A stretch of DNA of 64,000 bases from Bradyrhizobium commune (GTDB lineage: Bacteria > Pseudomonadota > Alphaproteobacteria > Rhizobiales > Xanthobacteraceae). This document shows positions 1 to 64,000 of this stretch, in pieces. Both the position numbers and the translations under genes were made by a program. Each line of letters starts with the position of its first letter. The stretch's first letter is position 1. The notes under the pieces are model-generated. The model worked only from the letters and a program-made list of their open reading frames with translations, was not told the DNA's origin and made no database searches. The stretch covers positions 5,518,001-5,582,000 of the forward strand of contig NZ_CP061379.1 of assembly GCF_015624505.1 (NCBI RefSeq), given 5' to 3'.

Positions 1-711
1 CGCAGCCAGTTTCACTTGCCGAGCGGCAGGCCGCAGGTGCTGCGCGGCCATACCGGGCTGGTCATCGAGGGGCGGGAGGCGCTGCTGCAACGGCTGGCAT
101 CCGTGGCCAAGAAGCTCGAGGGCACGGCCTTCGCGTTCGCCGAGCATAACGACCATGTCGAGGCGACCTGCCCCTGGGGCAACCGCATGCGCTGTTACGA
201 GCCCGACGCGGCGCGCTTCGGGCGCATCACGCTCGGCATCCCCTATGTCGAGTTCGACGTTCCCGTTGGGACCACGCCTTCGATCTGCGCCTTCTATCCT
301 GACGTCATGGGCATGCCGGCCCAGTTGCGCAACGGCGACGGCAAGGTTGCGGCGGTCAAGACCGGCCGCGACCAGCATCTCTTGTTCCGCGAGACGGATC
401 GGCCGCAACCGGATTATGACGGCCACCATGTGCAGATGTACATCACCGACTTCTCCGGCCCCTACCGCAGGCTGCTCGCGCGCAACCTCGTCTCGCGCGA
501 GGACAATCAATATCAGTACCGGTTCTGCGACATCGTCGATCTCGACAGCGGCAAGCCGCTGTTCACGGTCGAGCACGAGGTGCGCAGCGCGACCCATCCG
601 ATGTTCATGCGGCCGATGGTCAATCGCAATCCCGTGGTGAACAACCGCAACTACGCGTACGGCCACGATCAGTCGTCGTGGGCAATGGGGCCGGATCAAT
701 ACGACGGGTAG
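1..711 (+). CDS. VOC (glyoxalase/bleomycin-resistance fold) family protein, 5'-truncated
   Basis: The reading frame is open from the first base, so the N-terminus lies outside the window; 236 residues are visible. The sequence has two VOC-like half modules. The first starts at the RGHTGLVI segment near residue 16, where a His sits in the usual first metal-ligand position. The second starts near residue 139 at HHVQMYITDF. Members of this superfamily bind a divalent metal and act as lyases, dioxygenases or resistance proteins; nothing here fixes the substrate. The TTG at base 16 lies inside the domain and is unlikely to be the true start. Confidence 0.75.
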   Translation, partial: RSQFHLPSGRPQVLRGHTGLVIEGREALLQRLASVAKKLEGTAFAFAEHNDHVEATCPWGNRMRCYEPDAARFGRITLGIPYVEFDVPVGTTPSICAFYPDVMGMPAQLRNGDGKVAAVKTGRDQHLLFRETDRPQPDYDGHHVQMYITDFSGPYRRLLARNLVSREDNQYQYRFCDIVDLDSGKPLFTVEHEVRSATHPMFMRPMVNRNPVVNNRNYAYGHDQSSWAMGPDQYDG

Positions 712-781
712 CGGCGAAACGTCACAGAATGGTTATGTCGGATCGATAGGGATTGCCGGCTGAGCTTTCTCATGCGGGGCG

Positions 782-2479
782 ATGTCAGTTGCCATGAAGA
801 TCGACGACCCCCGGCAGTTGTTGCATTCGGCCATGCAACACTTCCACGCCGGACAGCTGGAGCAGGCGGACTTCCTCTGCCGCACGGCGCTGAAGGGGCA
901 TAACAGTGCAGATGGCTGGCATCTGCTCGGCATGATCGCGCTGCGCAGCGGGCGCATCGAGGAGGCCGCATCCTGCCTGAAGAAATGCACCAAGCGTCAG
1001 CCTGACAATCCGGCGGCGTTGTGCAGCCTGGGCATTGCCTACAAGGCGTTGGGGCGATTGAGCGAGGCGGCGACCGCCTTCGAGCAGGCCGCGCGCGCGG
1101 ACCCGCGCAGCAGCCAGATCCTGTACAATCTCGGCAATGCACGTACCGCATCGGGTGAGTTCAAGGCCGCCATCACGGCCTACCGTCAGGCGCTGACGCT
1201 GGATCCGTCGCGACCGGAGTACCATACAAACCTGATCTTCGCGCTCAATTTCGATCCCGCGGCCGGGCCGGAAGATCATCAGCGCGAGCGGCTCAGCTAT
1301 GGCGACATGCAGCGTGCGCAGACTGCGCCGGCGCCTGCCGCCGAGAGCCGTCCATACGACCCCGAGCGGCGCTTGCGCGTCGGCTATGTCAGCGCGCATT
1401 TCCGCCATCAGGCCGCGACCTACGCCTTCGCGCCCGTCATCATCAACCACGACCCGACTGCCTTCGACGTCGTCTGCTATTCCGACACGGCGATCGAGGA
1501 CGATCTGACGCGCCGACTGCGCGGCCATGTGAAAACCTGGCGCGCGACCGCCACACTGTCCGATGCGGAATTGATCGCGCTGATCAGGGCCGACGACATC
1601 GACATCCTCGTCGATCTGGTCGGGCACATGGTCGGAAACCGGCTCGAGGTGTTCGCCCGCAAGCCGGCGCCGGTGCAGGTGACCGGCTGGGGCGAGCCGA
1701 CGGGGACGGGCCTCACCACGATGGACTATCTCCTCGCAGATCCGGTTCTGGTCCCGCCCGACATGCGCTTCCGCTTGCGGGAGGAGGTGATCGATCTGCC
1801 CTGCTTTCTCAGCTTCTGGACGCCGGAGCCGCTGCCAGATCCGGGACCGCTGCCGGCGCTGGCCGCCGGCCATGTCACGTTCGGTTCGTTCAACCGGCCC
1901 GAGAAGCTGTCCGATCCGGTGCTGCGGCTCTGGGCCGCCATGCTGCGCGCGCTGCCCAATGCACGCCTCGTTCTGAAAAGCTCGAGCTTCGGAAATGCTG
2001 CTCACCAGCAGCGCATTCGCTCGGTGTTCCAGCGCGAAGGCATCAAAAGTAGTCGACTGACCATCCTGGGCGACACCGATCGCGACGCGCATATGCTGGC
2101 CTACCGAACCGTCGATGTCGCGCTCGATCCGTTTCCTCACGGTGGCGGCATGACCACGCTCGATGCGATCGCCATGGGCATCCCCGTGATCACCTGTCCG
2201 GGGCCGACGATCTCGTCCCGCCTTGCCGCCGCCTGTGTCACGGCGGTGGGTCTGCCGGACTGGGTCGCGCCAAACCACGATGACTATGTCGCGCTGGCGG
2301 CACGCATGACCACGGACCTCGATGGGCTCGCACGGCTTCGAGGGTCGTTGCGCGACAGGCTGATGCGGTCGTCCGTCGGAGATACCAGGTCATACGCGCA
2401 TGCCGTCGAAGCCGCGTATCGTGACATGTGGCGCCGCTGCTGCGCCCGCGCGCAGGACAGCGGCCTCGAAGTCAGCTAG
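782..2479 (+). CDS. TPR-repeat protein with GT41 (O-GlcNAc-transferase/SPINDLY-type) glycosyltransferase domain
   Basis: The protein has 565 residues. About the first 160 form tetratricopeptide repeats with regular A/G/Y/P spacing. The rest matches the C-terminal catalytic region of O-GlcNAc-transferase-like family GT41 enzymes: RLRVGYVSAHF near residue 198, a PAPVQVTGWGEPTGTG segment, MDYLLADPVLVPP, FGSFNRPEKL, and DPFPHGGGMTTLDAI near 458. Bacterial members transfer sugars to protein Ser/Thr or take part in polysaccharide assembly, so target and donor are unknown here. It is preceded by 70 bases of spacer and looks monocistronic. ATG at 782 was taken as start; an in-frame ATG follows at 794. 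Confidence 0.85.
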   Translation: MSVAMKIDDPRQLLHSAMQHFHAGQLEQADFLCRTALKGHNSADGWHLLGMIALRSGRIEEAASCLKKCTKRQPDNPAALCSLGIAYKALGRLSEAATAFEQAARADPRSSQILYNLGNARTASGEFKAAITAYRQALTLDPSRPEYHTNLIFALNFDPAAGPEDHQRERLSYGDMQRAQTAPAPAAESRPYDPERRLRVGYVSAHFRHQAATYAFAPVIINHDPTAFDVVCYSDTAIEDDLTRRLRGHVKTWRATATLSDAELIALIRADDIDILVDLVGHMVGNRLEVFARKPAPVQVTGWGEPTGTGLTTMDYLLADPVLVPPDMRFRLREEVIDLPCFLSFWTPEPLPDPGPLPALAAGHVTFGSFNRPEKLSDPVLRLWAAMLRALPNARLVLKSSSFGNAAHQQRIRSVFQREGIKSSRLTILGDTDRDAHMLAYRTVDVALDPFPHGGGMTTLDAIAMGIPVITCPGPTISSRLAAACVTAVGLPDWVAPNHDDYVALAARMTTDLDGLARLRGSLRDRLMRSSVGDTRSYAHAVEAAYRDMWRRCCARAQDSGLEVS

Positions 2480-2506
2480 CTCGCGGGATTGCTGGCGAGC
2501 GAGGCA

Positions 2507-2905
2507 TCAAGATCGATCGCGGATACGGATCCAGGCGATCGCAAACAACACCATCCAGAGGGCGTCGATTGCGCCACCGAGCAGCGGCGCGCCCGGAGCC
2601 AGGCGCCCTGTCAAGAAGAGTACGAGGCAGACGCTGAAGAATGAAAACTTTTCCAGGATACTCAACGCGACCAGCGGCCGGAACCGGATCGGATCAGTCG
2701 CGATGAAGAAGAATACGATCTGCCACAGTGTCACAGCTCCACCAAAGCCGTAGTAGAATTCCGGATGAGTGATCGCCGGCGGCGCCCGGACGGCAAGCTC
2801 GTTCTCGAAAAAGAAACCCGGGACAAGAACAAGCAGACCATATGTCCCGGCAGCAAGAAAGATCCAACGCGCATAACGTATCTTATTGTCGGACCTTAGC
2901 TCCAT
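2507..2905 (-). CDS. Small four-helix integral membrane protein of unknown function
   Basis: The product is 132 residues with four hydrophobic segments, near residues 13-32, 52-70, 78-98 and 108-124, separated by short charged turns. The C-terminus ends in a basic stretch (IRIRDRS). I do not recognise a family or an active site. It lies convergent with the glycosyltransferase gene (27 bases between stop codons) and 46 bases past the end of the crotonase gene when reading the other way, so it may have its own promoter. Its DNA is visibly richer in A and T than its neighbours. Confidence 0.6.
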   Translation of the reverse strand: MELRSDNKIRYARWIFLAAGTYGLLVLVPGFFFENELAVRAPPAITHPEFYYGFGGAVTLWQIVFFFIATDPIRFRPLVALSILEKFSFFSVCLVLFLTGRLAPGAPLLGGAIDALWMVLFAIAWIRIRDRS

Positions 2906-2951
2906 CGTGCACCGTCCTGCTCATGCGTCGGTGTAGCAGGCGATCCCTGCT

Positions 2952-3770
2952 TCAAGCGCCGATCGGGGCCCGGTCCGCGAAGCGGGGCGGACGGTTCTCG
3001 AGATTGGCTCTGACGGCCTCGACCTGATTGGCTGAGCCGATAAGGCCATGCTGCTCAGCCGTTTCCGCCGCAAGCAGCGCCGCAGCATCAGTCGCCGCGC
3101 CGAGATTGATGAGGCGCTTGGCCGCCCGGATCGCGTCGGGACTACGCGACGCGATTTCGCGCGCGGTCGCCATCGCGACTGCGTGAGGATCCTCAACCAG
3201 GCGCGTAATGAAGCCAAGCTCAAGAGCCTCCTCGGCCGAGAATATCCGCGCGGTGTAGGTGAGCTCGCGAACCACATCCTCCCGCGCCAGACGCCGCATC
3301 AGATAGGTGCCCGCCATGTCAGGTACGAGGCCCCAGCTTGTCTCAAGCACGCAAAAGCGCGTCCCCGGCGCCGCAAAGCGCAGATCAGCTCCCAGCGCAA
3401 GCTGGAAGCCGCCTCCCAACGCAAAACCATGCACGGCCGCGATCACCGGGACCTCGAGCTCTCGCCACTGCCAGACGACGTGCTGGACGAAATTGGCAAG
3501 GCCGTGCGTGCGCTTCATCAGGTCCGCAAAGGGAAGCAGCGGCTCGCCATTAACAATTGCCGACATCCGTTCGACATCGAGACCCGCACAAAAGCCGCGG
3601 CCCTCGCCTGAAAGCACGACCGCGCGCACGCTCCGGTTCCGGTTCAACCGGCTGCCTGCTTCGGCAATCGCCTCGAACATCGTCGGGTCGAGGGCGTTCA
3701 GCTTGGCGGGACGCGCCAGCCGGACGTCGGCTATTCCGTCATTGACTGCGAGATGAATGCGATCGTCCAT
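2952..3770 (-). CDS. Enoyl-CoA hydratase/isomerase (crotonase) family protein
   Basis: The protein has 272 residues, the usual crotonase length. The oxyanion-hole segment RGFCAGLDV and the glycine-rich HGFALGGGFQLALGADLRF helix are intact. The second catalytic Glu of rat enoyl-CoA hydratase is matched (LETSWGLVPD), but the first is Gln (GGGFQLALG), so the chemistry may be isomerase or thioesterase-like rather than hydration. ATG at 3770 was chosen because family homology begins there (MDDRIHLAV) and AGGGGT lies just upstream; the frame stays open to 3896. It follows the oxidase-like gene by 35 bases, so the two probably form one transcript facing the TetR gene. Confidence 0.85.
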   Translation of the reverse strand: MDDRIHLAVNDGIADVRLARPAKLNALDPTMFEAIAEAGSRLNRNRSVRAVVLSGEGRGFCAGLDVERMSAIVNGEPLLPFADLMKRTHGLANFVQHVVWQWRELEVPVIAAVHGFALGGGFQLALGADLRFAAPGTRFCVLETSWGLVPDMAGTYLMRRLAREDVVRELTYTARIFSAEEALELGFITRLVEDPHAVAMATAREIASRSPDAIRAAKRLINLGAATDAAALLAAETAEQHGLIGSANQVEAVRANLENRPPRFADRAPIGA

Positions 3771-3805
3771 CTGGACCCCTACTGTCCTGCGCGCCCGAAC
3801 CAACG

Positions 3806-4318
3806 TCATGTCGTCAAATGCCAGCCTCCCAGCGGGTCGCGCTGAAGGGTCGTCGTGCGCGATCCGAACGGCTCGGGCGTCACGCCCTTGATCCAAAGCT
3901 CGATCCGTTCGATCTTGACTTCGATGAAGCCGGCATTGGCCCGATCCGTCTCGGTGGGAAAGTGACGCGAATGGGCGTCTTCCTTCCAGAGTGCCCGGAT
4001 CTCGGACGTCCTCTCGATCAAACGGGCGGCGCCGGTAACGCCCACAAAGGCGTTCTCAAGCGCGTCCTGAAAGATGAGGCTGACGGTGGGAGCCCGCCGA
4101 AGATGGGCAATCTTGCGCGACCGCAAGTCGGTCAAAAACCGAATGGTCCAGTCATCATCATTTTCGCCCGGAGGAAGACGCTCCATCGGCCGCCCGCAAA
4201 CACCTTCATCGCTTGAGCTGAGCAGCCAGCAATATTGCACTCCGGCGGCGACCTTTTTCGCACCCGCCAACATCCGCTCGACATGCTCGGGCTCTTGTCC
4301 GTCCTCGATACTCAACAT
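3806..4318 (-). CDS. Pyridoxamine 5'-phosphate oxidase-family (general stress protein 26-like) flavoprotein
   Basis: The 170-residue product resembles the split-barrel flavin-binding family: an N-terminal segment with VQYCWLLSS, then a DDWTIRFLTDLRSRKIAHLRR strand-turn, an IFQDALENAFVGVTGAARLI strand pair, and an IERIELW strand near the C-terminus. Members bind FMN, F420 or haem and reduce small molecules; the substrate is not apparent. It is the first gene of a two-gene unit with the crotonase gene and is divergent from the TetR regulator at 4399. The palindrome at 4378-4393 lies 60 bases upstream of its start, so repression by that regulator is a reasonable inference. Confidence 0.75.
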   Translation of the reverse strand: MLSIEDGQEPEHVERMLAGAKKVAAGVQYCWLLSSSDEGVCGRPMERLPPGENDDDWTIRFLTDLRSRKIAHLRRAPTVSLIFQDALENAFVGVTGAARLIERTSEIRALWKEDAHSRHFPTETDRANAGFIEVKIERIELWIKGVTPEPFGSRTTTLQRDPLGGWHLTT

Positions 4319-4377
4319 TACGGTTCTCGCCAGCTTTGAGGTGTCATGAAGCCTTAGCAGTTGTTGACCCCCACGTC

Positions 4378-4393
4378 TAGACCGTATAGTCTA
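4378..4393. promoter_or_regulatory. Candidate TetR-family operator (TAGACC-N4-AGTCTA)
   Basis: The 16-base sequence TAGACCGTATAGTCTA is an inverted repeat, perfect over five bases in each arm. It ends five bases before the TetR ATG at 4399 and lies 60 bases from the divergent oxidase gene, a typical place for an autoregulating repressor. It differs at one base from the TAGACC-N4-GGTCTA pattern associated with NemR-type repressors. Confidence 0.55.
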
Positions 4394-4398
4394 CAAAT

Positions 4399-4977
4399 AT
4401 GGGACGAGCGTTGTTTGACGAAGCCGGCTTCCTGGAAGCCGCACGAATCCTGGCCAGCGAGCACGGACCCGGCGCCGTTACCGTCGATTCCGTGACACAG
4501 CGCATGAAGGCGCCAAAGGGTTCGTTCTATCATCGCTTCTCGTCCCGCGACGTGCTGCTTGGGCAATTGTGGCTGAAGCTGGTGCTTGCCTATCAGGAGG
4601 GATTTATCGCTGCGATCGAGGCGGGTGCGGGTCTTGAAGCGGCGCTGCACATGCCGCGCTGGGCGAGAGCGCATCTCGACGATGCGCGCGTACTCTTGCT
4701 TCATCATCGAAACGATTTCGTACAGGGCGACTGGCCTGCGGAACTCAGACGCGGCGTCCGCGACCAGGCGGATCGCCTCCAGGAATGTCTGGCCAGGTTC
4801 GCGCGCGACGTTTTCGGCCGGGCGGGTCCTCTCCAGATTCGCCGCGCCAGTTTCGTTCTGGCGGAAGTTCCGGGAGCCGCAATCAAGGGGCATCTCGAAC
4901 GGGGCGAAGTGCCGCCGCCGATCGTCGATGAGCTGATCACCAAGACCTATCACGCGATCGTCGAAAGCGAACGCTAG
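4399..4977 (+). CDS. TetR/AcrR-family transcriptional regulator
   Basis: The protein has 192 residues. The N-terminal 45 form a TetR-type helix-turn-helix: a FLEAARILASEHG helix, the VTVDSVTQRM helix, then APKGSFYHRFSSRDVLL, whose SFYHRF matches the recognition helix and following turn of the family. The rest is a helical ligand-binding domain (for example LQIRRASFVLAEVPGAAIKG), as expected of a TetR C-terminal half. It is transcribed away from the oxidase/crotonase pair across an 80-base gap containing a matching palindrome. The inducer cannot be read from the sequence. Confidence 0.88.
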   Translation: MGRALFDEAGFLEAARILASEHGPGAVTVDSVTQRMKAPKGSFYHRFSSRDVLLGQLWLKLVLAYQEGFIAAIEAGAGLEAALHMPRWARAHLDDARVLLLHHRNDFVQGDWPAELRRGVRDQADRLQECLARFARDVFGRAGPLQIRRASFVLAEVPGAAIKGHLERGEVPPPIVDELITKTYHAIVESER

Positions 4978-5016
4978 CGCTCGTTTCCCGCGAAATCGGA
5001 CCTGCCTCCGGCCCGA

Positions 5017-5916
5017 TCATAAGGTGGTTGCGGTTCCGATAATTGTGCTCCGCAACCATCGGTGAGCGGGGACGTCATCAAAGCGCCGATGCCAGCTCAT
5101 CACGCTGTGCAGAACCGGGGCTTCGAAGGGCAGCTCCCTCATCTCGATGGGATAGGCGCGGCGGAACTCCATCGCGAGCTTGCGTCCGAGGATGGCGACC
5201 AGGTTCGATTGGACCAGAACCGCCCCCGCGGAGAGATAGGGCACGTCGGCGGCGACAAAGCGGGCACTTTTCCGTGCCTTCAAGAATGCATCCACAAATT
5301 CCAAATTCTCCCCGCTCGAGCTGATCCCCAGGTGCCGCAGTTCGGCAAGCGACGACGCCGTCAACCGCCTTCGTAGTGCGGGATGGCCACTCCGGAGCAC
5401 GGCCACAAATCGATCCTCGATGAGCTGCTGCGAGGCAAACCGCTCTCCGTCGATGGCCCGCCCCGACAACGCGAGATCGAGCTCGCCGCGGTCTAATCGA
5501 TCCGTGAGGTTCAGCGTCCCGCTGGGCACAAGCGACAGGCGCACGGCCGGTGCCTGCGCGCGCACCGCGGCCACGATCGGCCCCACCGCGACCACGGCTG
5601 CATAATTGTTTACTGCAATCGTGAAACGCCGGTCTGCGGTCGAGGGATCGAAGGTGTCCCCCTCGACCGCGAGTTGCAGCTCGTTGAGCGCCTTGCGCAC
5701 GGGCAGCGCGAGCTGTTCGGCTCGCGGGGTCGGGCTCATTCCCGCGGGCGTGCGGATGAACAGCTGATCCTTCAACGCATGACGCAGCCGGTTGAGCGCG
5801 TGACTCACGGCCGGCTGGCTGATGGCGAGGCTGTCTGCCGCGCGAACCACGCTGCGCTCGCGCAGCACGGCGTCGAACACCAGCAGCAGATTGAGATCGA
5901 GGTTGCGCAGTCTCAT
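5017..5916 (-). CDS. LysR-family transcriptional regulator, divergent from the RND efflux operon
   Basis: The 299-residue product has a LysR winged helix-turn-helix at residues 5-65 (LNLLLVFDAVLRERSVVRAAD, then SQPAVSHALNRLRH) and a periplasmic-binding-protein-like effector domain from about residue 95 (RRFTIAVNNYAAVV). The start region MRLRNLDLNLL is typical of the NodD/NahR/LinR branch. It faces the four-gene efflux operon across 79 bases that contain an ATTG-N11-CAAT inverted repeat, so control of the pump operon and autorepression are likely. The co-inducer is unknown. Confidence 0.9.
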   Translation of the reverse strand: MRLRNLDLNLLLVFDAVLRERSVVRAADSLAISQPAVSHALNRLRHALKDQLFIRTPAGMSPTPRAEQLALPVRKALNELQLAVEGDTFDPSTADRRFTIAVNNYAAVVAVGPIVAAVRAQAPAVRLSLVPSGTLNLTDRLDRGELDLALSGRAIDGERFASQQLIEDRFVAVLRSGHPALRRRLTASSLAELRHLGISSSGENLEFVDAFLKARKSARFVAADVPYLSAGAVLVQSNLVAILGRKLAMEFRRAYPIEMRELPFEAPVLHSVMSWHRRFDDVPAHRWLRSTIIGTATTL

Positions 5917-5934
5917 GGGCTCCGATGCACAGCG

Positions 5935-5959
5935 TGAATTGGTGAATTACCTCAATTCA
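5935..5959. promoter_or_regulatory. Candidate LysR-type binding site between the regulator and the efflux operon
   Basis: Seven-base perfect arms TGAATTG (5935-5941) and CAATTCA (5953-5959) are separated by 11 bases. This fits the T-N11-A rule for LysR-family sites. The element is 19 bases from the LysR start and 37 bases from the first efflux-operon start. Confidence 0.6.
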
Positions 5960-5995
5960 TTTGAATAATAGACCGGCCGCGTCCAACTTCAAGTC

Positions 5996-6586
5996 ATGTC
6001 AATACGCTCGCCAAGCGAGACCGCCGCGCGGACGGCGCGCGGCGCCGCAAAAGTCGTCGTCGCCGTTATTGCCGGGCCAGATGCCCTGCTGGTCGCGACA
6101 CCCGAGATGCTGCGTCAATGGCGCCGGCTGACGCCGCTCGCTGTGTGGTCCGCCGTTTCCGTCGGCCGTGGCAATTCCGAAGAGATTTTGCGCAGCCTCG
6201 CCACGGAGATGGCGCGGCTGGACGTCGAGCCGCACCGGCTGATCCTGCTCGCAGAGGGCAAGACCGCCCGCGCCGCACTCGAGCTCGTGCTGCAAGGGGC
6301 GATCGACTGCGCCGGCCTGCTTGCGATTGCCGCTCCCGGCGCGCCGCTGCCGTTTCCTATCGTCCCCACCGCCGCCGCCATCCGCCTCGTCGTGCGGCGT
6401 CAGGATCGCGAGGACGCGCCGGCCGATCTCATCACCGCGCTAAGGGCCAGCTATGTCGACACGCGGATCATCGGGTTCGATGCGCCCGCGGCGAACGACC
6501 TGCGTGCCGCGGCGAGCGCGGCCGAAACCTACGTCCTGGAACTGGTCGCCAATGCCAGCCGCCAAAACCGTCACCATGGAGTGTGA
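5996..6586 (+). CDS. Uncharacterised protein, first gene of the RND efflux operon
   Basis: The product has 196 residues, no signal peptide and no convincing membrane segment. A stretch near residues 80-110 (LILLAEGKTARAALELVL, followed by DCAGLLAIAAPGAPLPF) faintly recalls the region around the nucleophile elbow of short carboxylesterase-type alpha/beta hydrolases, but the usual G-x-S-x-G is not present. I would not assign a function. It stops four bases before the adaptor start, so it is almost certainly co-transcribed with the pump and under the divergent LysR protein. Confidence 0.6.
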   Translation: MSIRSPSETAARTARGAAKVVVAVIAGPDALLVATPEMLRQWRRLTPLAVWSAVSVGRGNSEEILRSLATEMARLDVEPHRLILLAEGKTARAALELVLQGAIDCAGLLAIAAPGAPLPFPIVPTAAAIRLVVRRQDREDAPADLITALRASYVDTRIIGFDAPAANDLRAAASAAETYVLELVANASRQNRHHGV

Positions 6587-6590
6587 AGCA

Positions 6591-7781
6591 ATGCCGTCCA
6601 GAAAGACCCTTCTCCTCGCCGGCACGGTGCTCCTGATCGGAGCCGGGGCCGGCGCGTATGCCCTGCATGGCCCCGCACCAAGCCATGCGGCTGAGCCCAA
6701 GGCCACACCCACGGCTGCGTCACCCGTTCCGGTGACGGCCGCGCTTGCGCACAAGGGCGACGTGCCCATCGTGCTCGAAGGGCTCGGTACCGTGACGCCG
6801 ATCAACACCGCGACCATCCACACCCAGGTCCAGGGTACGCTCGACAGCGTCAATTTCGTCGAGGGACAGGCGGTGAAACGCGGCGACGTGCTGGCGAAGA
6901 TCGACCCGCGCGTGTTCGAGGCGCAGGTCGACCAGGCGGAAGCTGCCCTCGCCCGCGATCAGGCCAGCCTCAAGAACGCGCAAGTCAACCTCGCGCGAAC
7001 GCAGCCGCTCGCCGCGCGCGGGTTTGCCACCCAGCAATTGCTCGACACCCAGGATTCCCAGGTGGCGCAGGGCCAAGGCACGGTCGCGCTCGACAAGGCA
7101 GCGCTGGAAGCCGCGCAAACCCAGTTGAGCTACACCACGATCACCGCGCCCTTCGACGGGATCACCGGCATCCGTCACATCGATCCCGGCAATATCGTGC
7201 ATCCGACCGACACGACTGGCCTTGTGACCCTCACGCAGATCGAGCCGATCTCGATCATCTTCACCCTGCCCTCGACCGACATTCCGAAAGTGCAGAAAGC
7301 GATCGCATCCGGCGAGGCGTCGGTCGACGCCTATGACGCCGCCAACACCCACAAGCTCGACCATGGCAACCTGATGCTGATCGACAACCAGGTCAATGCA
7401 TCCACCGGCACAGTGCAACTGAAGGCGTCGTTTCCGAACGAAAGGAAGAACCTCTGGCCGGGATCGTTCGTCAACATCCACCTCACCGTCGCGCTTCGCC
7501 ATGACGCCGTGACCGTACCGCTGACGGCCGTTCAGCAGGGACCGAACGGCGCCTTCGTCTATGTCGTCGATGCGAACCACGTGGCGAGCGAGCGCGGCGT
7601 CAAGGCCGGCCAGTCGCGCGACGAAAAGGTGCTGATCGACCAGGGCCTGTCCGGGAGCGAAACCGTCGTCACCGCCGGCCAGTACCGGCTGACGCCCGGG
7701 ACATCGGTCGAAATCGTCCCCGACAGCCGCAAGGACATCGTTCAGAACGCAACCACCGCAAGCGCAGGCATGCTGCCATGA
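6591..7781 (+). CDS. RND efflux periplasmic adaptor (membrane-fusion) subunit, HlyD/MdtA-like
   Basis: The 396-residue protein begins with an N-terminal membrane anchor or signal (KTLLLAGTVLLIGAGAGAYAL). A lipoyl-type barrel half (IHTQVQGTLDSVNFVEGQAVKRGDVLAKIDP), a coiled-coil hairpin (about 115-180) and the second lipoyl half (TTITAPFDGITGIRHIDPGNIV) follow, then beta-barrel and membrane-proximal domains. It links the inner-membrane pump to an outer-membrane channel. ATG at 6591 was chosen because GGAG lies nine bases upstream; an in-frame ATG at 6576 is possible. Its stop overlaps the pump ATG. No outer-membrane factor gene is present nearby. Confidence 0.9.
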   Translation: MPSRKTLLLAGTVLLIGAGAGAYALHGPAPSHAAEPKATPTAASPVPVTAALAHKGDVPIVLEGLGTVTPINTATIHTQVQGTLDSVNFVEGQAVKRGDVLAKIDPRVFEAQVDQAEAALARDQASLKNAQVNLARTQPLAARGFATQQLLDTQDSQVAQGQGTVALDKAALEAAQTQLSYTTITAPFDGITGIRHIDPGNIVHPTDTTGLVTLTQIEPISIIFTLPSTDIPKVQKAIASGEASVDAYDAANTHKLDHGNLMLIDNQVNASTGTVQLKASFPNERKNLWPGSFVNIHLTVALRHDAVTVPLTAVQQGPNGAFVYVVDANHVASERGVKAGQSRDEKVLIDQGLSGSETVVTAGQYRLTPGTSVEIVPDSRKDIVQNATTASAGMLP

Positions 7782-10700
7782 GCATCTCCCAAGGTTTCAT
7801 TCGCAAACCCGTCGCCACGGTTTTCGTCGCGATCGGCATCACGTTGATCGGCCTGGTTGCCTTCTTCCGGTTGCCCATTTCGGCCCTGCCGACGGTGGAT
7901 ACACCGACGATCCAGGTCACCGCGCAACTGCCCGGCGCCGACCCTCAAACCATGGGCTCGTCGGTCGCCACGCCATTGGAGCGCCAGTTCGGGCAGATCG
8001 CAGGGCTGACCGCCATGACCTCGTCGAGCGGCTTCGGCAACACCGAGATCACCCTGCAATTCGCGCTGAGCCGCGGCACCGACGCGGCTGCGCAGGACGT
8101 GCAGGCCGCGATCAACGCGGCGGCCGGGCAATTGCCGAAAACCATGCCGTCGCCGCCGATCTTCCGGAAAGTCAATCCGGCCGACGTGCCGGTGCTCCTG
8201 ATCGCGCTGACGTCGGACACCGAGCCGCTCACCAAGGTCGACGACTATGCCGACAGCATCCTGGCGCAAAAGCTGTCGCAGGTGCCGGGCGTGTCATTGG
8301 TCACGATCGGCGGCATGCAAAAACCCTCGATCCGTGTCCAGGTCAATCCGGCAAAGCTTGCCGCGGCCGGCATCGATCTCGAGCAATTGCGCTCGACACT
8401 CGGCAACGTCACCGTCAACCAGCCCAAGGGCGTCCTCTACGGCGATGCACAGGCCTACACGCTTGCGACCAATGACCAGGTGCTGACCGCCAAGGGCTAT
8501 GAAGATCTGATCATCGCTTATCGGAACGGCGCGCCGGTGCGGCTGCGTGACATCGGCCATGCCGAGGTCGCGGCGGAGGACGTGACGCTGCACGGCTGGT
8601 ACAACGACAAGCCGTCGATTGTTCTCGCCATTCAGCGCCAGCCGGGCGCCAACGTGATCAGCACGGTGGACGGCATCAAGAAGCTGCTGCCGCAGCTGGT
8701 CGCGGGCCTGCCCTCGGATATCAAGGTCACGATCGCATCGGACCGCACGCAAACGATCCGCTCCAGTGTCGCCGACGTGCAATTCACCCTGCTTCTCACC
8801 ATCGCACTCGTGGTCGGCGTCATCTTCCTGTTCCTCCGCAATTTCTGGGCGACCGTCATTCCCGCGATCTCGGTGCCGATCTCGCTGATCGGCACCTTCG
8901 GCGTGATGTATCTCCTGAACTACAGCCTCGACAATCTGTCGCTGATGGGTCTTTCGATCGCGGTCGGCTTCGTCGTCGACGATGCGATCGTCATGATCGA
9001 GAACATCTCGCGGCATATCGAAGAGGGACTGTCGCCGCTGGAGGCCGCGCTGAAGGGCGCCGGCGAGATCGCATTCACCATCATATCGATTTCGGTCTCG
9101 CTGGTTGCGGTGTTCATTCCGCTGCTGCTGATGGGCGGCGTGATCGGACGGATGTTCCAGGAGTTCGCGGTCACCGTCTGCGTCGCGATCGCCGTCTCCG
9201 TCATCGTGTCGGTGACGTTGACACCGACGATGTGCGCTTACCTGCTCTCCAGCCACGGCGCAGGTACGGGCGTGGTATCGCGGACGCTGGAGCGCGGATT
9301 CGTGGCGATCCAGCGCGGCTATGAAGCGCTCTTGACGGTTGCGTTGCGGTTCAAGCTCGCGACGCTGGCGGTCATGCTTGCGAGCGTCGTGGCCACGGGC
9401 GTGCTGTTCGTAGGCATTCCGAAGGGGTTCTTTCCCCAGCAGGACACCGGCATGATCACCGGCATCACGGAAGCCTCGGCCGACGTCTCGCCGACAGAGA
9501 TGGCGGAGTTGCAACGGGGCGTGATCGACGTGATTGCCAAGGACCCATCGGTCGCCAACGCCACGGGTTACATCGGCCCTGGGGGACCTACCGTGACCGA
9601 GAACAACGGCCGCCTGTTCGTGCTGTTGAAGCCGCGGAACGAGCGCCAGTTCGGCGCCGACGAGGTGATCCGGCAGCTCGATGCCAAGCTCGCCAAGCTC
9701 CAGGGGATCGCCGTGTTCATGCAGGCGACGCAGGACATCAATCTTGCCAGCCGCCTGTCCAAGACCCAATACCAGTTCACGCTCACGGATGTGAACCAGG
9801 ACGAGCTGAACAGCTGGGCCGGCAAGCTGTTCGAGAAACTGAAAAAGCGGCCGGAACTCGCCGACGTCGCCAGCGACCAGGCCAATGCCGCCCGTCAGCT
9901 CAAGCTCAAGATCGACCGCGATGCCGCCTCCCGCCTCGGCATCGATCCGGCGGCGGTGGACAACACGCTGTACGATGCGTTCGGCCAGCGTCACGTCGCC
10001 CAGCTCTTCACCACGTTGAATACCTACTACGTGATCCTCGAGGTCGATCCGTCGTTCCAGTCCGGCCCCTATGCGCTGAACCGCATTTACGTCCGCTCGT
10101 CGAACGGAACAGTCGTACCGCTCAGTCAGTTCACGACCATCGAACATGGCTCGGCAGCGCTGGCGGTGAACCATCAGAACCAGTTCCCGTCGGTCACGCT
10201 GAGCTTCAATCTGGCGCCAGGCACGGCCGTCGGCACGGCGGTCGCCGCCGTGCAGCAGGAAACGGCCGCGCTGCATATGCCGTCGACCGTCGCGACGAGC
10301 TTTCAGGGCAATGCCCAGGCATTCCAGTCTGCGCTCGCCTCCACGCCCGTGCTGATCCTGGCTGCAATCGTCGCAGTCTATCTGATCCTCGGCATGCTCT
10401 ACGAGAGCACGATCCATCCGGTCACGATCCTGTCGACGCTGCCGTCCGCCGGGCTTGGCGCGCTCCTGGCGCTCTGGATTTTCGGTTTCGGGCTCGACGT
10501 CATCGGGCTGGTCGGGATCATCCTCCTGATCGGCCTCGTGCAGAAGAACGGCATCATGCTGATCGATTTCGCGCTCGAGGCCGAGCGCCACAGGGGACTC
10601 TCGGCCGAACAGTCCGCGCTCGAGGCCTGCAAGGTCAGATTCCGTCCGATCCTGATGACGACCATGTGCGCGATGCTCGGCGGCGTTCCGCTGATGATCG

Positions 10701-10897
10701 GCACCGGCACCGGATCGGAATTGAGACAACCGCTCGGCTTCGCGATCGTCGGCGGCCTGATCGTCTCGCAGCTCCTCACGCTGTTCACGACGCCGGTGGT
10801 CTACATCTATCTCCAGAACGTCAGCGACTGGTTCGCGCGCAAGCGCACGATGAATCGCGCTCCCCTTCCCGCCGTCAAACCGGAGCTTGCGGGATGA
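7778..10897 (+). CDS. RND-family multidrug efflux permease, MdtB/MdtC-like
   Basis: The 1039-residue protein has the normal length and twofold layout of HAE1 RND pumps: TM1 (FIRKPVATVFVAIGITLIGL), a large periplasmic loop with the PTIQVTAQLPGADPQ porter signature, TM2-TM6 around residues 335-490, a second periplasmic loop, and TM8-TM12 after residue 860. The proton-relay Asp pair is visible in GFVVDDAIVMIENISRH (about 400-401). It exports drugs or other small amphipathic compounds using the proton gradient. The ATG overlaps the adaptor stop (ATGA), showing translational coupling. Similarity is closest to the MdtBC branch, which often works with two permeases; here only one is present. Confidence 0.93.
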   Translation: MSISQGFIRKPVATVFVAIGITLIGLVAFFRLPISALPTVDTPTIQVTAQLPGADPQTMGSSVATPLERQFGQIAGLTAMTSSSGFGNTEITLQFALSRGTDAAAQDVQAAINAAAGQLPKTMPSPPIFRKVNPADVPVLLIALTSDTEPLTKVDDYADSILAQKLSQVPGVSLVTIGGMQKPSIRVQVNPAKLAAAGIDLEQLRSTLGNVTVNQPKGVLYGDAQAYTLATNDQVLTAKGYEDLIIAYRNGAPVRLRDIGHAEVAAEDVTLHGWYNDKPSIVLAIQRQPGANVISTVDGIKKLLPQLVAGLPSDIKVTIASDRTQTIRSSVADVQFTLLLTIALVVGVIFLFLRNFWATVIPAISVPISLIGTFGVMYLLNYSLDNLSLMGLSIAVGFVVDDAIVMIENISRHIEEGLSPLEAALKGAGEIAFTIISISVSLVAVFIPLLLMGGVIGRMFQEFAVTVCVAIAVSVIVSVTLTPTMCAYLLSSHGAGTGVVSRTLERGFVAIQRGYEALLTVALRFKLATLAVMLASVVATGVLFVGIPKGFFPQQDTGMITGITEASADVSPTEMAELQRGVIDVIAKDPSVANATGYIGPGGPTVTENNGRLFVLLKPRNERQFGADEVIRQLDAKLAKLQGIAVFMQATQDINLASRLSKTQYQFTLTDVNQDELNSWAGKLFEKLKKRPELADVASDQANAARQLKLKIDRDAASRLGIDPAAVDNTLYDAFGQRHVAQLFTTLNTYYVILEVDPSFQSGPYALNRIYVRSSNGTVVPLSQFTTIEHGSAALAVNHQNQFPSVTLSFNLAPGTAVGTAVAAVQQETAALHMPSTVATSFQGNAQAFQSALASTPVLILAAIVAVYLILGMLYESTIHPVTILSTLPSAGLGALLALWIFGFGLDVIGLVGIILLIGLVQKNGIMLIDFALEAERHRGLSAEQSALEACKVRFRPILMTTMCAMLGGVPLMIGTGTGSELRQPLGFAIVGGLIVSQLLTLFTTPVVYIYLQNVSDWFARKRTMNRAPLPAVKPELAG

Positions 10898-11553
10898 ACA
10901 GCAGGACAGAGGATCCGTCCATCCGCATGGGCATCGTCCCGGAGCCCTCGGCCACTTTCTGGATCAACTGGTTCCTCGCGGCCATGGCTGGCGAGATCGC
11001 GGGCCATGCGCTCAATCATGTCTACTTTCACCGCTCGGGACGCGTGATCGTCGCGTTGATGCTGTGCCTCCTTGCGATGTCGATATTGCAGGGAGCAACC
11101 CGACGGCTTCAGCGGACGATCTTCTGGTCCGCCGCATTCCTGCTCAATCTATTGGGTGCGGTCCTCGCGGAGACGACGGACATCTCGATGGGAATTGGCG
11201 ACATCGGCGCGATCGTGCTGATCGCCATCTTGCTCATCTTCTCGTTCGTGATCTGCTATCGCCTGACGGGAAACCTGCCGGGCCCGACGGACGGCTCCAA
11301 TGTCCGCGGCTTCTTCTGGGTCACGGCACTGCTGGCCCAAACCGCCGCCAGCGCCTGCGCGGACTGGATCACCGACCCCGGCGGTCCGCCGGAGCGCCTG
11401 GCGATCGCCGTGATCGCGCTTGGCACCGCCGCGACCATCGGGGTCTATTCATGCACGCGCATGCCGCGCTCGATATTGTTTTGGCCCGCTTTCGTTCTGT
11501 CGGGGACCTTGGCCGCGCTCGCAGGACACGTCGTTCTGAAATCAATCGCATGA
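10894..11553 (+). CDS. Multi-spanning membrane protein (COG4705-like) ending the efflux operon
   Basis: This 219-residue hydrophobic protein overlaps the pump stop codon by four bases. It shows about six to seven transmembrane helices. The first helical segment, ATFWINWFLAAMAGEIAGHAL, resembles the FW-x-K-GE-x-D pattern of a poorly characterised membrane-anchored family (COG4705), and a weaker repeat occurs near residue 135 (FWVTALLAQTAASACADWI). Its function is unknown. The coupling to an RND pump suggests a shared inducer rather than a proven role in efflux. ATG at 10894 was chosen because of the overlap. Confidence 0.7.
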   Translation: MNSRTEDPSIRMGIVPEPSATFWINWFLAAMAGEIAGHALNHVYFHRSGRVIVALMLCLLAMSILQGATRRLQRTIFWSAAFLLNLLGAVLAETTDISMGIGDIGAIVLIAILLIFSFVICYRLTGNLPGPTDGSNVRGFFWVTALLAQTAASACADWITDPGGPPERLAIAVIALGTAATIGVYSCTRMPRSILFWPAFVLSGTLAALAGHVVLKSIA

Positions 11554-11592
11554 AATAAGCAAAATGCAGGGATAGCCGGCTTGCGGAGCTTC

Positions 11593-11667
11593 TGGCTGGG
11601 GCGGGAGGGATCGAACCTCCGAATGGCGGAATCAAAATCCGCTGCCTTACCGCTTGGCTACGCCCCA
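11593..11667 (-). tRNA. tRNA-Gln (anticodon TTG)
   Basis: On the minus strand the sequence folds as a cloverleaf: acceptor TGGGGCG pairs with CGCCCCA, the anticodon loop is TTTTGAT with anticodon TTG, and the T arm is GGAGGTTCGATCCCTCC. The 3' CCA is encoded. The length including CCA is 75 bases. Confidence 0.95.
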
Positions 11668-11907
11668 ACTGCGAGGGAACGGCTGAGCGCGACGACCGCA
11701 GCATTCCCTCGAATGCTGCCGGTCTATAGGGTGCGGCGCGGCATTTCAACCGCCTGGAGGGGCAAAATACCACAGGCCGGAGGCGGCTCCCGCCACACTT
11801 TAAATGAAGGTCCCGCCCCCTGCCCGATCCCGGCCCGCTTCCGGCCATTGAGACCTCGCGCGTTTCATGGGAATACGGCGCCAAACCTTGTCCACGGGGA
11901 GTGAGCC

Positions 11908-13686
11908 ATGACCTACCGCGCGCCGATCTCTGACATGCTCTTGTCGCTCAACCATGGCGCCGGCCTGAAGGCGGCCATGGAGGCCGGCCATTACGGCGAT
12001 TTCGACGCCGACATCGTCGCCGCGGTGCTGGAGGAGGCCGGCAAGTTCGCAACCGACGTGCTGGCGCCGCTGAACAAAATCGGCGACGAGCACGGCATCA
12101 AGCTCGATGACGGCAAGGTCACGACCGCGCCGGGCTGGCCGGATGCCTACAAGCGCTGGACCGAGGGCGGCTGGAACGCGGTCTCGGGGCCTGAGGATTT
12201 CGGCGGCCAGGGCCTGCCGCTCGCCATCAACGCCGCCTGCACCGAGATCTGGAGCGCCTCCAACGTGGCCTTCGGCCTGTGCCCGCTGCTCACAGCGTCC
12301 GCGATCGAAGCGCTGGATGCGCATGGCAGCGAGGAGCTGAAAAAGATCTATCTCGAGAAGCTCGTCACCGGCGAATGGACCGGCACGATGCAGCTCACCG
12401 AAGCGCAGGCCGGCTCCGACGTCGGCGCGCTGCGCACGCGCGCGGAGAAGCAGGCGGACGGCACCTATCGCATCAAGGGGACGAAGATCTTCATCACCTA
12501 TGGCGACCACGACATGACCGACAACATCGTGCATTTCGTGCTCGCGCGGCTGCCGGACGCGCCGGCCGGCACCAAGGGGATCTCGCTGTTCCTGGTGCCG
12601 AAATTCATGGTCAACGCCGACGGCTCGCTGGGGCAGCGCAACGACATCTTTGCCTCCGGCGTCGAGCACAAGCTCGGCATGCACGCCTCGCCGACCTGCA
12701 CCATGACCATGGGCGATCACGGCGGCGCGATCGGCTTTTTGATCGGCGAAGAGAACCAGGGCATGCGCTGCATGTTCACGATGATGAACCAAGCCCGCCT
12801 CGGCGTCGGCCTCGAAGGCGTCGGCGTCGCCGATCGCGCCTATCAACAGGCGCTGGCCTACGCGCAAGAGCGCAAGCAGGGCCGCGCCATCGGCAAGACC
12901 GGCGACGGGTCGGATGCGATCTTCGTCCATCCCGACGTCAAGCGCATGCTGATGCGGATGCGGGCGCAGACGGCGGCCGCGCGCACCATCTGCTATGCCA
13001 CCGCGGTTGCGATCGACGTCTCGACGCGTGCCAAGGACCCCAATGTCCGCGCCGAAGCGGCCGCGCGCGCGGCGCTGCTGACGCCGATGGCAAAAGGCTA
13101 TTCCACCGACATCGGCAACGAGGTCGCCTATCTCGGCGTGCAGGTGCATGGCGGCATGGGCTTCATCGAGGAGACCGGTGCCGCCCAGCATTATCGCGAT
13201 GCCCGCATCACCGCGATCTACGAAGGCACTAACGGCATTCAGGCGATCGATCTCGTGACGCGCAAGCTCGCGGCCAATGGCGGCGCCTCGGTCTGGGCGC
13301 TGCTGTCGGAGCTCTCCGCCATCGTGAAGCAGGTCGAGGCCTCCAACGATCCCGCCTTCGGCACCACCGGGGTGAAATTGCGCGAGGCGCTGGAGGCGCT
13401 GACGCGGACCAGCAAGTGGCTCTTGGAACGCGTCGCGTCCGCCCCGAACGAGGCGCTGGCCGGCGCGACGCCGTATTTGCAGCAGTTCGGCTCGACGCTC
13501 GGCGGCTGCATGCTGGCCTCCGAAGCACTCGCCGCGAAGGCCGACGGCCTTGCGGATGCGTCGCGCTATGTCTCCCTCGCGCGCTTCTTCGCCGAGAACA
13601 TCACGGTGCAAGCGGGCGCACTGGAGCGCACGGTGACCGAGAGCGCGGAATCGGTCGCGGCGGCGGATGCGGTGCTGCTGGGATAA
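11908..13686 (+). CDS. Acyl-CoA dehydrogenase, DmdC-like long form
   Basis: The 592-residue protein is the long acyl-CoA dehydrogenase type with an extra N-terminal segment and a C-terminal domain of about 130 residues. It shows the flavin-contacting MQLTEAQAGSDVGALRT motif near 160, the substrate/FAD segment VQVHGGMGFIEETGAAQHYRDARI near 410, and the catalytic-base region AIYEGTNGIQAIDLV near 435. This branch includes 3-methylmercaptopropionyl-CoA dehydrogenase (DmdC) and short-chain acyl-CoA dehydrogenases, so the substrate is not settled. A GGGGAG site precedes the ATG. It appears monocistronic, between the tRNA and a convergent MFS gene. Confidence 0.9.
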   Translation: MTYRAPISDMLLSLNHGAGLKAAMEAGHYGDFDADIVAAVLEEAGKFATDVLAPLNKIGDEHGIKLDDGKVTTAPGWPDAYKRWTEGGWNAVSGPEDFGGQGLPLAINAACTEIWSASNVAFGLCPLLTASAIEALDAHGSEELKKIYLEKLVTGEWTGTMQLTEAQAGSDVGALRTRAEKQADGTYRIKGTKIFITYGDHDMTDNIVHFVLARLPDAPAGTKGISLFLVPKFMVNADGSLGQRNDIFASGVEHKLGMHASPTCTMTMGDHGGAIGFLIGEENQGMRCMFTMMNQARLGVGLEGVGVADRAYQQALAYAQERKQGRAIGKTGDGSDAIFVHPDVKRMLMRMRAQTAAARTICYATAVAIDVSTRAKDPNVRAEAAARAALLTPMAKGYSTDIGNEVAYLGVQVHGGMGFIEETGAAQHYRDARITAIYEGTNGIQAIDLVTRKLAANGGASVWALLSELSAIVKQVEASNDPAFGTTGVKLREALEALTRTSKWLLERVASAPNEALAGATPYLQQFGSTLGGCMLASEALAAKADGLADASRYVSLARFFAENITVQAGALERTVTESAESVAAADAVLLG

Positions 13687-13688
13687 GG

Positions 13689-14927
13689 CTACGGCGCCAC
13701 GACCTTCGCGCTTCGCCCCGGCCGCCACAGCACGACGCTGGCTGCGACCAGATCGAGCGCCACGCACAGCGCGAACGCCGTCGTGTAGTTGCCGGTCAGG
13801 CTCCGCACGAGGCCGATGATGCCGGGGCCGAAGGCGCTGACGATGCCGCTGATCGAGGTCCCCAGGCCCATTGCTGCGGCAAAGGCGGTGCTGCCGATCT
13901 CGCGCTGGATGATCAGGGGCGGAAACGTGATCATGTTGCCGATCGAGAAGCCGTAGACGGCGCAGCAGACCAGCAGCACCGTCGGACTCTCGCTTTGCAG
14001 GAGAACAAGCAGCGCTGCCGCCTGGCTCGTCATCGACGCCGCGCAGGCGAGCCGCGGATCGAGCCGGTCGACGAACAGGCCGAGCGACAATCGCCCGACC
14101 ACCGCCATGGCCGCCATGATGGTGACCGCAAGGCCAGCGCTGGAGCGGCCGATCAGCGGCTCGAGGAATGTCACCTGGTGGATGATGAATCCCATCTGCG
14201 CCAGCAGTGCGATCGCGATCGGCAGCACCATCGTCCAGAACGCGGCATTGGCGAGCAGCGCCCTGCGCGAGTGACCTCGAGGTACGACGGCGCTGCCGGA
14301 GAGGCGGCCGGCTGACTGCAGCGACGCAGCCGCCGGCCAACGGATAAAGACGACGACCACCGGCAAGACCAGCGCCACCATCGCGATGGTGGCTGCCAGC
14401 ATGGCGCAGCGGAAGCCGACGCTTTCGCTCAGCGCCAGCAGCAGCGGAACGAGGACGATGCCTCCACAGGTCGCGCCGTTGAATGCAAGGCTGAGTGCGA
14501 GCCCGCGGCGCCGTTCGAACCAGGCGTTCAGCACGGTTGCGATCACCACCGTGCCCATGCCGGTCCAGCCGACCGACATCAGCGCATAGGCGAGATAGAG
14601 TTGCCAGGGCGACTGCATCAATCCCAGCAGCACGGTCGACGCGCCAAGCGCCGACAGCCCGCACAGGATCAGCGCCCGCAGCCCGATGCTGGCGAGCAGA
14701 TCGTCGGTGAAGACGACGAGGATGGAGGTCAGGAGGAACGAGAAGGTGCTGGCGGCAGAAACCAGCGTGCCCGGCCAGCCATGGGCGCGCTGGAGCTCGG
14801 CGAGATAGACGCCCTGGCCGTAGAGGCCGAAGCCGAACATGAAGAAGGCCATCAGGAAACAGGCCAGCACCACACGCCAGCCGGGATAATGCGGCGAGGA
14901 TTCGTCAACGCCCGTTGCGGAAATCAT
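13689..14927 (-). CDS. MFS transporter
   Basis: The product has 412 residues and twelve predicted helices in two halves, with a loop around residue 195-215 (RWPAAASLQSAGRL). MFS signatures are weak but present: FERRRGLALSLAFNG after TM4 and GRLSLGLFVDRLDPRL in the second half. It resembles the monocarboxylate/oxalate-formate branch, which imports or exports small organic acids. ATG at 14927 was chosen; the frame extends to a TTG at 14945. It is convergent with the acyl-CoA dehydrogenase gene, with two bases between stops, and divergent from the crotonase-fold gene at 15243. Confidence 0.85.
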   Translation of the reverse strand: MISATGVDESSPHYPGWRVVLACFLMAFFMFGFGLYGQGVYLAELQRAHGWPGTLVSAASTFSFLLTSILVVFTDDLLASIGLRALILCGLSALGASTVLLGLMQSPWQLYLAYALMSVGWTGMGTVVIATVLNAWFERRRGLALSLAFNGATCGGIVLVPLLLALSESVGFRCAMLAATIAMVALVLPVVVVFIRWPAAASLQSAGRLSGSAVVPRGHSRRALLANAAFWTMVLPIAIALLAQMGFIIHQVTFLEPLIGRSSAGLAVTIMAAMAVVGRLSLGLFVDRLDPRLACAASMTSQAAALLVLLQSESPTVLLVCCAVYGFSIGNMITFPPLIIQREIGSTAFAAAMGLGTSISGIVSAFGPGIIGLVRSLTGNYTTAFALCVALDLVAASVVLWRPGRSAKVVAP

Positions 14928-15033
14928 CAATCGAATATCGGCCAAATGGAACGTGGGCGCCGATCGTGCCGCACAACCACCGGTTTTTCAAATGAAACAT
15001 TGTAGCCGATTGTTGCGGCGCGCAACGCCGGCC

Positions 15034-15069
15034 AAAATCCAAGGCAGCCTTAAAATCCAAGGCAGCCTT
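15034..15069. repeat. Perfect 18-base tandem duplication
   Basis: AAAATCCAAGGCAGCCTT occurs twice head to tail (15034-15051 and 15052-15069). The second copy continues into CCAAGGCAGCCTTGG (15057-15071), a perfect 15-base palindrome around one central base. It lies in the 315-base divergent spacer between the MFS and crotonase-fold genes, so it may be an operator or a replication slippage product. Nothing else coding is visible in this spacer. Confidence 0.8.
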
Positions 15070-15242
15070 GGCGACACGGTTCCCCGGACGAATGCACCCG
15101 TCGCGCGCGTGTCATCCACCGCGCTCACGGTATCCCGAGCGAAAAGGTTGAGCCACAGGATTGGCACGCCTGCGAGATGATGTAGGCTGAAACGGGCGAG
15201 ACTCGCCGACGGCAGGCGCCGCGGCAGCCGCAGGGGGACCTT

Positions 15243-16001
15243 ATGCCGAACGGCAACATCATCGTGACGGAGGAGCGCGCAACGCGCGTGATCACCCTGC
15301 GCCGTCCGGGCAAGAAGAACGCGATCACGCAGGACATGTATCGCGAGATGAGCCGCGCAATCGACACCGCGCAGAACAATCCCGACATCCGCTGCATGAT
15401 CATCACCGGCGGCTCCGGCGTGTTCACCGCCGGCGACGATATCGACGACTTCCTGAAGGCCGATGCGTCGCGCCCCGAGGCGCTGTCGAACGGCACCAAA
15501 TTTCTCTATTCGCTGGCACTGAACACCAAGCCGATCATCGCCGCCGTCGATGGCGCATCGATCGGCATGGGCACCGTGATGCTGTTCCATTGCGATTACG
15601 TACTGGCTTCCACCGCAGCGACCTTCTCCGCGCCCTACATCAATCTCGGCCTGGTGCCGGTCGGTGCCGCGAGCCTGCTGATGCCGCGCACGATGGGTTA
15701 TCAGCGCGCCTTCGCCATGCTGGTGATGGGACGGACTTTTGCCGCCGAAGAGGCCCAGGCCGCCGGCTTCGTCAATGCCGTGGTGTCGCCCGGGCATACC
15801 GAGGTCGAGGCCCGCAAGGTGGCGCGCGAGATCTGCAAGCTTCCGGCCGAGGCGGTCGCGACCTCGCGAAAATTGCTGCGCACCGCGCCGGAAGAGCTCA
15901 CCCGCCGCATCGACCAGGAAGGCCATTTGTTTGGCGAGCGGCTGAAGTCGGACGAGGCGGTCGCCGCGTTCAAGGCGTTTGCGAACCGGAAGAAGCGGTA
16001 G
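15243..16001 (+). CDS. Crotonase-superfamily protein (enoyl-CoA hydratase/isomerase-like) lacking the usual catalytic Glu residues
   Basis: The 252-residue protein has the crotonase fold: the KKNAITQDMY start of helix 1, an oxyanion segment FTAGDDIDDF, VDGASIGMGTVMLFHCDYVLAS, and NLGLVPVGAASLLMPR. Aligned by eye with rat enoyl-CoA hydratase, Glu144 is Val and Glu164 is Tyr. The Glu used by ECI2-type isomerases is also replaced (PVGAAS instead of PEGCSS). The CoA-binding frame is kept, so it may act in another crotonase reaction or as a non-hydratase. It is a single gene with its start at ATG 15243 after GGGGGACC. Confidence 0.85.
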   Translation: MPNGNIIVTEERATRVITLRRPGKKNAITQDMYREMSRAIDTAQNNPDIRCMIITGGSGVFTAGDDIDDFLKADASRPEALSNGTKFLYSLALNTKPIIAAVDGASIGMGTVMLFHCDYVLASTAATFSAPYINLGLVPVGAASLLMPRTMGYQRAFAMLVMGRTFAAEEAQAAGFVNAVVSPGHTEVEARKVAREICKLPAEAVATSRKLLRTAPEELTRRIDQEGHLFGERLKSDEAVAAFKAFANRKKR

Positions 16002-16070
16002 TGACGAGCGGCCGGCGCGTTCACGACAATGCTTCGTGAAATCTTCGCGCGGAACGATTAGTCTTGTTCC

Positions 16071-17729
16071 ATGCGATACGCTTTCCCATTCCTCGTGACG
16101 GCCCTCACGCTCGCCGCCCTGCCCGCGGCGGCCGAGACCGCCGCGCCGGTCGAGCTGCGCATCCTCGCGATCAACGATTTCCACGGCAATCTTCGGCCCC
16201 CGCCGGGCGGCATCCGCATCAATGATCCCGAGGACAAAAGCAAGAAGGTGATGGTGGCAGCCGGCGGCGCCGAATACATGGCGACGCTGGTGAACCAGCT
16301 GCGCGACGGGCACAAGAACGCCATCTTCGTCGCCGCCGGCGACCTGATCGGCGCGAGCCCGTTTCTGTCGGCGATGTTTCACGACGAGCCCTCGGTCGAG
16401 TCGCTCTCGATGATGGGGCTTGCGATCACCTCGGTCGGCAATCACGAGTTCGACGAGGGCAAGACCGAGCTGTTGCGCATGCAGAACGGCGGCTGTCATC
16501 CGCTTGACGGCTGCCAGGGCCCACATCCCTTCACCGGAGCCAAATTCCACTATCTCGCCGCCTCCACCATCGAGACCGCGACCGGCAAGAGCGTGCTGCC
16601 GCCTTACGAGATCCGGGAGTTCGACGGCATTCCCGTCGCCTTCATCGGCCTGACCTTGAAGGGCACCGCCGGCATCGTCTCGCCGACGGGCATTGCCGGC
16701 CTCGAATTCCGCGACGAGGCCGAGACGGTGAATGCGCTGGTGCCACAACTGAAAGCGCGCGGCGTCGAGGCGATCGTGGTGCTGATCCATGAAGGCGGCG
16801 AACCTGTCGGCGACTACAATGAATGCCCGGGCATTTCAGGGCCGATCGTCGACATCGTGAAGAAGTTCGACCGCGCCGTCGACGTCGTCGTCAGCGGTCA
16901 CACCCATCGCGCCTATGTCTGCAACATCGACGGGCGCCTCGTCACCAGCGGCGACAAATACGGCACGCTGGTCACCGCGATCGATCTCAAGCTCGATCCG
17001 GCGACACGTGACATCGTCGGGGCCAAGGCCGAGAACGTCATCGTCGCCAACGCCTCGCTCGCCAAGGATCCCGAGCAGACCGCTCTCATCGACGCCTATG
17101 ACAAGCTGTCGGCCCCGATCGCCGGCCGCCCGGCGGGATCGGTGACGCAGACGCTGTCGCGGATTCCAAACGAGGCCGGCGAAAGCGCGCTCGGCGACAT
17201 CATCGCGGATGCACAGCTTACCGCGACCAAGGACGCCAAGGATGGCAGCGCTGTCATCGCGCTGACCAATCCCGGCGGCATCCGCACCGATGTCGTGCCG
17301 AAGGAGAACGGTGCGGTGTCTTTCGGCGATTTGTTCGCGAGCCAGCCGTTCCGCAACCGCCTCGTCACTCTGACGCTCACCGGCAGCCAGCTCAAGGACA
17401 TGCTGGAGCAGCAATGGCTCGATCCGAAGCGGCCGCGGATCCTCCAGGTCTCGAACGGTTTCAGCTACAGCTGGGACGCATCGAAGCCGCTCGGCGAGCG
17501 CATCATCGCCGACAGGATGACGCTCAACGGCAGGCCGATCGAGCCGGCCACAGGCTACCGTGTCACCCTCAACGACTACCTCGCCGTCGGCGGCGACGGC
17601 TTTACGGTCGCCAAGCAAGGCTCATCGCCGCAATATGGCGGTTACGACGCCGACGCCTTGTTTGCCTTTTTTAGGGCGCATGGACCGATCGGTCCGCTGC
17701 CGCCCACCCGCATCCTACGCGTGAATTGA
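16071..17729 (+). CDS. Exported 5'-nucleotidase / metallophosphatase (UshA-like)
   Basis: The 552-residue protein has an N-terminal signal peptide (residues 1-22, cleavage near AAAETA). The calcineurin-type metallophosphatase motifs appear in order: AINDFHGNL near 33, AAGDLIGASPF near 89, SVGNHEFDEG near 121 and VVSGHTHRAY near 270. The C-terminal 5'-nucleotidase substrate domain has NPGGIRTDVV and a late YRVTLNDYLAVGGDGF segment. Family enzymes hydrolyse nucleotides or UDP-sugars in the periplasm to salvage nucleosides and phosphate. It has its own short promoter region after the crotonase-fold gene. Confidence 0.92.
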   Translation: MRYAFPFLVTALTLAALPAAAETAAPVELRILAINDFHGNLRPPPGGIRINDPEDKSKKVMVAAGGAEYMATLVNQLRDGHKNAIFVAAGDLIGASPFLSAMFHDEPSVESLSMMGLAITSVGNHEFDEGKTELLRMQNGGCHPLDGCQGPHPFTGAKFHYLAASTIETATGKSVLPPYEIREFDGIPVAFIGLTLKGTAGIVSPTGIAGLEFRDEAETVNALVPQLKARGVEAIVVLIHEGGEPVGDYNECPGISGPIVDIVKKFDRAVDVVVSGHTHRAYVCNIDGRLVTSGDKYGTLVTAIDLKLDPATRDIVGAKAENVIVANASLAKDPEQTALIDAYDKLSAPIAGRPAGSVTQTLSRIPNEAGESALGDIIADAQLTATKDAKDGSAVIALTNPGGIRTDVVPKENGAVSFGDLFASQPFRNRLVTLTLTGSQLKDMLEQQWLDPKRPRILQVSNGFSYSWDASKPLGERIIADRMTLNGRPIEPATGYRVTLNDYLAVGGDGFTVAKQGSSPQYGGYDADALFAFFRAHGPIGPLPPTRILRVN

Positions 17730-17776
17730 TCTGGGTCAGACCGGCGAGCCCTTTGCCAAGTGGGCCCAAACTCTTA

Positions 17777-17800
17777 CATTGCGTTTTGCATTGCGTTTTG
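17777..17800. repeat. Perfect 12-base tandem repeat upstream of the deacetylase-like gene
   Basis: CATTGCGTTTTG is repeated twice without spacer (17777-17788, 17789-17800), about 54 bases before the ATG at 17854. It could be a regulatory direct repeat or simple slippage; the sequence alone does not decide. Confidence 0.7.
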
Positions 17801-17853
17801 GCGCCGGATGCGCCAAGCGACGTCACGAGCCCGTATCCTGTGAGGCCGACCTG

Positions 17854-18783
17854 ATGAGCACGCTTCTCCTGTCCCACAAGGCCTGCCTCGACCACGTCAC
17901 GCCGCCGGGACATCCTGAGAGACCCGACCGCCTGCGCGCGGTGGAGGAAGCGCTGTCGCAGGAGCGCTTCCAGTATCTGGTACGCGACCTGGCGCCGGAG
18001 GGCGATCTCGATCTCGTCACGCTCTGCCACAACGAGGATTACGTCACCGAGCTGCGCCACATCGCGCCGACCAGCGGCCAAGTCTATATCGACGGCGACA
18101 CCTCGATGTCGCCGGGCACGTGGGAAGCGGTGATGCGCGGCGTCGGCGGCGCGGTCGCAGCGACCGAAGCGGTGATGAATGGTGAGCACCGCAACGCCTT
18201 CGTCGCGGTGCGCCCGCCGGGCCATCACGCCGAGATCGGCAAGCCGATGGGCTTCTGCTTCTTCGACAATGTCGCGATCGCTGCGCGCCACGCGCAGCGC
18301 AAATACGGCATCAAGCGCGCGGCCATCGTCGATTTCGACGTGCATCACGGCAACGGCACGCAGGACATCTTCTGGTCGGACCCGACCGTGATGTACTGCT
18401 CGACACACCAGATGCCGCTGTTTCCAGGCACCGGTGCGCGCGGCGAGCGCGGCGATCACGACACCATCGTCAACGCGCCGCTCGCGTCCGAAGACGGTGG
18501 GCCGGAATTCCGCGCCGCGCTCGAGAATCTGATCCTGCCACGGCTGACGGAATTCAGCCCTGAGCTGCTCATCATCTCCGCGGGCTTCGACGCGCATTAC
18601 CGCGATCCTCTCGCGTCGCTGAATTTGCGCGGGGAGGATTATGCCTGGGTGACGCGCAAGCTGATGGACCTCGCCGACAAGTCGGCGGAGGGCCGCGTTG
18701 TTTCGGTGCTCGAGGGCGGCTATGACCTGCAAGGACTGAAAGAATCTGTTACGGCGCATGTCGGCGCCTTGATGGGCGCCTGA
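17854..18783 (+). CDS. Histone deacetylase-family (AcuC / acetylpolyamine aminohydrolase-like) enzyme
   Basis: The 309-residue protein carries the arginase-deacetylase signatures: GHPERPDRL near 24, RPPGHHAEIG (general-base His pair) near 122, the zinc-binding VDFDVHHGNGTQD near 160, and the second zinc Asp in ISAGFDAHYRDPLASL near 245. Bacterial members remove acetyl groups from lysines, polyamines or acetylated metabolites in the cytoplasm. ATG at 17854 was chosen because the conserved MSTLLLSH start begins there; the frame is open to 17779. xseB and dxs follow, an order common in alphaproteobacteria. Confidence 0.92.
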   Translation: MSTLLLSHKACLDHVTPPGHPERPDRLRAVEEALSQERFQYLVRDLAPEGDLDLVTLCHNEDYVTELRHIAPTSGQVYIDGDTSMSPGTWEAVMRGVGGAVAATEAVMNGEHRNAFVAVRPPGHHAEIGKPMGFCFFDNVAIAARHAQRKYGIKRAAIVDFDVHHGNGTQDIFWSDPTVMYCSTHQMPLFPGTGARGERGDHDTIVNAPLASEDGGPEFRAALENLILPRLTEFSPELLIISAGFDAHYRDPLASLNLRGEDYAWVTRKLMDLADKSAEGRVVSVLEGGYDLQGLKESVTAHVGALMGA

Positions 18784-18857
18784 CGACAATCGCCACATTA
18801 AGCCCGCAAAATCCGCCTTCACTGCAATGAAAGCGAATCGGGCAATCGGAAGCGGAT

Positions 18858-19109
18858 ATGGCCGAAAATACCCAAGTCGACGTCTCCCGGCTCACCTTCG
18901 AGCGCGCGATCGAGGAACTCGAAACGATCGTGAAGCGCCTCGAAGACGGCAAGGTGCCGCTTGAGGAATCCGTGACGATCTACGAGCGCGGCGAGGCGCT
19001 GAAGCGGCGTTGCGAAGAGCTGCTACGGCAGGCCGAGGCGCGCGTCGACAAGATCACCACCGATGCCAGCGGCCAAGCCACCGGTACGGCGCCGCTCGAC
19101 GTGCAATAA
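18858..19109 (+). CDS. xseB: Exodeoxyribonuclease VII small subunit
   Basis: The 83-residue protein matches the XseB helical hairpin: LTFERAIEELETIVKRLEDG, then VPLEESVTIYERGEALKRRCEELL, with an acidic and poorly conserved tail. XseB binds several copies to XseA to make the processive single-strand nuclease that yields oligonucleotides. xseA is not in this window. It starts 74 bases after the deacetylase gene and precedes dxs by 560 bases. Confidence 0.95.
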   Translation: MAENTQVDVSRLTFERAIEELETIVKRLEDGKVPLEESVTIYERGEALKRRCEELLRQAEARVDKITTDASGQATGTAPLDVQ

Positions 19110-19669
19110 AGGCTCGCCGCAGGAACAATTTTTCCATGATCCCTCGAGGCGTGTTCCGCGCACGGGAACGCAAGACCGATGACGAGGTCGGAACTCGCCT
19201 CGCGCATGCTCCCAGCCGCTCTCGAATCCAGCCAAAACAGCCGCGTTCTTGCCGAAACCTGCCGAGGAACCGGGCAAGACGGGAACCTCAGCCCCGGCGT
19301 CAGGGTTAACCAAACTGGCCCGCCGGTTGCACCTGCATACCCGTAATCGGCCGGGCGGGTTGGCTTTGGCCTCAGGTTTGGTGTAAAGCTGCGCGGAGTG
19401 TGGCTTTTTGGAAGCCTTGCGTGGGGACCGAATACCAAGCGCAAATGCTTCAAATCGCTGATGAAATTGGCTGGGACGGACGAAGCCGATCTAAGTGACA
19501 GGGATCACGGGGACTGAACCGGAGCGCACTTGGGCTCACCAACGCTTGAACGAGGGGCTTTGCCCCGGGCGGGTGGCTTCGACGGTCTGGGGACTCGCGC
19601 TGCGCCGATATTGTGCAAACCCATCGCGCACCGGAATGACCTTCCGGCGCTGACAAATTGGAAATCGCT
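19110..19669. other. 560-base gene-free stretch between xseB and dxs
   Basis: Open frames here on both strands lack ribosome sites, signal peptides or recognisable domains and look like chance frames in GC-rich DNA. I see no tRNA or known riboswitch. The stretch presumably holds the dxs promoter and leader, and perhaps an RNA I cannot identify. A short inverted repeat GTGC-N9-GCAC occurs near 19613. Confidence 0.5.
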
Positions 19670-21598
19670 GTGAACGCATACAGTAAAACGCCGCTTCTCG
19701 ACACCATCCGGACGCCGGACGACCTGCGCAAGCTCAAGATCGAGCAGGTTCGCCAGGTCGCCGACGAGCTGCGTCAGGAGACCATCGATGCCGTCTCGGT
19801 GACCGGCGGTCATTTCGGCGCGGGCCTCGGCGTGGTCGAGCTCACCACCGCGATTCACTACGTCTTCGACACGCCGCGCGACCGGCTGATCTGGGACGTC
19901 GGCCATCAGGCCTATCCGCACAAGATCCTCACCGGTCGCCGCGACCGCATCCGCACGCTGCGCACCGGCGGCGGCCTGTCCGGCTTCACCAAGCGCAGCG
20001 AGAGCGATTACGATCCGTTCGGCGCCGCGCATTCCTCGACCTCGATCTCCGCCGGTCTCGGCATGGCGGTTGCGCGTGACCTCGCCGGCGGCAAGAACAA
20101 CGTTATCGCAGTGATCGGTGACGGCGCGATGTCGGCGGGCATGGCCTATGAAGCCATGAACAATGCGGGTGCGATGAACTCGCGCCTGATCGTCATCCTC
20201 AACGACAACGACATGTCGATCGCGCCGCCGGTCGGCGCGATGAGCGCCTATCTGTCGCGGCTCTATTCCGGCAAGACCTATCGCACGCTGCGCGAGGCGG
20301 CCAAGCAGATCAACCAGCGCCTGCCCAAGGTGCTCGCGAACCGTGCCAACCGCGTCGAGGAATATTCCCGCGGCTTCATGATGGACGGCGGCACGTTGTT
20401 CGAGGAGCTCGGCTTCTACTATGTCGGCCCGATCGACGGTCATAACCTCGACCATCTGCTGCCCGTGCTGAAGAACGTCCGCGACATGGAGACCGGCCCG
20501 ATCCTGGTCCACGTCGTGACGCAGAAGGGCAAGGGCTACGGCCCGGCGGAAGCCTCCGCCGACAAGTACCACGCCGTCGTCAAGTTCGACGTCGCGACCG
20601 GCACCCAGGCCAAGGCCAAGCCGAACGCGCCGGCCTACCAGAACGTGTTCGGCCAGAGCCTTGTCAAGGAAGCGCAGAAGGACGACAAGATCGTCGCCAT
20701 CACCGCGGCGATGCCGTCGGGCACCGGCGTCGACATCTTCAACAAGGCGTTCCCGGAGCGCACCTTCGACGTCGGCATCGCCGAGCAGCACGCGGTGACC
20801 TTCGCCGCCGGTCTTGCGACCGAAGGCTACAAGCCGTTCTGCGCGATCTACTCGACCTTCCTCCAGCGCGGCTACGACCAGATCGTGCATGACGTCGCGA
20901 TCCAGAACCTGCCCGTCCGCTTCGCCATCGACCGTGCCGGCCTCGTCGGCGCCGACGGTGCCACGCATGCCGGCTCGTTCGACAACGCCTATCTCGGCTG
21001 CCTGCCGAACATGGTGATCATGGCGGCGGCCGACGAAGCCGAGCTCGTGCACATGGTGGCGACCCAGGTCGCGATCAACGACCGCCCGAGCTCGCTGCGC
21101 TATCCGCGCGGCGAAGGCCGCGGCATCGAGATGCCCGAAATCGGCGTGCCCCTCGAGATCGGCAAGGGCCGCATGATCCGCCAGGGCAGCAAGATCGCGC
21201 TGCTCTCCTTCGGCACGCGCCTCGCCGAATGCGAGAAGGCGGCCGACGAGCTCGCCGCCCACGGCCTCTCGACCTCGATTGCGGACGCGCGCTTCATGAA
21301 GCCGCTCGACACCGAGCTGGTGCTCAAGCTCGCCCGCGACCACGACGTCCTGATCACGGTCGAGGAAGGCTCGGTCGGCGGCTTCGGCTCGCATGTCGCG
21401 CAGTTCCTGACCGACCAGGGCGTGCTCGACACCGGCATGGTCAAGTTCCGCACGATGGTGCTGCCCGACGTGTTCCAGGACCACGATACGCCCGCCGCGA
21501 TGTACGCCCGCGCCGGTCTCGACGCCAAGGGCATCGTCGCCAAGGTGTTCGAAGCGCTCGGCAAGGACGTCAAGACCGAGACGGTGAAGCTCGCCTGA
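19670..21598 (+). CDS. dxs: 1-deoxy-D-xylulose-5-phosphate synthase
   Basis: The 642-residue thiamine-diphosphate enzyme condenses pyruvate and glyceraldehyde-3-phosphate, the first step of the MEP isoprenoid route. Visible motifs are [21 protein letters not shown] near 46, [11 protein letters not shown] near 76, the TPP motif [16 protein letters not shown] ending in LNDND (about 150-180), and the catalytic Glu in [14 protein letters not shown] near 370. GTG at 19670 was chosen because GGAAA lies just upstream and homology begins at NAYSKTPLL; a TTG at 19658 is possible. A nucleoside deoxyribosyltransferase, tlyA and a TrmA-type methyltransferase follow closely. Confidence 0.96.
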
Positions 21599-21633
21599 GG
21601 CGAGCTTCGACCTTCGCCGAAGCAGCGACCTTC

Positions 21634-22185
21634 ATGAAAATCTATCTGGCGGGCCCCGACGTGTTCCTGCCGGATGCGATCGAAATCGGCCGACGCAAGG
21701 CGGACATCTGCGCGGCCCATGGCCAGAGCGGCCTCTATCCGCTCGACAACAAGATCGACCTCACCGCACCTGACGCCTCGCGGCAGATCTTTTGCGGCAA
21801 CGAGGCGATGATGGACCGGGCTGACGCCATCATTGCCAATCTCACGCCGTTCCGCGGCGCCGGCGCCGATCCCGGCACCGTCTACGAGCTCGGCTACATG
21901 GCCGGCCGCGGCAAGCTTTGTCTGGCCTATTCCAACGATCCCGCCACCTATGCCGACCGCGTCTCGCGTTTCATGAACGTCACCTCCGAGGACGGGCGGC
22001 TGGTCGATGCGCAGGGGCTGACGGTCGAGGATTTTGGTCTCGTCGACAATCTCATGATGATCCACGCGGTGGAGCTGCATGGCTGCCCGCTGGTGACGCC
22101 GGCGGAGATGCCGATCGACGTCTGGCACGATCTCTCAGCGTTCGAGGCTTGCGTCCGGATGGCGGCTGCGCGAGTTTCGCAGTAA
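21634..22185 (+). CDS. Nucleoside 2-deoxyribosyltransferase family protein
   Basis: The 183-residue product begins MKIYLAGPDVFLPDA, the phosphate/sugar-binding start of this family, and has the PLDNKID segment near 38, ADAIIANLTPFRG near 66, and the catalytic Glu in DPGTVYELGYMAG near 88. Family enzymes swap bases on deoxyribonucleosides or cleave the N-glycosidic bond in nucleotide salvage. It starts 35 bases after dxs and 26 bases before tlyA, so it probably belongs to the dxs transcript. Confidence 0.9.
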   Translation: MKIYLAGPDVFLPDAIEIGRRKADICAAHGQSGLYPLDNKIDLTAPDASRQIFCGNEAMMDRADAIIANLTPFRGAGADPGTVYELGYMAGRGKLCLAYSNDPATYADRVSRFMNVTSEDGRLVDAQGLTVEDFGLVDNLMMIHAVELHGCPLVTPAEMPIDVWHDLSAFEACVRMAAARVSQ

Positions 22186-22211
22186 CAAGCGCTTCATTCT
22201 CCGGAGAGCCG

Positions 22212-22946
22212 ATGTCCCCTCCCCGCAAGCGCGCGGATGTTCTGCTGGTCGAGCGCGGCCTGTTCGAGAGCCGCGCGCGGGCGCGCGCGGCGATCGAGGC
22301 CGGGCTCGTGACGGCTGACGACAGGCTTGTTTCAAAACCATCCGAAACCATCGCGGAGGACGCGGCGATCCAGGCCGAACCGGCACACCCTTATGTCTCG
22401 CGCGGCGGCGTCAAACTCGCCGGCGCGCTGGAGCGCTACCCCATCGAGGTCGAGGACCATGTCTGCCTCGACGTCGGCGCCTCCACCGGCGGTTTTACCG
22501 AGGTGCTGCTGGCGAACGGCGCGAGCCTGGTCTTTGCCGTCGATGTGGGCACGGCCCAACTGCATCCGTCACTGCGCGGGCACCCCAAGATCGTGTCGAT
22601 GGAGGAGACGGATATCCGCGCCTATGACGGCAAGCGGCTTCCGGCGCGGCCCGATGTCGTCGTCATCGACGTCAGCTTCATCTCGCTGAAGACCGTGCTG
22701 CCCGTCGCGCTGTCGCTCGCAGCAGCGCCCATGAGCCTGCTCGCGCTGATCAAGCCGCAATTCGAGGCCGACCGAAAGCACAACAAGAAGGGCATCATCC
22801 GCGACGCCGCCGTGCATCAGGAGATCTGCGACGACATCGCAGCGTTCGCGGCATCACTCGGCTGCACCGGCATCGAGGTGTTTCCCTCCTCGATCGCGGG
22901 CGGCGACGGCAACATCGAATTCTTCCTGGGCGCGCGCCGTGGTTGA
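22212..22946 (+). CDS. tlyA: TlyA-family rRNA (cytidine-2'-O)-methyltransferase / haemolysin-like
   Basis: The 244-residue protein has an N-terminal S4 RNA-binding domain ([21 protein letters not shown]) and an FtsJ-like SAM methyltransferase domain: [17 protein letters not shown] near 84, [16 protein letters not shown] near 147, and [10 protein letters not shown] near 179, which supply the Lys/Asp/Lys/Glu-type catalytic positions. TlyA methylates rRNA in mycobacteria; the rhizobial target is unproven. Its end overlaps the next gene by eight bases. Confidence 0.92.
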
Positions 22947-24186
22947 GCGCGTGAGGATCGATCACGTCGGCCATCGCGGCGACGGCGTCTCGCTCGACGA
23001 AGGCGACGCGCTCTACGTGCCGTATACGCTTGGTGGCGAGACCGTCGAGGTCGACCATGTCGCGGGCAACCATCCCGACCGCCGCAAGCTGCTCGCGGTC
23101 GAGGTCGCAAGCCCCGAACGCATCGAGCCGTTCTGTCCGCACTTCGGCGTCTGTGGCGGCTGCGCCATCCAGCACTGGGCGACCGAGCCCTATCACGCCT
23201 GGAAGCGCAACATCGTGGTCGAGACGCTGGCGCAGGCCGGCATCGAGTGCGAGGTGGCGCCGCTGGTCGATGCGCATGGCGCGGGGCGCAGGCGCGTCAC
23301 GCTGCACGGAAGGTTCGGCACACACAGTATCCTCAAGGTCGGCTTCGCGGCGGTGAGTTCGCATGACGTGATCCCGATCCATCGCTGCCCGATCCTCGAT
23401 CCCGCGCTCGACGGCGCGCTTGATGCGGCCTGGGCGCTTGCCGAACCGCTGACATCGAAAATGCCGGTGACGAAGCCGATCGACATCCAGGTCACCGCCA
23501 CAGCCAATGGCCTCGATGTCGACGTGCGCGGCTCCGGCCCGCTGCCGACGGCCCTCATCACGGCGCTGTCGCGCGTCGCCGAGCAGCACCGGCTGGCACG
23601 GCTGACGCGGCATGGCGAGCTCGTGCTGCAACGCCTGCCACCGACGTTGCGGATGGGCCGCGCCGAGGTGACGTTGCCGCCGGGCTCGTTCTTGCAGGCA
23701 ACGGTGGCGGGCGAAGAGACGCTGGCCGCGCTCGTCGCGGAGCGCGGCGGCAAAGCCAAGGAGGTTCTCGACCTTTTCTGCGGCGTCGGGCCGTTCGCGC
23801 TTCGGCTCGCTGAGAAGGCGCGCGTCACGGCTTTTGACAGCGACGCTGGCGCGATCAATGCGCTGGTGAAAGCCGCGCGCGCACCCGGCCTGAAGCCGAT
23901 CAAGGCCGAGCCGCGCGACCTGTTCCGTCGCCCGCTGGTGCCGCAGGAGCTGCGCGACTTCGACGCCGTCGTGTTCGATCCGCCGCGCCAGGGCGCGCAG
24001 GCGCAGGCGCTGAAGCTCGCCACAAGCAAGGTCCCTGTGGTGATCGCGGTGTCCTGCAACGTCGTAACGTTTGCGCGCGACGCTCGGTTGCTCATTGATG
24101 GCGGTTACAAGATCGAGAGTGTCGTTCCGGTCGACCAGTTCCGCCACACGCCACACGTGGAATTGGTCGCGCGCTTCACGCGCTAG
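22939..24186 (+). CDS. Class I SAM-dependent RNA methyltransferase, TrmA/RumA (RlmD-like) family
   Basis: The 415-residue protein has an N-terminal TRAM-like segment, then an iron-sulphur cysteine cluster ([16 protein letters not shown] near 65) followed by the Rossmann SAM motif [15 protein letters not shown] near 275, [13 protein letters not shown] near 345 and the catalytic Cys in [15 protein letters not shown] near 370. This family makes 5-methyluridine in tRNA or 23S rRNA. The start GTG at 22939 overlaps the tlyA stop; a GTG at 22951 is an alternative. It is probably the last gene of the dxs group. Confidence 0.92.
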
Positions 24187-24773
24187 CGGCGAAGGGCCCC
24201 GAGCGCCGGCGACTCGCCGGGCAGCATGTTCGATCTGATATCGCTGTCCATGCGGCCCCCGTCCAGCTGGGTGAAGCCGGCGCCGAACGACAGGCTGAGG
24301 TTGGAGGTCGGCTTGAATTCGACGCCGGCAAAAGCGCCATAGCCCGGCGCTGTGCTGGACGTGAGCGGGGCAAGCGAGCTGCCGATGCCGTTGCCGTATT
24401 TCAGCGTGTCGAAACCGGCGAAGAACGTGACCGGCATGCCACCCGCGGTCTTGGCGGTGTAGCCGAACTGCGAGCTGTCGTAGGAGAGCGCGCTGAAATT
24501 GCCGGCCGGTCCAGCCTGGCTGAATCCGCTCCAATTGAGGTTGCCACGCTGGGTGTTGACAAAGAAGCCCGTGCGTCCGCCCGCCTCAGTGGAATTGAAG
24601 CTCGGAAAGTTGCCGTACGTATTGGAGGTTTGGTCGGCACTCCCGCCAAAGCCGAAAGGCCCGCCCGGGATGAAATATTGCACCGGGGCAACTTGCGCGT
24701 GAACCGGTGCTCCACTGAAGCAGAGCACCGCGAAGAGAGTGGCGAGACCGCAGGAACGCCGGAGGCGAGGCAT
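24183..24773 (-). CDS. Exported protein of unknown function, likely outer-membrane beta structure
   Basis: The 196-residue product has a signal peptide ([23 protein letters not shown], cleavage near residue 26). The mature part is rich in Gly, Ser and aromatic residues with alternating strands ([41 protein letters not shown]), which suggests a small beta-barrel or a barrel fragment. I cannot name a family. Its stop overlaps the stop of the convergent methyltransferase gene by four bases. Confidence 0.65.
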
Positions 24774-25025
24774 TCAGGTGACCGTCAGAATGATACGCAA
24801 ATTATACGCCCGGCATCGCGCAAATGCCAGCGACCGCACGCCGGTGAACGCGCCATCCGGTTCCAGGATTACCTCTTCCTGACGCTTTGAACCTCCCCCG
24901 TGCCGGATTGACCCATTGAAGGGTGCGCCAGCCAAGCCGCCACATTGACGCGAAGCCTGGCGCAGTTCTGCAACGCGCAAATTGTGCAGACCCTTGAAAA
25001 TGCCAACGCTTGCATGGAGGTCGTC

Positions 25026-26084
25026 ATGGAGGTCAATTCCGACAGGTTGAATGCCTTTATGGGCAAGATGGTCACCGAATTCGGCGCGGCGATGAACGCA
25101 TCGCTGGTCCTGCTCGGCGACAAGCTCGGTCTCTACCGCACGCTTGCCACCAAGGGACCGATGAACTCGTCCGAGCTCGCGCGCGCCACCGGAACGACGG
25201 AACGCTACATCCGCGAATGGCTGTCGAGCCAGGCAGCCTCGGGCTACATCGAATACGATGCCGCGTCGGGAAAATTCTCGATGCTGCCGGAGCAGGCGAT
25301 GGCGCTGGCCGATGAGGACAGCCCGGTCTTTCTCGGCGCATTCGCCAACGTGATCGCCTCGACATTTCTCGACGAGCCTAAGATTACGGACGCATTCAGG
25401 AGCGGCAAGGGTGTCGGCTGGAACCGGCGCAGCGAGTGCCTGTTCTGCGGCACGGCCCGGTTTTTCCGCACCGGCTACATGCACAATCTGGTGCAGGCCT
25501 GGCTGCCCGCGCTCGACGGTGTCGTCGACAAGCTGAAGCGCGGCGCCAAGGTCGCCGATGTCGGCTGTGGGCACGGCGTCTCGACACGGTTGATGGCGCA
25601 GGCCTTCCCGAACTCCCGCTTCTACGGTTTTGACTATCACGAGGGCTCGATCGAGGCCGCGCGAAAGGCGGCCGCCGACGCGAAACTCGGCGATCGGGTC
25701 TCCTTCGCCGTTCATTCCGCAAAAACCTATCCGGCCGAAGACTATGATCTCGTCTGCTTCTTCGATTGCCTGCACGACATGGGCGATCCCGTCGGCGCGA
25801 TTCGCCACGTGCGCGAATCCATGGCGAAGGACGGCACCTGCATGCTGGTCGAGCCGTTCGCGAACGACCGTCTCGAGGACAACCTCAATCCGGTCGGACG
25901 CGTCTACTATGCGGCGTCGACCATGATCTGTACGCCGGCATCGCTGGACCAAGAGGTTGGCCTCGCGCTGGGCGCCCAGGCCGGCGAGGCACGTCTGCGC
26001 AACGTCGCGCGCGAAGGTGGCTTGACACGATTTCGCCGCGCCACCGAGACGCCCTTCAACTTGATCCTGGAGGCGCGGATCTGA
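25026..26084 (+). CDS. Class I SAM-dependent methyltransferase with N-terminal winged helix
   Basis: The 352-residue protein has an N-terminal winged-helix dimerisation-type domain (SSELARATGTTERYIREWLSSQAASGYIEYD) and a C-terminal Rossmann methyltransferase domain: VADVGCGHGVSTRLMAQAFP near 178, FYGFDYHEGSIEAARKAA, YDLVCFFDCLHDMGDP near 240. The layout resembles O-methyltransferase and Rv2258c-like proteins; the substrate is unknown. ATG at 25026 was chosen because GGAGG lies five bases upstream; the frame is open to 24945. The 252 bases upstream form a divergent spacer with no other gene. Confidence 0.88.
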   Translation: MEVNSDRLNAFMGKMVTEFGAAMNASLVLLGDKLGLYRTLATKGPMNSSELARATGTTERYIREWLSSQAASGYIEYDAASGKFSMLPEQAMALADEDSPVFLGAFANVIASTFLDEPKITDAFRSGKGVGWNRRSECLFCGTARFFRTGYMHNLVQAWLPALDGVVDKLKRGAKVADVGCGHGVSTRLMAQAFPNSRFYGFDYHEGSIEAARKAAADAKLGDRVSFAVHSAKTYPAEDYDLVCFFDCLHDMGDPVGAIRHVRESMAKDGTCMLVEPFANDRLEDNLNPVGRVYYAASTMICTPASLDQEVGLALGAQAGEARLRNVAREGGLTRFRRATETPFNLILEARI

Positions 26085-26090
26085 CGTCCA

Positions 26091-26546
26091 TCACACGCCT
26101 GGCTCGGGTCGGCGCGCGACATAGCCGACCCGCAAGCCCGGCACGAAGCCGCATCCCTCGTAGAAGCGGTGCACGCGCGGGTCCTTGCGGCCGCTCTGCA
26201 TCAGCACGTGATGGCAATGCTTCCGCCAGGCCGCCTCCAGCGCCGCCGTGACGACGGCGCGCCCGTGGCCACGCCCCTGGTGTTCGGGATGGGTCACGAC
26301 GTTTTCGAGGAAGGCGTGGCGTCTGCCGCCGCGCAGCAAGTTGGGCACGGTGATGAGCATGCAGGTCGCGACGATCCTGCCGCCATCCTCCGAGACGAAC
26401 ACAGCGAGATCATCGCGGGACATTGTCTGCCGCCAGATCTCCTCGGCCCTCTCCCGCGGCTCGGCCGCCGCACTGACCTCCGAGGCGCGGAACAGATCGA
26501 GCAGCGCGGAGAGATCGGGTGCTTTGGCGAGCCTGGCAGTCGGCAT
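26091..26546 (-). CDS. GNAT-family N-acetyltransferase
   Basis: The 151-residue protein has the acetyl-CoA binding motif A with pyrophosphate loop (NVVTHPEHQGRGHGRAVV near residue 84) and the motif B end RVHRFYEGCGFVPG near 128. The N-terminal LSALLDLFRASEV helix is typical of small-molecule GNATs. The substrate cannot be predicted. It follows the VOC gene at 26583 by 36 bases on the same strand and is probably co-transcribed with it. Confidence 0.88.
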   Translation of the reverse strand: MPTARLAKAPDLSALLDLFRASEVSAAAEPRERAEEIWRQTMSRDDLAVFVSEDGGRIVATCMLITVPNLLRGGRRHAFLENVVTHPEHQGRGHGRAVVTAALEAAWRKHCHHVLMQSGRKDPRVHRFYEGCGFVPGLRVGYVARRPEPGV

Positions 26547-26582
26547 TTCGCGTTCTCCTGACCTCGCGCGCGACCGGCGATA

Positions 26583-26966
26583 TCAGGCCGCCGTGTCCGT
26601 TCCGGTCCCGAATGTAAGCTGATTCCCGTCGGCATCGACGGCATCAAAATCGCGCATGCCGTAGTCGCGGTCCTCCGGCTGGTTGAGCAGCTTCGCGCCC
26701 CGCCCCGCCACCTCGGCATGGACCTGGTCGACGTCCCGAACGAAAATGCAGATGGCACCATGGCCGGGCAGCCGCTTCGTGCTGCTCGCCGCGAGCAGGT
26801 GCAGGGCAACCTCGTCGCGACAGAGGCAGGCATAGGACAGCGGCTCGCCATATTCGAACGTGACGTCGAAGCCGAGCACGTCGCGATAATAGGCGAGGCC
26901 GGCTACGATATCGGAGACGACGAAGACGGTGGCGGAGCCGACCATCATCGGGCGTTCGTCGCTCAT
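26583..26966 (-). CDS. VOC-family (glyoxalase/bleomycin-resistance-like) protein
   Basis: The 127-residue protein has one pair of VOC beta-alpha-beta-beta-beta modules: FVVSDIVAGLAYYRDVLGFDVTFEYGEP, then GHGAICIFVRDVDQVHAEVAGRGA. Features such as Glu/His near the strand ends suggest a metal site, but resistance-type members without metal also look like this. ATG at 26966 was chosen because GGAGG lies eight bases upstream and the domain begins there; the frame is open to 27098. Confidence 0.88.
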   Translation of the reverse strand: MSDERPMMVGSATVFVVSDIVAGLAYYRDVLGFDVTFEYGEPLSYACLCRDEVALHLLAASSTKRLPGHGAICIFVRDVDQVHAEVAGRGAKLLNQPEDRDYGMRDFDAVDADGNQLTFGTGTDTAA

Positions 26967-27097
26967 GTGAGCCTCCTGCAAGCGATCTCCGGCGCGCAGC
27001 CTAGCATGTGCGCGCGAGCCCTTGCACGGCCTATCCCGCAACGTAAACTGGCCTGCGAACAAGGCGGCCACAGCCCGCCGGACATGGGAGCACGACA

Positions 27098-27739
27098 ATG
27101 AAATATCTGGGCCTGGCGCTGGCTGCGCTGTTCGCGGCGACCATCCCGGGAGCCGGCCACGGCAGCGAGCCGACGCGCTTCACGCCGCTGAAGGCGGACG
27201 AGCTCACACCGCCGCAGAAGGAATGGGCCGATGCGATCGCCGTGCCGCCGCGCAACGCCAAGTTCACCAATCCGCCCTACCGGGCCTATATCCACAACCC
27301 CGAGCTCGCACCAAAGCTCTCGGCGATGTCGGACTATCTGCGCTGGAACTCGTCGCTGCCGGCACGCTTGAGCGAATTCGCCATCCTGATCACGGCGCGG
27401 CAATGGACCGCGCAATATGAATGGTTTGCGCATTATCCGCTGGCGATGAAGGCAGGGCTCGATCCAGAGGTCGCCAACGGCGTCGCGAACGGCGTACGGC
27501 CGCAGGCAATGAAGGACGACGAGGCTGCGCTCTATGACCTCGCGATGGCGCTTTATCGCGACAAGAAAGTGTCCGACGAGATCTACCGCGCGGCGCTGCA
27601 AAAGTTCGGCGAGCGCGGCATCATGGATATCATCGGCCTGATCGGCTATTACGATCTGGTCTCGATGACGCTGATCACGATGCAGGCGGAAGCCCCGAAC
27701 GACAGCGTTCCGCCGCTGCCGCCGCTCGCGGCGAAATAG
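27098..27739 (+). CDS. Exported carboxymuconolactone decarboxylase (AhpD-like fold) family protein
   Basis: The 213-residue product has a signal peptide (MKYLGLALAALFAATIPGAG, cleavage near residue 22). The all-helical core contains LPARLSEFAILITARQWTAQYEWFAHYPLAMKAGL, as in the carboxymuconolactone decarboxylase family. The CxxC pair of peroxidase-type AhpD is absent, so alkylhydroperoxide reduction is unlikely. The last region, ERGIMDIIGLIGYYDLVSMTL, is also typical. It diverges from the VOC gene across 131 bases. Confidence 0.85.
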   Translation: MKYLGLALAALFAATIPGAGHGSEPTRFTPLKADELTPPQKEWADAIAVPPRNAKFTNPPYRAYIHNPELAPKLSAMSDYLRWNSSLPARLSEFAILITARQWTAQYEWFAHYPLAMKAGLDPEVANGVANGVRPQAMKDDEAALYDLAMALYRDKKVSDEIYRAALQKFGERGIMDIIGLIGYYDLVSMTLITMQAEAPNDSVPPLPPLAAK

Positions 27740-27756
27740 ATGCCTCCACGCCGTTC

Positions 27757-28602
27757 ATGCCGCATGATCCCTTGCTCACGCGCCTGACATCTGCCCTTAC
27801 TGAGGTGCCGGGCGTCGCGGCCGTCGTGCTCGGCGGATCGCGTGCGCGCGGCAGTGCGCATCCGGCGTCGGACTACGATATCGGCCTGTATTTCACCGCA
27901 GCTCGTCCAATTGACACGGAACGGCTGCTGGTCGCCGCGAAGGCGGTCGCCGACTATCCCGCGGCCGCGGCGGTGACGGCAATCGGCGAGTGGGGACCGT
28001 GGATCGTCGGCGGCGCCTGGCTGTCGGTCGAAGGACACAAGGTCGACCTGCTCTACCGCAACGCCGATGCCGTCGAAGCGGTGATGGAGGCCTGCCGCAC
28101 CGGTACGGTCACGATGAACTATCAGCCCGGCCATCCGCACGGCTTCTGCTCGGCGATCTGGATGGGCGAGATCGCGTACTGTCAGCCTCTGCACGATCCG
28201 CTGGGCCTGATCGCTCGGCTCAAATCGATCGCGCTACCCTACCCGCAGACCCTCGCCGACACCCTGATCAGGCGCTTTCAGTGGGAGATCCTATTCAGCA
28301 TCGAGAATGCCGAGCTCGCGGCCGCACGCAATGAGCGGACACATTTCGCGGGCTATCTCTACAGATCACTCGCCTGCATCGCCCAGGTGTTGTTTGCACT
28401 GAACTGTCGATACCTCATCAATGAAAAGGGCGCACTCCAGGAGACGGCCGGCTTCCCGCTCACGATTCCAGGTCTGGCGGAGCAGTCCGACGAAATCTGG
28501 CGCCTGGTTGGTGATGGCAGCTACACACAGGCCTGCGCGATCCTGCGGCGGATCGACCAGCAGTTGAAGGGGCTGACGCAGTCCGGCGGCAAGCAGCCGT
28601 GA
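27757..28602 (+). CDS. Nucleotidyltransferase-domain protein (MNT/aminoglycoside-adenylyltransferase-like)
   Basis: The 281-residue protein has the polymerase-beta-type nucleotidyltransferase signature GGSRARGSAHPASDYDIGLYF near residues 26-46, with GS and DxD catalytic elements. A helical C-terminal half follows (ERTHFAGYLYRSLACIAQVLFALNCRYLIN). Such proteins transfer nucleotides to small molecules or proteins; the acceptor is unknown. It starts 17 bases after the decarboxylase-like gene and is probably co-transcribed with it. Confidence 0.85.
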   Translation: MPHDPLLTRLTSALTEVPGVAAVVLGGSRARGSAHPASDYDIGLYFTAARPIDTERLLVAAKAVADYPAAAAVTAIGEWGPWIVGGAWLSVEGHKVDLLYRNADAVEAVMEACRTGTVTMNYQPGHPHGFCSAIWMGEIAYCQPLHDPLGLIARLKSIALPYPQTLADTLIRRFQWEILFSIENAELAAARNERTHFAGYLYRSLACIAQVLFALNCRYLINEKGALQETAGFPLTIPGLAEQSDEIWRLVGDGSYTQACAILRRIDQQLKGLTQSGGKQP

Positions 28603-28605
28603 CGC

Positions 28606-29238
28606 TCAGGCAGTCTGGTCCACCGAGGACGACGAATCCGCCGGCGGATATTTGGTCACCGGCACCAGGAAGGACTTCATGCCGACCTGGTAGATGATCT
28701 TGCCGTTCTGTCCGTCATCCGTCGCGATCTGCGCCTGCCCGAACATGATGACGTTCTTGTAGACGATGCCGGTGCCCTGGCGGGTGATGCCGTCGGTGGT
28801 GACGCTGACCTGCGCCTCATTGCCGTTGACGGAGAGCACGCGAAAGCTCGCGCTCTTGCCGTTGTCGCTGGAATAGCCGCCCCAGCTTCCCATCAGGCGG
28901 CTGTCGGAAGCCGGCGGCGCCTGCTTTGCAAGCGTAGCGGTCTGCTTGCCGCCGCCCGCGGAGAACAGGAGCACCAGATTCTTGCCGTCCTTGGTGCCGA
29001 CGGTGACCGAACCGAAGGTGATGGTCGCGCCATTGACCTGACCAAAGCCACGCTCGGTGTGCCCGTTATGGGTGTACTCGACCTGAGCGCGGGTGCCGCG
29101 GATGTTCACGACCTTGAAGCCGACGGCCTGGTTGTTGCCTGCCCAATTGCCCTTCCATTCACCGAGCATGGCGCTCTGGTGATAGACACGTTCATTGGCG
29201 GGTGAGATCTGGCTGGTGCTTTGCGTGACGATAGCCAT
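28606..29238 (-). CDS. Uncharacterised protein made of two tandem ~70-residue repeats
   Basis: The 210-residue product contains two copies of the same unit at about residues 25-92 and 116-184. Each begins G-x-W-x-G, contains an AQV strand followed by a T-x-x-G turn, and reaches I-x-FG. No signal peptide is evident, and the C-terminus is rich in Ser and Pro. The repeats suggest a small beta sandwich or barrel duplicated in tandem. I do not recognise the family. It is convergent with the nucleotidyltransferase gene, three bases apart. Confidence 0.7.
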   Translation of the reverse strand: MAIVTQSTSQISPANERVYHQSAMLGEWKGNWAGNNQAVGFKVVNIRGTRAQVEYTHNGHTERGFGQVNGATITFGSVTVGTKDGKNLVLLFSAGGGKQTATLAKQAPPASDSRLMGSWGGYSSDNGKSASFRVLSVNGNEAQVSVTTDGITRQGTGIVYKNVIMFGQAQIATDDGQNGKIIYQVGMKSFLVPVTKYPPADSSSSVDQTA

Positions 29239-29401
29239 GAGCTTGCTCGGTGCACGAGCTTGACGAACGCGATTGCGTTCGCGCGCCGGGACGCAGCGCC
29301 AGAAACATTCAGAAACAATTTGATTAAGGGCACGCCATGGTTAACAAGCGGTTAATCCCGCCCGCTGCCGGCGAGGCAAATGGTCTCGTCGGCGGGGCGC
29401 C

Positions 29402-30256
29402 TCAGCGGCCCCAGCGGTCCGACCAGATCTTTTCGCCGATCATGCAGTTCACGCGCGGCTCCTTGTCCTTGTCGGCAACGCGCAGCACCCGACGCTCCGG
29501 CGTGCGGCCGGCCACTTCCATCAGGAGCTTGGTGCGGATCGCCTCCTTGAACTTGTCGCGGTCCTTGATCGCGATCACGAAGGAGCCGGGACCGCCGACG
29601 ACGCAGTCCTCGTAGTAGTAGTCGAGATTGTCGATATCCATGGTCGAATAGGACGGCTCCTTGACCATGATCGGCAGGCCGTTGATGACGATCCCCTTCT
29701 CGAGCGCGGCGTCGCGCGCCAGCGTGACCGGGCTGCCATTGTTGTTGGGGCCGTCGCCGGAGATGTCGATGACCCGACGAATCCCGTGATAGGGATCCTC
29801 GTCGAACAGCGGCATCGCAAATCCGATCGCGCCGGAGATCGAGGTGCGCGAGGCGCGTCGGATCGGCGTCTTCATGATCTCGGCCGAGACCGCATCCGCC
29901 GTCTCCGGTCCGTCGATCAGGCGCCAGGGGATGATGATCTTCTGGTCGGTGGACGCGGCCCACTCGAAATAGGTCACCGCGATCCTGCCGTTGGGACCGG
30001 CCTTCAACGCTTGCAGGAACTCCTTCGACTGGATCGCCTGCGCGTAGCCTTCGCGCTGGATCGCGAGCTCGTCCATGTCCATGGAGTAGGAGACGTCGAC
30101 CGCGAGGATCAGCTCGACGTCGACCGATTGCGCGTCGCCATCGGCGGCCTGCCGCTGCGGTTGATATCTTGGTCCTGGCGCCGCGACGCTCGCGACGTCC
30201 CCTCCGGCAAGCACGCCGGCCACCAGCACAGCCCCGATCGAGAACAGCAAGCGCAT
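29402..30256 (-). CDS. Exported von Willebrand factor A-like (DUF1194) protein
   Basis: The 284-residue product has a signal peptide (RLLFSIGAVLVAGVLAGGDV). A von Willebrand A-type domain follows, with the metal-ion-dependent adhesion site DVSYS near residue 54, a conserved Thr/Ser segment (ASRTSISGAIGFAMPLF near 135) and DISGDGPNNNG near 165. DUF1194 proteins are secreted or periplasmic and of unknown role. It appears to be monocistronic, with its promoter in the 250-base spacer before the fluoride riboswitch. Confidence 0.85.
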   Translation of the reverse strand: MRLLFSIGAVLVAGVLAGGDVASVAAPGPRYQPQRQAADGDAQSVDVELILAVDVSYSMDMDELAIQREGYAQAIQSKEFLQALKAGPNGRIAVTYFEWAASTDQKIIIPWRLIDGPETADAVSAEIMKTPIRRASRTSISGAIGFAMPLFDEDPYHGIRRVIDISGDGPNNNGSPVTLARDAALEKGIVINGLPIMVKEPSYSTMDIDNLDYYYEDCVVGGPGSFVIAIKDRDKFKEAIRTKLLMEVAGRTPERRVLRVADKDKEPRVNCMIGEKIWSDRWGR

Positions 30257-30467
30257 CGCAGTCTCCCGTCGTATGACGTGATGGTGACATGCAAACGCCT
30301 TGCCGCAAAGTGCGAAGATCGCTTGTGCTTCACATTTGGGTTAGGAATTTGCGAGCTAGGATTTTGCGCGTCTCGCGCGACATTGCCGCCGCGTCGCCAC
30401 GGTCGCGCCGCAGTGATACGCGCGACCGCTCACCTCGACAGGCTTTGGGACGAAGCACCCCGCCCAC

Positions 30468-30495
30468 TTGTCCGGCGCAATTTCCATGCTAGGCT
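30468..30495 (+). promoter_or_regulatory. Possible sigma-70 promoter for the fluoride-responsive transcript
   Basis: TTGTCC (30468-30473) and TAGGCT (30490-30495) are spaced by 16 bases. Transcription would start a few bases before the aptamer. The -10 match is weak, so this is tentative. Confidence 0.3.
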
Positions 30496-30507
30496 TGCTG
30501 CACAGAT

Positions 30508-30568
30508 GGGGATGGAGTCCCCCGACAACCGCCCGGCGGTCGATGGCCGTAATGGGCTGATGACTCCT
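30508..30568 (+). promoter_or_regulatory. Fluoride riboswitch aptamer (crcB RNA motif)
   Basis: All conserved parts of the crcB motif are present. GGGG (30508-30511) pairs with CCCC (30519-30522) as the pseudoknot. GGAGT (30514-30518) pairs with ACTCC (30563-30567) as the first stem. GCCC (30531-30534) pairs with GGGC (30554-30557), with a variable inner hairpin CGGC/GCCG. The invariant GATGGAGT and CTGATGACTCCT strings flank these. The downstream operon encodes a CrcB fluoride channel, which agrees with known control by this RNA class. Fluoride binding is expected to allow read-through of the terminator at 30618. Confidence 0.93.
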
Positions 30569-30617
30569 GCTTGAGGTGAGGCGTCACGGAGCCTCTGCCT
30601 TTGGCGGGAGCATGGAC

Positions 30618-30641
30618 AAACCCGCCGCTGGCGGGTTTTTT
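30618..30641 (+). terminator. Intrinsic terminator forming the riboswitch expression platform
   Basis: AAACCCGCC and GGCGGGTTT form a nine-base stem with a GCT loop, followed by a T run to 30641. GGCGGG at 30603-30608 is identical to the descending arm and can pair with CCCGCC at 30621-30626 instead, giving a ready antiterminator. The hairpin lies 37 bases before the MFS start, so it gates the operon. Confidence 0.88.
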
Positions 30642-30677
30642 GTTGCCGGTGACAAAGGCCAGGGAGAAGTCCACGGC

Positions 30678-31886
30678 GTGACGACGACGACACCGAATGC
30701 TGCGCGCGCAGGGCTGCCCAGAGGGATCTGGGTACTCGGCTTCGTCTCGATGCTGATGGATATCTCGTCCGAGATGATCCATGCGCTGCTGCCGGTCTAT
30801 CTCGTCACCGTGCTCGGCGCCTCCACGCTCACCGTCGGTTTCATCGAGGGCATCGCCGAGGCGACCGCCTCGATCACGAAGATCTTTTCCGGCGCGCTGT
30901 CGGACTGGCTTGGCCGCCGCAAGCTGCTCGCCGCCCTTGGTTATGGGCTGGCCGCGCTGACAAAACCGCTGTTCCCGCTGGCGCCCAGCGTCGGCTGGTT
31001 GGTGGCGGCACGCTTCATCGACCGCGTCGGCAAGGGCATTCGTGGCGCACCGCGCGATGCGCTGATCGCCGACATCGCACCGCCCGGACTGCGCGGCGCG
31101 AGCTTCGGCCTGCGGCAGTCACTCGACACGATCGGCGCCTTCGTCGGGCCGCTCGCCGCAATCGGCCTGATGTGGTGGACCGCGGACAATTTTGCCGCCG
31201 TGTTCTGGGTGGCGGTGCTGCCGGCGTTCCTGTCGTTCGGCCTGATCGCGATGGCGGTGAGCGAGCCCGCGCCGGACGCGGCTCGGGAACTAACGAAAAA
31301 CCCGCTCAACACCGCCGCCATGCGGCAGCTAGGCCCGGTCTATTGGCGCGTCGTCGCGATCGGCGCCGTGTTTACGCTGGCGCGCTTCAGCGAAGCCTTT
31401 CTGATCCTGCGCGCCCAGAACATCGGCCTCAATGCGATGTGGGTGCCGGCGGTGCTGGTGCTGATGAACATCGCCTACGCGCTCTCCGCCTATCCGGCCG
31501 GCGCGCTGTCGGACCGGATCAACCGGACCGCCCTGCTTGCGCTCGGACTTGTCTTTCTGGCGATGGCCGATCTCGCGCTCGCGCTGCTGCCAAACCTTGC
31601 CGGGCTCGCGCTCGGCGTCGCGCTATGGGGCCTGCACATGGGATTGACGCAAGGGTTGCTGGCAGCGCTCGTCGCCGATGCCGCGCCGCCGCACCTGCGC
31701 GGCACCGCGTTCGGCTATTTCAACCTGTTCACGGGCCTTGCATTGCTGGCCGCGAGCGTGATCGCCGGCGCGTTGTGGGACGCGTACGGCCCGGCCGGCA
31801 CTTTCTTCGCGGGGCTCGGCTTTGCGCTGGTCTCGCTTGTGGGGCTGCTCGCGATCGGCAAAAGGCTGGCAGAGGACCGCAACTAA
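30678..31886 (+). CDS. MFS transporter under fluoride riboswitch control
   Basis: The 402-residue protein has twelve predicted helices. The first loop holds the MFS signature in SGALSDWLGRRKLLAALGYG near residue 70, and RFIDRVGKGIRGAPRDALIADIAPPGLRGASFG near 115-150 marks a widespread but uncharacterised MFS branch. GTG at 30678 was chosen because AGGGAGAAG lies nine bases upstream and the frame before it runs through the riboswitch terminator. It is the first gene after a fluoride riboswitch and 31 bases before crcB, so it should be induced by fluoride. Whether it exports fluoride itself or relieves a secondary effect is unknown. Confidence 0.87.
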   Translation: MTTTTPNAARAGLPRGIWVLGFVSMLMDISSEMIHALLPVYLVTVLGASTLTVGFIEGIAEATASITKIFSGALSDWLGRRKLLAALGYGLAALTKPLFPLAPSVGWLVAARFIDRVGKGIRGAPRDALIADIAPPGLRGASFGLRQSLDTIGAFVGPLAAIGLMWWTADNFAAVFWVAVLPAFLSFGLIAMAVSEPAPDAARELTKNPLNTAAMRQLGPVYWRVVAIGAVFTLARFSEAFLILRAQNIGLNAMWVPAVLVLMNIAYALSAYPAGALSDRINRTALLALGLVFLAMADLALALLPNLAGLALGVALWGLHMGLTQGLLAALVADAAPPHLRGTAFGYFNLFTGLALLAASVIAGALWDAYGPAGTFFAGLGFALVSLVGLLAIGKRLAEDRN

Positions 31887-31917
31887 TCATGCGCTTCGCA
31901 AATTGGGGGACGAGACG

Positions 31918-32301
31918 TTGAACATCCAATTCATTCTGGCCGTTGCTGCCGGCGGGGCGGTGGGCGCCGTCGTGCGCTATCTCGTTGGCATCGGCTCCGG
32001 CCGCGCGTTCGGCACGGATTTTCCCTGGGGCACACTGATCATCAATGTGACGGGATCGTTCCTGATCGGCATGTTCGCGGCGTTGTTCGCGACAAAATGG
32101 AACCTGCCGCAGGCGGCCCGGATCTTCCTGACGGTCGGAATTTGTGGCGGATACACGACATTCTCGACCTTCTCGCTCGATGCCTGGTATCTGATCGAGC
32201 GCGGACAAAGCTGGGCCTCGGCAACCTACATGATTGCGTCGGTCGTGCTGTCCGTCGGCGCTCTCATTGCAGCCATGCAGCTCATTCGCGCGATTCCATG
32301 A
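31918..32301 (+). CDS. crcB: CrcB/Fluc fluoride channel
   Basis: The 127-residue protein has four transmembrane helices and the Fluc signatures GGAVGAVVRY near 13, GTLIINVTGSFLIG near 37, and GICGGYTTFSTFSLD near 72, which contains the TTFSTF segment lining the pore. Fluc proteins form dual-topology dimers that let fluoride leave the cytoplasm. The start codon is TTG at 31918, preceded by GGGGGA seven bases upstream; no better ATG or GTG is in frame. It is the second gene of the riboswitch-controlled unit. The length is normal for a single-domain Fluc. Confidence 0.95.
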   Translation: MNIQFILAVAAGGAVGAVVRYLVGIGSGRAFGTDFPWGTLIINVTGSFLIGMFAALFATKWNLPQAARIFLTVGICGGYTTFSTFSLDAWYLIERGQSWASATYMIASVVLSVGALIAAMQLIRAIP

Positions 32302-32369
32302 AGGGCGCGTGTCCGGTCAACGCATCCCTGCCCATCCTTTCGGACATGTTGCCGGGCCGGCCGACCGCC

Positions 32370-32399
32370 TTGGAGAGGTCACGGGTCCTGCAATATAAT
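32370..32399 (+). promoter_or_regulatory. Likely sigma-70 promoter of clpS with a 7-base inverted repeat around the -10 box
   Basis: TTGGAG (32370-32375) and a consensus TATAAT (32394-32399) are 18 bases apart, 64 bases before the clpS ATG. CCTGCAA (32387-32393) and TTGCAGG (32407-32413) are perfect arms enclosing the -10 box, which would allow a repressor or a leader hairpin to affect initiation. Confidence 0.55.
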
Positions 32400-32462
32400 A
32401 AACGCGTTGCAGGCCGAGCGGCGCGCGGCTGAAAGCTCACGACCGGAGCGTTTCGGGACACG

Positions 32463-32768
32463 ATGAACGACACCGTCACCAAGCCGAAGACGCGGACCAA
32501 GATCAAGGTCGAGCGGCCGAAGCTGCACAAGGTCATCCTGATCAACGACGACTACACACCGCGTGAGTTCGTCACCATGATCCTGAAGGCCGAGTTCCGC
32601 ATGACCGAGGATCAGGCCTACAAGGTCATGATCACCGCTCACAAGCTGGGCGCCTGTGTCGTCGCCGTCTTCACCAAGGACGTCGCCGAGACCAAGGCCA
32701 CCCGCGCCACCGATGCCGGCCGCGCCAAGGGTTATCCGCTGTTGTTCACGACAGAGCCGGAAGAATAG
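32463..32768 (+). CDS. clpS: ATP-dependent Clp protease adaptor ClpS
   Basis: The 101-residue protein matches ClpS: a variable basic N-terminal tail, then KLHKVILINDDYTPREFV with the DDYT pocket that reads N-terminal residues, MTEDQAYKVMITAHKLGACVVAVFTKDVAETK, and a C-terminal strand. ClpS delivers N-degron substrates to ClpAP. clpA is not adjacent. Many alphaproteobacteria carry a second ClpS, and this may be that paralogue. A consensus -10 box lies 64 bases upstream. Confidence 0.93.
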   Translation: MNDTVTKPKTRTKIKVERPKLHKVILINDDYTPREFVTMILKAEFRMTEDQAYKVMITAHKLGACVVAVFTKDVAETKATRATDAGRAKGYPLLFTTEPEE

Positions 32769-32777
32769 CGGCTTCGC

Positions 32778-33272
32778 CTAGTCCTTGAGGCGCGCCATGA
32801 TGATTTCGTCGTGATAGGTGCCGTCGACCAGAATAGCCATCCGCTTGGTGCCCTCCTCGACAAACCCGATCTTGCGATAGAGCGCCGCCGCAGCGACGTT
32901 GCTCGCGAACACACCGAGCTCGATGCGACGGAAGCCGAACGTATCCGCAGCCTGAACCGCCTGCCGAAGCAGTTGCTCGCCAAATCCCCGGCCCCTGACG
33001 TCCGGCAAGAGCCCCATGAAGAGATCGCCGACATGCGCCGAGACGGCGCGGCTCGCCGGCGGCACGTTGCACCAACCGACCACTGCACCGTCGATTACGG
33101 CGATGATCTGCGGATAGCCCCGTTCAACATTACGGGTAACGAAGGCGCGGACCTGCTCGATCGGCGGCGCCTCCGTAAGCGCGATGTATTTGCGCTCGCG
33201 GGCCACGATATCGATGGCGGCACGAAAGGCATCGGTGTCGGCGATCTCGATCTGGCGGAATTCGACGGTCAT
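32778..33272 (-). CDS. GNAT-family N-acetyltransferase
   Basis: The 164-residue protein has the GNAT acetyl-CoA loop in LFMGLLPDVRGRGFGEQLL near residue 88 and the C-terminal FASNVAAAALYRKIGFVEEGTK near 120, as in RimI/ribosomal-type enzymes. The substrate is unknown. ATG at 33272 was chosen at the start of homology (MTVEFRQIEI); the frame is open to 33392. It is convergent with clpS, nine bases apart, and follows another GNAT gene on the same strand. Confidence 0.88.
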   Translation of the reverse strand: MTVEFRQIEIADTDAFRAAIDIVARERKYIALTEAPPIEQVRAFVTRNVERGYPQIIAVIDGAVVGWCNVPPASRAVSAHVGDLFMGLLPDVRGRGFGEQLLRQAVQAADTFGFRRIELGVFASNVAAAALYRKIGFVEEGTKRMAILVDGTYHDEIIMARLKD

Positions 33273-33339
33273 GGGCAGCCCCGTGGCTTTGACCTCAGCA
33301 TACCTAATTGTTCCACCACCGCGACGGGCGCTGGCCCAA

Positions 33340-33891
33340 TCACCCGAGCAGCGCCGAGGTCCGCCAGTGCACGCGCAGCACGGTCTTTCCACCAGCAGCA
33401 GGAAGGGCGGAATGATCCTGTTCGACGACGCGGCCTCCGAGCCGCTCGTAAAAACGAAGCGCGGCTACGTTCGCTTCGAAGACCCAGAGGTGAAACCCGC
33501 CGCCCGTAGCTCTTGCCGAAAACTGGCCGACGGCATCGCGAAGCAGCCGCTCGCCCATTCCTCGACCACGCGCCTGCGGGCGAACGTGAAGATTGTCCAC
33601 GAGGCTGCCCCAAACAGGATCGGCATCGCATTGGCAGCAAACGAACCCTTGCATGACGCCAATCGGATCGAATGCCACGTTGATCAACTGTGTTGAGGGC
33701 CGGTCGCGGAGTCGTTGAGACCAGACGGCGAGCCGATCATCCTCGACGGCGCCCTTCAAGAATTCCGGTGCGAGAATGTCCGCGTAGGCGTCTCGCCAGC
33801 TCGAGGCGTGAATGGCGGCAATCAGAGCCGCATCCTGCTCTGTCGCAGATCGAATGACGATGTCGTTCAAACTGTCACTCTTCGTTCTCAT
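33340..33891 (-). CDS. GNAT-family N-acetyltransferase
   Basis: The 183-residue protein starts with a GNAT first strand (IVIRSATEQDAALIAAIHASSWRDAY) and has motif A in VDNLHVRPQARGRGMGERLL near residue 100, then FEANVAALRFYERLGGRVVEQD near 145. It differs clearly from the downstream GNAT, so the pair is not a recent duplication. ATG at 33891 was chosen over an in-frame TTG at 33903. It starts 13 bases after the end of the cyclase gene, which suggests co-transcription. Confidence 0.87.
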   Translation of the reverse strand: MRTKSDSLNDIVIRSATEQDAALIAAIHASSWRDAYADILAPEFLKGAVEDDRLAVWSQRLRDRPSTQLINVAFDPIGVMQGFVCCQCDADPVWGSLVDNLHVRPQARGRGMGERLLRDAVGQFSARATGGGFHLWVFEANVAALRFYERLGGRVVEQDHSALPAAGGKTVLRVHWRTSALLG

Positions 33892-33904
33892 CGGCGCTTG
33901 CAAG

Positions 33905-35095
33905 CTACGCCATCACCACCGGCGTCTCTTCCGCCAGCCCGTACACGCGCTGCGCCTGGGAAAACCCCGCGATCGGAAACTCGCCGAGATCGCGCCAGCC
34001 TTCGCGGCACACCTTCGCGAAAACCTCGGACGCCACCACCGTGCGCCCGAGCCTCCCTGCAATCTTCTCCATCCGGGCCGCGAGATTGACGGCGGGACCG
34101 ATGCAGGTGAAGTCGAGCCGGTTGCCGCCGCCGATATTGCCGTAGAGGATGTTGCCGACATGGAGCGCGACGCCGAAGCGGAAGCGCTCGACGACGTCGC
34201 CGACGGGATGCGCGAGCGCCTCGACGCTGGCGCGCGATTCTCGCGCTGCTTCCAAGACGCGCGCGCAGACATGCGAGGCGTCGCCGACATATTCGTCGAT
34301 CGGGAACACTGCGAGCAGCCCGTCGCCCATGAATTTCAGGACTTCGCCGCCGTGGCCGCGGATCGCGGTCACCTGGCAATCGAAATAGCGGTTGAGGATA
34401 TCGACCACCGTCTCGGCCGGTAGCCGGTCCGACAGCGCGGTGAAGCCGCGCAGGTCCGACAGCCAGATCGCGGCCTGCATGGTGTCGTTGTGGCCGCGGC
34501 GGATCTGGCCGGCGAGAATGCGCTCGCCGGCGCGATTTCCCACATAGGTGTCGAGCAGGGTCGCAGCGGTGCGGCGCAGGGTGACGATCTCGCTGACGCG
34601 CGCGAGCGGCGCCACGATGGAGCGGATCGTCGCGATGTCGTCCTCGCTGAAGCCGCCGGGATGCCGCGTGGTCCAGCTGATCGCATGAATCGAGCCGTCG
34701 AGAAACCGCATCGGCGTCGCGATGTAGTCGGTGACGCCCTCGGCGCGCATGTCTTCCAGGAACGGAAACCGCCTGGTGTCGATCTCGTCGATGCGGCCCC
34801 TGACCTCCAGCCCCTCCTCGAACACGATCCGGAGCGGGCTCCGGGCGAACTCGGGCGTATCCAAAATCTCGAAATCGACGGTGCCGATCTCGACCTCCTC
34901 GCCCTGCCGCCAGATGAAGTTGCGGCCGAAGATCTCGGGATGCAGCGTGCGGATGAAGACGCCGAACCGCCATAATGGAAGGCCGGCTGCGACCAGGTTT
35001 TCGCAGGCATCCGCAATCATCTCCGCCGGCCCCCGCGACGATCTGGCGCCGTCGATCAGCCAGTTGATGATGCGCTGGAGCTCGGAGTTTTCCAT
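33905..35095 (-). CDS. Class III adenylate/guanylate cyclase with N-terminal sensory domain
   Basis: The 396-residue protein has no membrane segment. The N-terminal half, about 40-185, resembles a GAF-like sensor (LRIVFEEGLEVRGRIDEID, DYIATPMRFLDGSIHAISW). The catalytic domain at about 205-370 has the first metal Asp in IWLSDLRGFTALSDR, Lys and the second metal Asp in EVLKFMGDGLLAVFP, and the transition-state Asn and Arg in GPAVNLAARME. The Lys favours adenine as the substrate base, so cAMP is the likely product. The inducing signal is unknown. Confidence 0.9.
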   Translation of the reverse strand: MENSELQRIINWLIDGARSSRGPAEMIADACENLVAAGLPLWRFGVFIRTLHPEIFGRNFIWRQGEEVEIGTVDFEILDTPEFARSPLRIVFEEGLEVRGRIDEIDTRRFPFLEDMRAEGVTDYIATPMRFLDGSIHAISWTTRHPGGFSEDDIATIRSIVAPLARVSEIVTLRRTAATLLDTYVGNRAGERILAGQIRRGHNDTMQAAIWLSDLRGFTALSDRLPAETVVDILNRYFDCQVTAIRGHGGEVLKFMGDGLLAVFPIDEYVGDASHVCARVLEAARESRASVEALAHPVGDVVERFRFGVALHVGNILYGNIGGGNRLDFTCIGPAVNLAARMEKIAGRLGRTVVASEVFAKVCREGWRDLGEFPIAGFSQAQRVYGLAEETPVVMA

Positions 35096-35175
35096 GGGCG
35101 CATTTGCCGACGAAGTTGTGGGGCCGTCAAGCTGCGCGGTGGGCTAGTACCGCGACACAAAAGCTTCAAGCGGGC

Positions 35176-36264
35176 CTACCGCCCGACCTGTCCGCGATCG
35201 CGGATGAAGTGATCCGCCAGCACGCAGGCCATCATGGCCTCGCCAACGGGCACGGCACGGATGCCGACGCAGGGGTCGTGGCGGCCCTTGGTCATGATCT
35301 CGGTGTCGGCGCCGTTACGATCGACCGTCAGGCGCGGCTGCAGGATCGACGAGGTCGGCTTCACTGCAAAACGCACCACCACCGGCTGGCCGGTGGAGAT
35401 ACCGCCCAGAACGCCGCCGGCATGGTTGGACAAAAAGCGCGTGCCGTCATTGCCGGTACGCATCTCGTCGGCGTTCTCCTCGCCTGTGAGCTCAGCCGCG
35501 CCAAAGCCGGCGCCGATCTCGACGCCCTTCACGGCGTTGATGGTCATCATCGCGCCCGCCAGATCGGAATCGAGCTTTGCGTAGATCGGCGCGCCCAGGC
35601 CTGCGGGCACGCCTTCGGCGACGATCTCCAGCACCGCACCGATCGAGGAGCCGCTCTTTCGGATGCCGTCGAGATACGTCTCGAAGAACGCGGCCTTGTC
35701 CTTGTCCGGACAGAAGAACGGATTCTTGGCAACCTCGTCCCAATCCCACTTCTCGCGATCGATCTTGTGCGGGCCCATCTGCACCAGCGCGCCACGCACC
35801 TTGACGTCGGGCAGCACCTTTCGCGCAATCGCACCGGCGGCAACGCGCGTGGCGGTCTCGCGCGCGGAAGAGCGGCCGCCGCCGCGATAATCGCGCAGAC
35901 CGTACTTCGCCTCATAGGTGAAGTCGGCATGGCCGGGGCGGAACTTGTCCTTGATCTCCGAATAATCCTTCGAGCGCTGGTCGGTGTTCTCGATCAGCAG
36001 CCCGATCGGGGTGCCCGTCGTCACCTGCACGCCGGTCTCCGGATGCGCCATCACGCCGGAGAGGATTTTGACCTGATCCGGCTCCTGCCGCTGGGTGGTG
36101 AAGCGCGACTGGCCGGGCCGGCGGCGATCGAGGTCCTGCTGGATGTCGGCCTCGGTCAGCGGGATCATCGGCGGGCAGCCGTCGACCACGCAGCCGATCG
36201 CCACGCCGTGGCTCTCGCCAAAGGTGGTTACGCGGAACATGTGGCCGAAGGTGTTGAAGGACAT
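35176..36264 (-). CDS. aroC: Chorismate synthase
   Basis: The 362-residue protein matches chorismate synthase throughout: [18 protein letters not shown] near 16, [19 protein letters not shown] near 47, the [18 protein letters not shown] segment near 83, [17 protein letters not shown] near 130 and [21 protein letters not shown] near 268. It converts EPSP to chorismate with reduced FMN in aromatic amino-acid biosynthesis. It is the third gene of a same-strand group with fabI and a histidine-phosphatase-family gene, 85 bases after the latter. Confidence 0.97.
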
Positions 36265-36349
36265 CGCTGCTCGCTCGGTTCCGGCGTGTGGTAACGCGCG
36301 GGGGGCCGGGGGTCAAACCCGCAAGCGGCCCTGGGAATGCCGGAGCGGT

Positions 36350-36949
36350 TTAACTATACTTCTCCAGCCGCCCCTCGCGGAACACATAGACGGCGCCCTG
36401 CTCGATATAGAGCTCGGCGGCGCTTGCAGGCGTCTCGAGGCCGAGCGAGACCATCAGGGCCCGGCAGGTGCCGCCATGGGCGACCGCGACGGTGTCGGTC
36501 GGGAGCTCGTCGTACCAGGCTCGGACGCGGACCTGCACATCGGCATAGGTCTCCCCGCCTGCCGGCCCCACTGTCCATTTGTCGGCGAGGCGACGGGCAT
36601 AGATTTCGGGATCGGCGGCCTCGCTCTCGGCGAGCGTCAGCCCCTCCCAGGTGCCATAGCCGATCTCGCGCAGGCGATCGTCGAGCGCGTAATCGGCAGG
36701 CGGCAATTCGAGCTTGCCGCGCGCGAGCTCCATGGTCTGGCGCGCACGGCCGAGCGGGCTCGACACGTAGGGCAGCGCCGCCTTGTCGCGGCCGTCGCGT
36801 TTGAAGAGATCGGCGAGGACGCCGCCTGCCTGCACGGCCTGGTCGCGGCCACGCGCGTTCAGCGGAACGTCCTTGGTGCCCTGAAGCCTGCCGAGCGCGT
36901 TCCACTCGGTCTCGCCGTGGCGAAGATAATAGATCGTGGGCACGGGCAT
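36350..36949 (-). CDS. Histidine phosphatase (phosphoglycerate mutase-like) family protein
   Basis: The 199-residue protein starts YYLRHGETEWNALGRLQGTKDVPLN with the phosphohistidine RHG motif at about residue 9-11, and carries the second catalytic His in VAVAHGGTCRALMVSLG near 157. The length fits a cofactor-independent-type phosphatase rather than a glycolytic mutase. The substrate is unknown. It lies 12 bases after fabI and is almost surely co-transcribed with it. Confidence 0.92.
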   Translation of the reverse strand: MPVPTIYYLRHGETEWNALGRLQGTKDVPLNARGRDQAVQAGGVLADLFKRDGRDKAALPYVSSPLGRARQTMELARGKLELPPADYALDDRLREIGYGTWEGLTLAESEAADPEIYARRLADKWTVGPAGGETYADVQVRVRAWYDELPTDTVAVAHGGTCRALMVSLGLETPASAAELYIEQGAVYVFREGRLEKYS

Positions 36950-36961
36950 TGCGGTTGAAGA

Positions 36962-37783
36962 TCAGTCCTTCCCGCCCAACGAGACGTCCGGCGCATCAGG
37001 CCGTTTCATGCCGAGCACGTGGTAGCCGGCATCGACATGATGCACTTCGCCGGTGACGCCGCGCGACAGATCTGACAGGAAGTACAGCGCACTGTCGCCA
37101 ACCTCCTCGATCGTCACGTTGCGCCGCAGCGGTGCGTTGAGCTCGTTATATTTCAGGAGGAGGCGTGAATCGGCGATGCCGGCGAACGCCAGCGTCTTGA
37201 TCGGTCCCGCCGAGATCGCGTTGACGCGGATCGCCTTCTCGCCGAGATCGGCGGCCAGATAGCGCACGCTCGCCTCCAGCGCCGCCTTGGCGACGCCCAT
37301 GACGTTGTAGTTCGGCATCCATTTCTCGGAGCCGTAATAGCTCAGCGTGATGATCGAGCCGCCGTCGGTCATCAGCTTCTCGGCGCGCTGCGCGATCGCC
37401 GTCAGCGAGTAGCAGGAGATCAGCATCGACTTGGAGAAATTGTCCGCGGTGGTGTCGACGTAGCGGCCCTCGAGCTGGTCCTTGTCGGCAAATGCGATCG
37501 CGTGCACGACGAAATCGATCTTGCCCCACTTCTCCTTCAGCACGTCGAACACCGCGTCGATGGTCGCGGCATCCGTGACGTCGCAATGGCCGAGCATGAG
37601 CGCGCCGAGCTCGGCAGCGAGCGGCTCGACCCGCTTTTTCAGCGCATCGCCCTGATAGGTGAGTGCCAGCTCTGCGCCGGCTGCGTGGCATGCCTTGGCG
37701 ATGCCCCAGGCGATCGAGCGGTTGTTGGCAACGCCGAGGATCACCCCGCGCTTGCCTTGCATCAGAGCTGAATTCTGCGCCAT
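36962..37783 (-). CDS. fabI: Enoyl-[acyl-carrier-protein] reductase (NADH)
   Basis: The 273-residue SDR-type protein has the FabI nucleotide site GKRGVILGVANNRSIAWGIAKAC near 10-32, FVVHAIAFADKDQLEGRYVDT near 90, and the FabI catalytic Tyr-x6-Lys in YNVMGVAKAALEAS near 157. It performs the last reduction of the fatty-acid elongation cycle. ATG at 37783 was chosen at the start of homology (MAQNSALMQGK); the frame is open to 37822. It heads the fabI/phosphatase/aroC group and is divergent from the sigma-factor gene. Confidence 0.95.
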   Translation of the reverse strand: MAQNSALMQGKRGVILGVANNRSIAWGIAKACHAAGAELALTYQGDALKKRVEPLAAELGALMLGHCDVTDAATIDAVFDVLKEKWGKIDFVVHAIAFADKDQLEGRYVDTTADNFSKSMLISCYSLTAIAQRAEKLMTDGGSIITLSYYGSEKWMPNYNVMGVAKAALEASVRYLAADLGEKAIRVNAISAGPIKTLAFAGIADSRLLLKYNELNAPLRRNVTIEEVGDSALYFLSDLSRGVTGEVHHVDAGYHVLGMKRPDAPDVSLGGKD

Positions 37784-37903
37784 TTCTTCACGTCCGAACT
37801 GGGTTAGGGTCTGGAGGTACACCAGCCCTCCCCTGCGGTACAGTCCTAATACGCGGCGTTAACGCTGTTTCGACGGCCGGAATAGCCGTTCTGCTCGGGT
37901 GTT

Positions 37904-38440
37904 ATGATCGTTGAGGCGCTCGCGCCGAACGTTGAGGACGACAAGACGGCAATGAGTGCGTTTCGCCAGAGTGTGGAAGCCATGATCCCGGCGTTGCGAC
38001 GCTACGCCCGCGCGTTGACGCGCGATGCGGATGCGGCGGACGATCTGGTGCAGGACACGCTGGTGCGTGCGTTGCGTTCGGAGCGATTGTTTCTCGGAGG
38101 CGACGTCAGGAGCTGGCTCTATACGATCCTGACCAACCTCAACAAGAACCGGCGGCGCTCGCTGGCAAGGCGGCCGCAATTCATGCAGCTGACGGAGAAC
38201 AGCCCGGACGCCAGCGGGACCGAAGCCGAAGGGCGTGACATCGAGAAGGCGTTGTCGACGCTGGTCGAGGAGCAGCGGTCGGTGTTGCTGCTGGTGATGC
38301 TGGAGGGCATGAGCTACCGCGAGGTCGCCGACATCCAGGGCGTGCCGATCGGCACCGTGATGTCGCGCCTGGCGCGCGCACGCGCCCACGTCAAAGCGTC
38401 GCTGGAGGGTGAGCGCCCGGCGCTGAGGCGGGTGAAATGA
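37904..38440 (+). CDS. ECF-type RNA polymerase sigma factor
   Basis: The 178-residue protein has sigma region 2 (PALRRYARALTRDADAADDLVQDTLVRAL near 30-60, then DVRSWLYTILTNLNKNRRRS) and region 4 (ALSTLVEEQRSVLLLVMLEGMSYREVADIQGVPIGTVMSRLARAR near 115-160). Regions 1 and 3 are missing, as in extracytoplasmic-function sigma factors. ATG at 37904 is used; an in-frame ATG at 37952 would also leave both domains intact. The anti-sigma gene follows 52 bases later on the same strand. The inducing stress is unknown. Confidence 0.9.
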   Translation: MIVEALAPNVEDDKTAMSAFRQSVEAMIPALRRYARALTRDADAADDLVQDTLVRALRSERLFLGGDVRSWLYTILTNLNKNRRRSLARRPQFMQLTENSPDASGTEAEGRDIEKALSTLVEEQRSVLLLVMLEGMSYREVADIQGVPIGTVMSRLARARAHVKASLEGERPALRRVK

Positions 38441-38492
38441 TGGCAGGATTAGTGCAACGATATTTTGGGCCGCAGAGCCAGAGACGACCGAT

Positions 38493-39266
38493 ATGAACGA
38501 CCACAATATTCCCGTGACCGAAGACGAGCTTCACGCCTATGTCGACGGCGAGCTGCCGGCCGAGCGCCGCGCCGACGTCGAGGCCTGGCTCGGTGCGCAC
38601 CCAGAGGATGCCGAGCGGGTGCAATCCTGGCGTGCCATGGCCGAGATGCTGCACGCCCGTTACGACTCGGTCGCCCAGGAGCCGGTGCCGGCGCGGCTGG
38701 AGCTGGAACGGCTGGAGCGTCGTCCGCGGCAATGGTTCTATGGTGCGGTTGCGGCAGCGCTGGTCGCCTTTGTCGCCGGCGGCACGGCCGGCTGGATCGC
38801 GCATGGCGCCGCAAATGCGCCCTCGACCTTCCAGAGTTTTACCGCGGACGCGCTCGACGCCCACCGCCTCTATGTGGTCGAGGTCCGCCACCCGGTCGAG
38901 GTCGGCGGCAACGAGCGCGACCACCTCCAGGCCTGGCTGACCCGACGCTGCGGCTGGACCGTGTTCGCCCCGAACCTGGAGGCGAGCGGGCTGAAGCTCG
39001 TCGGCGGCCGGCTGCTGCCGGGGCCGAACGGGCCGGCGTCGTTCCTGATGTATGAGGGCGCCTCGGGCGAGCGCTACACGATCTACACGGCCAAGACCGA
39101 GACCGGTGCAACACAGATGCGCTACGCCAAGACGGACAAGGACGGGGCGCTGTTCTGGGCCGAGCGTGGCGTCGGCTACGTCGTCAGCGGTGGTGGCAGC
39201 GACCGTGACCGGCTGACCAAGGTGGCGCAGGCCGTCTACGACCAGGCCGAGAAAAACGGCGGCTAA
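38493..39266 (+). CDS. Membrane anti-sigma factor partner of the ECF sigma factor
   Basis: The 257-residue protein has an N-terminal anti-sigma-type helical domain (VTEDELHAYVDGELPAERRADVEAWLG at about 8-34), one transmembrane helix (WFYGAVAAALVAFVAGGTAGWI near 83-105) and a periplasmic domain of about 145 residues with one Cys (RRCGWTVF). The zinc-binding HxxxCxxC motif of ZAS-type anti-sigmas is absent. It should hold the sigma factor at the membrane and release it on a periplasmic signal; this is inferred from gene order and layout. Confidence 0.85.
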   Translation: MNDHNIPVTEDELHAYVDGELPAERRADVEAWLGAHPEDAERVQSWRAMAEMLHARYDSVAQEPVPARLELERLERRPRQWFYGAVAAALVAFVAGGTAGWIAHGAANAPSTFQSFTADALDAHRLYVVEVRHPVEVGGNERDHLQAWLTRRCGWTVFAPNLEASGLKLVGGRLLPGPNGPASFLMYEGASGERYTIYTAKTETGATQMRYAKTDKDGALFWAERGVGYVVSGGGSDRDRLTKVAQAVYDQAEKNGG

Positions 39267-39577
39267 GCAACCGCACGAGCGCCGTGCCTCGATTCCGTCA
39301 TTGAAAATTTCGAATCAAGACATGCGCGCGTCTCATTATCGCACCGGGTGATCACGCGATTATGAGCAGCGTTCGATCCGCCGATCGACGCGGGCGGCCT
39401 CGATTGGGGTTTTTGGTACCGCGCTGGTCCCCCTCTCGAGGCCGCACCTTTTCATCGGCTGCCCCGCCGGACAGCCGACACGTCGAGAAGCGCTACCACG
39501 CCTCAGGCATATGATGGGCATCATCCGTTCGGAGATGCCCTCAGCTTTTAGGAGAACCCCTTCAGTTGCGCTCGGCT
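39267..39577. other. 311-base convergent spacer between anti-sigma and DnaJ-like genes
   Basis: No gene with a ribosome site or domain is visible. An 87-codon minus-strand frame (39360-39623) overlaps the end of the DnaJ-like gene and looks spurious. No T-rich terminator hairpin is obvious. Confidence 0.5.
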
Positions 39578-40546
39578 TTAGCCAAGTCCGCTGCGTGGAT
39601 TGTAGGGGTGCTGGTCCCGCCACTTTTCCATCAGTGCCTCGAGCTCGGCGTCGTTTCCATCCGGTAGGATAATCCGGATGACGACAAAGAGATCCCCGGT
39701 TCCGCCAGTTTTCGGCAAGCCCTTACCTTTCAGACGGAAGGTCCGGCCGCTGGAGGTGTTTTTGGGCACCGACAGTTCGACCGCATTGCCGAGCGTGGGC
39801 ACGCGGACCTTGCCGCCGAGCACCGCCTCATAGAGCGTGACGGGCAGGTCGATCCGCAAGTCGGCGCCCTCGACCTTGAAGAACGAGTGCGGTGCGATGC
39901 TGATCGTGATCAGGAGATCGCCCGGCGGATGGCCCTGGGCGCTCTCGCCCTGCCCCCGCAGTCGGATCTGCTGGCCCTCGACGACCCCGGCCGGAATCTT
40001 GACGTTGAGCTCCTTGCCATTCGGCAGCCGGACGCGCTTCTCGCCGCCCTTGACCGACTCTTCCAGCGAGACGGACATGGCGACGCTGACATCGAGATCG
40101 AGCCCGACCCCGCCGGTGTCGAATTCGAACTGGGCACCGCCGCCGGCTCCGGGCCGCGCACCGCGCATCCCGCCGCCGAACATGCTGTTGAGGATGTCCT
40201 CGAACGCGCCCGCACCCTGGCCGGGGCCGGCACTGCCGCCACGGAACGTATAGCTCTCGAACCCGCCGGGACCAGCGCGCCCGCGCGGACCGGCGCCACC
40301 GCCCGGGAAGCCCTGAAAGCGCGGCTTGCCGTCGGCGTCGATCTCGCCGCGGTCGAACTGCTTGCGCTTGTCCTCGTCGCCAAGGATCTCGTTGGCCGAG
40401 TTGAGCTCGGCGAAGCGCTCGGCAGCCTTCGGATCATCCTTGTTGCTGTCAGGATGATGCTTCTTGGCAAGCTTGCGATAGGCGCTCTTGATCGCGGCAG
40501 CGTTGGCGCTCCGCGGCACCCCCAAGACCTCATAGGGGTCGCGCAT
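39578..40546 (-). CDS. DnaJ-like (CbpA-type) co-chaperone
   Basis: The 322-residue protein has an N-terminal J domain ([23 protein letters not shown] with HPD at residues 31-33), a Gly/Phe-rich linker at about 78-125, and the two-barrel C-terminal substrate domain ([57 protein letters not shown]). The zinc-finger cysteines of full DnaJ are absent, so it is the CbpA/type II kind. It stimulates DnaK. No dnaK or grpE is nearby. It is followed by 159 bases without a gene. Confidence 0.92.
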
Positions 40547-40705
40547 CCGTCACGTCTCCTCTCGGGAAATCGAAATGTTCAAAGGGCTCCCCGCCCCACC
40601 TGAACCTCATGTGGGGGGCGAGTGGCATTTTTGCAACTAGTTCGATGAAGCGATGATCTACGATTCGAGCGTGATCTTAGCGGAAAACCGGTTTCCCGAT
40701 CATGC

Positions 40706-41110
40706 TCAACTGCGCCACGGCTTTAGCGTATGAATCTCCCAACGGCCACGGCTGCTTTGGCAGCCGGCGCCCTGGAGCCAGCTCTCGGTGTCGCCGTTGA
40801 CGTAGCTCGCCAGGAAATCGCGGCACTTGCGGCCATCCTCGGCGGCGTAGGACTGCGCGATCGGCGTCACCGAGCCGCGCGCGCCGGTCTCCGGATTCTC
40901 CCAGTGCTGACTGGCGTCTTTGTCGCCCTTGCTCAGCACGTCGGAGGCGGCGTTGCGGGCGAAGGCGAGATCGGTCTCGGTCGGTGCGGCCTCCTTCGGC
41001 CGCACGATCGAGCCCGTGAGGTCGCCGTCGTCAGCCTTGGCGTAGGCGCTGGTGTCGTTGCGGGAGAGGCTGCAACCGCCGGTGCCGAGCCCGACCAGAA
41101 TCATCGTCAT
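40706..41110 (-). CDS. RT0821/Lpp0805-type surface lipoprotein
   Basis: The visible 134-residue product has a short hydrophobic start ending in a lipobox-like Cys (MTMILVGLGTGGC), then SLSRNDTSAYAKADDGDLTGSIV, and a C-terminal domain with a WENPETGARGSVTPIAQSY motif and two Cys (KCRDFLASYV; GAGCQSSRGRW), as in this envelope family. The start is uncertain: the ATG at 41110 gives a signal without basic residues, and the frame runs up to 41266, where it would overlap pdxH. A palindrome at 41158 lies just upstream. Confidence 0.72.
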   Translation of the reverse strand: MTMILVGLGTGGCSLSRNDTSAYAKADDGDLTGSIVRPKEAAPTETDLAFARNAASDVLSKGDKDASQHWENPETGARGSVTPIAQSYAAEDGRKCRDFLASYVNGDTESWLQGAGCQSSRGRWEIHTLKPWRS

Positions 41111-41157
41111 GACAATGCCGGACGGGCGGATCGCCGATAGGCCAACGCGTCCCCATG

Positions 41158-41171
41158 CCCTATATAGGGCG
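41158..41171. promoter_or_regulatory. Perfect 14-base palindrome in the divergent lipoprotein/pdxH spacer
   Basis: GCCCTATATAGGGC is self-complementary and lies 52 bases before the pdxH ATG and 47 bases before the lipoprotein ATG. The TATATA centre could serve as a -10 element on both strands or as an operator. Confidence 0.4.
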
Positions 41172-41223
41172 GTAGCGGACAACAACGCGTTTTGGGCCGC
41201 GGGACGCAACTCGGACTCCAGAC

Positions 41224-41865
41224 ATGACCGACACGACCTCGATGAAACACCAGACACCCTTAACATCCGGTGATTTCACCGCCGCCGATGAGCCTTTTGC
41301 GCTGTTTGCGGCCTGGCTGGACGAAGCGATCAAGAGCGAGCCGAACGATCCGAACGCGATGGCGCTCGCAACCGTCGATCCCGATGGCCTGCCCGACGTG
41401 CGCATGGTGCTGATGAAGGGCTTCGATGCTGAGGGTTTCGTCTTCTACAGCCACATCGCGAGCCAGAAGGGCCGCGAACTCGCCGCAAATCCTAAGGCGG
41501 CGTTACTTTTTCACTGGAAGTCGCTGCGCCGTCAGGTCCGCATCCGCGGCAACGTGACGCCGGTGACCGACGCCGAGGCCGACACCTATTTCGCCACCCG
41601 CCCGAAGCAGGCGCAGATCGGCGCCTGGGCGAGCAAGCAGTCCGAGGCGCTGGAGAGCCGCTTCGCCTTCGAGCAGGCCATCGCAAAGGTCGCGGCCAAA
41701 CACATCATCGGCGAGGTGCCGCGGCCGCCGGGCTGGAGCGGCTGGCGCATCACGCCGTCGCGTATCGAGTTCTGGCACGACCGCCCATTCCGTCTGCACG
41801 ACCGCATCGAATTTCGCCGTGACGCGGCCTGCCAGAAATGGTCCAAGACGCGGATGTACCCTTGA
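41224..41865 (+). CDS. pdxH: Pyridoxamine/pyridoxine 5'-phosphate oxidase
   Basis: The 213-residue FMN enzyme makes pyridoxal 5'-phosphate, the last step of vitamin B6 synthesis and salvage. Motifs in order are [26 protein letters not shown] near 40, the FMN-binding [36 protein letters not shown] near 75-110, [19 protein letters not shown] near 125, and the C-terminal [11 protein letters not shown] ending in W-x-x-x-R-MYP. The length is normal. An SDR gene follows 20 bases later. Confidence 0.95.
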
Positions 41866-41885
41866 GCTTTGCGCCGACCTGAAAG

Positions 41886-42644
41886 ATGTCCATGCCGCAT
41901 TCGTCCAATGCGCCGCGCCGCACGCTGCTCCTGACCGGAGCCAGCCGCGGCATCGGCCACGCCACGGTGATCCGCTTCTCCTCAGCGGGCTGGCGTGTCA
42001 TCACCTGCTCGCGGCACGCCTTCCCCGAGGACTGCCCGTGGGACGCAGGGCCTGAGGACCACATCCAGGTCGATCTCGGCAATCCCGTGGACACCGCGCG
42101 TGCGATCACCGACATCCGCAACCGCCTCGAAGGCGGCGTGCTGCACGCGCTGGTCAATAACGCCGCTATCTCGCCGAAGGGCCCGGGCGGCTCCAGACTC
42201 GGCTCGGTCGACACCGACCTCGACACCTGGACGCACGTCTTCCATGTCAACTTCTTCGCGCCGATCATGATCGCGCGCGGCCTGATCGAGGAGTTGAAGG
42301 CGGCCAAGGGCTCGGTCGTGAATGTCACCTCGATCGCGGGCTCGCGCGTGCATCCCTTCGCGGGCGCAGCCTACGCGACCTCGAAGGCGGCCCTTGCATC
42401 ATTGACGCGCGAAATGGCCTCCGACTTCGGCCGCGTCGGCGTGCGCGTCAACGCAATCGCGCCGGGCGAGATCGACACCTCGATCCTGTCTCCCGGCACC
42501 GAAAAGATCGTCGAGCAGCAGATCCCGATGCACCGGCTCGGCACGCCGGACGAGGTCGCCAAGATCATCTACGTGCTGTGCACGGACACCAGTTCTTACG
42601 TCAACGGCGCCGAGATCCACATCAACGGCGGCCAGCACGTGTAG
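41886..42644 (+). CDS. SDR-family NAD(P)-dependent oxidoreductase
   Basis: The 252-residue classical SDR has the cofactor motif TGASRGIGHA near residue 18, LVNNAAIS near 91, the catalytic Ser in VNVTSIAGS near 143, and the YATSK Tyr-x3-Lys pair near 162-166. The C-terminal INGGQHV is typical of 3-oxoacyl-ACP reductase-like SDRs. The substrate is unknown. It lies 20 bases after pdxH, so it is likely co-transcribed. Confidence 0.93.
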   Translation: MSMPHSSNAPRRTLLLTGASRGIGHATVIRFSSAGWRVITCSRHAFPEDCPWDAGPEDHIQVDLGNPVDTARAITDIRNRLEGGVLHALVNNAAISPKGPGGSRLGSVDTDLDTWTHVFHVNFFAPIMIARGLIEELKAAKGSVVNVTSIAGSRVHPFAGAAYATSKAALASLTREMASDFGRVGVRVNAIAPGEIDTSILSPGTEKIVEQQIPMHRLGTPDEVAKIIYVLCTDTSSYVNGAEIHINGGQHV

Positions 42645-42650
42645 CGCTTC

Positions 42651-42749
42651 GTCGCCATTGCGAACGAAGCGAAGCAATCCAGGCTCTCTTACCAAGGAAT
42701 TCTGGGAAGCAGGCGATCCAGACGAAGCCGCCGCAAGACCTGGATCGCC
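42651..42749. repeat. REP-like intergenic palindromic element
   Basis: GTCGCCATTGCGAACGAAGCGAAGCAATCCAG (42651-42682) contains an ATTGC/GCAAT pair, a pattern that I recognise as frequent between genes in bradyrhizobia. It is followed by the perfect ten-base arms GGCGATCCAG (42712-42721) and CTGGATCGCC (42740-42749) with an 18-base spacer. Confidence 0.6.
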
Positions 42750-42763
42750 CTTACCTTCCGTTC

Positions 42764-42997
42764 TCAATCAGCGCGGAATCGACGCGACGTTTCGCGCAGC
42801 CTTTGTACTCCGGCATTTGGAGCGGCAGCGTCAAATGCAGTCGAGCAGTCGTCGTCGTTCTCGCCGTCGAGCAGCGGAGCACCACAGTGCCGGCACATGC
42901 GTGCCGACATTGACGACGCCTTGCCGCTCGCAGCGACCTGACGATAGCTCGCCAGATCGATGACGTTGCGGCGCGTCGTTATGTGTTTCTCAACCAT
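42764..42997 (-). CDS. Small Cys-containing (single zinc-ribbon-like knuckle) protein of unknown function
   Basis: The 77-residue product has a basic N-terminus, a segment TTRRNVIDLASYRQ, and CRHCGAPLLDGENDDDC at about residues 35-51. The CxxCGA pair with a later Cys resembles half a zinc ribbon. Only three cysteines are present, so metal may need His34-region residues or a second chain. GAGGAA lies five bases before ATG 42997, a good ribosome site, which supports a real gene. I do not recognise a named family. Confidence 0.65.
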   Translation of the reverse strand: MVEKHITTRRNVIDLASYRQVAASGKASSMSARMCRHCGAPLLDGENDDDCSTAFDAAAPNAGVQRLRETSRRFRAD

Positions 42998-43183
42998 GGC
43001 TGTTCCTCGCGGCTAACCCACTGCTTATCGCAGACAAGTTTCGAGCAAACGTTCAGCCCACTGCTCAAATTTTACCGGAGGAATTGGGGCGGCGCGCACG
43101 CATCGCCGCGTGGCCGCAATCCCGCTCTATTCTGCGACACCAACCGCCGTGTCTCTGCAACCGGCGTAAGGTCTCGGTAGCTA

Positions 43184-44161
43184 TTAAAGCCACTTCTTGA
43201 ACTTGAAGATCCAGTACGGAACGATCGCGGCGATCACCATCAGCACCAGTGCATAGGGATAGCCGTGCTCCCATTCGAGCTCCGGCATCGCCTTGAAGTT
43301 CATGCCGTAGATCGAGGCGATCAGCGTCGGCGGCATCAGGACAACAGCCATGACCGAAAACAGCTTGATAATGTTGTTCTGCTCGAGATTGACGACGCCG
43401 AGCATGGCGTCGAGCACGAAGGTGATCTTGCTGGAGAGGTAGGAGGCGTGGTCGGTCAGGGAAGCCACGTCGCGCTGCATGGTCTTGAGCTGCTCGCGCA
43501 TGTCCTTCGACCATTTCACACCCTCGACCACCGCAGAGAGGAAGGTGACGACGCGGCCGATCGAGACCAGGCTCTCGCGAACCTTGGAGGTCAGGTCGCC
43601 CTTGCGGCCGATCGAGATCAGGATCTGCGAGTATTGCTTGGCGTGGCCGTGCCGCTCGCTCTCGGGCTCGAAGATGTCGTGCGAGACCTGGTCGATCTCG
43701 GCGCCGCAGCGCTCAAGAATGTCGGCGCAGCGGTCGATCACGGCGTCCAGGAGCTCCATCAGCACCATCTCGCCGGTGATCGCGGGGGTGCAGGTGCGGG
43801 CGAGCTTGGCCTCGACCAGGGCGAACGGCTTGGGCTGATCGTAGCGGACCGTGACCAGCCGGTGGTCGCCGAGAATGAAGGTCACCGCCGTGGTCCGGGG
43901 CATATCGGTGTCGGAGTGGCACATCAGCGTCGCGGTCATGTAGCGGGCGCTGTTTTCGATATACAGGCGGCTGGAGATCTCGATCTCCTGCATGTCCTCC
44001 CGGGTCGGGATCGCGATGCCCGACAGCCGCTCCACGGCCTTGTCCTCGGCCGCGGTCGGGTTGAACAGGTCAATCCACACCGCATGCTCCGGAACCGCCG
44101 CGAGATCCTCGACAACGGCCTTCTTCAACGAAGACTCGGAGGGAACGAACACAGAAAACAT
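43184..44161 (-). CDS. corA: CorA-family magnesium/divalent-cation transporter
   Basis: The 325-residue protein has the long cytoplasmic N-terminal domain (TAEDKAVERLSGIAIPTREDMQEIEISSRLY near 35-65), the long stalk helix, and two C-terminal transmembrane helices. The first of these ends in the signature YGMNF near 285-289 (LIASIYGMNFKAMPE), with the CorA loop following, and the second ends in WIFKFKKWL. It forms a pentameric Mg2+ channel. The gene is isolated, with 186 bases of spacer on its 3' side and 339 bases on its 5' side. Confidence 0.93.
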   Translation of the reverse strand: MFSVFVPSESSLKKAVVEDLAAVPEHAVWIDLFNPTAAEDKAVERLSGIAIPTREDMQEIEISSRLYIENSARYMTATLMCHSDTDMPRTTAVTFILGDHRLVTVRYDQPKPFALVEAKLARTCTPAITGEMVLMELLDAVIDRCADILERCGAEIDQVSHDIFEPESERHGHAKQYSQILISIGRKGDLTSKVRESLVSIGRVVTFLSAVVEGVKWSKDMREQLKTMQRDVASLTDHASYLSSKITFVLDAMLGVVNLEQNNIIKLFSVMAVVLMPPTLIASIYGMNFKAMPELEWEHGYPYALVLMVIAAIVPYWIFKFKKWL

Positions 44162-44500
44162 AAACTACTCCAGCGGAGGCATCCTGCGACAGAATGACAG
44201 CCCTTAGCGCGATTCTGACAAGTTCATGATGACAAGCACATTAACGGTGCGTTTGCATTTGTGGCTGCCCCGTGGCGCAACCGTGGCACGGAATCGACAG
44301 TTTGGCTTCCGCTGCCCAAAAACCAACCCAAGGCCGCAAAACTTGCGGCAAAAAAGCCACAGGTCGGGCCTCGCAGCGCGGGAAAAGCCCCTCAGCGCTG
44401 GAATTGTGGCAGATTTCGACGATAATGGGATCAACGGAGTCGAAGGCCTTGGGTGCTACGCTCAGGACCTGCGCGGTATTGTTTTGATTGGAACCAAACC
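44162..44500. other. 339-base divergent spacer between corA and the L,D-transpeptidase gene
   Basis: Open frames here are short and lack ribosome sites. The stretch is less GC-rich near 44300-44400 and should hold both promoters. I see no known riboswitch, including no convincing ykoK or mgtA-like magnesium leader in front of corA. Confidence 0.5.
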
Positions 44501-45187
44501 ATGTCGTCGCTGAAAGTTATGTTAGGAATTCTGGCTGCCGGCTTCATGCTGTCGGGCTGCATGCAGGGCACGCATTTCGAGGCAACCAACACCCAGAATT
44601 TCAAGCCGAAGGACAAGGAACTCCTCGCCAAGATCCGGTACGAGAATACGCCGGTGGCAGAGCCGTTCCGTCGCGCCATCGTCGACTACCATCGCAAGGA
44701 GTCGCCGGGCTCGATCGTGGTCGATTCCGACAACCACTACCTCTATTACGTGATGGATGGCGGCAAGGCGATCCGCTACGGCATCACGGTCGGCGAAGAG
44801 GCCATGGCCTGGTCTGGCATCGCCAAGGTTGGCAGCATGACCGAATGGCCGGCCTGGCACCCGACCCCGGGTGAGATTTCGCGCCTGGGCGTGCCGACCT
44901 ACGTCGCCCCCGGTCCGGACAATCCGATGGGCTCCCGCGCGATGTATCTCTATTCGGGCGGCAAGGACACGCTGTTCCGCATTCACGGCACCAACCAGCC
45001 GGAATATATCGGCGCCTCGATCTCGTCGGGCTGCATCCGCCTGACCAACGAGGACGCGATCGACCTCTACAGCCGCGTCAAGATCGGCACCATCGTCGTG
45101 GTGCTCGAGCCGAAGCACGGCGACTCGCCCTACAATTCGCGCCTCGCGCTCCAGGGCGGCGGCACCGGCCAGGCCGGCAGCTTCTGA
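44501..45187 (+). CDS. L,D-transpeptidase (YkuD family) lipoprotein
   Basis: The 228-residue protein has a lipoprotein signal with lipobox LSGC (Cys20). The YkuD catalytic domain has the HGTNQPEYIGASISSGCIRL motif near 165-185, with His, Gly and the nucleophile Cys followed by Arg. The position before the GC is Ser instead of the common His (SSGC for SHGC), a known variant. Such enzymes make 3-3 peptidoglycan cross-links or attach proteins to peptidoglycan. ATG at 44501 was chosen because the signal begins there. A strong terminator follows. Confidence 0.92.
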   Translation: MSSLKVMLGILAAGFMLSGCMQGTHFEATNTQNFKPKDKELLAKIRYENTPVAEPFRRAIVDYHRKESPGSIVVDSDNHYLYYVMDGGKAIRYGITVGEEAMAWSGIAKVGSMTEWPAWHPTPGEISRLGVPTYVAPGPDNPMGSRAMYLYSGGKDTLFRIHGTNQPEYIGASISSGCIRLTNEDAIDLYSRVKIGTIVVVLEPKHGDSPYNSRLALQGGGTGQAGSF

Positions 45188-45211
45188 TCGCCGCCTGATC
45201 GGACGACCTGC

Positions 45212-45238
45212 AAAAGCGCCGGTTTTACCGGCGCTTTT
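45212..45238. terminator. Bidirectional intrinsic terminator between convergent genes
   Basis: AAAAGCGCCGGT and ACCGGCGCTTTT form a 12-base perfect stem around TTT, flanked by A and T runs on the two sides. It can end transcription from both the L,D-transpeptidase gene and the extensin-like gene, whose stop codon (45225-45227) lies in the hairpin. Confidence 0.88.
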
Positions 45239-46301
45239 TTGTTGCCGGCTTGCTCGGGCCTGAATCCGCGACAGGCTTGTCGGCGGGCGCCGCAGGTTTC
45301 GTAGTCTCCTGATCGTCAGCACGATCCTTCGTTTCCGGCTTGGCCGCGACCTCGCGTGGCGGCGCCTCCTCGGGGCGCTCGGCGGGCAGCAAGGGCGCGA
45401 CCTGCGGCAGCGGATCCCAGACATTCCATTGGCAGATCCGGTAATCGTTGCGGCGCTGCGCGAGGTCGAGATGGATGTGGTCCTCGTGGTACCAGTCCGA
45501 GCCAGGGCCGAGCACGGTCGTGAAACGCGAGCAGACCGAATGCAGCACGCGCTGGCGCACGTCACGCGACAGGGTGCGGTCGGTCAGGCCGATCGACTGG
45601 CCGTTGGCGAGCTTGATGGCACGGACATCGAGCGCATTGGCCTTGCCGTGCTCGGACAGCATCGCGCCGACGATGCGATTGCGGCCGCGGCATTCGAAGC
45701 TATCGAAATTGTCGAGGTCGCTGATGGTCGAGCCGAGGCTTGCGGCGAGCGGCACCATGTCGGTGCGCACCCAATCCGCGATCGCGCTCGCCATGGTGCA
45801 GCGGAGGATCGCCGCCGGCTTGACCGCGACCTTGCGCTTGTCCGGCAGCACGATCGCTTCCAGCCGCACCAGATCCTCGCCGCCGCAGGCGCCGGGACCA
45901 TGGATATCCGGAATGGACGGCGCGACCGCGATCTCCTCGGTCAGCGCGAGCCGGCAGGCCGAGAGCTGCTTCTCGGGAGGCGGCGCAGCCTCGGCCGGCT
46001 TGTTGGCGCCGGGCTTGTCCGGGGAAGGCTTGGCGTCGGTTTCCGGCGGGGCATCGTCCGGTGCTCTAGGGGCCTCCCCCGGGCGCGGTTTTGGTAGCGG
46101 TATCTTGGCGGAATGAGCTGCGACGCGCGGCCGTGGTGTACCAAGGCCAAAGATATCGAGCGGCGCAGCATAGTTTCGTGCCTCCGCCGACTGCGGCAGC
46201 ACGAGCCACAGCCCGAGCCCGGCGGTAACCATTGCCGCGCCGGTGGACATATTGCCGCGACAAGACCATTTGCGGCGAAAGTCCGGCAGGCTAAAACTCA
46301 T
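45225..46301 (-). CDS. Extensin-like C-terminal domain protein, probable exported peptidoglycan peptidase
   Basis: The 358-residue protein has a membrane anchor or signal (AAMVTAGLGLWLVLPQSAEA), a Pro/Lys/Ala-rich region at about 65-115, and the extensin-like C-terminal domain: RNRIVGAMLSEHGKANALDVRAI near 210 and GSDWYHEDHIHLDL near 268. The HG-x-A-x-DVR and DHIHLDL elements look like the zinc site of LAS-type D-Ala peptidases. A second Pro/Lys-rich tail follows. ATG at 46301 was chosen; the frame is open to 46334. It shares a terminator with the L,D-transpeptidase gene, and both act on peptidoglycan. Confidence 0.82.
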   Translation of the reverse strand: MSFSLPDFRRKWSCRGNMSTGAAMVTAGLGLWLVLPQSAEARNYAAPLDIFGLGTPRPRVAAHSAKIPLPKPRPGEAPRAPDDAPPETDAKPSPDKPGANKPAEAAPPPEKQLSACRLALTEEIAVAPSIPDIHGPGACGGEDLVRLEAIVLPDKRKVAVKPAAILRCTMASAIADWVRTDMVPLAASLGSTISDLDNFDSFECRGRNRIVGAMLSEHGKANALDVRAIKLANGQSIGLTDRTLSRDVRQRVLHSVCSRFTTVLGPGSDWYHEDHIHLDLAQRRNDYRICQWNVWDPLPQVAPLLPAERPEEAPPREVAAKPETKDRADDQETTKPAAPADKPVADSGPSKPATKKRR

Positions 46302-46366
46302 GACAATTCTTTGGCCCAAAGCTGAGAGCGACAACGCGCCCAGCGGTTTCTCGGAGGAACGTCTGA

Positions 46367-47995
46367 ATGCTTGGCTTGATGCAAGATTGGCCCCTGCTCT
46401 GCCACCGGATCATCGAACACGCCGCCAAGATTCACGGCAAGCAGGAGGTCGTCACCCGCTCGGTCGAGGGACCGATCCATCGCACCACCTACGCCGAAAT
46501 CCACCAGCGCGCGCTCAAGGTCTCGCAGATGCTGGAGCGCGACGGCATCAAGCTCGGCGACCGTGTCGCCACGATCGCCTGGAACACCTGGCGCCATCTC
46601 GAGGTCTGGTACGGCATCATGGGCATCGGCGCCATCTGCCATACCGTCAATCCCCGCCTTTTCCCAGAGCAGATCGCCTGGATCATCAACCATGCGCAGG
46701 ACCGCATCGTGATGACCGACATCACCTTCGTGCCCGTGCTGGAGAAGCTCGCCGACAAGCTGCCGAGCGTCGAACGCTACGTCGTGCTGACCGACAAGGC
46801 GCATATGCCCGAGACCAAGTTGAAGAACGTCGTGGCCTACGAGGACTGGATCGCGGAGGCCGACGGCAAATTCAAATGGAAGGACTTTGACGAGAACACG
46901 GCGGCCGCGATGTGCTACACATCAGGCACGACGGGCGATCCCAAGGGCGTGTTGTATTCGCATCGCTCCAACGTGCTGCACGCGCTGATGGCCAACAATG
47001 TCGACGCGCTCGGCACCAGTGCCTCCGAGGCAATGCTGCCGGTGGTCCCGCTGTTCCATGCCAACAGCTGGGGCATTGCCTTCTCCGCGCCCTCGCAGGG
47101 CACCAAGCTCGTGATGCCCGGCGCCAAGCTCGACGGCGCCTCGGTCTACGAGCTGCTCTCGACCGAGAAGGTGACCCATACCGCTGGCGTGCCTACGGTG
47201 TGGCTGATGCTGCTCCAGCACATGGCCGCCAACAATCTGAAGCTGCCGGACCTGAAGATGGTGATCTGCGGCGGCTCGGCGATGCCGCGCTCGATGATCA
47301 AGGCCTTCCTGGACATGGGCTCGAACGTCCGCCACGCCTGGGGCATGACCGAGATGAGCCCGATCGGCACGGTCGCGGCGCTGAAGCCGCCGTTCCAGCA
47401 TGCGACCGGCGAGACGCGTCTCGACGTGCTCCAGATGCAGGGCTATGCGCCGTTCGCGGTCGAGATGAAGATCACCGACGATGCCGGCAAGGAGTTGCCC
47501 TGGGACGGCAAGACGTTCGGCCGCCTCAAGGTGTCGGGACCGTCGGTTGCCAAGGCCTATTTCCGCCTCGACGCCAACATCCTCGACGAGGAAGGCTTCT
47601 TCGACACCGGCGACGTCGCGACCATCGACGAGGCCGGCTACATGCGCATCACCGACCGTTCCAAGGACGTGATCAAATCCGGCGGCGAGTGGATCTCCTC
47701 GATCGACCTCGAAAACCTCGCGGTCGGCCATCCCGCCGTGGCGGAAGCGGCCGTGATCGGCGTCCATCATCCGAAATGGGACGAGCGTCCGCTGCTGATC
47801 GTGCAGCTCAAGCAGGGCCAGCAGGCGAGCCGCGAGGACATCCTCAAATTCATGGATGGCAAGATCGCCAAATGGTGGATGCCCGACGACGTCGCCTTTG
47901 TCGACGGCATCCCGCATACCGCGACCGGCAAGATCCTGAAGACCGCATTGCGCGACCAGTTCAGGGACTATCGCTTCCCCAACGCGGCGGCGTAG
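46367..47995 (+). CDS. Fatty acid (medium/long-chain) acyl-CoA ligase
   Basis: The 542-residue ANL-superfamily enzyme has the ATP loop [17 protein letters not shown] near 183, [20 protein letters not shown] near 226, [14 protein letters not shown] near 330, [35 protein letters not shown] near 405-440, and the C-terminal catalytic Lys in [13 protein letters not shown] near 520. It activates a carboxylic acid through an acyl-AMP to acyl-CoA. Several acyl-CoA dehydrogenase and crotonase genes elsewhere in the window fit fatty-acid or aromatic-acid breakdown. The gene is divergent from the extensin-like gene across 65 bases. Confidence 0.93.
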
Positions 47996-48008
47996 GCCGC
48001 AAGAAAGA

Positions 48009-48040
48009 CGTGGATGGCCGGGCCAAGCCCGGCCATGACG
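48009..48040. repeat. REP-like palindrome (ATGGCCGGGC/GCCCGGCCAT)
   Basis: Perfect ten-base arms at 48014-48023 and 48027-48036 enclose CAA. The flanking GTGG and GACG bases match the composite element at 50029-50139. It lies between the acyl-CoA ligase and DUF1499 genes and may also act as a transcript-end hairpin. Confidence 0.75.
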
Positions 48041-48151
48041 ATCAGAGCGGCCGCGGAACCCTTGAATTTGCCGTCCGGCCATGGTCTCAACGACCGATCG
48101 TCGCGCCAAATCGGCCGGCACCGCCCCCAAAACCCCGGCAGAGCTCACCCG

Positions 48152-49006
48152 ATGGCCCGCAGGTTTTCCGCTCCCTATCAGACGGAGCCCGTGTCCAGCC
48201 TCGCGAGCTGGGCGCGCAATCTGGCCGTGTTCGCGGTGGTGGCGGTGGTGGTGTCGATCATCATTGTCCGCTTCGGCTTCCTGGAGATGAAGCCGGCGCT
48301 CGCGACCTTCTTCGGCGGGCTTGCGATCGCGGCGCTGTCGATCCTGTTCGGGCTCGCCGGTTTTGCCGCGATCTGGCAGAACGGCTCGCGCGGCATGGCG
48401 CGCATCCTGCTCGCCTTCGTGATCGATGCGATGATCCTCGCCTATCCCGCCTATCTCGGCCTGCAATACCGCAAGCTGCCGGCAATCCACGACATCACGA
48501 CCGATCCGATCGACCCGCCGCGCTTCGATGCGCTGGCGCGCCTGCGCACCGGCGACGGCGCCAACAGCGCGGTCTATGCCGGCCTTTATTCGGCCGAGCA
48601 GCAGCGCCAGTTCTATCCCGACATCGAGCCGATCGAGCTCGAGATCCCCGTCGACCGCGCCTATGCGATCGCACGCCAGCTCGTCATCAAGCGCAAATGG
48701 CTGGTCATCGACGAGCGCGAGCCACAGCCGCCCCGCCGGATCGGCCGCATCGAGGCGGTGGCGCGCTCGCCGATCATGGGCTTTCGCGAGGACATCTCGA
48801 TCCGGGTCGTGCCTGACGGCGAGGATTCCCGCGTCGATATCCGCTCCGCCTCGCGCTATTTCGAGAGCGACCTCGGCAGCAATGCGTCACGCGTCACCAA
48901 ATTCATCGACGATCTCAACACGGCTGCCGACGCCGATGCGCTGAAGCCGGTGAAGAAGACGCCGGTGGCGCCGCCCAAGGCGCCGGCGAAGACGGTGAAG
49001 AAATGA
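48152..49006 (+). CDS. DUF1499-family membrane protein
   Basis: The 284-residue protein has three N-terminal transmembrane helices (about 20-40, 48-70 and 78-100). A soluble DUF1499-like domain follows, with YPDIEPIELEIPVDRAYAIARQL near 150, EAVARSPIMGFREDISIRV near 205, and DIRSASRYFESDLGSNASRVTKFI near 230. The tail is Lys/Pro-rich. ATG at 48152 was chosen at the start of the conserved MARRFSAPY; the frame is open to 48014. The function of the family is unknown. It is convergent with the MBL gene across an inverted repeat. Confidence 0.82.
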   Translation: MARRFSAPYQTEPVSSLASWARNLAVFAVVAVVVSIIIVRFGFLEMKPALATFFGGLAIAALSILFGLAGFAAIWQNGSRGMARILLAFVIDAMILAYPAYLGLQYRKLPAIHDITTDPIDPPRFDALARLRTGDGANSAVYAGLYSAEQQRQFYPDIEPIELEIPVDRAYAIARQLVIKRKWLVIDEREPQPPRRIGRIEAVARSPIMGFREDISIRVVPDGEDSRVDIRSASRYFESDLGSNASRVTKFIDDLNTAADADALKPVKKTPVAPPKAPAKTVKK

Positions 49007-49010
49007 AGAT

Positions 49011-49085
49011 GGCGAATAGGGAGTAGCGAATAGCGAATGGAAGGTTGAACCTTTCCCGTTCGCCATTCGCTACTCACCATTCGCC
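49011..49085. repeat. Long imperfect inverted repeat between convergent genes
   Basis: GGCGAATAGGGAGTAGCGAAT (49011-49031) is largely complementary to ATTCGCTACTCACCATTCGCC (49065-49085), with an inner AAGGTT/AACCTT pair. The predicted hairpin of about 75 bases separates the stop codons of two convergent genes and could act as a transcript-end structure in both directions. Confidence 0.7.
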
Positions 49086-49086
49086 C

Positions 49087-50004
49087 CTACGCCATCCGAT
49101 ACGTCCCGCCAATCACGGGATCCCCATCCGTCGCCACCACGCCGCGGGCGACGAGATCTTCCAGATGCGCCAGCACGGAATAGCCGGCGGCCGTGGTCAG
49201 CCGCGGATCGATGCCGATATAGATCGCGCGCACCATGGTCGGGATGTCGGCCTCGCCCTTGGCGAGGCGGTGCAGGATCGAGGCCTCGCGCGCCTTGCGG
49301 TGGCGGATCAAAAACCGCACGAAGCGCGGGCCATCCGGAATCTCCGGACCATGGCCGGAGAAATACAGATCCTCCTTGCGGGCGGCGAGCCGGTCGAGCG
49401 ATTCCATGTAATCGATCATCGAGCCGTCAGGCGGGGCGACGATCGAGGTCGACCAGCCCATCACGTGATCGCCGACGAAGTTGAACTTCCGCTCGGGCCA
49501 GGCAAAGGCGAGATGATTGGCGGTGTGGCCAGGTGTCGCCACGGCCTCCAGACGCCAGCCGGCGCCCTCGATCACATCGCCATGGCCGACCTTGACGTCG
49601 GGCACGAAGTCGCGATCGGAGCCGGATTCCGGATTGTGCTTCTCGCTTTCGAAGCGCGGTCGCGAGGCGCGGTGCGGACCCTCGGCATAGACGGTCGCGC
49701 CGGTTGCCTGCTTGATCCGCGCCGTGTTCGGCGAATGGTCGCGGTGGGTATGGGTGACGAAGATATGGCTCACCGTCTCGCCGCGCACCGCATCGAGCAG
49801 TGCGGCTGCATGCGCCGCGTCGTCCGGACCGGGATCGATCAGCGCGACCTTGCCGGTGCCGACGATGTAGCTGACCGTGCCGGTGAAGGTGAACGGACTC
49901 GGATTGTTGCAGAGCACGCGCCGCACGCCGGGGCGGACTTCCTCGACGATTCCCGGCTTGAGCGGAAAGTTGCGGTTGAACGGGATGTCGTCGTTGTCGG
50001 ACAT
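49087..50004 (-). CDS. Metallo-beta-lactamase-fold hydrolase (LACTB2-like)
   Basis: The 305-residue protein has the MBL motif THTHRDHSPN near 94-103, the later metal His in VEAVATPGHTANHL near 163, the bridging Asp in FVGDHVMGWSTS near 187, and a SGHGPEI segment near 228. The C-terminal winged helix-like region resembles LACTB2/glyoxalase II relatives, which include RNases and thioesterases. ATG at 50004 was chosen; the frame is open to 50142. The composite REP element lies just upstream. Confidence 0.88.
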   Translation of the reverse strand: MSDNDDIPFNRNFPLKPGIVEEVRPGVRRVLCNNPSPFTFTGTVSYIVGTGKVALIDPGPDDAAHAAALLDAVRGETVSHIFVTHTHRDHSPNTARIKQATGATVYAEGPHRASRPRFESEKHNPESGSDRDFVPDVKVGHGDVIEGAGWRLEAVATPGHTANHLAFAWPERKFNFVGDHVMGWSTSIVAPPDGSMIDYMESLDRLAARKEDLYFSGHGPEIPDGPRFVRFLIRHRKAREASILHRLAKGEADIPTMVRAIYIGIDPRLTTAAGYSVLAHLEDLVARGVVATDGDPVIGGTYRMA

Positions 50005-50028
50005 GGCGTGCTCATACCTTGCTGACTT

Positions 50029-50139
50029 CGTCATGCCCGGCCTTGTGCCGGGCATCCACGTTCTTTGCGTGGACCAGAACGTGGATGGCCGGGACATCGA
50101 GCGCGAAGACGCGCTTCGCGCTGTTGCCCGGCCATGACG
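50029..50139. repeat. Composite BIME-like palindromic element
   Basis: The first hairpin uses ATGCCCGGC and GCCGGGCAT (50032-50054). The larger second part begins ACGTGGATGGCCGGG and closes with CCCGGCCATGACG at 50127-50139, with a CGCGAAGACGCGCTTCGCG inner stem. The outer ends CGTCATG and CATGACG are complementary, so the whole 111 bases can fold as one unit. Confidence 0.75.
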
Positions 50140-50183
50140 CAATTGGAGAGTTCTGCCGCCTCACGCGCTCATCGCCCGCCGGC

Positions 50184-51398
50184 TCAGAAAAACGCCTGGA
50201 TCCCCGTGATGGCGCGACCCAGGATCAGGGCGTGGACGTCATGGGTGCCCTCGTAGGTGTTGACGGTCTCGAGGTTATGGACGTGGCGCATCACGTGGTA
50301 CTCGATCGAGATGCCGTTGCCGCCGTGCATGTCGCGGGCGACGCGGGCGATGTCGAGGGCCTTGCCGCAATTGTTGCGCTTCATGATCGAGATCATCTCG
50401 GGGGCGAACTTGCCCTCGTCCATCAGGCGGCCGACGCGCAACGAACCCTGGAGGCCGAGCGCGATCTCGGTCTCCATGTCGGCGAGCTTCTTCTGCACGA
50501 GCTGGGTCGCAGCCAGCGGCTTGCCGAACTGCTTGCGGTCGAGCGTGTACTGGCGGGCACGGTGCATGCAGTCCTCGGCGGCGCCGAGCGCGCCCCAGGA
50601 GATGCCGTAGCGGGCGCGGTTGAGGCAGCCGAACGGGCCCTTCAGGCCGGAGACGTTGGGCAGCAATGCGCTTTCGGGGACCACGACGCCGTCCATCACG
50701 ACCTCGCCGGTGATCGAGGCGCGAAGCGACAGCTTGCCTCCGATCTTCGGCGCGGACAGGCCCTTCATGCCCTTCTCCAGCACGAAGCCGCGGATCTGGT
50801 TGTCGTGCTCGGCCGACTTGGCCCAGACCACGAACACGTCGGCGATCGGCGCGTTCGAGATCCACATCTTGCTGCCGGTCAGGCGGTAGCCGTCCGAGAC
50901 CTTCTCGGCGCGGGTCTTCATGCCGGCCGGATCGGAGCCGGCATCGGGCTCGGTCAGCCCGAAGCAGCCGACCCACTCGCCGCTGGCAAGCTTCGGCAGG
51001 TACTTCTTGCGCTGGTTCTCGTCGCCATAGGCGTAGATCGGGTACATCACCAGCGAGGACTGCACCGAGTTCATCGAACGATAGCCGGAGTCCACCCGCT
51101 CGATCTCGCGCGCGACCAGGCCGTAGGCCACGTAGCTCGCGTTGGCGCAGCCATATTCCTCCGGCAGCGTGATGCCGATCAGGCCGAGCTCGCCCATCTC
51201 GTTGAAGATCTCGCGATCGGTCTTCTCTTCGAGATAGGCCTTGGTGACGCGCGGCAGCAGCTTGTCCTGGGCGTAGGCGCGGGCGGTGTCGCGCACCATG
51301 CGCTCGTCTTCGGTCAGCTGCTCGTCGAGCAGGAACGGATCGTCCCACTGGAAGGAAGCCGCAGCCGGCTTGTCCTTGGTCTGAGGGCGCACGCTCAT
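50184..51398 (-). CDS. gcdH: Glutaryl-CoA dehydrogenase
   Basis: The 404-residue acyl-CoA dehydrogenase closely follows human GCDH throughout: [22 protein letters not shown] near 100, [21 protein letters not shown] near 145, [31 protein letters not shown] near 190, [22 protein letters not shown] near 255, and catalytic Glu in [21 protein letters not shown] near 383. It oxidises and decarboxylates glutaryl-CoA to crotonyl-CoA in lysine, tryptophan and aromatic-acid breakdown. ATG at 51398 is used; the frame is open to 51428. The Arg of the substrate pocket (YRSMNSVQ) is present, which supports this name over other acyl-CoA dehydrogenases. Confidence 0.95.
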
Positions 51399-51538
51399 GA
51401 AACGTCCTTTCGGGTCTGGTTCCGTCAAAAATTGCCCGACAAACTAAAGCGCCGCGGCAACAAGTGCAATTGCGTTGCAGATGCTCTGATCTGCGTGAAT
51501 CCCGGGGACGCCGCGCAGCGCGCCCCAGCGTGACAGCG

Positions 51539-52615
51539 CTAGCTTTCCAGCTGCTCGTTGGCGACGATCTCGATGCCGAAGCCCGACAGACCCTTATAGT
51601 CGTGTACCGACGAGGTGAGATGCCGGATCGAGGTGACGCCGAGGTCGCGCAGAATCTGCGCGCCGACACCGACCTCGCGCCACTGGCGATTGCGGTCGGC
51701 TTCCGTCGCCGTCTCGTCCGGCAGCGGCGATACGGGGACGCCGGCCGCGCCGTCGCGCAAATAGACCAGCACGCCGCGGCCGGATTTCTTGAACTGCTCG
51801 AGCACGGCCGCCATACGCTTGTGGCCGGTAAACGTGTCCTTGACGATGTTCGGCTTGTGGAAGCGCGTCAGCACGTTCTTGCCGTCGCCGACGCCGTTGT
51901 AGACGAAGGCGACGTGGGCGATGGAATCGAACGGCGAGCGATAGGCATAGCCCTGAAGCGGCCCGATCGGACTCTCGGTGACGAAGGTCGAGACCCGCTC
52001 GATCAGCTTCTCGCGCGCCTGGCGGTAGGCGATCATGTCCGCGATGGTGACGTGCTTCAGCTTGTGCTGGGCGGCGAAGCGGGCAACCTGCTCGCCTTTC
52101 ATGACGCTGCCGTCGTCGTTCATCAGCTCGCTGATGACGCCGACCGGCGGGAGCCCTGAGAGCTTGCAGAGATCGACCGCGGCCTCGGTGTGGCCGGAGC
52201 GCAGCAGCACGCCGCCGTCCTTGGCGATCAGCGGGAAGATGTGCCCGGGCCGGGCAAAATCGTTGGCGCCGGCGTTGGGATTGGACAGCGCACGGCAGCA
52301 CGAGGCGCGCTCCTCGGCCGAGATGCCGGTGCCGCCGTCGGGCTTGTAGTCGATCGAGACGGTGAAGGCCGTGGTGTGGGCGGAGTCGTTATGGGCGACC
52401 ATCGGGTCGAGCCGCAGCCGGCGTGCATCCTCGGTGGTGATCGGCGCGCAGACGATGCCGGAGGTGTGGCGGATGATGAAGGCCATCTTCTCGGCGGTGC
52501 AGAACGAGGCCGCAACGATGAGATCCCCCTCGCCCTCGCGGTCGTCGTCATCGGTCACGACGACGAGCTCGCCGCGGGCAAAGGCCTGCAAAACTTCCTG
52601 AACGGTATCGGGCAT
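51539..52615 (-). CDS. ribB: 3,4-dihydroxy-2-butanone-4-phosphate synthase with degenerate GTP-cyclohydrolase-II-like half
   Basis: The 358-residue protein has a complete DHBP synthase domain at residues 1-205: ELVVVTDDDDREGEGDLIVAA near 16, the FIIRHTSGIVCAPI segment, RALSNPNAGANDFARPGHIFPL near 118 and LLRSGHTEAAVDLC near 142. This makes the four-carbon riboflavin precursor from ribulose-5-phosphate. The C-terminal 150 residues align with GTP cyclohydrolase II, but its zinc-binding cysteines and GDxFGSxRCDC motif are replaced (FTGHKRMAAVLEQF), so that activity is probably lost. ATG at 52615 was chosen. No FMN riboswitch is visible upstream. Confidence 0.92.
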   Translation of the reverse strand: MPDTVQEVLQAFARGELVVVTDDDDREGEGDLIVAASFCTAEKMAFIIRHTSGIVCAPITTEDARRLRLDPMVAHNDSAHTTAFTVSIDYKPDGGTGISAEERASCCRALSNPNAGANDFARPGHIFPLIAKDGGVLLRSGHTEAAVDLCKLSGLPPVGVISELMNDDGSVMKGEQVARFAAQHKLKHVTIADMIAYRQAREKLIERVSTFVTESPIGPLQGYAYRSPFDSIAHVAFVYNGVGDGKNVLTRFHKPNIVKDTFTGHKRMAAVLEQFKKSGRGVLVYLRDGAAGVPVSPLPDETATEADRNRQWREVGVGAQILRDLGVTSIRHLTSSVHDYKGLSGFGIEIVANEQLES

Positions 52616-52927
52616 TTCCCAATCTCTATCGGTTATGGGCCGGAGGCTTAGCCGGAGTTGGGCCCAAGCGCTAGTGTCCTGGATGCAACCGCATATTCCG
52701 GGTCGCGGACCTGTCAACGGGTTCAGGCTTGCACCAGGGATACCAGCGATATAGGCGCGCCCGGGCCGGACGGAAGGTGGGCGGAGCATCTCGCGCCGCC
52801 GAATGGACCTATGCAGAACCCGGCGATAAGGTAGGCCACGATCAGCAGTTGCCGTGAGAGATGGGCGAGCAGGCCCAACATCCAGGCCAACGGAATGCAG
52901 GGAGTGATGACGCGGATGAGTTCGTGC
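52616..52927. other. 312-base divergent spacer between ribB and the DUF3124 gene
   Basis: It should hold both promoters. I compared the minus strand with the FMN riboswitch consensus and found no match to its conserved GGGGCAGGGTG or CCGAC parts. No small gene is convincing here. Confidence 0.5.
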
Positions 52928-53524
52928 ATGCCGGATCGGTTCGTCTTGCCGCACCCCGGAGATCGCGTGCAGCGCGCCACGAGAGCGGTTCGCGGAGTGC
53001 GGATCGCGCTCTCGCTGATAGCCCTCCTCAGTCCGTTCGGGTGCGCTTTCCCGACACTCGCGCAGCCCAACACGACTATCGAGCAGACCTTCGCCGATTC
53101 GCTCACCGCGCTGCCGAAGGAGGACCTCGGCGTCTCCGGCGGCTTCTACGTGCCGGCCTATTCCAGCGTCGCGATGAGCCAGGGCAAGCTGCGGGTCGAT
53201 TTCTCGGTGACGCTGAGCGTCCACAATGCCTCGGAGACGCAGCCGCTTGTCGTCAGGCGCATCGCCTATTTCGACACGGCGGGCAAGCAGCTGGAGAGCT
53301 ATCTGAAGGCGCCGGTGGCGCTGAAGCCGCTCGCCACCGTCTCGATCTTCATCCCGACCGACGACGTCCGCGGCGGGACCGGAGCCAACTTCCTCGTCGA
53401 CTGGGCCGCCACAGGCGAGATCGCCGAGCCGGTGGTCGAGGCCCTGATGGTTGGCGGCGTCGCCAATGCGCATTACGCTTTCATCAGCCAGGGCCGTCCG
53501 ACCAGGACCGTCAGCAAGAAGTAA
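52928..53524 (+). CDS. Exported DUF3124-family protein
   Basis: The 198-residue product has a basic N-terminus then a signal-like helix (GVRIALSLIALLSPFGCAFPTLAQ). The mature part is a beta-rich DUF3124-like domain (GFYVPAYSSVAMSQGKLRVDFSVTLSVHNAS near 75, RIAYFDTAGKQLESYLKAPVALKPLATVSIFIP near 112, ANFLVDWAA). A Cys in the signal region (PFGC) could mark a lipoprotein. The start is uncertain: ATG at 52928 is used, but ATGs at 52895-52910 and a GTG near 52966 are in frame. The family's role is unknown. Confidence 0.75.
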   Translation: MPDRFVLPHPGDRVQRATRAVRGVRIALSLIALLSPFGCAFPTLAQPNTTIEQTFADSLTALPKEDLGVSGGFYVPAYSSVAMSQGKLRVDFSVTLSVHNASETQPLVVRRIAYFDTAGKQLESYLKAPVALKPLATVSIFIPTDDVRGGTGANFLVDWAATGEIAEPVVEALMVGGVANAHYAFISQGRPTRTVSKK

Positions 53525-53750
53525 AGCAGGTTGAGGCGGCCCGGATCGGGGACGTCGATCGGCCGCTGCTTCGAGCGCGTGCTGTCGCGACCGCAGATTG
53601 AAAACACGAAAACACGAAAACAACCCCATGCACAGTAGCCGCGCCAGCAAAATCAATGTCTTATTGGCACCCGCGATGAAGATGCGGATTTTACGAATTT
53701 TGTTTGCCTCGTCGGGCAAAACACTGGCATGATGACATCATCGTAATCGC

Positions 53751-53767
53751 GGTGCCCGGTCGGCACC
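53751..53767. promoter_or_regulatory. Inverted repeats upstream of the aminotransferase gene
   Basis: GGTGCC-N5-GGCACC (53751-53767) lies about 41 bases before the ATG at 53809. Two further pairs occur upstream: TTTGCC/GGCAAA at 53703-53720, and the palindrome ATGATGACATCAT near 53730. Some may be operators and some remnants of a bradyrhizobial intergenic repeat; no expression evidence is available. Confidence 0.35.
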
Positions 53768-53808
53768 AAGCCGGCCGCTCAACAAAAAGAAACACGAGGA
53801 ACGCTCCC

Positions 53809-55044
53809 ATGCCATCCAGCTTCGATTTTGCGCCCCTGTTTCCCGCAGGGCTGCCGGCCCCTTCTGCGCGCTGGACGGGCCTCGCCAAATACAGCTTTGT
53901 CGGCGGCAATAACGACTCCGAGCAGGTACCACTCGACGGCTTGATCGAGGCCGCCAATCAGGCCCTGCAACGCGAGGGTCGCTCGCTCGCCACCTACGGG
54001 CTGGCGCACGGCCCGCAGGGCTACTTGCCCCTGCGCGAATTCCTGGTGACAAAACTGAAGCGCGATGCCGGCATCAGCTGCTCGGTCGACGATCTCATGA
54101 TCGTCTCCGGCTCGCTCCAGGCACTCGACCTCGTCAACAACACGCTGCTGGCGCGCGGTGACACCGTGATCGTCGAGCAGGAAACGTATCAGGGATCGCT
54201 GCAGCGGCTGACGCGGCTGGGCATCAACACCATCGGCATTCCACTCGACGACGACGGCATGCGCATGGACGTGCTGGCCTCGACACTGGCCGACCTGAAG
54301 AGCCGCGGCATCCGGCCGAAATACATCTACACCATCCCGACCGTACAGAACCCGACTGGCAGCATCATGCCGGAGAGCCGGCGCGCCGAACTCTTGCGAC
54401 TTTCGGCCGACTACGGCGTGCCGATCTTCGAGGACGATTGCTACGCCGACCTGGTCTGGTCAGGACAACGCCCGCCGGCGATTTACGCGATGAGCCAAAA
54501 TGGCGGCGTGATTCATATCGGCTCGTTCTCGAAATCGATCGCACCGGCGCTGCGCGTCGGCTTCATCGTCGCGCCCTGGGACGTGATGTCGCGAATGCTG
54601 GCGCTGAAGACGGATGCGGGGTCCGGCGCACTGGAGCAGATGGTGCTTGCGACCTATTGCCGGCCGCATTTCGCGAGCCACGTGCCGGCGCTGACCATGG
54701 CGCTGCGCGCCAAGCTCGACACGCTGATGGAGGCGCTGAACGAGCAGTTCGGCACCGCCGCCGAGTTCGAAGAGCCGAAAGGCGGCATCTTCCTCTGGGT
54801 CAAGCTGCCCGACCAGGTCGATACGCTCAAGCTCTATCAGGCAGCGCTTGCCGCCGGCGTCTCGATCAATCCGGGACCGGAATGGTCGACCAACAAGGGC
54901 CATTCCGGCTCGCGCCTGCGGCTGTGCTTTGCGAGCCCCTCGCATCAGCAGATCCGCGAGGGCGTTGCCGTGCTCGCCGACGTCTGCCGCAAGGAGTTCG
55001 GCGTGCCGACCCGCAGCGGCAACATGGAGAAGGCGCGGGCCTAG
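53809..55044 (+). CDS. PLP-dependent aminotransferase, class I/II (2-aminoadipate/MocR-like)
   Basis: The 411-residue fold-type I enzyme has YGLAHGPQGYLPLREFL near 65, MIVSGSLQALDLVNNTLL near 98, the IYTIPTVQNPTGSIMPESRR Asn-Pro segment near 180, the EDDCYADLVWSG Asp-Tyr near 210, and the Schiff-base Lys in GSFSKSIAPALRVGF near 240. It lacks the GntR DNA-binding domain of MocR regulators. It resembles 2-aminoadipate transaminases (LysN) and valine-pyruvate types, so the amino acid is open. GAGGA lies eight bases before ATG 53809; the frame is open to 53704. Confidence 0.92.
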   Translation: MPSSFDFAPLFPAGLPAPSARWTGLAKYSFVGGNNDSEQVPLDGLIEAANQALQREGRSLATYGLAHGPQGYLPLREFLVTKLKRDAGISCSVDDLMIVSGSLQALDLVNNTLLARGDTVIVEQETYQGSLQRLTRLGINTIGIPLDDDGMRMDVLASTLADLKSRGIRPKYIYTIPTVQNPTGSIMPESRRAELLRLSADYGVPIFEDDCYADLVWSGQRPPAIYAMSQNGGVIHIGSFSKSIAPALRVGFIVAPWDVMSRMLALKTDAGSGALEQMVLATYCRPHFASHVPALTMALRAKLDTLMEALNEQFGTAAEFEEPKGGIFLWVKLPDQVDTLKLYQAALAAGVSINPGPEWSTNKGHSGSRLRLCFASPSHQQIREGVAVLADVCRKEFGVPTRSGNMEKARA

Positions 55045-55048
55045 TTTT

Positions 55049-55321
55049 TTACGCTGCCTGGGGCTGGCTGCCGTGGATGGCGGAGGCCAGCCGCAGCAAC
55101 AGCACGATCGAGACGTTGCCCTTGCCGGTCTCGATCTGGGCGATATAACGCTCCGAAATCCCCGAACGGCGGGCGAGCTCGCGGCGCGACAGGTCACAGC
55201 GCATCCGCGCGGACCGCAGGCGTTCGCCGAGCTCGGCCAGAAACGCGGCCTCGGAATAAGGCGGCGCCACGCAGCTGCCCGGCAGCACCTCGCCTGCGAA
55301 ATCCATCACTTGATCCAGCAT
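55049..55321 (-). CDS. Short XRE-family regulator related to the BoxR/BzdR N-terminal domain
   Basis: The 90-residue protein has an XRE helix-turn-helix: ELGERLRSARMRCDLSRRELARRSGISERYIAQIETGKGNVSIVLLLRLASAI. It closely resembles the DNA-binding half of benzoyl-CoA pathway repressors BoxR/BzdR. Those continue into a shikimate-kinase-like ligand domain, which is absent here because a TAA follows GSQPQAA. ATG at 55321 was chosen because GGTGAG lies upstream; an ATG at 55381 would overlap an FNR-like box. It is convergent with the aminotransferase gene, four bases apart. Confidence 0.8.
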   Translation of the reverse strand: MLDQVMDFAGEVLPGSCVAPPYSEAAFLAELGERLRSARMRCDLSRRELARRSGISERYIAQIETGKGNVSIVLLLRLASAIHGSQPQAA

Positions 55322-55380
55322 CGCTCTCACCAATTTCGGCTTCCGGAAACGCCATTCTACCGGGGAAACGGCCGGCCTCA

Positions 55381-55394
55381 TTGACGCGGATCAA
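55381..55394. promoter_or_regulatory. FNR/FixK-type binding site candidate (TTGA-N6-TCAA)
   Basis: TTGACGCGGATCAA matches the TTG(A/C)-N6-(T/G)CAA pattern used by rhizobial FixK2 and the general FNR/CRP family. It is 60 bases from the XRE start and 87 bases from the divergent exported-protein start at 55481, so either gene could be oxygen-regulated. Confidence 0.5.
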
Positions 55395-55480
55395 ATTCGT
55401 GCGTGATTGGCGGGCTGTGGTGGACGATCGCAGACGGGATGCTACAGTTTGAAATTCTTCGAGGCGGGGTCTTTCCGAAC

Positions 55481-55933
55481 ATGATGCGTTGTCCGAGCCG
55501 CCGGATCACGGCTGCGCTGCTGTGGTTTGCATTCCCGTCCGTGGCCCACGCCGAGACTCTCGCAGCAACCGTCGAGCGATGGGGTCTGCTCGGCTCATGG
55601 GCCGTGGATTGCGCGGCTCGTCCCGACCGCGACAAGGGCGCGCGGCTGACCTACGAGATCAGCAAGGACGGCCGCGTCATGTACCGGCGCAATTTCGGCG
55701 AGGCCACGGACGAGAGCGAGGTGGTCTCCGCAGCGGTCAACGCCGAAGGCCTGCTCAATTTGATGGTGTACTTCCCATCGCTGCATCAGACCCGCGAATT
55801 CGGATTGCTGCTTGCAACGGATGGCGGCCTGCGCGCGATCTACAACCGCAGCGAACGCGGCGCATATACGATCAAGGACGGCAAATACGTCAAGACCGGC
55901 GCGCCGACACCGCCGCAGCAACGCTGCGATTAA
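55481..55933 (+). CDS. Exported protein of unknown function
   Basis: The 150-residue product has a signal peptide (RITAALLWFAFPSVAHA, cleavage near AHA-ET). The mature part contains WGLLGSWAVDCAARPDRDKGARLTYEI and a small beta-rich domain with one Cys pair candidate (C near 43 and the C-terminal RC). I do not recognise a family. The ATGs at 55481 and 55484 are equivalent starts; upstream frame to 55403 would add a non-signal tail. The FNR/FixK-like box lies 87 bases upstream. Confidence 0.7.
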   Translation: MMRCPSRRITAALLWFAFPSVAHAETLAATVERWGLLGSWAVDCAARPDRDKGARLTYEISKDGRVMYRRNFGEATDESEVVSAAVNAEGLLNLMVYFPSLHQTREFGLLLATDGGLRAIYNRSERGAYTIKDGKYVKTGAPTPPQQRCD

Positions 55934-56038
55934 CGATAGTTCTGATCCTGAATATCCATTCAGAATTCTCTTCCCGTTCCTCCGGAACGTTCACGCGAAT
56001 GCGCGGTTTAAATTTGCATTCGATTGGAGGAGGACATC

Positions 56039-56257
56039 ATGAAGAAGCTTGGTTATGTCGTTGCCGCTCTCGGTGCGCTCGCGGTTGCGGCGCCGACGCT
56101 GGCAAGTGCTGAGACTGTGATCGTCAAGCATGGCCATCACGGCCCGTACGGCGCCCGCGCCGAATTCCGCGAGCATCGCGACAATGGCTGGCATCGCGGC
56201 TGGCGCCATCACGACCGCGTCGTGGTGGTCAGGCACGGCCATCACCACATGGACTAA
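56039..56257 (+). CDS. Small exported His-rich protein
   Basis: The 72-residue product has a signal peptide (KKLGYVVAALGALAVAAPTLASA, cleavage before ETVIV). The mature 48 residues hold about a dozen His residues in runs such as KHGHHG, WRHHD and RHGHHHMD, plus many Arg. This suggests metal binding or a charged periplasmic peptide, though no binding has been shown. GGAGGAGG lies five bases before the ATG, an unusually strong ribosome site, and a perfect hairpin follows the stop, so it is likely well expressed. Confidence 0.75.
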   Translation: MKKLGYVVAALGALAVAAPTLASAETVIVKHGHHGPYGARAEFREHRDNGWHRGWRHHDRVVVVRHGHHHMD

Positions 56258-56273
56258 TGCGCAACGCAAACTG

Positions 56274-56299
56274 GAAATGGCCCCTCACGGGGCCATTTC
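56274..56299 (+). terminator. Terminator-like perfect hairpin after the His-rich gene
   Basis: GAAATGGCCCC and GGGGCCATTTC form a perfect 11-base stem with a TCAC loop, 17 bases after the stop codon. The T run is short (TTTCT), so it may stop transcription weakly or protect the transcript end. Confidence 0.65.
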
Positions 56300-56537
56300 T
56301 ACGCGTTCAAATCGGCGGAGACGACGACGGCATGTCCTCATCGATCCGCTACGTCCGCTCTACCTCCATTAGCGGCCAAACAGCGGACCTCGATCTACTT
56401 CGGCTATGGGCCAAAAAGGCGACATTGCGTTGCCGGGCTTCAGTCGCGTTGCCTGCCGTGTCTACGCAAGTCTTCGATCCAGCGAGCACGTTGCTTGTTG
56501 CCAGCAAGCGAGCGGCCAAAAGTGGTCCGTTCGCGAT
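56300..56537. other. 238-base spacer with no evident gene
   Basis: This stretch lies between the terminator hairpin and the convergent alpha/beta hydrolase gene. Short frames occur, but none has a ribosome site or domain. It is less GC-rich than the surroundings. Confidence 0.45.
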
Positions 56538-57500
56538 TTATAACTGTTTCAGGAATTCCAGGAGCGCATTGTTCACGTCTTTGGCGCGCTCTTGCTGAGT
56601 CCAATGACCGCAACCTTTCAAGACTATTGTCTCGCGCAGCGAGGGCACGAACTGTTTCAGGCCAGGGATGAGTTGGTTCCAATTCGGAGATCTGTAAACC
56701 CCGTCTCGGTCACCGACGACATAGAGTGCCGGGACCTGAACCTTTGCGCCCGACCATGGTGCGAGCAACTCCCAATTCCAATCAATGTTGCGATACCAAT
56801 TCAAACCTCCTCTAAAGCCGGTGCGCTTGAACTCCTCGACATAAAATTCGAGGTCATTGTCCGTGAGCCACGCCGGCAATGATTGGGTTGTAGGCTTCCC
56901 ATCAAGCCAACCACCGTCACTAGGAAGCATCGTGAGCGACGCTGGATTTTCAACCGCCGCATCGCCAGATAGGGCGAACAATGTTGTCTTGATTGCGTTG
57001 TGAACGTCCTTTTCGAGTTCCGCCTCGGCAACGCCCGGCGTCTGGAAATACAGTTGATAGAAGCGCTGCTTTTCGGTCCTCGGCATGACGGTGCTTGGTC
57101 GGTTGGGACCACGGGGCTGAAACGGTACGCTCAAGCCAACGACGGCCCTAAATCGATCCGGTCTAAACAGAGCGCAGCGCCAAGCGACCGGCGCTCCCCA
57201 ATCATGTCCGACAATGACTGCTTGATCCGTGCCGATCGCGTCGAGCAAGCCAACCATGTCTCCGGTCAGATGCAATAGAGTATATTGATCGATCGCATCC
57301 GGTTTGTCCGTCTGCCCGTAACCACGCATGTCGGGCGCGATGGCGCGATATCCGGCGGCAGCGAGTGCTTCCAATTGGTGCCGCCACGAATACCAGCACT
57401 CAGGAAAGCCATGGCAGAGAAGCACGGTGGGGCCGTCCCCTGCTTCGGCCAGGTGCATTCGAATGCCATTTGTCTCGATAAATCGATGCGAGATCGTCAT
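56538..57500 (-). CDS. Alpha/beta hydrolase, epoxide-hydrolase-like
   Basis: The 320-residue protein has the oxyanion motif HGFPECWYSWRHQ near 34, the nucleophile elbow VIVGHDWGAPVAWR with Asp near 104, the cap region with two Tyr positions (FYQLYFQTPG near 155; EFYVEEF near 225), the acid Asp in VVGDRDGVYR near 272, and the His in KGCGHWTQQE near 299. This Asp-Asp-His layout fits epoxide hydrolases that open epoxides with water; dehalogenases are a less likely alternative. ATG at 57500 is preceded by GGAGG. GC content (about 55%) is clearly lower than in its neighbours. Confidence 0.9.
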   Translation of the reverse strand: MTISHRFIETNGIRMHLAEAGDGPTVLLCHGFPECWYSWRHQLEALAAAGYRAIAPDMRGYGQTDKPDAIDQYTLLHLTGDMVGLLDAIGTDQAVIVGHDWGAPVAWRCALFRPDRFRAVVGLSVPFQPRGPNRPSTVMPRTEKQRFYQLYFQTPGVAEAELEKDVHNAIKTTLFALSGDAAVENPASLTMLPSDGGWLDGKPTTQSLPAWLTDNDLEFYVEEFKRTGFRGGLNWYRNIDWNWELLAPWSGAKVQVPALYVVGDRDGVYRSPNWNQLIPGLKQFVPSLRETIVLKGCGHWTQQERAKDVNNALLEFLKQL

Positions 57501-57748
57501 TGCCAACCTCCGTAAGATCCAGTCACATTGTGAGCTCCAGCCACAACCGAAGTGGCTCCGCCGACACCCAGTCGAACGGCGGACCGCCAAAACGACATGC
57601 TCTACGAATTTATTTTCGAGCCCGCACCGCGCCTTCGGCAGCATCAGCGCAAGGTCAGCCTCGGGTCACAAGCAGTAATGCTCCGATGAAGCATAGGATT
57701 TCTGCTTGCCCCGGAAAGCCGATATCGGCGCCTTCATGAGTACACGTT
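57501..57748. other. 248-base spacer upstream of the alpha/beta hydrolase gene
   Basis: No gene is supported. It contains AGCCAC-N7-GTGGCT (57539-57557), a small inverted repeat, about 40 bases before the hydrolase ATG. The aldo-keto reductase gene ends at the far side. Confidence 0.45.
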
Positions 57749-58567
57749 CTAGTCCCAGGCCGGCGCGAAGCCGGGATTGACGCAGCGCTTGTCCTTCGGC
57801 AGCGCGGCGATTGTCTTGCGATCGGCATCGTCGAGCGTGATCTTCAACGCGTCGAGATTGGCCTGCTGGCTCTCACGACGTGAGGCCTTCGGGATCGCGC
57901 CGACGCCGTTCTGGTCGAGCAGCCATTTCAGCGCGACCTGCGCGGCGCTGGCGTTGTGCTTGGCGCCGATCTCGGCGAGGACCGGATCGGTGGCGACGCG
58001 TCCCTGCGCGAGCGGGCAGTAAGCAACCAGCGGGATCGACTTCGCCCTGAGATAAGCCAGCACCTTCGATTGATCGAGCATCGCGTGATATTCGATCTGG
58101 TTGCAGGCGATCGGCGCCTTGACGTCCTCGACCGCGATCTTGAGCAGCGCCGTGGTGAAATTGGCAACGCCGATCGCCCGCGTCCGCCCCTCCTCCTTCA
58201 GCTTGATCAGGGTCTCGAATACCGCCCCCCAATTCGCCGATTTCGACGGCCAGTGCACGAGGTAGAGATCGACATGGTCGAGCCTCAGCTTCTTCAGGCT
58301 GGTGTCGAAGGCGCGGCGGATCGCATCTGGGCTGAGATTCTCGTGCCAGACTTTTGTCGTGACGTGCAGCTCGCCGCGCGGCACGCGGGCCGCGGCCAGC
58401 GCTGCGCCAATCGCGTCCTCGTTGGCGTACATCTCGGCGCTGTCGATGTGGCGATAGCCGATCGACAGCGCGCTCTCGACCGCGGCGCGGCAGGTATCGC
58501 CCTGCATGCGGAAGGTGCCGAGGCCGAGCTTGGGCATGCTGATGCCCTGTGTGTTCAGATTGTCCAT
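57749..58567 (-). CDS. Aldo/keto reductase, 2,5-diketo-D-gluconate reductase-like
   Basis: The 272-residue TIM-barrel protein has the family signature GYRHIDSAEMYANEDAIG near 37, with the catalytic Asp and Tyr, Lys in HVTTKVWHENL near 70, His in DLYLVHWPSK near 104, and the phosphate-binding GAIPKASRRESQQANLDAL near 225. It reduces aldehydes or ketones with NADPH. The exact substrate is unknown. GGAG lies upstream of ATG 58567. The gene appears to be monocistronic. Confidence 0.92.
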   Translation of the reverse strand: MDNLNTQGISMPKLGLGTFRMQGDTCRAAVESALSIGYRHIDSAEMYANEDAIGAALAAARVPRGELHVTTKVWHENLSPDAIRRAFDTSLKKLRLDHVDLYLVHWPSKSANWGAVFETLIKLKEEGRTRAIGVANFTTALLKIAVEDVKAPIACNQIEYHAMLDQSKVLAYLRAKSIPLVAYCPLAQGRVATDPVLAEIGAKHNASAAQVALKWLLDQNGVGAIPKASRRESQQANLDALKITLDDADRKTIAALPKDKRCVNPGFAPAWD

Positions 58568-58694
58568 GAAACAGGCTCCTGACGTATTTCAGCCCGCCGG
58601 ATTCGCGCGGCGACGCCGCGTGAGCAGACTTTTCAGTGATGGAAAAGAGGTGGCGGGGACGCCCAATATAGCGCGGCAGGCGCGCGGCGGCCAA

Positions 58695-60260
58695 TCACGA
58701 ATGCTGTGCCACCACGGCCGGGCGTGCCTGCGGCTGCGGCGCGAGGTTGACGGACCAGAGGTCGCGATTATCGACGTCCTTCAAGGTCACGGTCATGACA
58801 CCATCGCGGCCATCGATGTCGACGCGGCCGAAGAACTGCAAGCCGAAGCACGGCGCGAGGTTCTCGCCTTGCGCCGCGCTACAGCCGTTCTGGTACAGCG
58901 CAACCGGGCCAAAGGTGTTGTCGAGCTCGCCCGGGCCCCAGCTGCCGGCATGCAAGGGACCCGAGACGAACTCCCAGAACGGCTCGAAATCGCTGAACTC
59001 CGCCTTGTTCGGATCGTAGTAATGCGCGGCGGTGTAGTGCATGTCGGCGGTGAGCCAGACGATGTTGCGCACACCGGCGCGCTTGATCGATGCGAGAAGA
59101 TCGGCAATCTCGTGCTCACGCCTGTCGGGCGGGCCGTCGCCGAGCGCGACCGCGTCCAGGCTGACCAGGCCGATCGGCAGATCGGCCGCGATCACCTTCC
59201 AGGTCGCGCGCGAGGCGGCGAGCTCGCGCTTCAGCCAGGCCAGCTGCTCCGCACCCAGAATCCAGCCGCGATGATCGTCGCCCTTGTTCCAGCTGTCGTC
59301 GCGATAGCTGCGCATGTCGATCATGAAGACGTCGAGCAGCGGCCCGTAAGCGATCTTGCGATAGACCCGGCCCTGGCGCGCGCCGACATCCCGGATTGGC
59401 ATGAAGTCGAAGAAGGCGCGGCGGGCGCGCGCGACCAGCCGCGGCGTGCCGTCGTCCTCATAACCAGCCTCGTCGTAGCTGCCGGTGGGCGACCAGTCGT
59501 TGGTGACCTCGTGGTCGTCCCACTGCGCGAACATCGGCACCTCCGCGTGGAACGCGCGGAAATGCTCGTCGAGGTGATTGTATTTGTAGTTGCCGCGGAA
59601 CTGCGCCAGCGTATGCGCGACCTCCGCCTTGTCCTCGGTCACCAGGTTGCGCCAGATCTCGCCGTTCGGCAGCTTCTGCTCGGACGGGATCGTGCAGTCG
59701 GCGTAGATGTGATCGCCGGAGTGGATGAAGAAATCGGGGCGGTTGTCGCGCATGGTGCGGTAGCTGCGATAACCGCCGCGCGAGATGTCGATGCCCCAGC
59801 CCTGCCCTGCGACGTCACCGGACCATACGAATGAGATCGACTGGCCCTTGACCGGCGCAGTGCGGAAATGGCCGACGCGGCTTTCGCCGGCGACGCCGCT
59901 CGCGATGTCGTCGAACCGCACGCGATAGAAGATGTCCTGCCCCGGCGGCAGATCGTCGAGCTGTAGCTGCGCGGTGAAGTCTGCGTCCGGCCGAGCGTCG
60001 CGCGATGCCGACGCGACGATGGTCTTGAAGCTTTCAACGGTCGAGCACTCCACCTGCATCCGCGCCGGCCGGTCGGCGCGCGCCCAGATCACGGCCGAGC
60101 CATCCGAGACGTCGCCGGACTGGAGGCCGCCCGCGATCCGCGGGCGATCGGCGGCACGGCTGATGGAGGGCTTTGCGACTGCGGCAATGGCGAGGCTGGA
60201 GGCGGAGCGGACCAGGAACCGTCGTCGGGTCCATGCGCGCGAGGCGCGGAGCGTTGCCAT
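58695..60260 (-). CDS. phoD: Alkaline phosphatase D (PhoD) family phosphodiesterase/phosphatase
   Basis: The 521-residue protein begins with a twin-arginine signal (WTRRRFLVRSASSLAIAAVA), as in exported PhoD. An N-terminal Ig-like domain has GGLQSGDVSDGSAVIWARADRPARM. The metal-binding region follows: FVWSGDVAGQGWG near 147, FIHSGDHIYADC near 180, MFAQWDDHEVTNDWSP near 243, and TADMHYTAAHYYDP near 405. It releases phosphate from phosphate esters or diesters outside the inner membrane, often under phosphate starvation. I did not find a convincing Pho box in the upstream spacer. Confidence 0.9.
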   Translation of the reverse strand: MATLRASRAWTRRRFLVRSASSLAIAAVAKPSISRAADRPRIAGGLQSGDVSDGSAVIWARADRPARMQVECSTVESFKTIVASASRDARPDADFTAQLQLDDLPPGQDIFYRVRFDDIASGVAGESRVGHFRTAPVKGQSISFVWSGDVAGQGWGIDISRGGYRSYRTMRDNRPDFFIHSGDHIYADCTIPSEQKLPNGEIWRNLVTEDKAEVAHTLAQFRGNYKYNHLDEHFRAFHAEVPMFAQWDDHEVTNDWSPTGSYDEAGYEDDGTPRLVARARRAFFDFMPIRDVGARQGRVYRKIAYGPLLDVFMIDMRSYRDDSWNKGDDHRGWILGAEQLAWLKRELAASRATWKVIAADLPIGLVSLDAVALGDGPPDRREHEIADLLASIKRAGVRNIVWLTADMHYTAAHYYDPNKAEFSDFEPFWEFVSGPLHAGSWGPGELDNTFGPVALYQNGCSAAQGENLAPCFGLQFFGRVDIDGRDGVMTVTLKDVDNRDLWSVNLAPQPQARPAVVAQHS

Positions 60261-60378
60261 TCAGGAAACCTTCGTCGAATCGCGACGGAAGGTGCCTGCG
60301 CCGTTTGACTCCCGGCTTACGGTTTCTTGACTCTGGGCCTACGGTTTTACGACGCGAAGATGACGCGTTTGGATCGCC

Positions 60379-60798
60379 CTAGCGCTGCCAGTTGCAAATG
60401 CCGCCGGAGCGACATGGCCAGGTCTGGATGCGGGTATCCCTCGCCTGCGCATCCAGCGGATTGCCATGGCGATGGGCAAGCTTCGAACGGGCTGCGCCGC
60501 GCGGCTGCGTGCTCTTAGCCTGAGCAACCTTCGGCTCCGATACATGCACGCGCTCGGCTGCAACCTTCTTCGGCACGTCGACCGGCTCGACGCGCGCTTG
60601 CGCCTCATTGCCGCCCTTCGCCTCCAGCGCGACCGGCGCGAATTGCGTCTCGGGTCCGAGCCGCTTCGGCGACAGCACAGCCTTGGAGAGATCGAGGCCG
60701 AGATATTCGTCAGGCTTGTAGTCGTCAGCGCGCACGATGCTGCCGCCCGCGATCACGAGGGCAATGGCAACGGCACAAGGAACGCTTTTCAGGACCAC
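60379..60798 (-). CDS. Small exported protein of unknown function
   Basis: The 139-residue product has a signal peptide (MVLKSVPCAVAIALVIAGGSIVRA, cleavage near residue 24), then DDYKPDEYLGLDLSKAVLSPKRLGP and a basic C-terminal half with two Cys (WPCRSGGICNW). The start codon is GTG at 60798, supported by AGGAGG six bases upstream. I do not recognise the family. It lies after the nitronate monooxygenase gene on the same strand, with 108 bases between. Confidence 0.65.
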   Translation of the reverse strand: MVLKSVPCAVAIALVIAGGSIVRADDYKPDEYLGLDLSKAVLSPKRLGPETQFAPVALEAKGGNEAQARVEPVDVPKKVAAERVHVSEPKVAQAKSTQPRGAARSKLAHRHGNPLDAQARDTRIQTWPCRSGGICNWQR

Positions 60799-60906
60799 GG
60801 ACGCCTCCTGAAATTGATTTTTAAAGGGCTAATTTACCCCTATTTAGGAGGCGTCGCGCGCAATTCCAGCGGTCAATTGCCGCCGTGGTTAAGAAGTTTG
60901 GCGGTG

Positions 60907-61908
60907 TCAGGCGACCTTTCGCGTCGCACCCGTCCCATCCAGGAACCCCATCAGGCGGCCGCGGATGATCTGTTCCGCCTCGCTCATGATGCGATCGACG
61001 AGTTCCTTGCAGGTGGGGATGTCGTGGATCAGCCCTGCGACCATGCCGCAGCTCCAGGCACCGGCATCCATCTGGCCTTCCAGCATGATCCTGGGATAGA
61101 CGCCCGCGACCTGGTCGTGGATGTCGTCGATCGTGAGCTGGTCGCCCTTGGCGTGCTCGATCTCGAGCAGACGCTCGACATTGGCGTTCTTGAGCACGCG
61201 CTCGGTGTTGCGCAAGCGCCGCATGATCAGGCGGGTGTCGAGCTCGGTCGCCGCGACCAGCGCATTCTTCACGTTCTGATGCACCGGCGCTTCCTTGGTC
61301 GCAATGAAGCGCGTGCCCATGTTCATGCCGGCCGCGCCCAGCGACAGCGCCGCGACCAGGCTGCGCCCGTCGGCCATGCCGCCGGAGGCGACGAACGGAA
61401 TCTTCAATTCCTCCGCCGCGCGCGGCAGCAGGATCATGTTGGGGATGTCGTCCTCGCCGGGATGACCGCCGCACTCAAAGCCGTCGACGCTGACGGCGTC
61501 GCAACCGATGCGTTCGGCTTTCAGCGAGTGCCGCACCGAGGTGCATTTGTGGATCACCTTGATGCCGGCGGCCTTCAGCGCCGGCATGTAGGCTTCCGGG
61601 CTGCGGCCCGCGGTCTCAACCGCCTTGATGCCACCCTCGACGATGGCCGCGATGTATTCGGGATAAGGCGGTGCCGAGAAGGTCGGCAGGAAGGTGAGGT
61701 TCACGCCGAACGGCTTGTCGGTGATGTCGCGGCAGCGCGCGATCTCTTTCGCCAGCAGCTCCGGCGTTTTCTGCGTGAGACCGGTGATGATGCCGAGGCC
61801 GCCGGCATTGGAGACGGCGGCGGCCAACTCGGCGAAGCCGACGAAATGCATGCCGCCCTGGATGATGGGGTGCTCGATGCCGAACAGTTCGGTGATCGCG
61901 GTCTTCAC
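60907..61908 (-). CDS. Nitronate monooxygenase / NAD(P)H-dependent flavin oxidoreductase
   Basis: The 333-residue FMN TIM-barrel protein has IIQGGMHFVGFAELAAAVSNAGGLGIITGL near 15-45, a KPFGVNLTFLP segment near 65, the DAVSVDGFECGGHPGEDD segment near 137 with the flavin-site GGHPG, and PFVASGGMADGRSLVAALSLGAAGMNMGTRF near 172-200. It is related to 2-nitropropane dioxygenases and enoyl-ACP reductase II-like enzymes. The start is GTG at 61908 with GGAGG eight bases upstream. It probably shares a transcript with the SDR gene, which ends 63 bases upstream. Confidence 0.9.
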   Translation of the reverse strand: MKTAITELFGIEHPIIQGGMHFVGFAELAAAVSNAGGLGIITGLTQKTPELLAKEIARCRDITDKPFGVNLTFLPTFSAPPYPEYIAAIVEGGIKAVETAGRSPEAYMPALKAAGIKVIHKCTSVRHSLKAERIGCDAVSVDGFECGGHPGEDDIPNMILLPRAAEELKIPFVASGGMADGRSLVAALSLGAAGMNMGTRFIATKEAPVHQNVKNALVAATELDTRLIMRRLRNTERVLKNANVERLLEIEHAKGDQLTIDDIHDQVAGVYPRIMLEGQMDAGAWSCGMVAGLIHDIPTCKELVDRIMSEAEQIIRGRLMGFLDGTGATRKVA

Positions 61909-61971
61909 TTCATTCGCCTCCCGGAATTTTGCCTAGGTTGGGATCAGTCTAGCCGGAGTTTTGCGCCGCGG

Positions 61972-62709
61972 TCACCATTTCTCTCCGAACGGGCGGATCT
62001 CCATCTCGAAGGTCCAGGCGCTCTTCGGCTGCTGATAAAGCTGCCAATAGGCGTCCGCCACCGACGACGGCGGCATCAGGAGATCGGGATTGTCGAGCGC
62101 CTCCTTGCCCCAGAGCTGCTCTCGGCGCTCCCGCACCCAGGCCGTATCGACCCCGGAGTCGATGATCAGATGGGCGACATGGATGTTCTTCGGCCCAAGC
62201 TCGCGCGCCATCGCCTGCGCCACCGCACGCAGGCCGAACTTGGCGCTGGCAAACGCCGCGAAGCCGCTGCCGCCACGCAGGGATGCGGTCGCACCGGTGA
62301 AGAAGATCTTGCCGCCACCGCGCGGCAGCATCAGCCGCGCCGCTTCACGGCCCGCAAGGAAGCCGGAATAGCAGGCCATCTCCCAAACCTTGCGAAACAC
62401 GCGCTCGGTGGTGTCGAGGATCGGGAAGTTGACGTTGGCGCCGACGTTGAAGATGCAGACTTCAAGCGGCGCATGCTTGTCGGCGTCGTTGAGGAAGGCG
62501 ATGACCTCTTCCTCCTTGCGCGCATCGAGCGAGCGGGCATGGATCTCGCCGCCGGCCGCCTCGATATCCTTCACCAGCGGCGCCAGCTTCTCGCCGTTGC
62601 GGCGGCCGGCGAAGATCGAAAATCCCTCGGCGGCGAATTTCTTCGCAATCTCGGAGCCGATGAAATCGCCGGCTCCGATCACAGCCGCTGTCGCGTTTCG
62701 CCTGGGCAA
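61972..62709 (-). CDS. Atypical SDR-family protein (SDR_c10-like) with Phe replacing the catalytic Tyr
   Basis: The 245-residue Rossmann protein has the nucleotide motif VIGAGDFIGSEIA near 10, IFNVGANVNFPI near 85, a Ser/Thr region KIFFTGATASLRG near 137, and FASAK near 150, where the Tyr-x3-Lys Tyr is Phe. This combination matches a recognised SDR subgroup (c10) with incomplete glycine motif and Phe for Tyr. Its chemistry is uncertain, and it may bind cofactor without classical dehydrogenase activity. The start is TTG at 62709 with GGAGG five bases upstream. It lies ahead of the nitronate monooxygenase gene. Confidence 0.87.
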   Translation of the reverse strand: MPRRNATAAVIGAGDFIGSEIAKKFAAEGFSIFAGRRNGEKLAPLVKDIEAAGGEIHARSLDARKEEEVIAFLNDADKHAPLEVCIFNVGANVNFPILDTTERVFRKVWEMACYSGFLAGREAARLMLPRGGGKIFFTGATASLRGGSGFAAFASAKFGLRAVAQAMARELGPKNIHVAHLIIDSGVDTAWVRERREQLWGKEALDNPDLLMPPSSVADAYWQLYQQPKSAWTFEMEIRPFGEKW

Positions 62710-62786
62710 GATCGCCTCCTCCGGTTGAAGATGTGATTGAGCCGGAGGCTATAGTTCCGGAATAGAACGGTCAAATCCCCGCGAAT

Positions 62787-64000
62787 TCAGTGGCCCCGCG
62801 GCGGCGCGCCGAGATTGATCGGGCGCAGCACCGCGGCAGTCGGAATCATCAGCACGGCGATGATTGCAAGCGTCCAGAACACGTCGATATAGGCCAGGAA
62901 GTCGACCTGCTGCTGCAAGGTTTGGCCGACCCAGGCCACCGCCTGCGCGGCCGCATCGCTCGCGTTCGAGCCTTGCGCCTGGAAAAAGCGCGTCATTGTA
63001 TCGATGGTCTGCTGGTAGCCGAGATCGGACGGCGCGGCGTGCTCGATCAGGCGGCTCTGGTGGAATTGCTGGCGCTGAGCCAGGACCGTCTGCGCCAGCG
63101 CCACGCCCATGGAGCCGCCGATGTTGCGGGCGACGTTGATCAGCGCCGAGGCCTGGTTGGTCTTGTCGGGCGGAATACCGTCATAGGACGCGGTCGTCAC
63201 CGGCAAGAACAGGAACGGAAGACCGATCGCCAGGAAGATGCGCGACAGCGCCGCATAGCCGTAGCTGATGTCGCCGGTCAATCCCGTCAGATGCCACATC
63301 GAGAACGCCACGACAGTGGCGCCGAACATGATGAGATATTTCGGCTGCACCGTACCGACGAGGCGGCCCACGACCGGCATCAGCACCAGCGTCGCGACGC
63401 CGCCCGGCGACAATGCGAGGCCGGCGAGCAGCGCCGTATAGTTCAGCTCGGTCTGGAGCAATTGCGGCAGAAGCTGCGTGGTCGAGATCAGCACCGCGCC
63501 GGTACCGAGCATGACCAGGAAGCAGGCGGCGAACTGGCGGCGGCCGAGCAGCCGGAGATCGATGATGGGCTCTTCGCGCGTCAGCTCCCACGGGATCAGC
63601 GCGAGCAATGATGCGGCAGAAAGCACCGCGAAGGTCACGATCAGGTTCGAACCGAACCAGTCGTTGCGCTGGCCTTCGTCGAGCACGTATTCGAGCGAGC
63701 CGAGCCCGATCGCGACCAGTGCGAAACCGACATAGTCGACACGCAGGCCCTTGCTCAGCAGCGCCGCCCTCTCCTCCTCCGCCCCCGACGGCTCCTTGAC
63801 CAGCGTGCCGACCAGGACCAATGACAGGAGTCCCATCGGCACGTTGATCAGGAACACCCAGTGCCACGAATAGGTATCGGTGATCCAGCCTCCCAGCGTC
63901 GGACCGATCACGGGCGCGACCACGACAGCCACGCCGTAGATCGCAAAAGCCTGGCCGCGCTTATGCGGCGGAAAGGAATCCGCCAGGATCGCCTGCTCGC
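62787..64000 (-). CDS. DHA2-family (EmrB/QacA-type) MFS exporter, 5'-truncated by the window edge
   Basis: The frame is open to the last base, and upstream residues include QAILADSFPPHKRGQAFAIYG before VVAPVIGPTLGGWITD, the family's motif C region at the end of TM5. About 404 residues are visible, covering most of the fourteen-helix pump. It ends with MIPTAAVLRPINLGAPPRGH. DHA2 members export drugs or organic anions with an EmrA-like adaptor, which would lie outside this window. The missing part holds roughly the first 120 residues. Confidence 0.88.
   Translation of the reverse strand, partial: EQAILADSFPPHKRGQAFAIYGVAVVVAPVIGPTLGGWITDTYSWHWVFLINVPMGLLSLVLVGTLVKEPSGAEEERAALLSKGLRVDYVGFALVAIGLGSLEYVLDEGQRNDWFGSNLIVTFAVLSAASLLALIPWELTREEPIIDLRLLGRRQFAACFLVMLGTGAVLISTTQLLPQLLQTELNYTALLAGLALSPGGVATLVLMPVVGRLVGTVQPKYLIMFGATVVAFSMWHLTGLTGDISYGYAALSRIFLAIGLPFLFLPVTTASYDGIPPDKTNQASALINVARNIGGSMGVALAQTVLAQRQQFHQSRLIEHAAPSDLGYQQTIDTMTRFFQAQGSNASDAAAQAVAWVGQTLQQQVDFLAYIDVFWTLAIIAVLMIPTAAVLRPINLGAPPRGH

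Follow-up and report, generated by a model that had tools for sequence, protein, structure and literature searches.

The leader RNA ahead of an MFS transporter gene and a crcB gene in the window (the 64-kb stretch of DNA analysed, at its full length) is, with near certainty, a fluoride riboswitch, which probably switches on a fluoride exporter, along with a membrane transporter that is uncharacterised, by way of mutually exclusive hairpins. We consider it likely that the switch controls the MFS-crcB operon by fluoride-activated (ON) transcription attenuation, relayed through four strands: strand A (CUCCUGCU, at the 3' end of the aptamer) could pair with strand B (GGCGGGAG), strand B with strand C (CCCGCC, the terminator 5' arm), and strand C with strand D (GGCGGG, the terminator 3' arm). 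Without fluoride, A:B would form once B is transcribed, occupying B and leaving C:D to terminate; with fluoride, the pseudoknot would keep ACUCC, blocking A:B and leaving B free to hold C, and once B:C had formed RNA polymerase would read through into MFS and crcB. Computation establishes the aptamer, three alternative helices, the order in which these appear, and their conservation.

The aptamer was identified by a covariance search of the window against Rfam, the check that an earlier reading of the sequence alone had called for. RF01734, the fluoride riboswitch (crcB motif), matched 30499-30576 on the forward strand clearly above the cut-off, with 53.2 bits against a gathering score of 34 (E 6.6e-12 across all 64 kb and 5.2e-14 when 501 bases were scanned); the only other above-cut-off match in the window is a tRNA at 11596-11667 on the reverse strand. 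Helices P1 (30508-30511/30520-30523) and P3 (30531-30534/30554-30557) and the pseudoknot (GGAGU 30514-30518 with ACUCC 30563-30567), all on the forward strand, are Watson-Crick throughout in the window, and the sequence strings named in the sequence-only reading are present, bearing out its description of a crcB-motif aptamer with pseudoknot and both stems. We take GGAGU and ACUCC to be the pseudoknot strands, in line with known fluoride aptamers. An alignment of MFS-type leaders, comprising 60 distinct leaders out of 72 (the other 12 are identical copies), retains every P1 and pseudoknot pair in all 60 and all four P3 pairs in 57. The class assignment of that reading thus holds on the Rfam match together with the gene context, a CrcB gene downstream and the same aptamer-MFS order in 37 genomes, and a fluoride switch is confirmed at the sequence level in a genus of bacteria from agricultural soils. 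The aptamer itself is unremarkable within RF01734, and the window RNA would be expected from its sequence to bind fluoride; the platform and the cargo are less usual, and similar layouts of switch stem and terminator recur elsewhere in the class. Weak matches under a relaxed threshold (P9, E 0.12; Trp_leader, 0.41; isrK, 0.67) fell below their cut-offs and were taken as chance.

The first gene downstream encodes an MFS transporter (30678-31886, forward strand; PF07690, E 6.6e-48) from an inferred GTG start that homologues support, preceded by the purine-rich GGGAGAAG at 30662-30669. Thirty-one bases past its stop lies crcB (fluC; 31918-32301, forward strand, inferred TTG start), a fluoride channel gene of the single-gene type whose 127-residue product matches PF02537 (E 5.5e-28, 97.8 bits versus 32.9) and NF010791 (182.2 bits versus 129). 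The two genes are presumably co-transcribed. On the 5' side of the leader, the ORF at 29402-30256 is read from the opposite strand, and ORFs near the operon at 32463-32768 and 35176-36264 resemble by eye what we take to be ClpS and chorismate synthase. We surveyed RF01734 in 120 genomes, 72 of them of the window's genus, its own included; 78 places were listed, and dropping three under the gathering score left 75 in 57 genomes. Thirty-seven of these, in as many genomes, sit 89-133 nt before an MFS match, so that riboswitch, MFS and crcB occur together in 37 of the 72 same-genus genomes; crcB follows MFS in nearly all stretches reaching that far. Named records, among the best 80 loci listed, place MFS-type leaders in Bradyrhizobium. 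Among those same 80, 38 named loci (L071-L107 and L127) have an MFS of at least 81% identity; their crcB part is a tandem pair in 28, single as in the window in nine, and cut in one. Their aptamers were recognised by motif, apart from L079, L089 and L103, and Rfam, run on L127 and on 11 of L071-L107, was positive in 10 of those 11. Single and tandem crcB behind the same switch look as if two Fluc layouts had been exchanged. In one locus (L106:1379-1428) a chrB-b RNA (RF03086) occupies the strand opposite the fluoride riboswitch, some 1.4 kb upstream of it.

We think it very likely that the leader is transcribed from a promoter of its own, with a start predicted a few bases before the aptamer, near 30502, because a block conserved in 45 distinct leaders stands out from the columns further upstream: majority frequencies in the block are mostly 0.7-1.0, against 0.33-0.56 in the columns 57-75 bases before the anchor. 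The putative elements, conserved across leaders, are TTGTCC (30468-30473) and TAGGCT (30490-30495) on the forward strand, separated by 16 nt; they emerged from aligning leaders, a scan with an E. coli-type consensus having returned nothing near the leader. At the other end, the terminator scan and folding placed an intrinsic terminator at 30618-30641 on the forward strand (AAACCCGCC-GCT-GGCGGGTTT and a T run), whose hairpin (30618-30638) has nine pairs, six G-C and three A-U, and a loop of three; the nine-pair terminator with T run had been described earlier with correct coordinates. The scan alone is not significant (three terminator-like sites in 2351 bases, versus 2.0, sd 1.4, in shuffles), and this is the sole one of the three with nine pairs, the other two having five. 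The fold of the 147-nt leader has a z-score of -4.91, none of 200 shuffles being equally stable, and the terminator keeps nine pairs in 46 of the 60 aligned leaders and eight in the remaining 14.

In the minimum-energy fold of the leader, GGCGGGAG pairs with the aptamer 3' strand CUCCUGCU, extended by AUG/CAU. The resulting switch stem, or anti-antiterminator, has 11 pairs (AUG.CUCCUGCU, 30560-30571, with GGCGGGAGCAU, 30603-30613, forward strand) and encloses an inner hairpin at 30573-30601. When the aptamer strand is withheld and the transcript ends at 30626-30632, the minimum-energy fold contains an antiterminator, GGCGGG (30603-30608) with CCCGCC (30621-30626) across a 12-nt loop on the same strand. 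The earlier reading had foreseen this last pairing, which we confirm, and had spoken of two mutually exclusive structures; the opposition between GGCGGG:CCCGCC and the terminator is real, but the account was incomplete, having missed the aptamer 3' strand as a partner of GGCGGG. A:B, B:C and C:D are three mutually exclusive helices in order, sharing strands B and C. It is improbable that the leader has only two states, GGCGGG:CCCGCC and the terminator, with no switch stem: the antiterminator pairing such a model needs does exist, but it provides no route from fluoride to GGCGGG, whereas the switch stem provides one and covaries across sites. The predicted ON logic of the four-strand relay is coherent because strand A would pair with GGCGGG when fluoride is absent, and it has comparative support as well.

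The order of events was examined by folding transcripts of growing length, a simple energy calculation that leaves aside pseudoknots and real kinetics. The switch stem is complete at 30611, ten bases before CCCGCC starts, with the terminator following at a later length. When the aptamer is withheld through 30567, B:C is the best fold at 30626, 30629 and 30632, and the terminator is better from 30635. The inner hairpin with the terminator has -29.2 kcal/mol versus -26.4 kcal/mol for the inner hairpin with B:C, a bare-state gap of 2.8; the best fold at 30638 with the aptamer withheld, which re-pairs 30568-30571 with B, has -34.2 kcal/mol and lies 7.7-7.8 below B:C. Because B:C is never the final energy minimum, the ON state would have to be kinetic, with B:C persisting long enough, as we infer that it may. 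This gap of nearly 8 kcal/mol has made us marginally less confident of the relay than we had been.

All 11 switch-stem pairs are present in 57 of the 60 MFS-type leaders and the six antiterminator pairs in 59, but the helices of these leaders vary too little for a test of pairing, B:C being too invariant there. What variation exists is mixed: a change of C to U at 30605 in strand B (three of 60 leaders) leaves both A:B and B:C paired, and in one leader a change at 30603 breaks a pair in each. The motif filter did not pick up three MFS-type loci (L079, L089 and L103), which stand outside the alignment. RF01734 is carried by two divergent ones among them, by L079, which by eye has two-sided changes in single pairs of P1 and the terminator, and by L103, which has a two-sided change in a pseudoknot pair together with one broken pseudoknot pair and one broken switch-stem pair; L089 gave no RF01734 match, and 109 bases of its contig precede the MFS match.

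Covariation of A:B is found across the wider class. Parsing of the switch stem took in 74 of the 75 RF01734 sites; all 37 of the MFS type have at least seven contiguous pairs, as do 33 of the 37 others. Compensated stem variants occur in other fluoride leaders (CTCCTACC/GGTAGGAG; CTCCTGC/GCAGGAG), and in two leaders reading CTTCTACC/GGTAGAAG the aptamer strand itself is altered and the pairing compensated. Over 55 non-redundant sites, obtained from 108 rows by dropping two, merging copies and near copies, and thinning the MFS clade, A and B strands from the same leader had a mean pairing score of 19.11 versus 16.46 when swapped, the same-leader score being reached in none of 2000 permutations. 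Of the 55 stems, 41 have at least seven of eight pairs, and in these pair 6 is A-U in 19, G-C in 16, G-U in five and A-A in one. Of 55 class and phylum loci, 33 fitted the motif for the aptamer 3' strand, so that the sampling leaves out unusual leaders. Taken singly, the 8-bp A:B of the window does not stand out when the GC-rich sequence downstream of it is shuffled by mononucleotide (its score is reached in 19 of 200 shuffles), and a single-site p of 0.02 is reached by only two of the 37 sites of the MFS type, compared with 24 of the 37 others.

Strand B also relates to the terminator. It pairs strongly with the terminator in leaders scored as having one (median -12.7 kcal/mol, n=48, of which 39 are of MFS type and essentially one clade, three of those 39, L227, L229 and L233, being classed by leader sequence alone, and two of the 48, G034:C63:211133 and L235, look spurious by eye), versus weakly with a generic arm in leaders scored as lacking one (median -5.2 kcal/mol, n=47, counting L181, for which the leader listing shows a terminator). 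In eight of these 47, B would nevertheless pair at -10 kcal/mol or better, to -14.3 in L226; inspection by eye shows a bulged terminator in one of the eight, L207. Beyond the MFS clade, the terminator-type leaders are L014 (G102), L032 (G041), L054 (G023), L181, L184, L186, L187, L209 and L183, the last with a terminator but no switch stem of six pairs. Folds of leaders from other loci gave the switch hairpin followed by the terminator in three of four, the L209 fragment misfolding over the terminator.

Other leaders of the genus (for example L004, L007 and L015) share the aptamer and the switch stem and differ in that B reads GGTAGGAG, probably a Shine-Dalgarno sequence, with no terminator found after B. 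That B strands read GGTAGGAG in many leaders lacking terminators suggests an alternative for the window, a translational or dual switch in which the trapped GGGAG serves as Shine-Dalgarno for an ORF starting at ATG 30612. In its favour, four leaders have a crcB match 37 nt after the aptamer, with GGGAG appearing to be the Shine-Dalgarno, and the window ORF that includes 30612 continues in frame as far as MFS. Against this, a single base separates GGAG from ATG 30612, the frame is joined to MFS in just five of 37 homologous loci, MFS has its own purine-rich site near 30662, and two leaders combine GAAG with a compensating CTTC, indicating that there the pairing was kept and not the Shine-Dalgarno sequence; we think a translational role here unlikely. 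The one-base spacing and the rarity of the joined frame also led us to judge incidental a 12-codon leader-peptide frame from the same ATG (MDKPA.GGFFVA, 30612-30647), which overlies the terminator and recurs in many relatives. In the four-strand relay, by comparison with these sister leaders, the same aptamer would be wired to transcription via an intermediate strand that resembles their ribosome-binding site, suggesting a route from a translational to a transcriptional switch by gain of one terminator.

Precedent within the class favours a simpler arrangement, in which the terminator competes with the aptamer itself and GGCGGG at 30603 is uninvolved. In the available portion of Weinberg 2010 (PMC2864571), predicted terminators overlap the crcB motif in many cases, and excerpts on the Bacillus cereus crcB fluoride riboswitch (PMC8752731) describe a terminator disrupted upon fluoride binding. 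As far as these partial sources go, the window resembles RF01734 riboswitches in aptamer sequence and structure, in its position 5' of a fluoride-exporter operon and in its expected ON logic, and resembles the B. cereus switch in combining a fluoride-responsive pseudoknot aptamer class with an intrinsic terminator. It differs from both in that aptamer and terminator have no strand in common, the terminator starting at 30618, 50 nt past the last pseudoknot base at 30567, and from the former also in that an intermediate strand relays the state and MFS is the first gene. Because GGCGGG links aptamer and terminator, through six pairs with CCCGCC that nearly every leader keeps, we regard direct competition as quite improbable. 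That the aptamer is intact but the terminator constitutive, or the leader a relic, is very unlikely given aptamer pairs conserved in 60 leaders, a promoter block in 45, and the two-sided pair changes seen by eye in L079 (P1, terminator) and L103 (pseudoknot).

The relay has parallels among riboswitches for other ligands. The TPP and FMN riboswitches are OFF switches, in which the ligand favours the anti-antiterminator; here the ligand would instead break it, so that the direction we infer is ON. The term anti-antiterminator is used for B. subtilis TPP and FMN riboswitches in a table of PMC4448311, and, from that excerpt, the alternation of anti-antiterminator, antiterminator and terminator helices is the likeness to the window. 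For fluoride, we found no description of a relay platform or of an MFS link in the sections available of the literature searched (including PMC7266159, PMC5756330, PMC9331176 and PMC9495176, with the 2012 discovery paper outside this scope). A 2024 review (PMC11139923) lists as riboswitch-linked genes, in the text available, exporters, Na+/H+ antiporters, pyrophosphatase, enolase, formate hydrogen lyase and others, and the words MFS and major facilitator are absent from that portion of its main text; the MFS mention in the available part of PMC11477304 belongs to an FMN switch.

The MFS transporter seems, judging from sequence comparisons, to have come under fluoride control a single time, out of a family partly sited with a chromate regulator. 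This reading follows from three observations. In a tree of 76 rows, which took 16 thinned riboswitch-type rows of the 39 available, the MFS proteins linked to the riboswitch group as a single clade (support 100/89); an Rfam scan detected no aptamer 5' of distant MFS relatives in 59 loci, some of them incomplete; and chrB (ChrB_N by Pfam) lies directly upstream of MFS in 14 of 71 distant-relative loci (L111, L115, L118, L119, L122, L124, L129, L130, L135, L136, L138, L139, L145 and L149), a count that includes two near-identical pairs, L111/L149 and L138/L139. Among distant relatives, crcB closely follows MFS in L164 and lies no more than 600 bases away in L144.

A role for the MFS protein in fluoride resistance is plausible from its regulation and operon, and this tie of an uncharacterised MFS to fluoride, by regulation and a conserved operon, offers a first candidate physiological cue. 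A fuller proposal is doubtful. In it the protein would represent a third type of transporter conferring resistance to fluoride, with fluoride itself, HF, a complex of fluoride with metal or a fluorinated metabolite as substrate; Bradyrhizobium would have recruited it a single time from the partly chrB-adjoining family and placed it with crcB under a fluoride switch with an alphaproteobacterial anti-antiterminator platform. A drug-efflux identity of the NorA type is not supported: 27 NCBIfam models matched, but of the 25 shown none attained its cut-off, and NorA, the best solved relative, matched at only E 9.5e-06.

Other features were seen around the distant relatives. A PAP2 phosphatase-like gene follows MFS in seven of the 71 loci, one match being weak (L116, 32%), and a chrB-a RNA adjoins MFS in L137. 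The distant MFS relative in L160/L197 (G318:C173), which has one in-frame TAG, is closely followed on its 3' side by a fluoride riboswitch.

Fluoride riboswitches, a class whose discovery is reportedly due to Baker in 2012, are also clustered elsewhere. One 4.3-Mb genome of the same genus (G041; L031, L032 and L033; contigs C134 and C15) has 11 listed RF01734 places, 10 of them above the cut-off and eight on one 36-kb contig, near genes for hydrogenase-4/formate-hydrogenlyase-like subunits, an Fe-S protein, a cyclopropane-synthase-like enzyme and a Na+/H+ exchanger. In this genome, tandem fluoride aptamers 144 nt apart (L032:11431-11494 and 11638-11699) precede one ORF, the second with a CCCGCC-type terminator, and positions 24011 and 24414 of G041:C15 are another same-strand aptamer pair. 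A further locus (L034, G034:C63:206000-220000) has three fluoride riboswitches in 4.3 kb, of which two stand back to back with 95 nt between them, with an enolase, a NUDIX, two MutS-like genes and a universal-stress-protein gene as neighbours.
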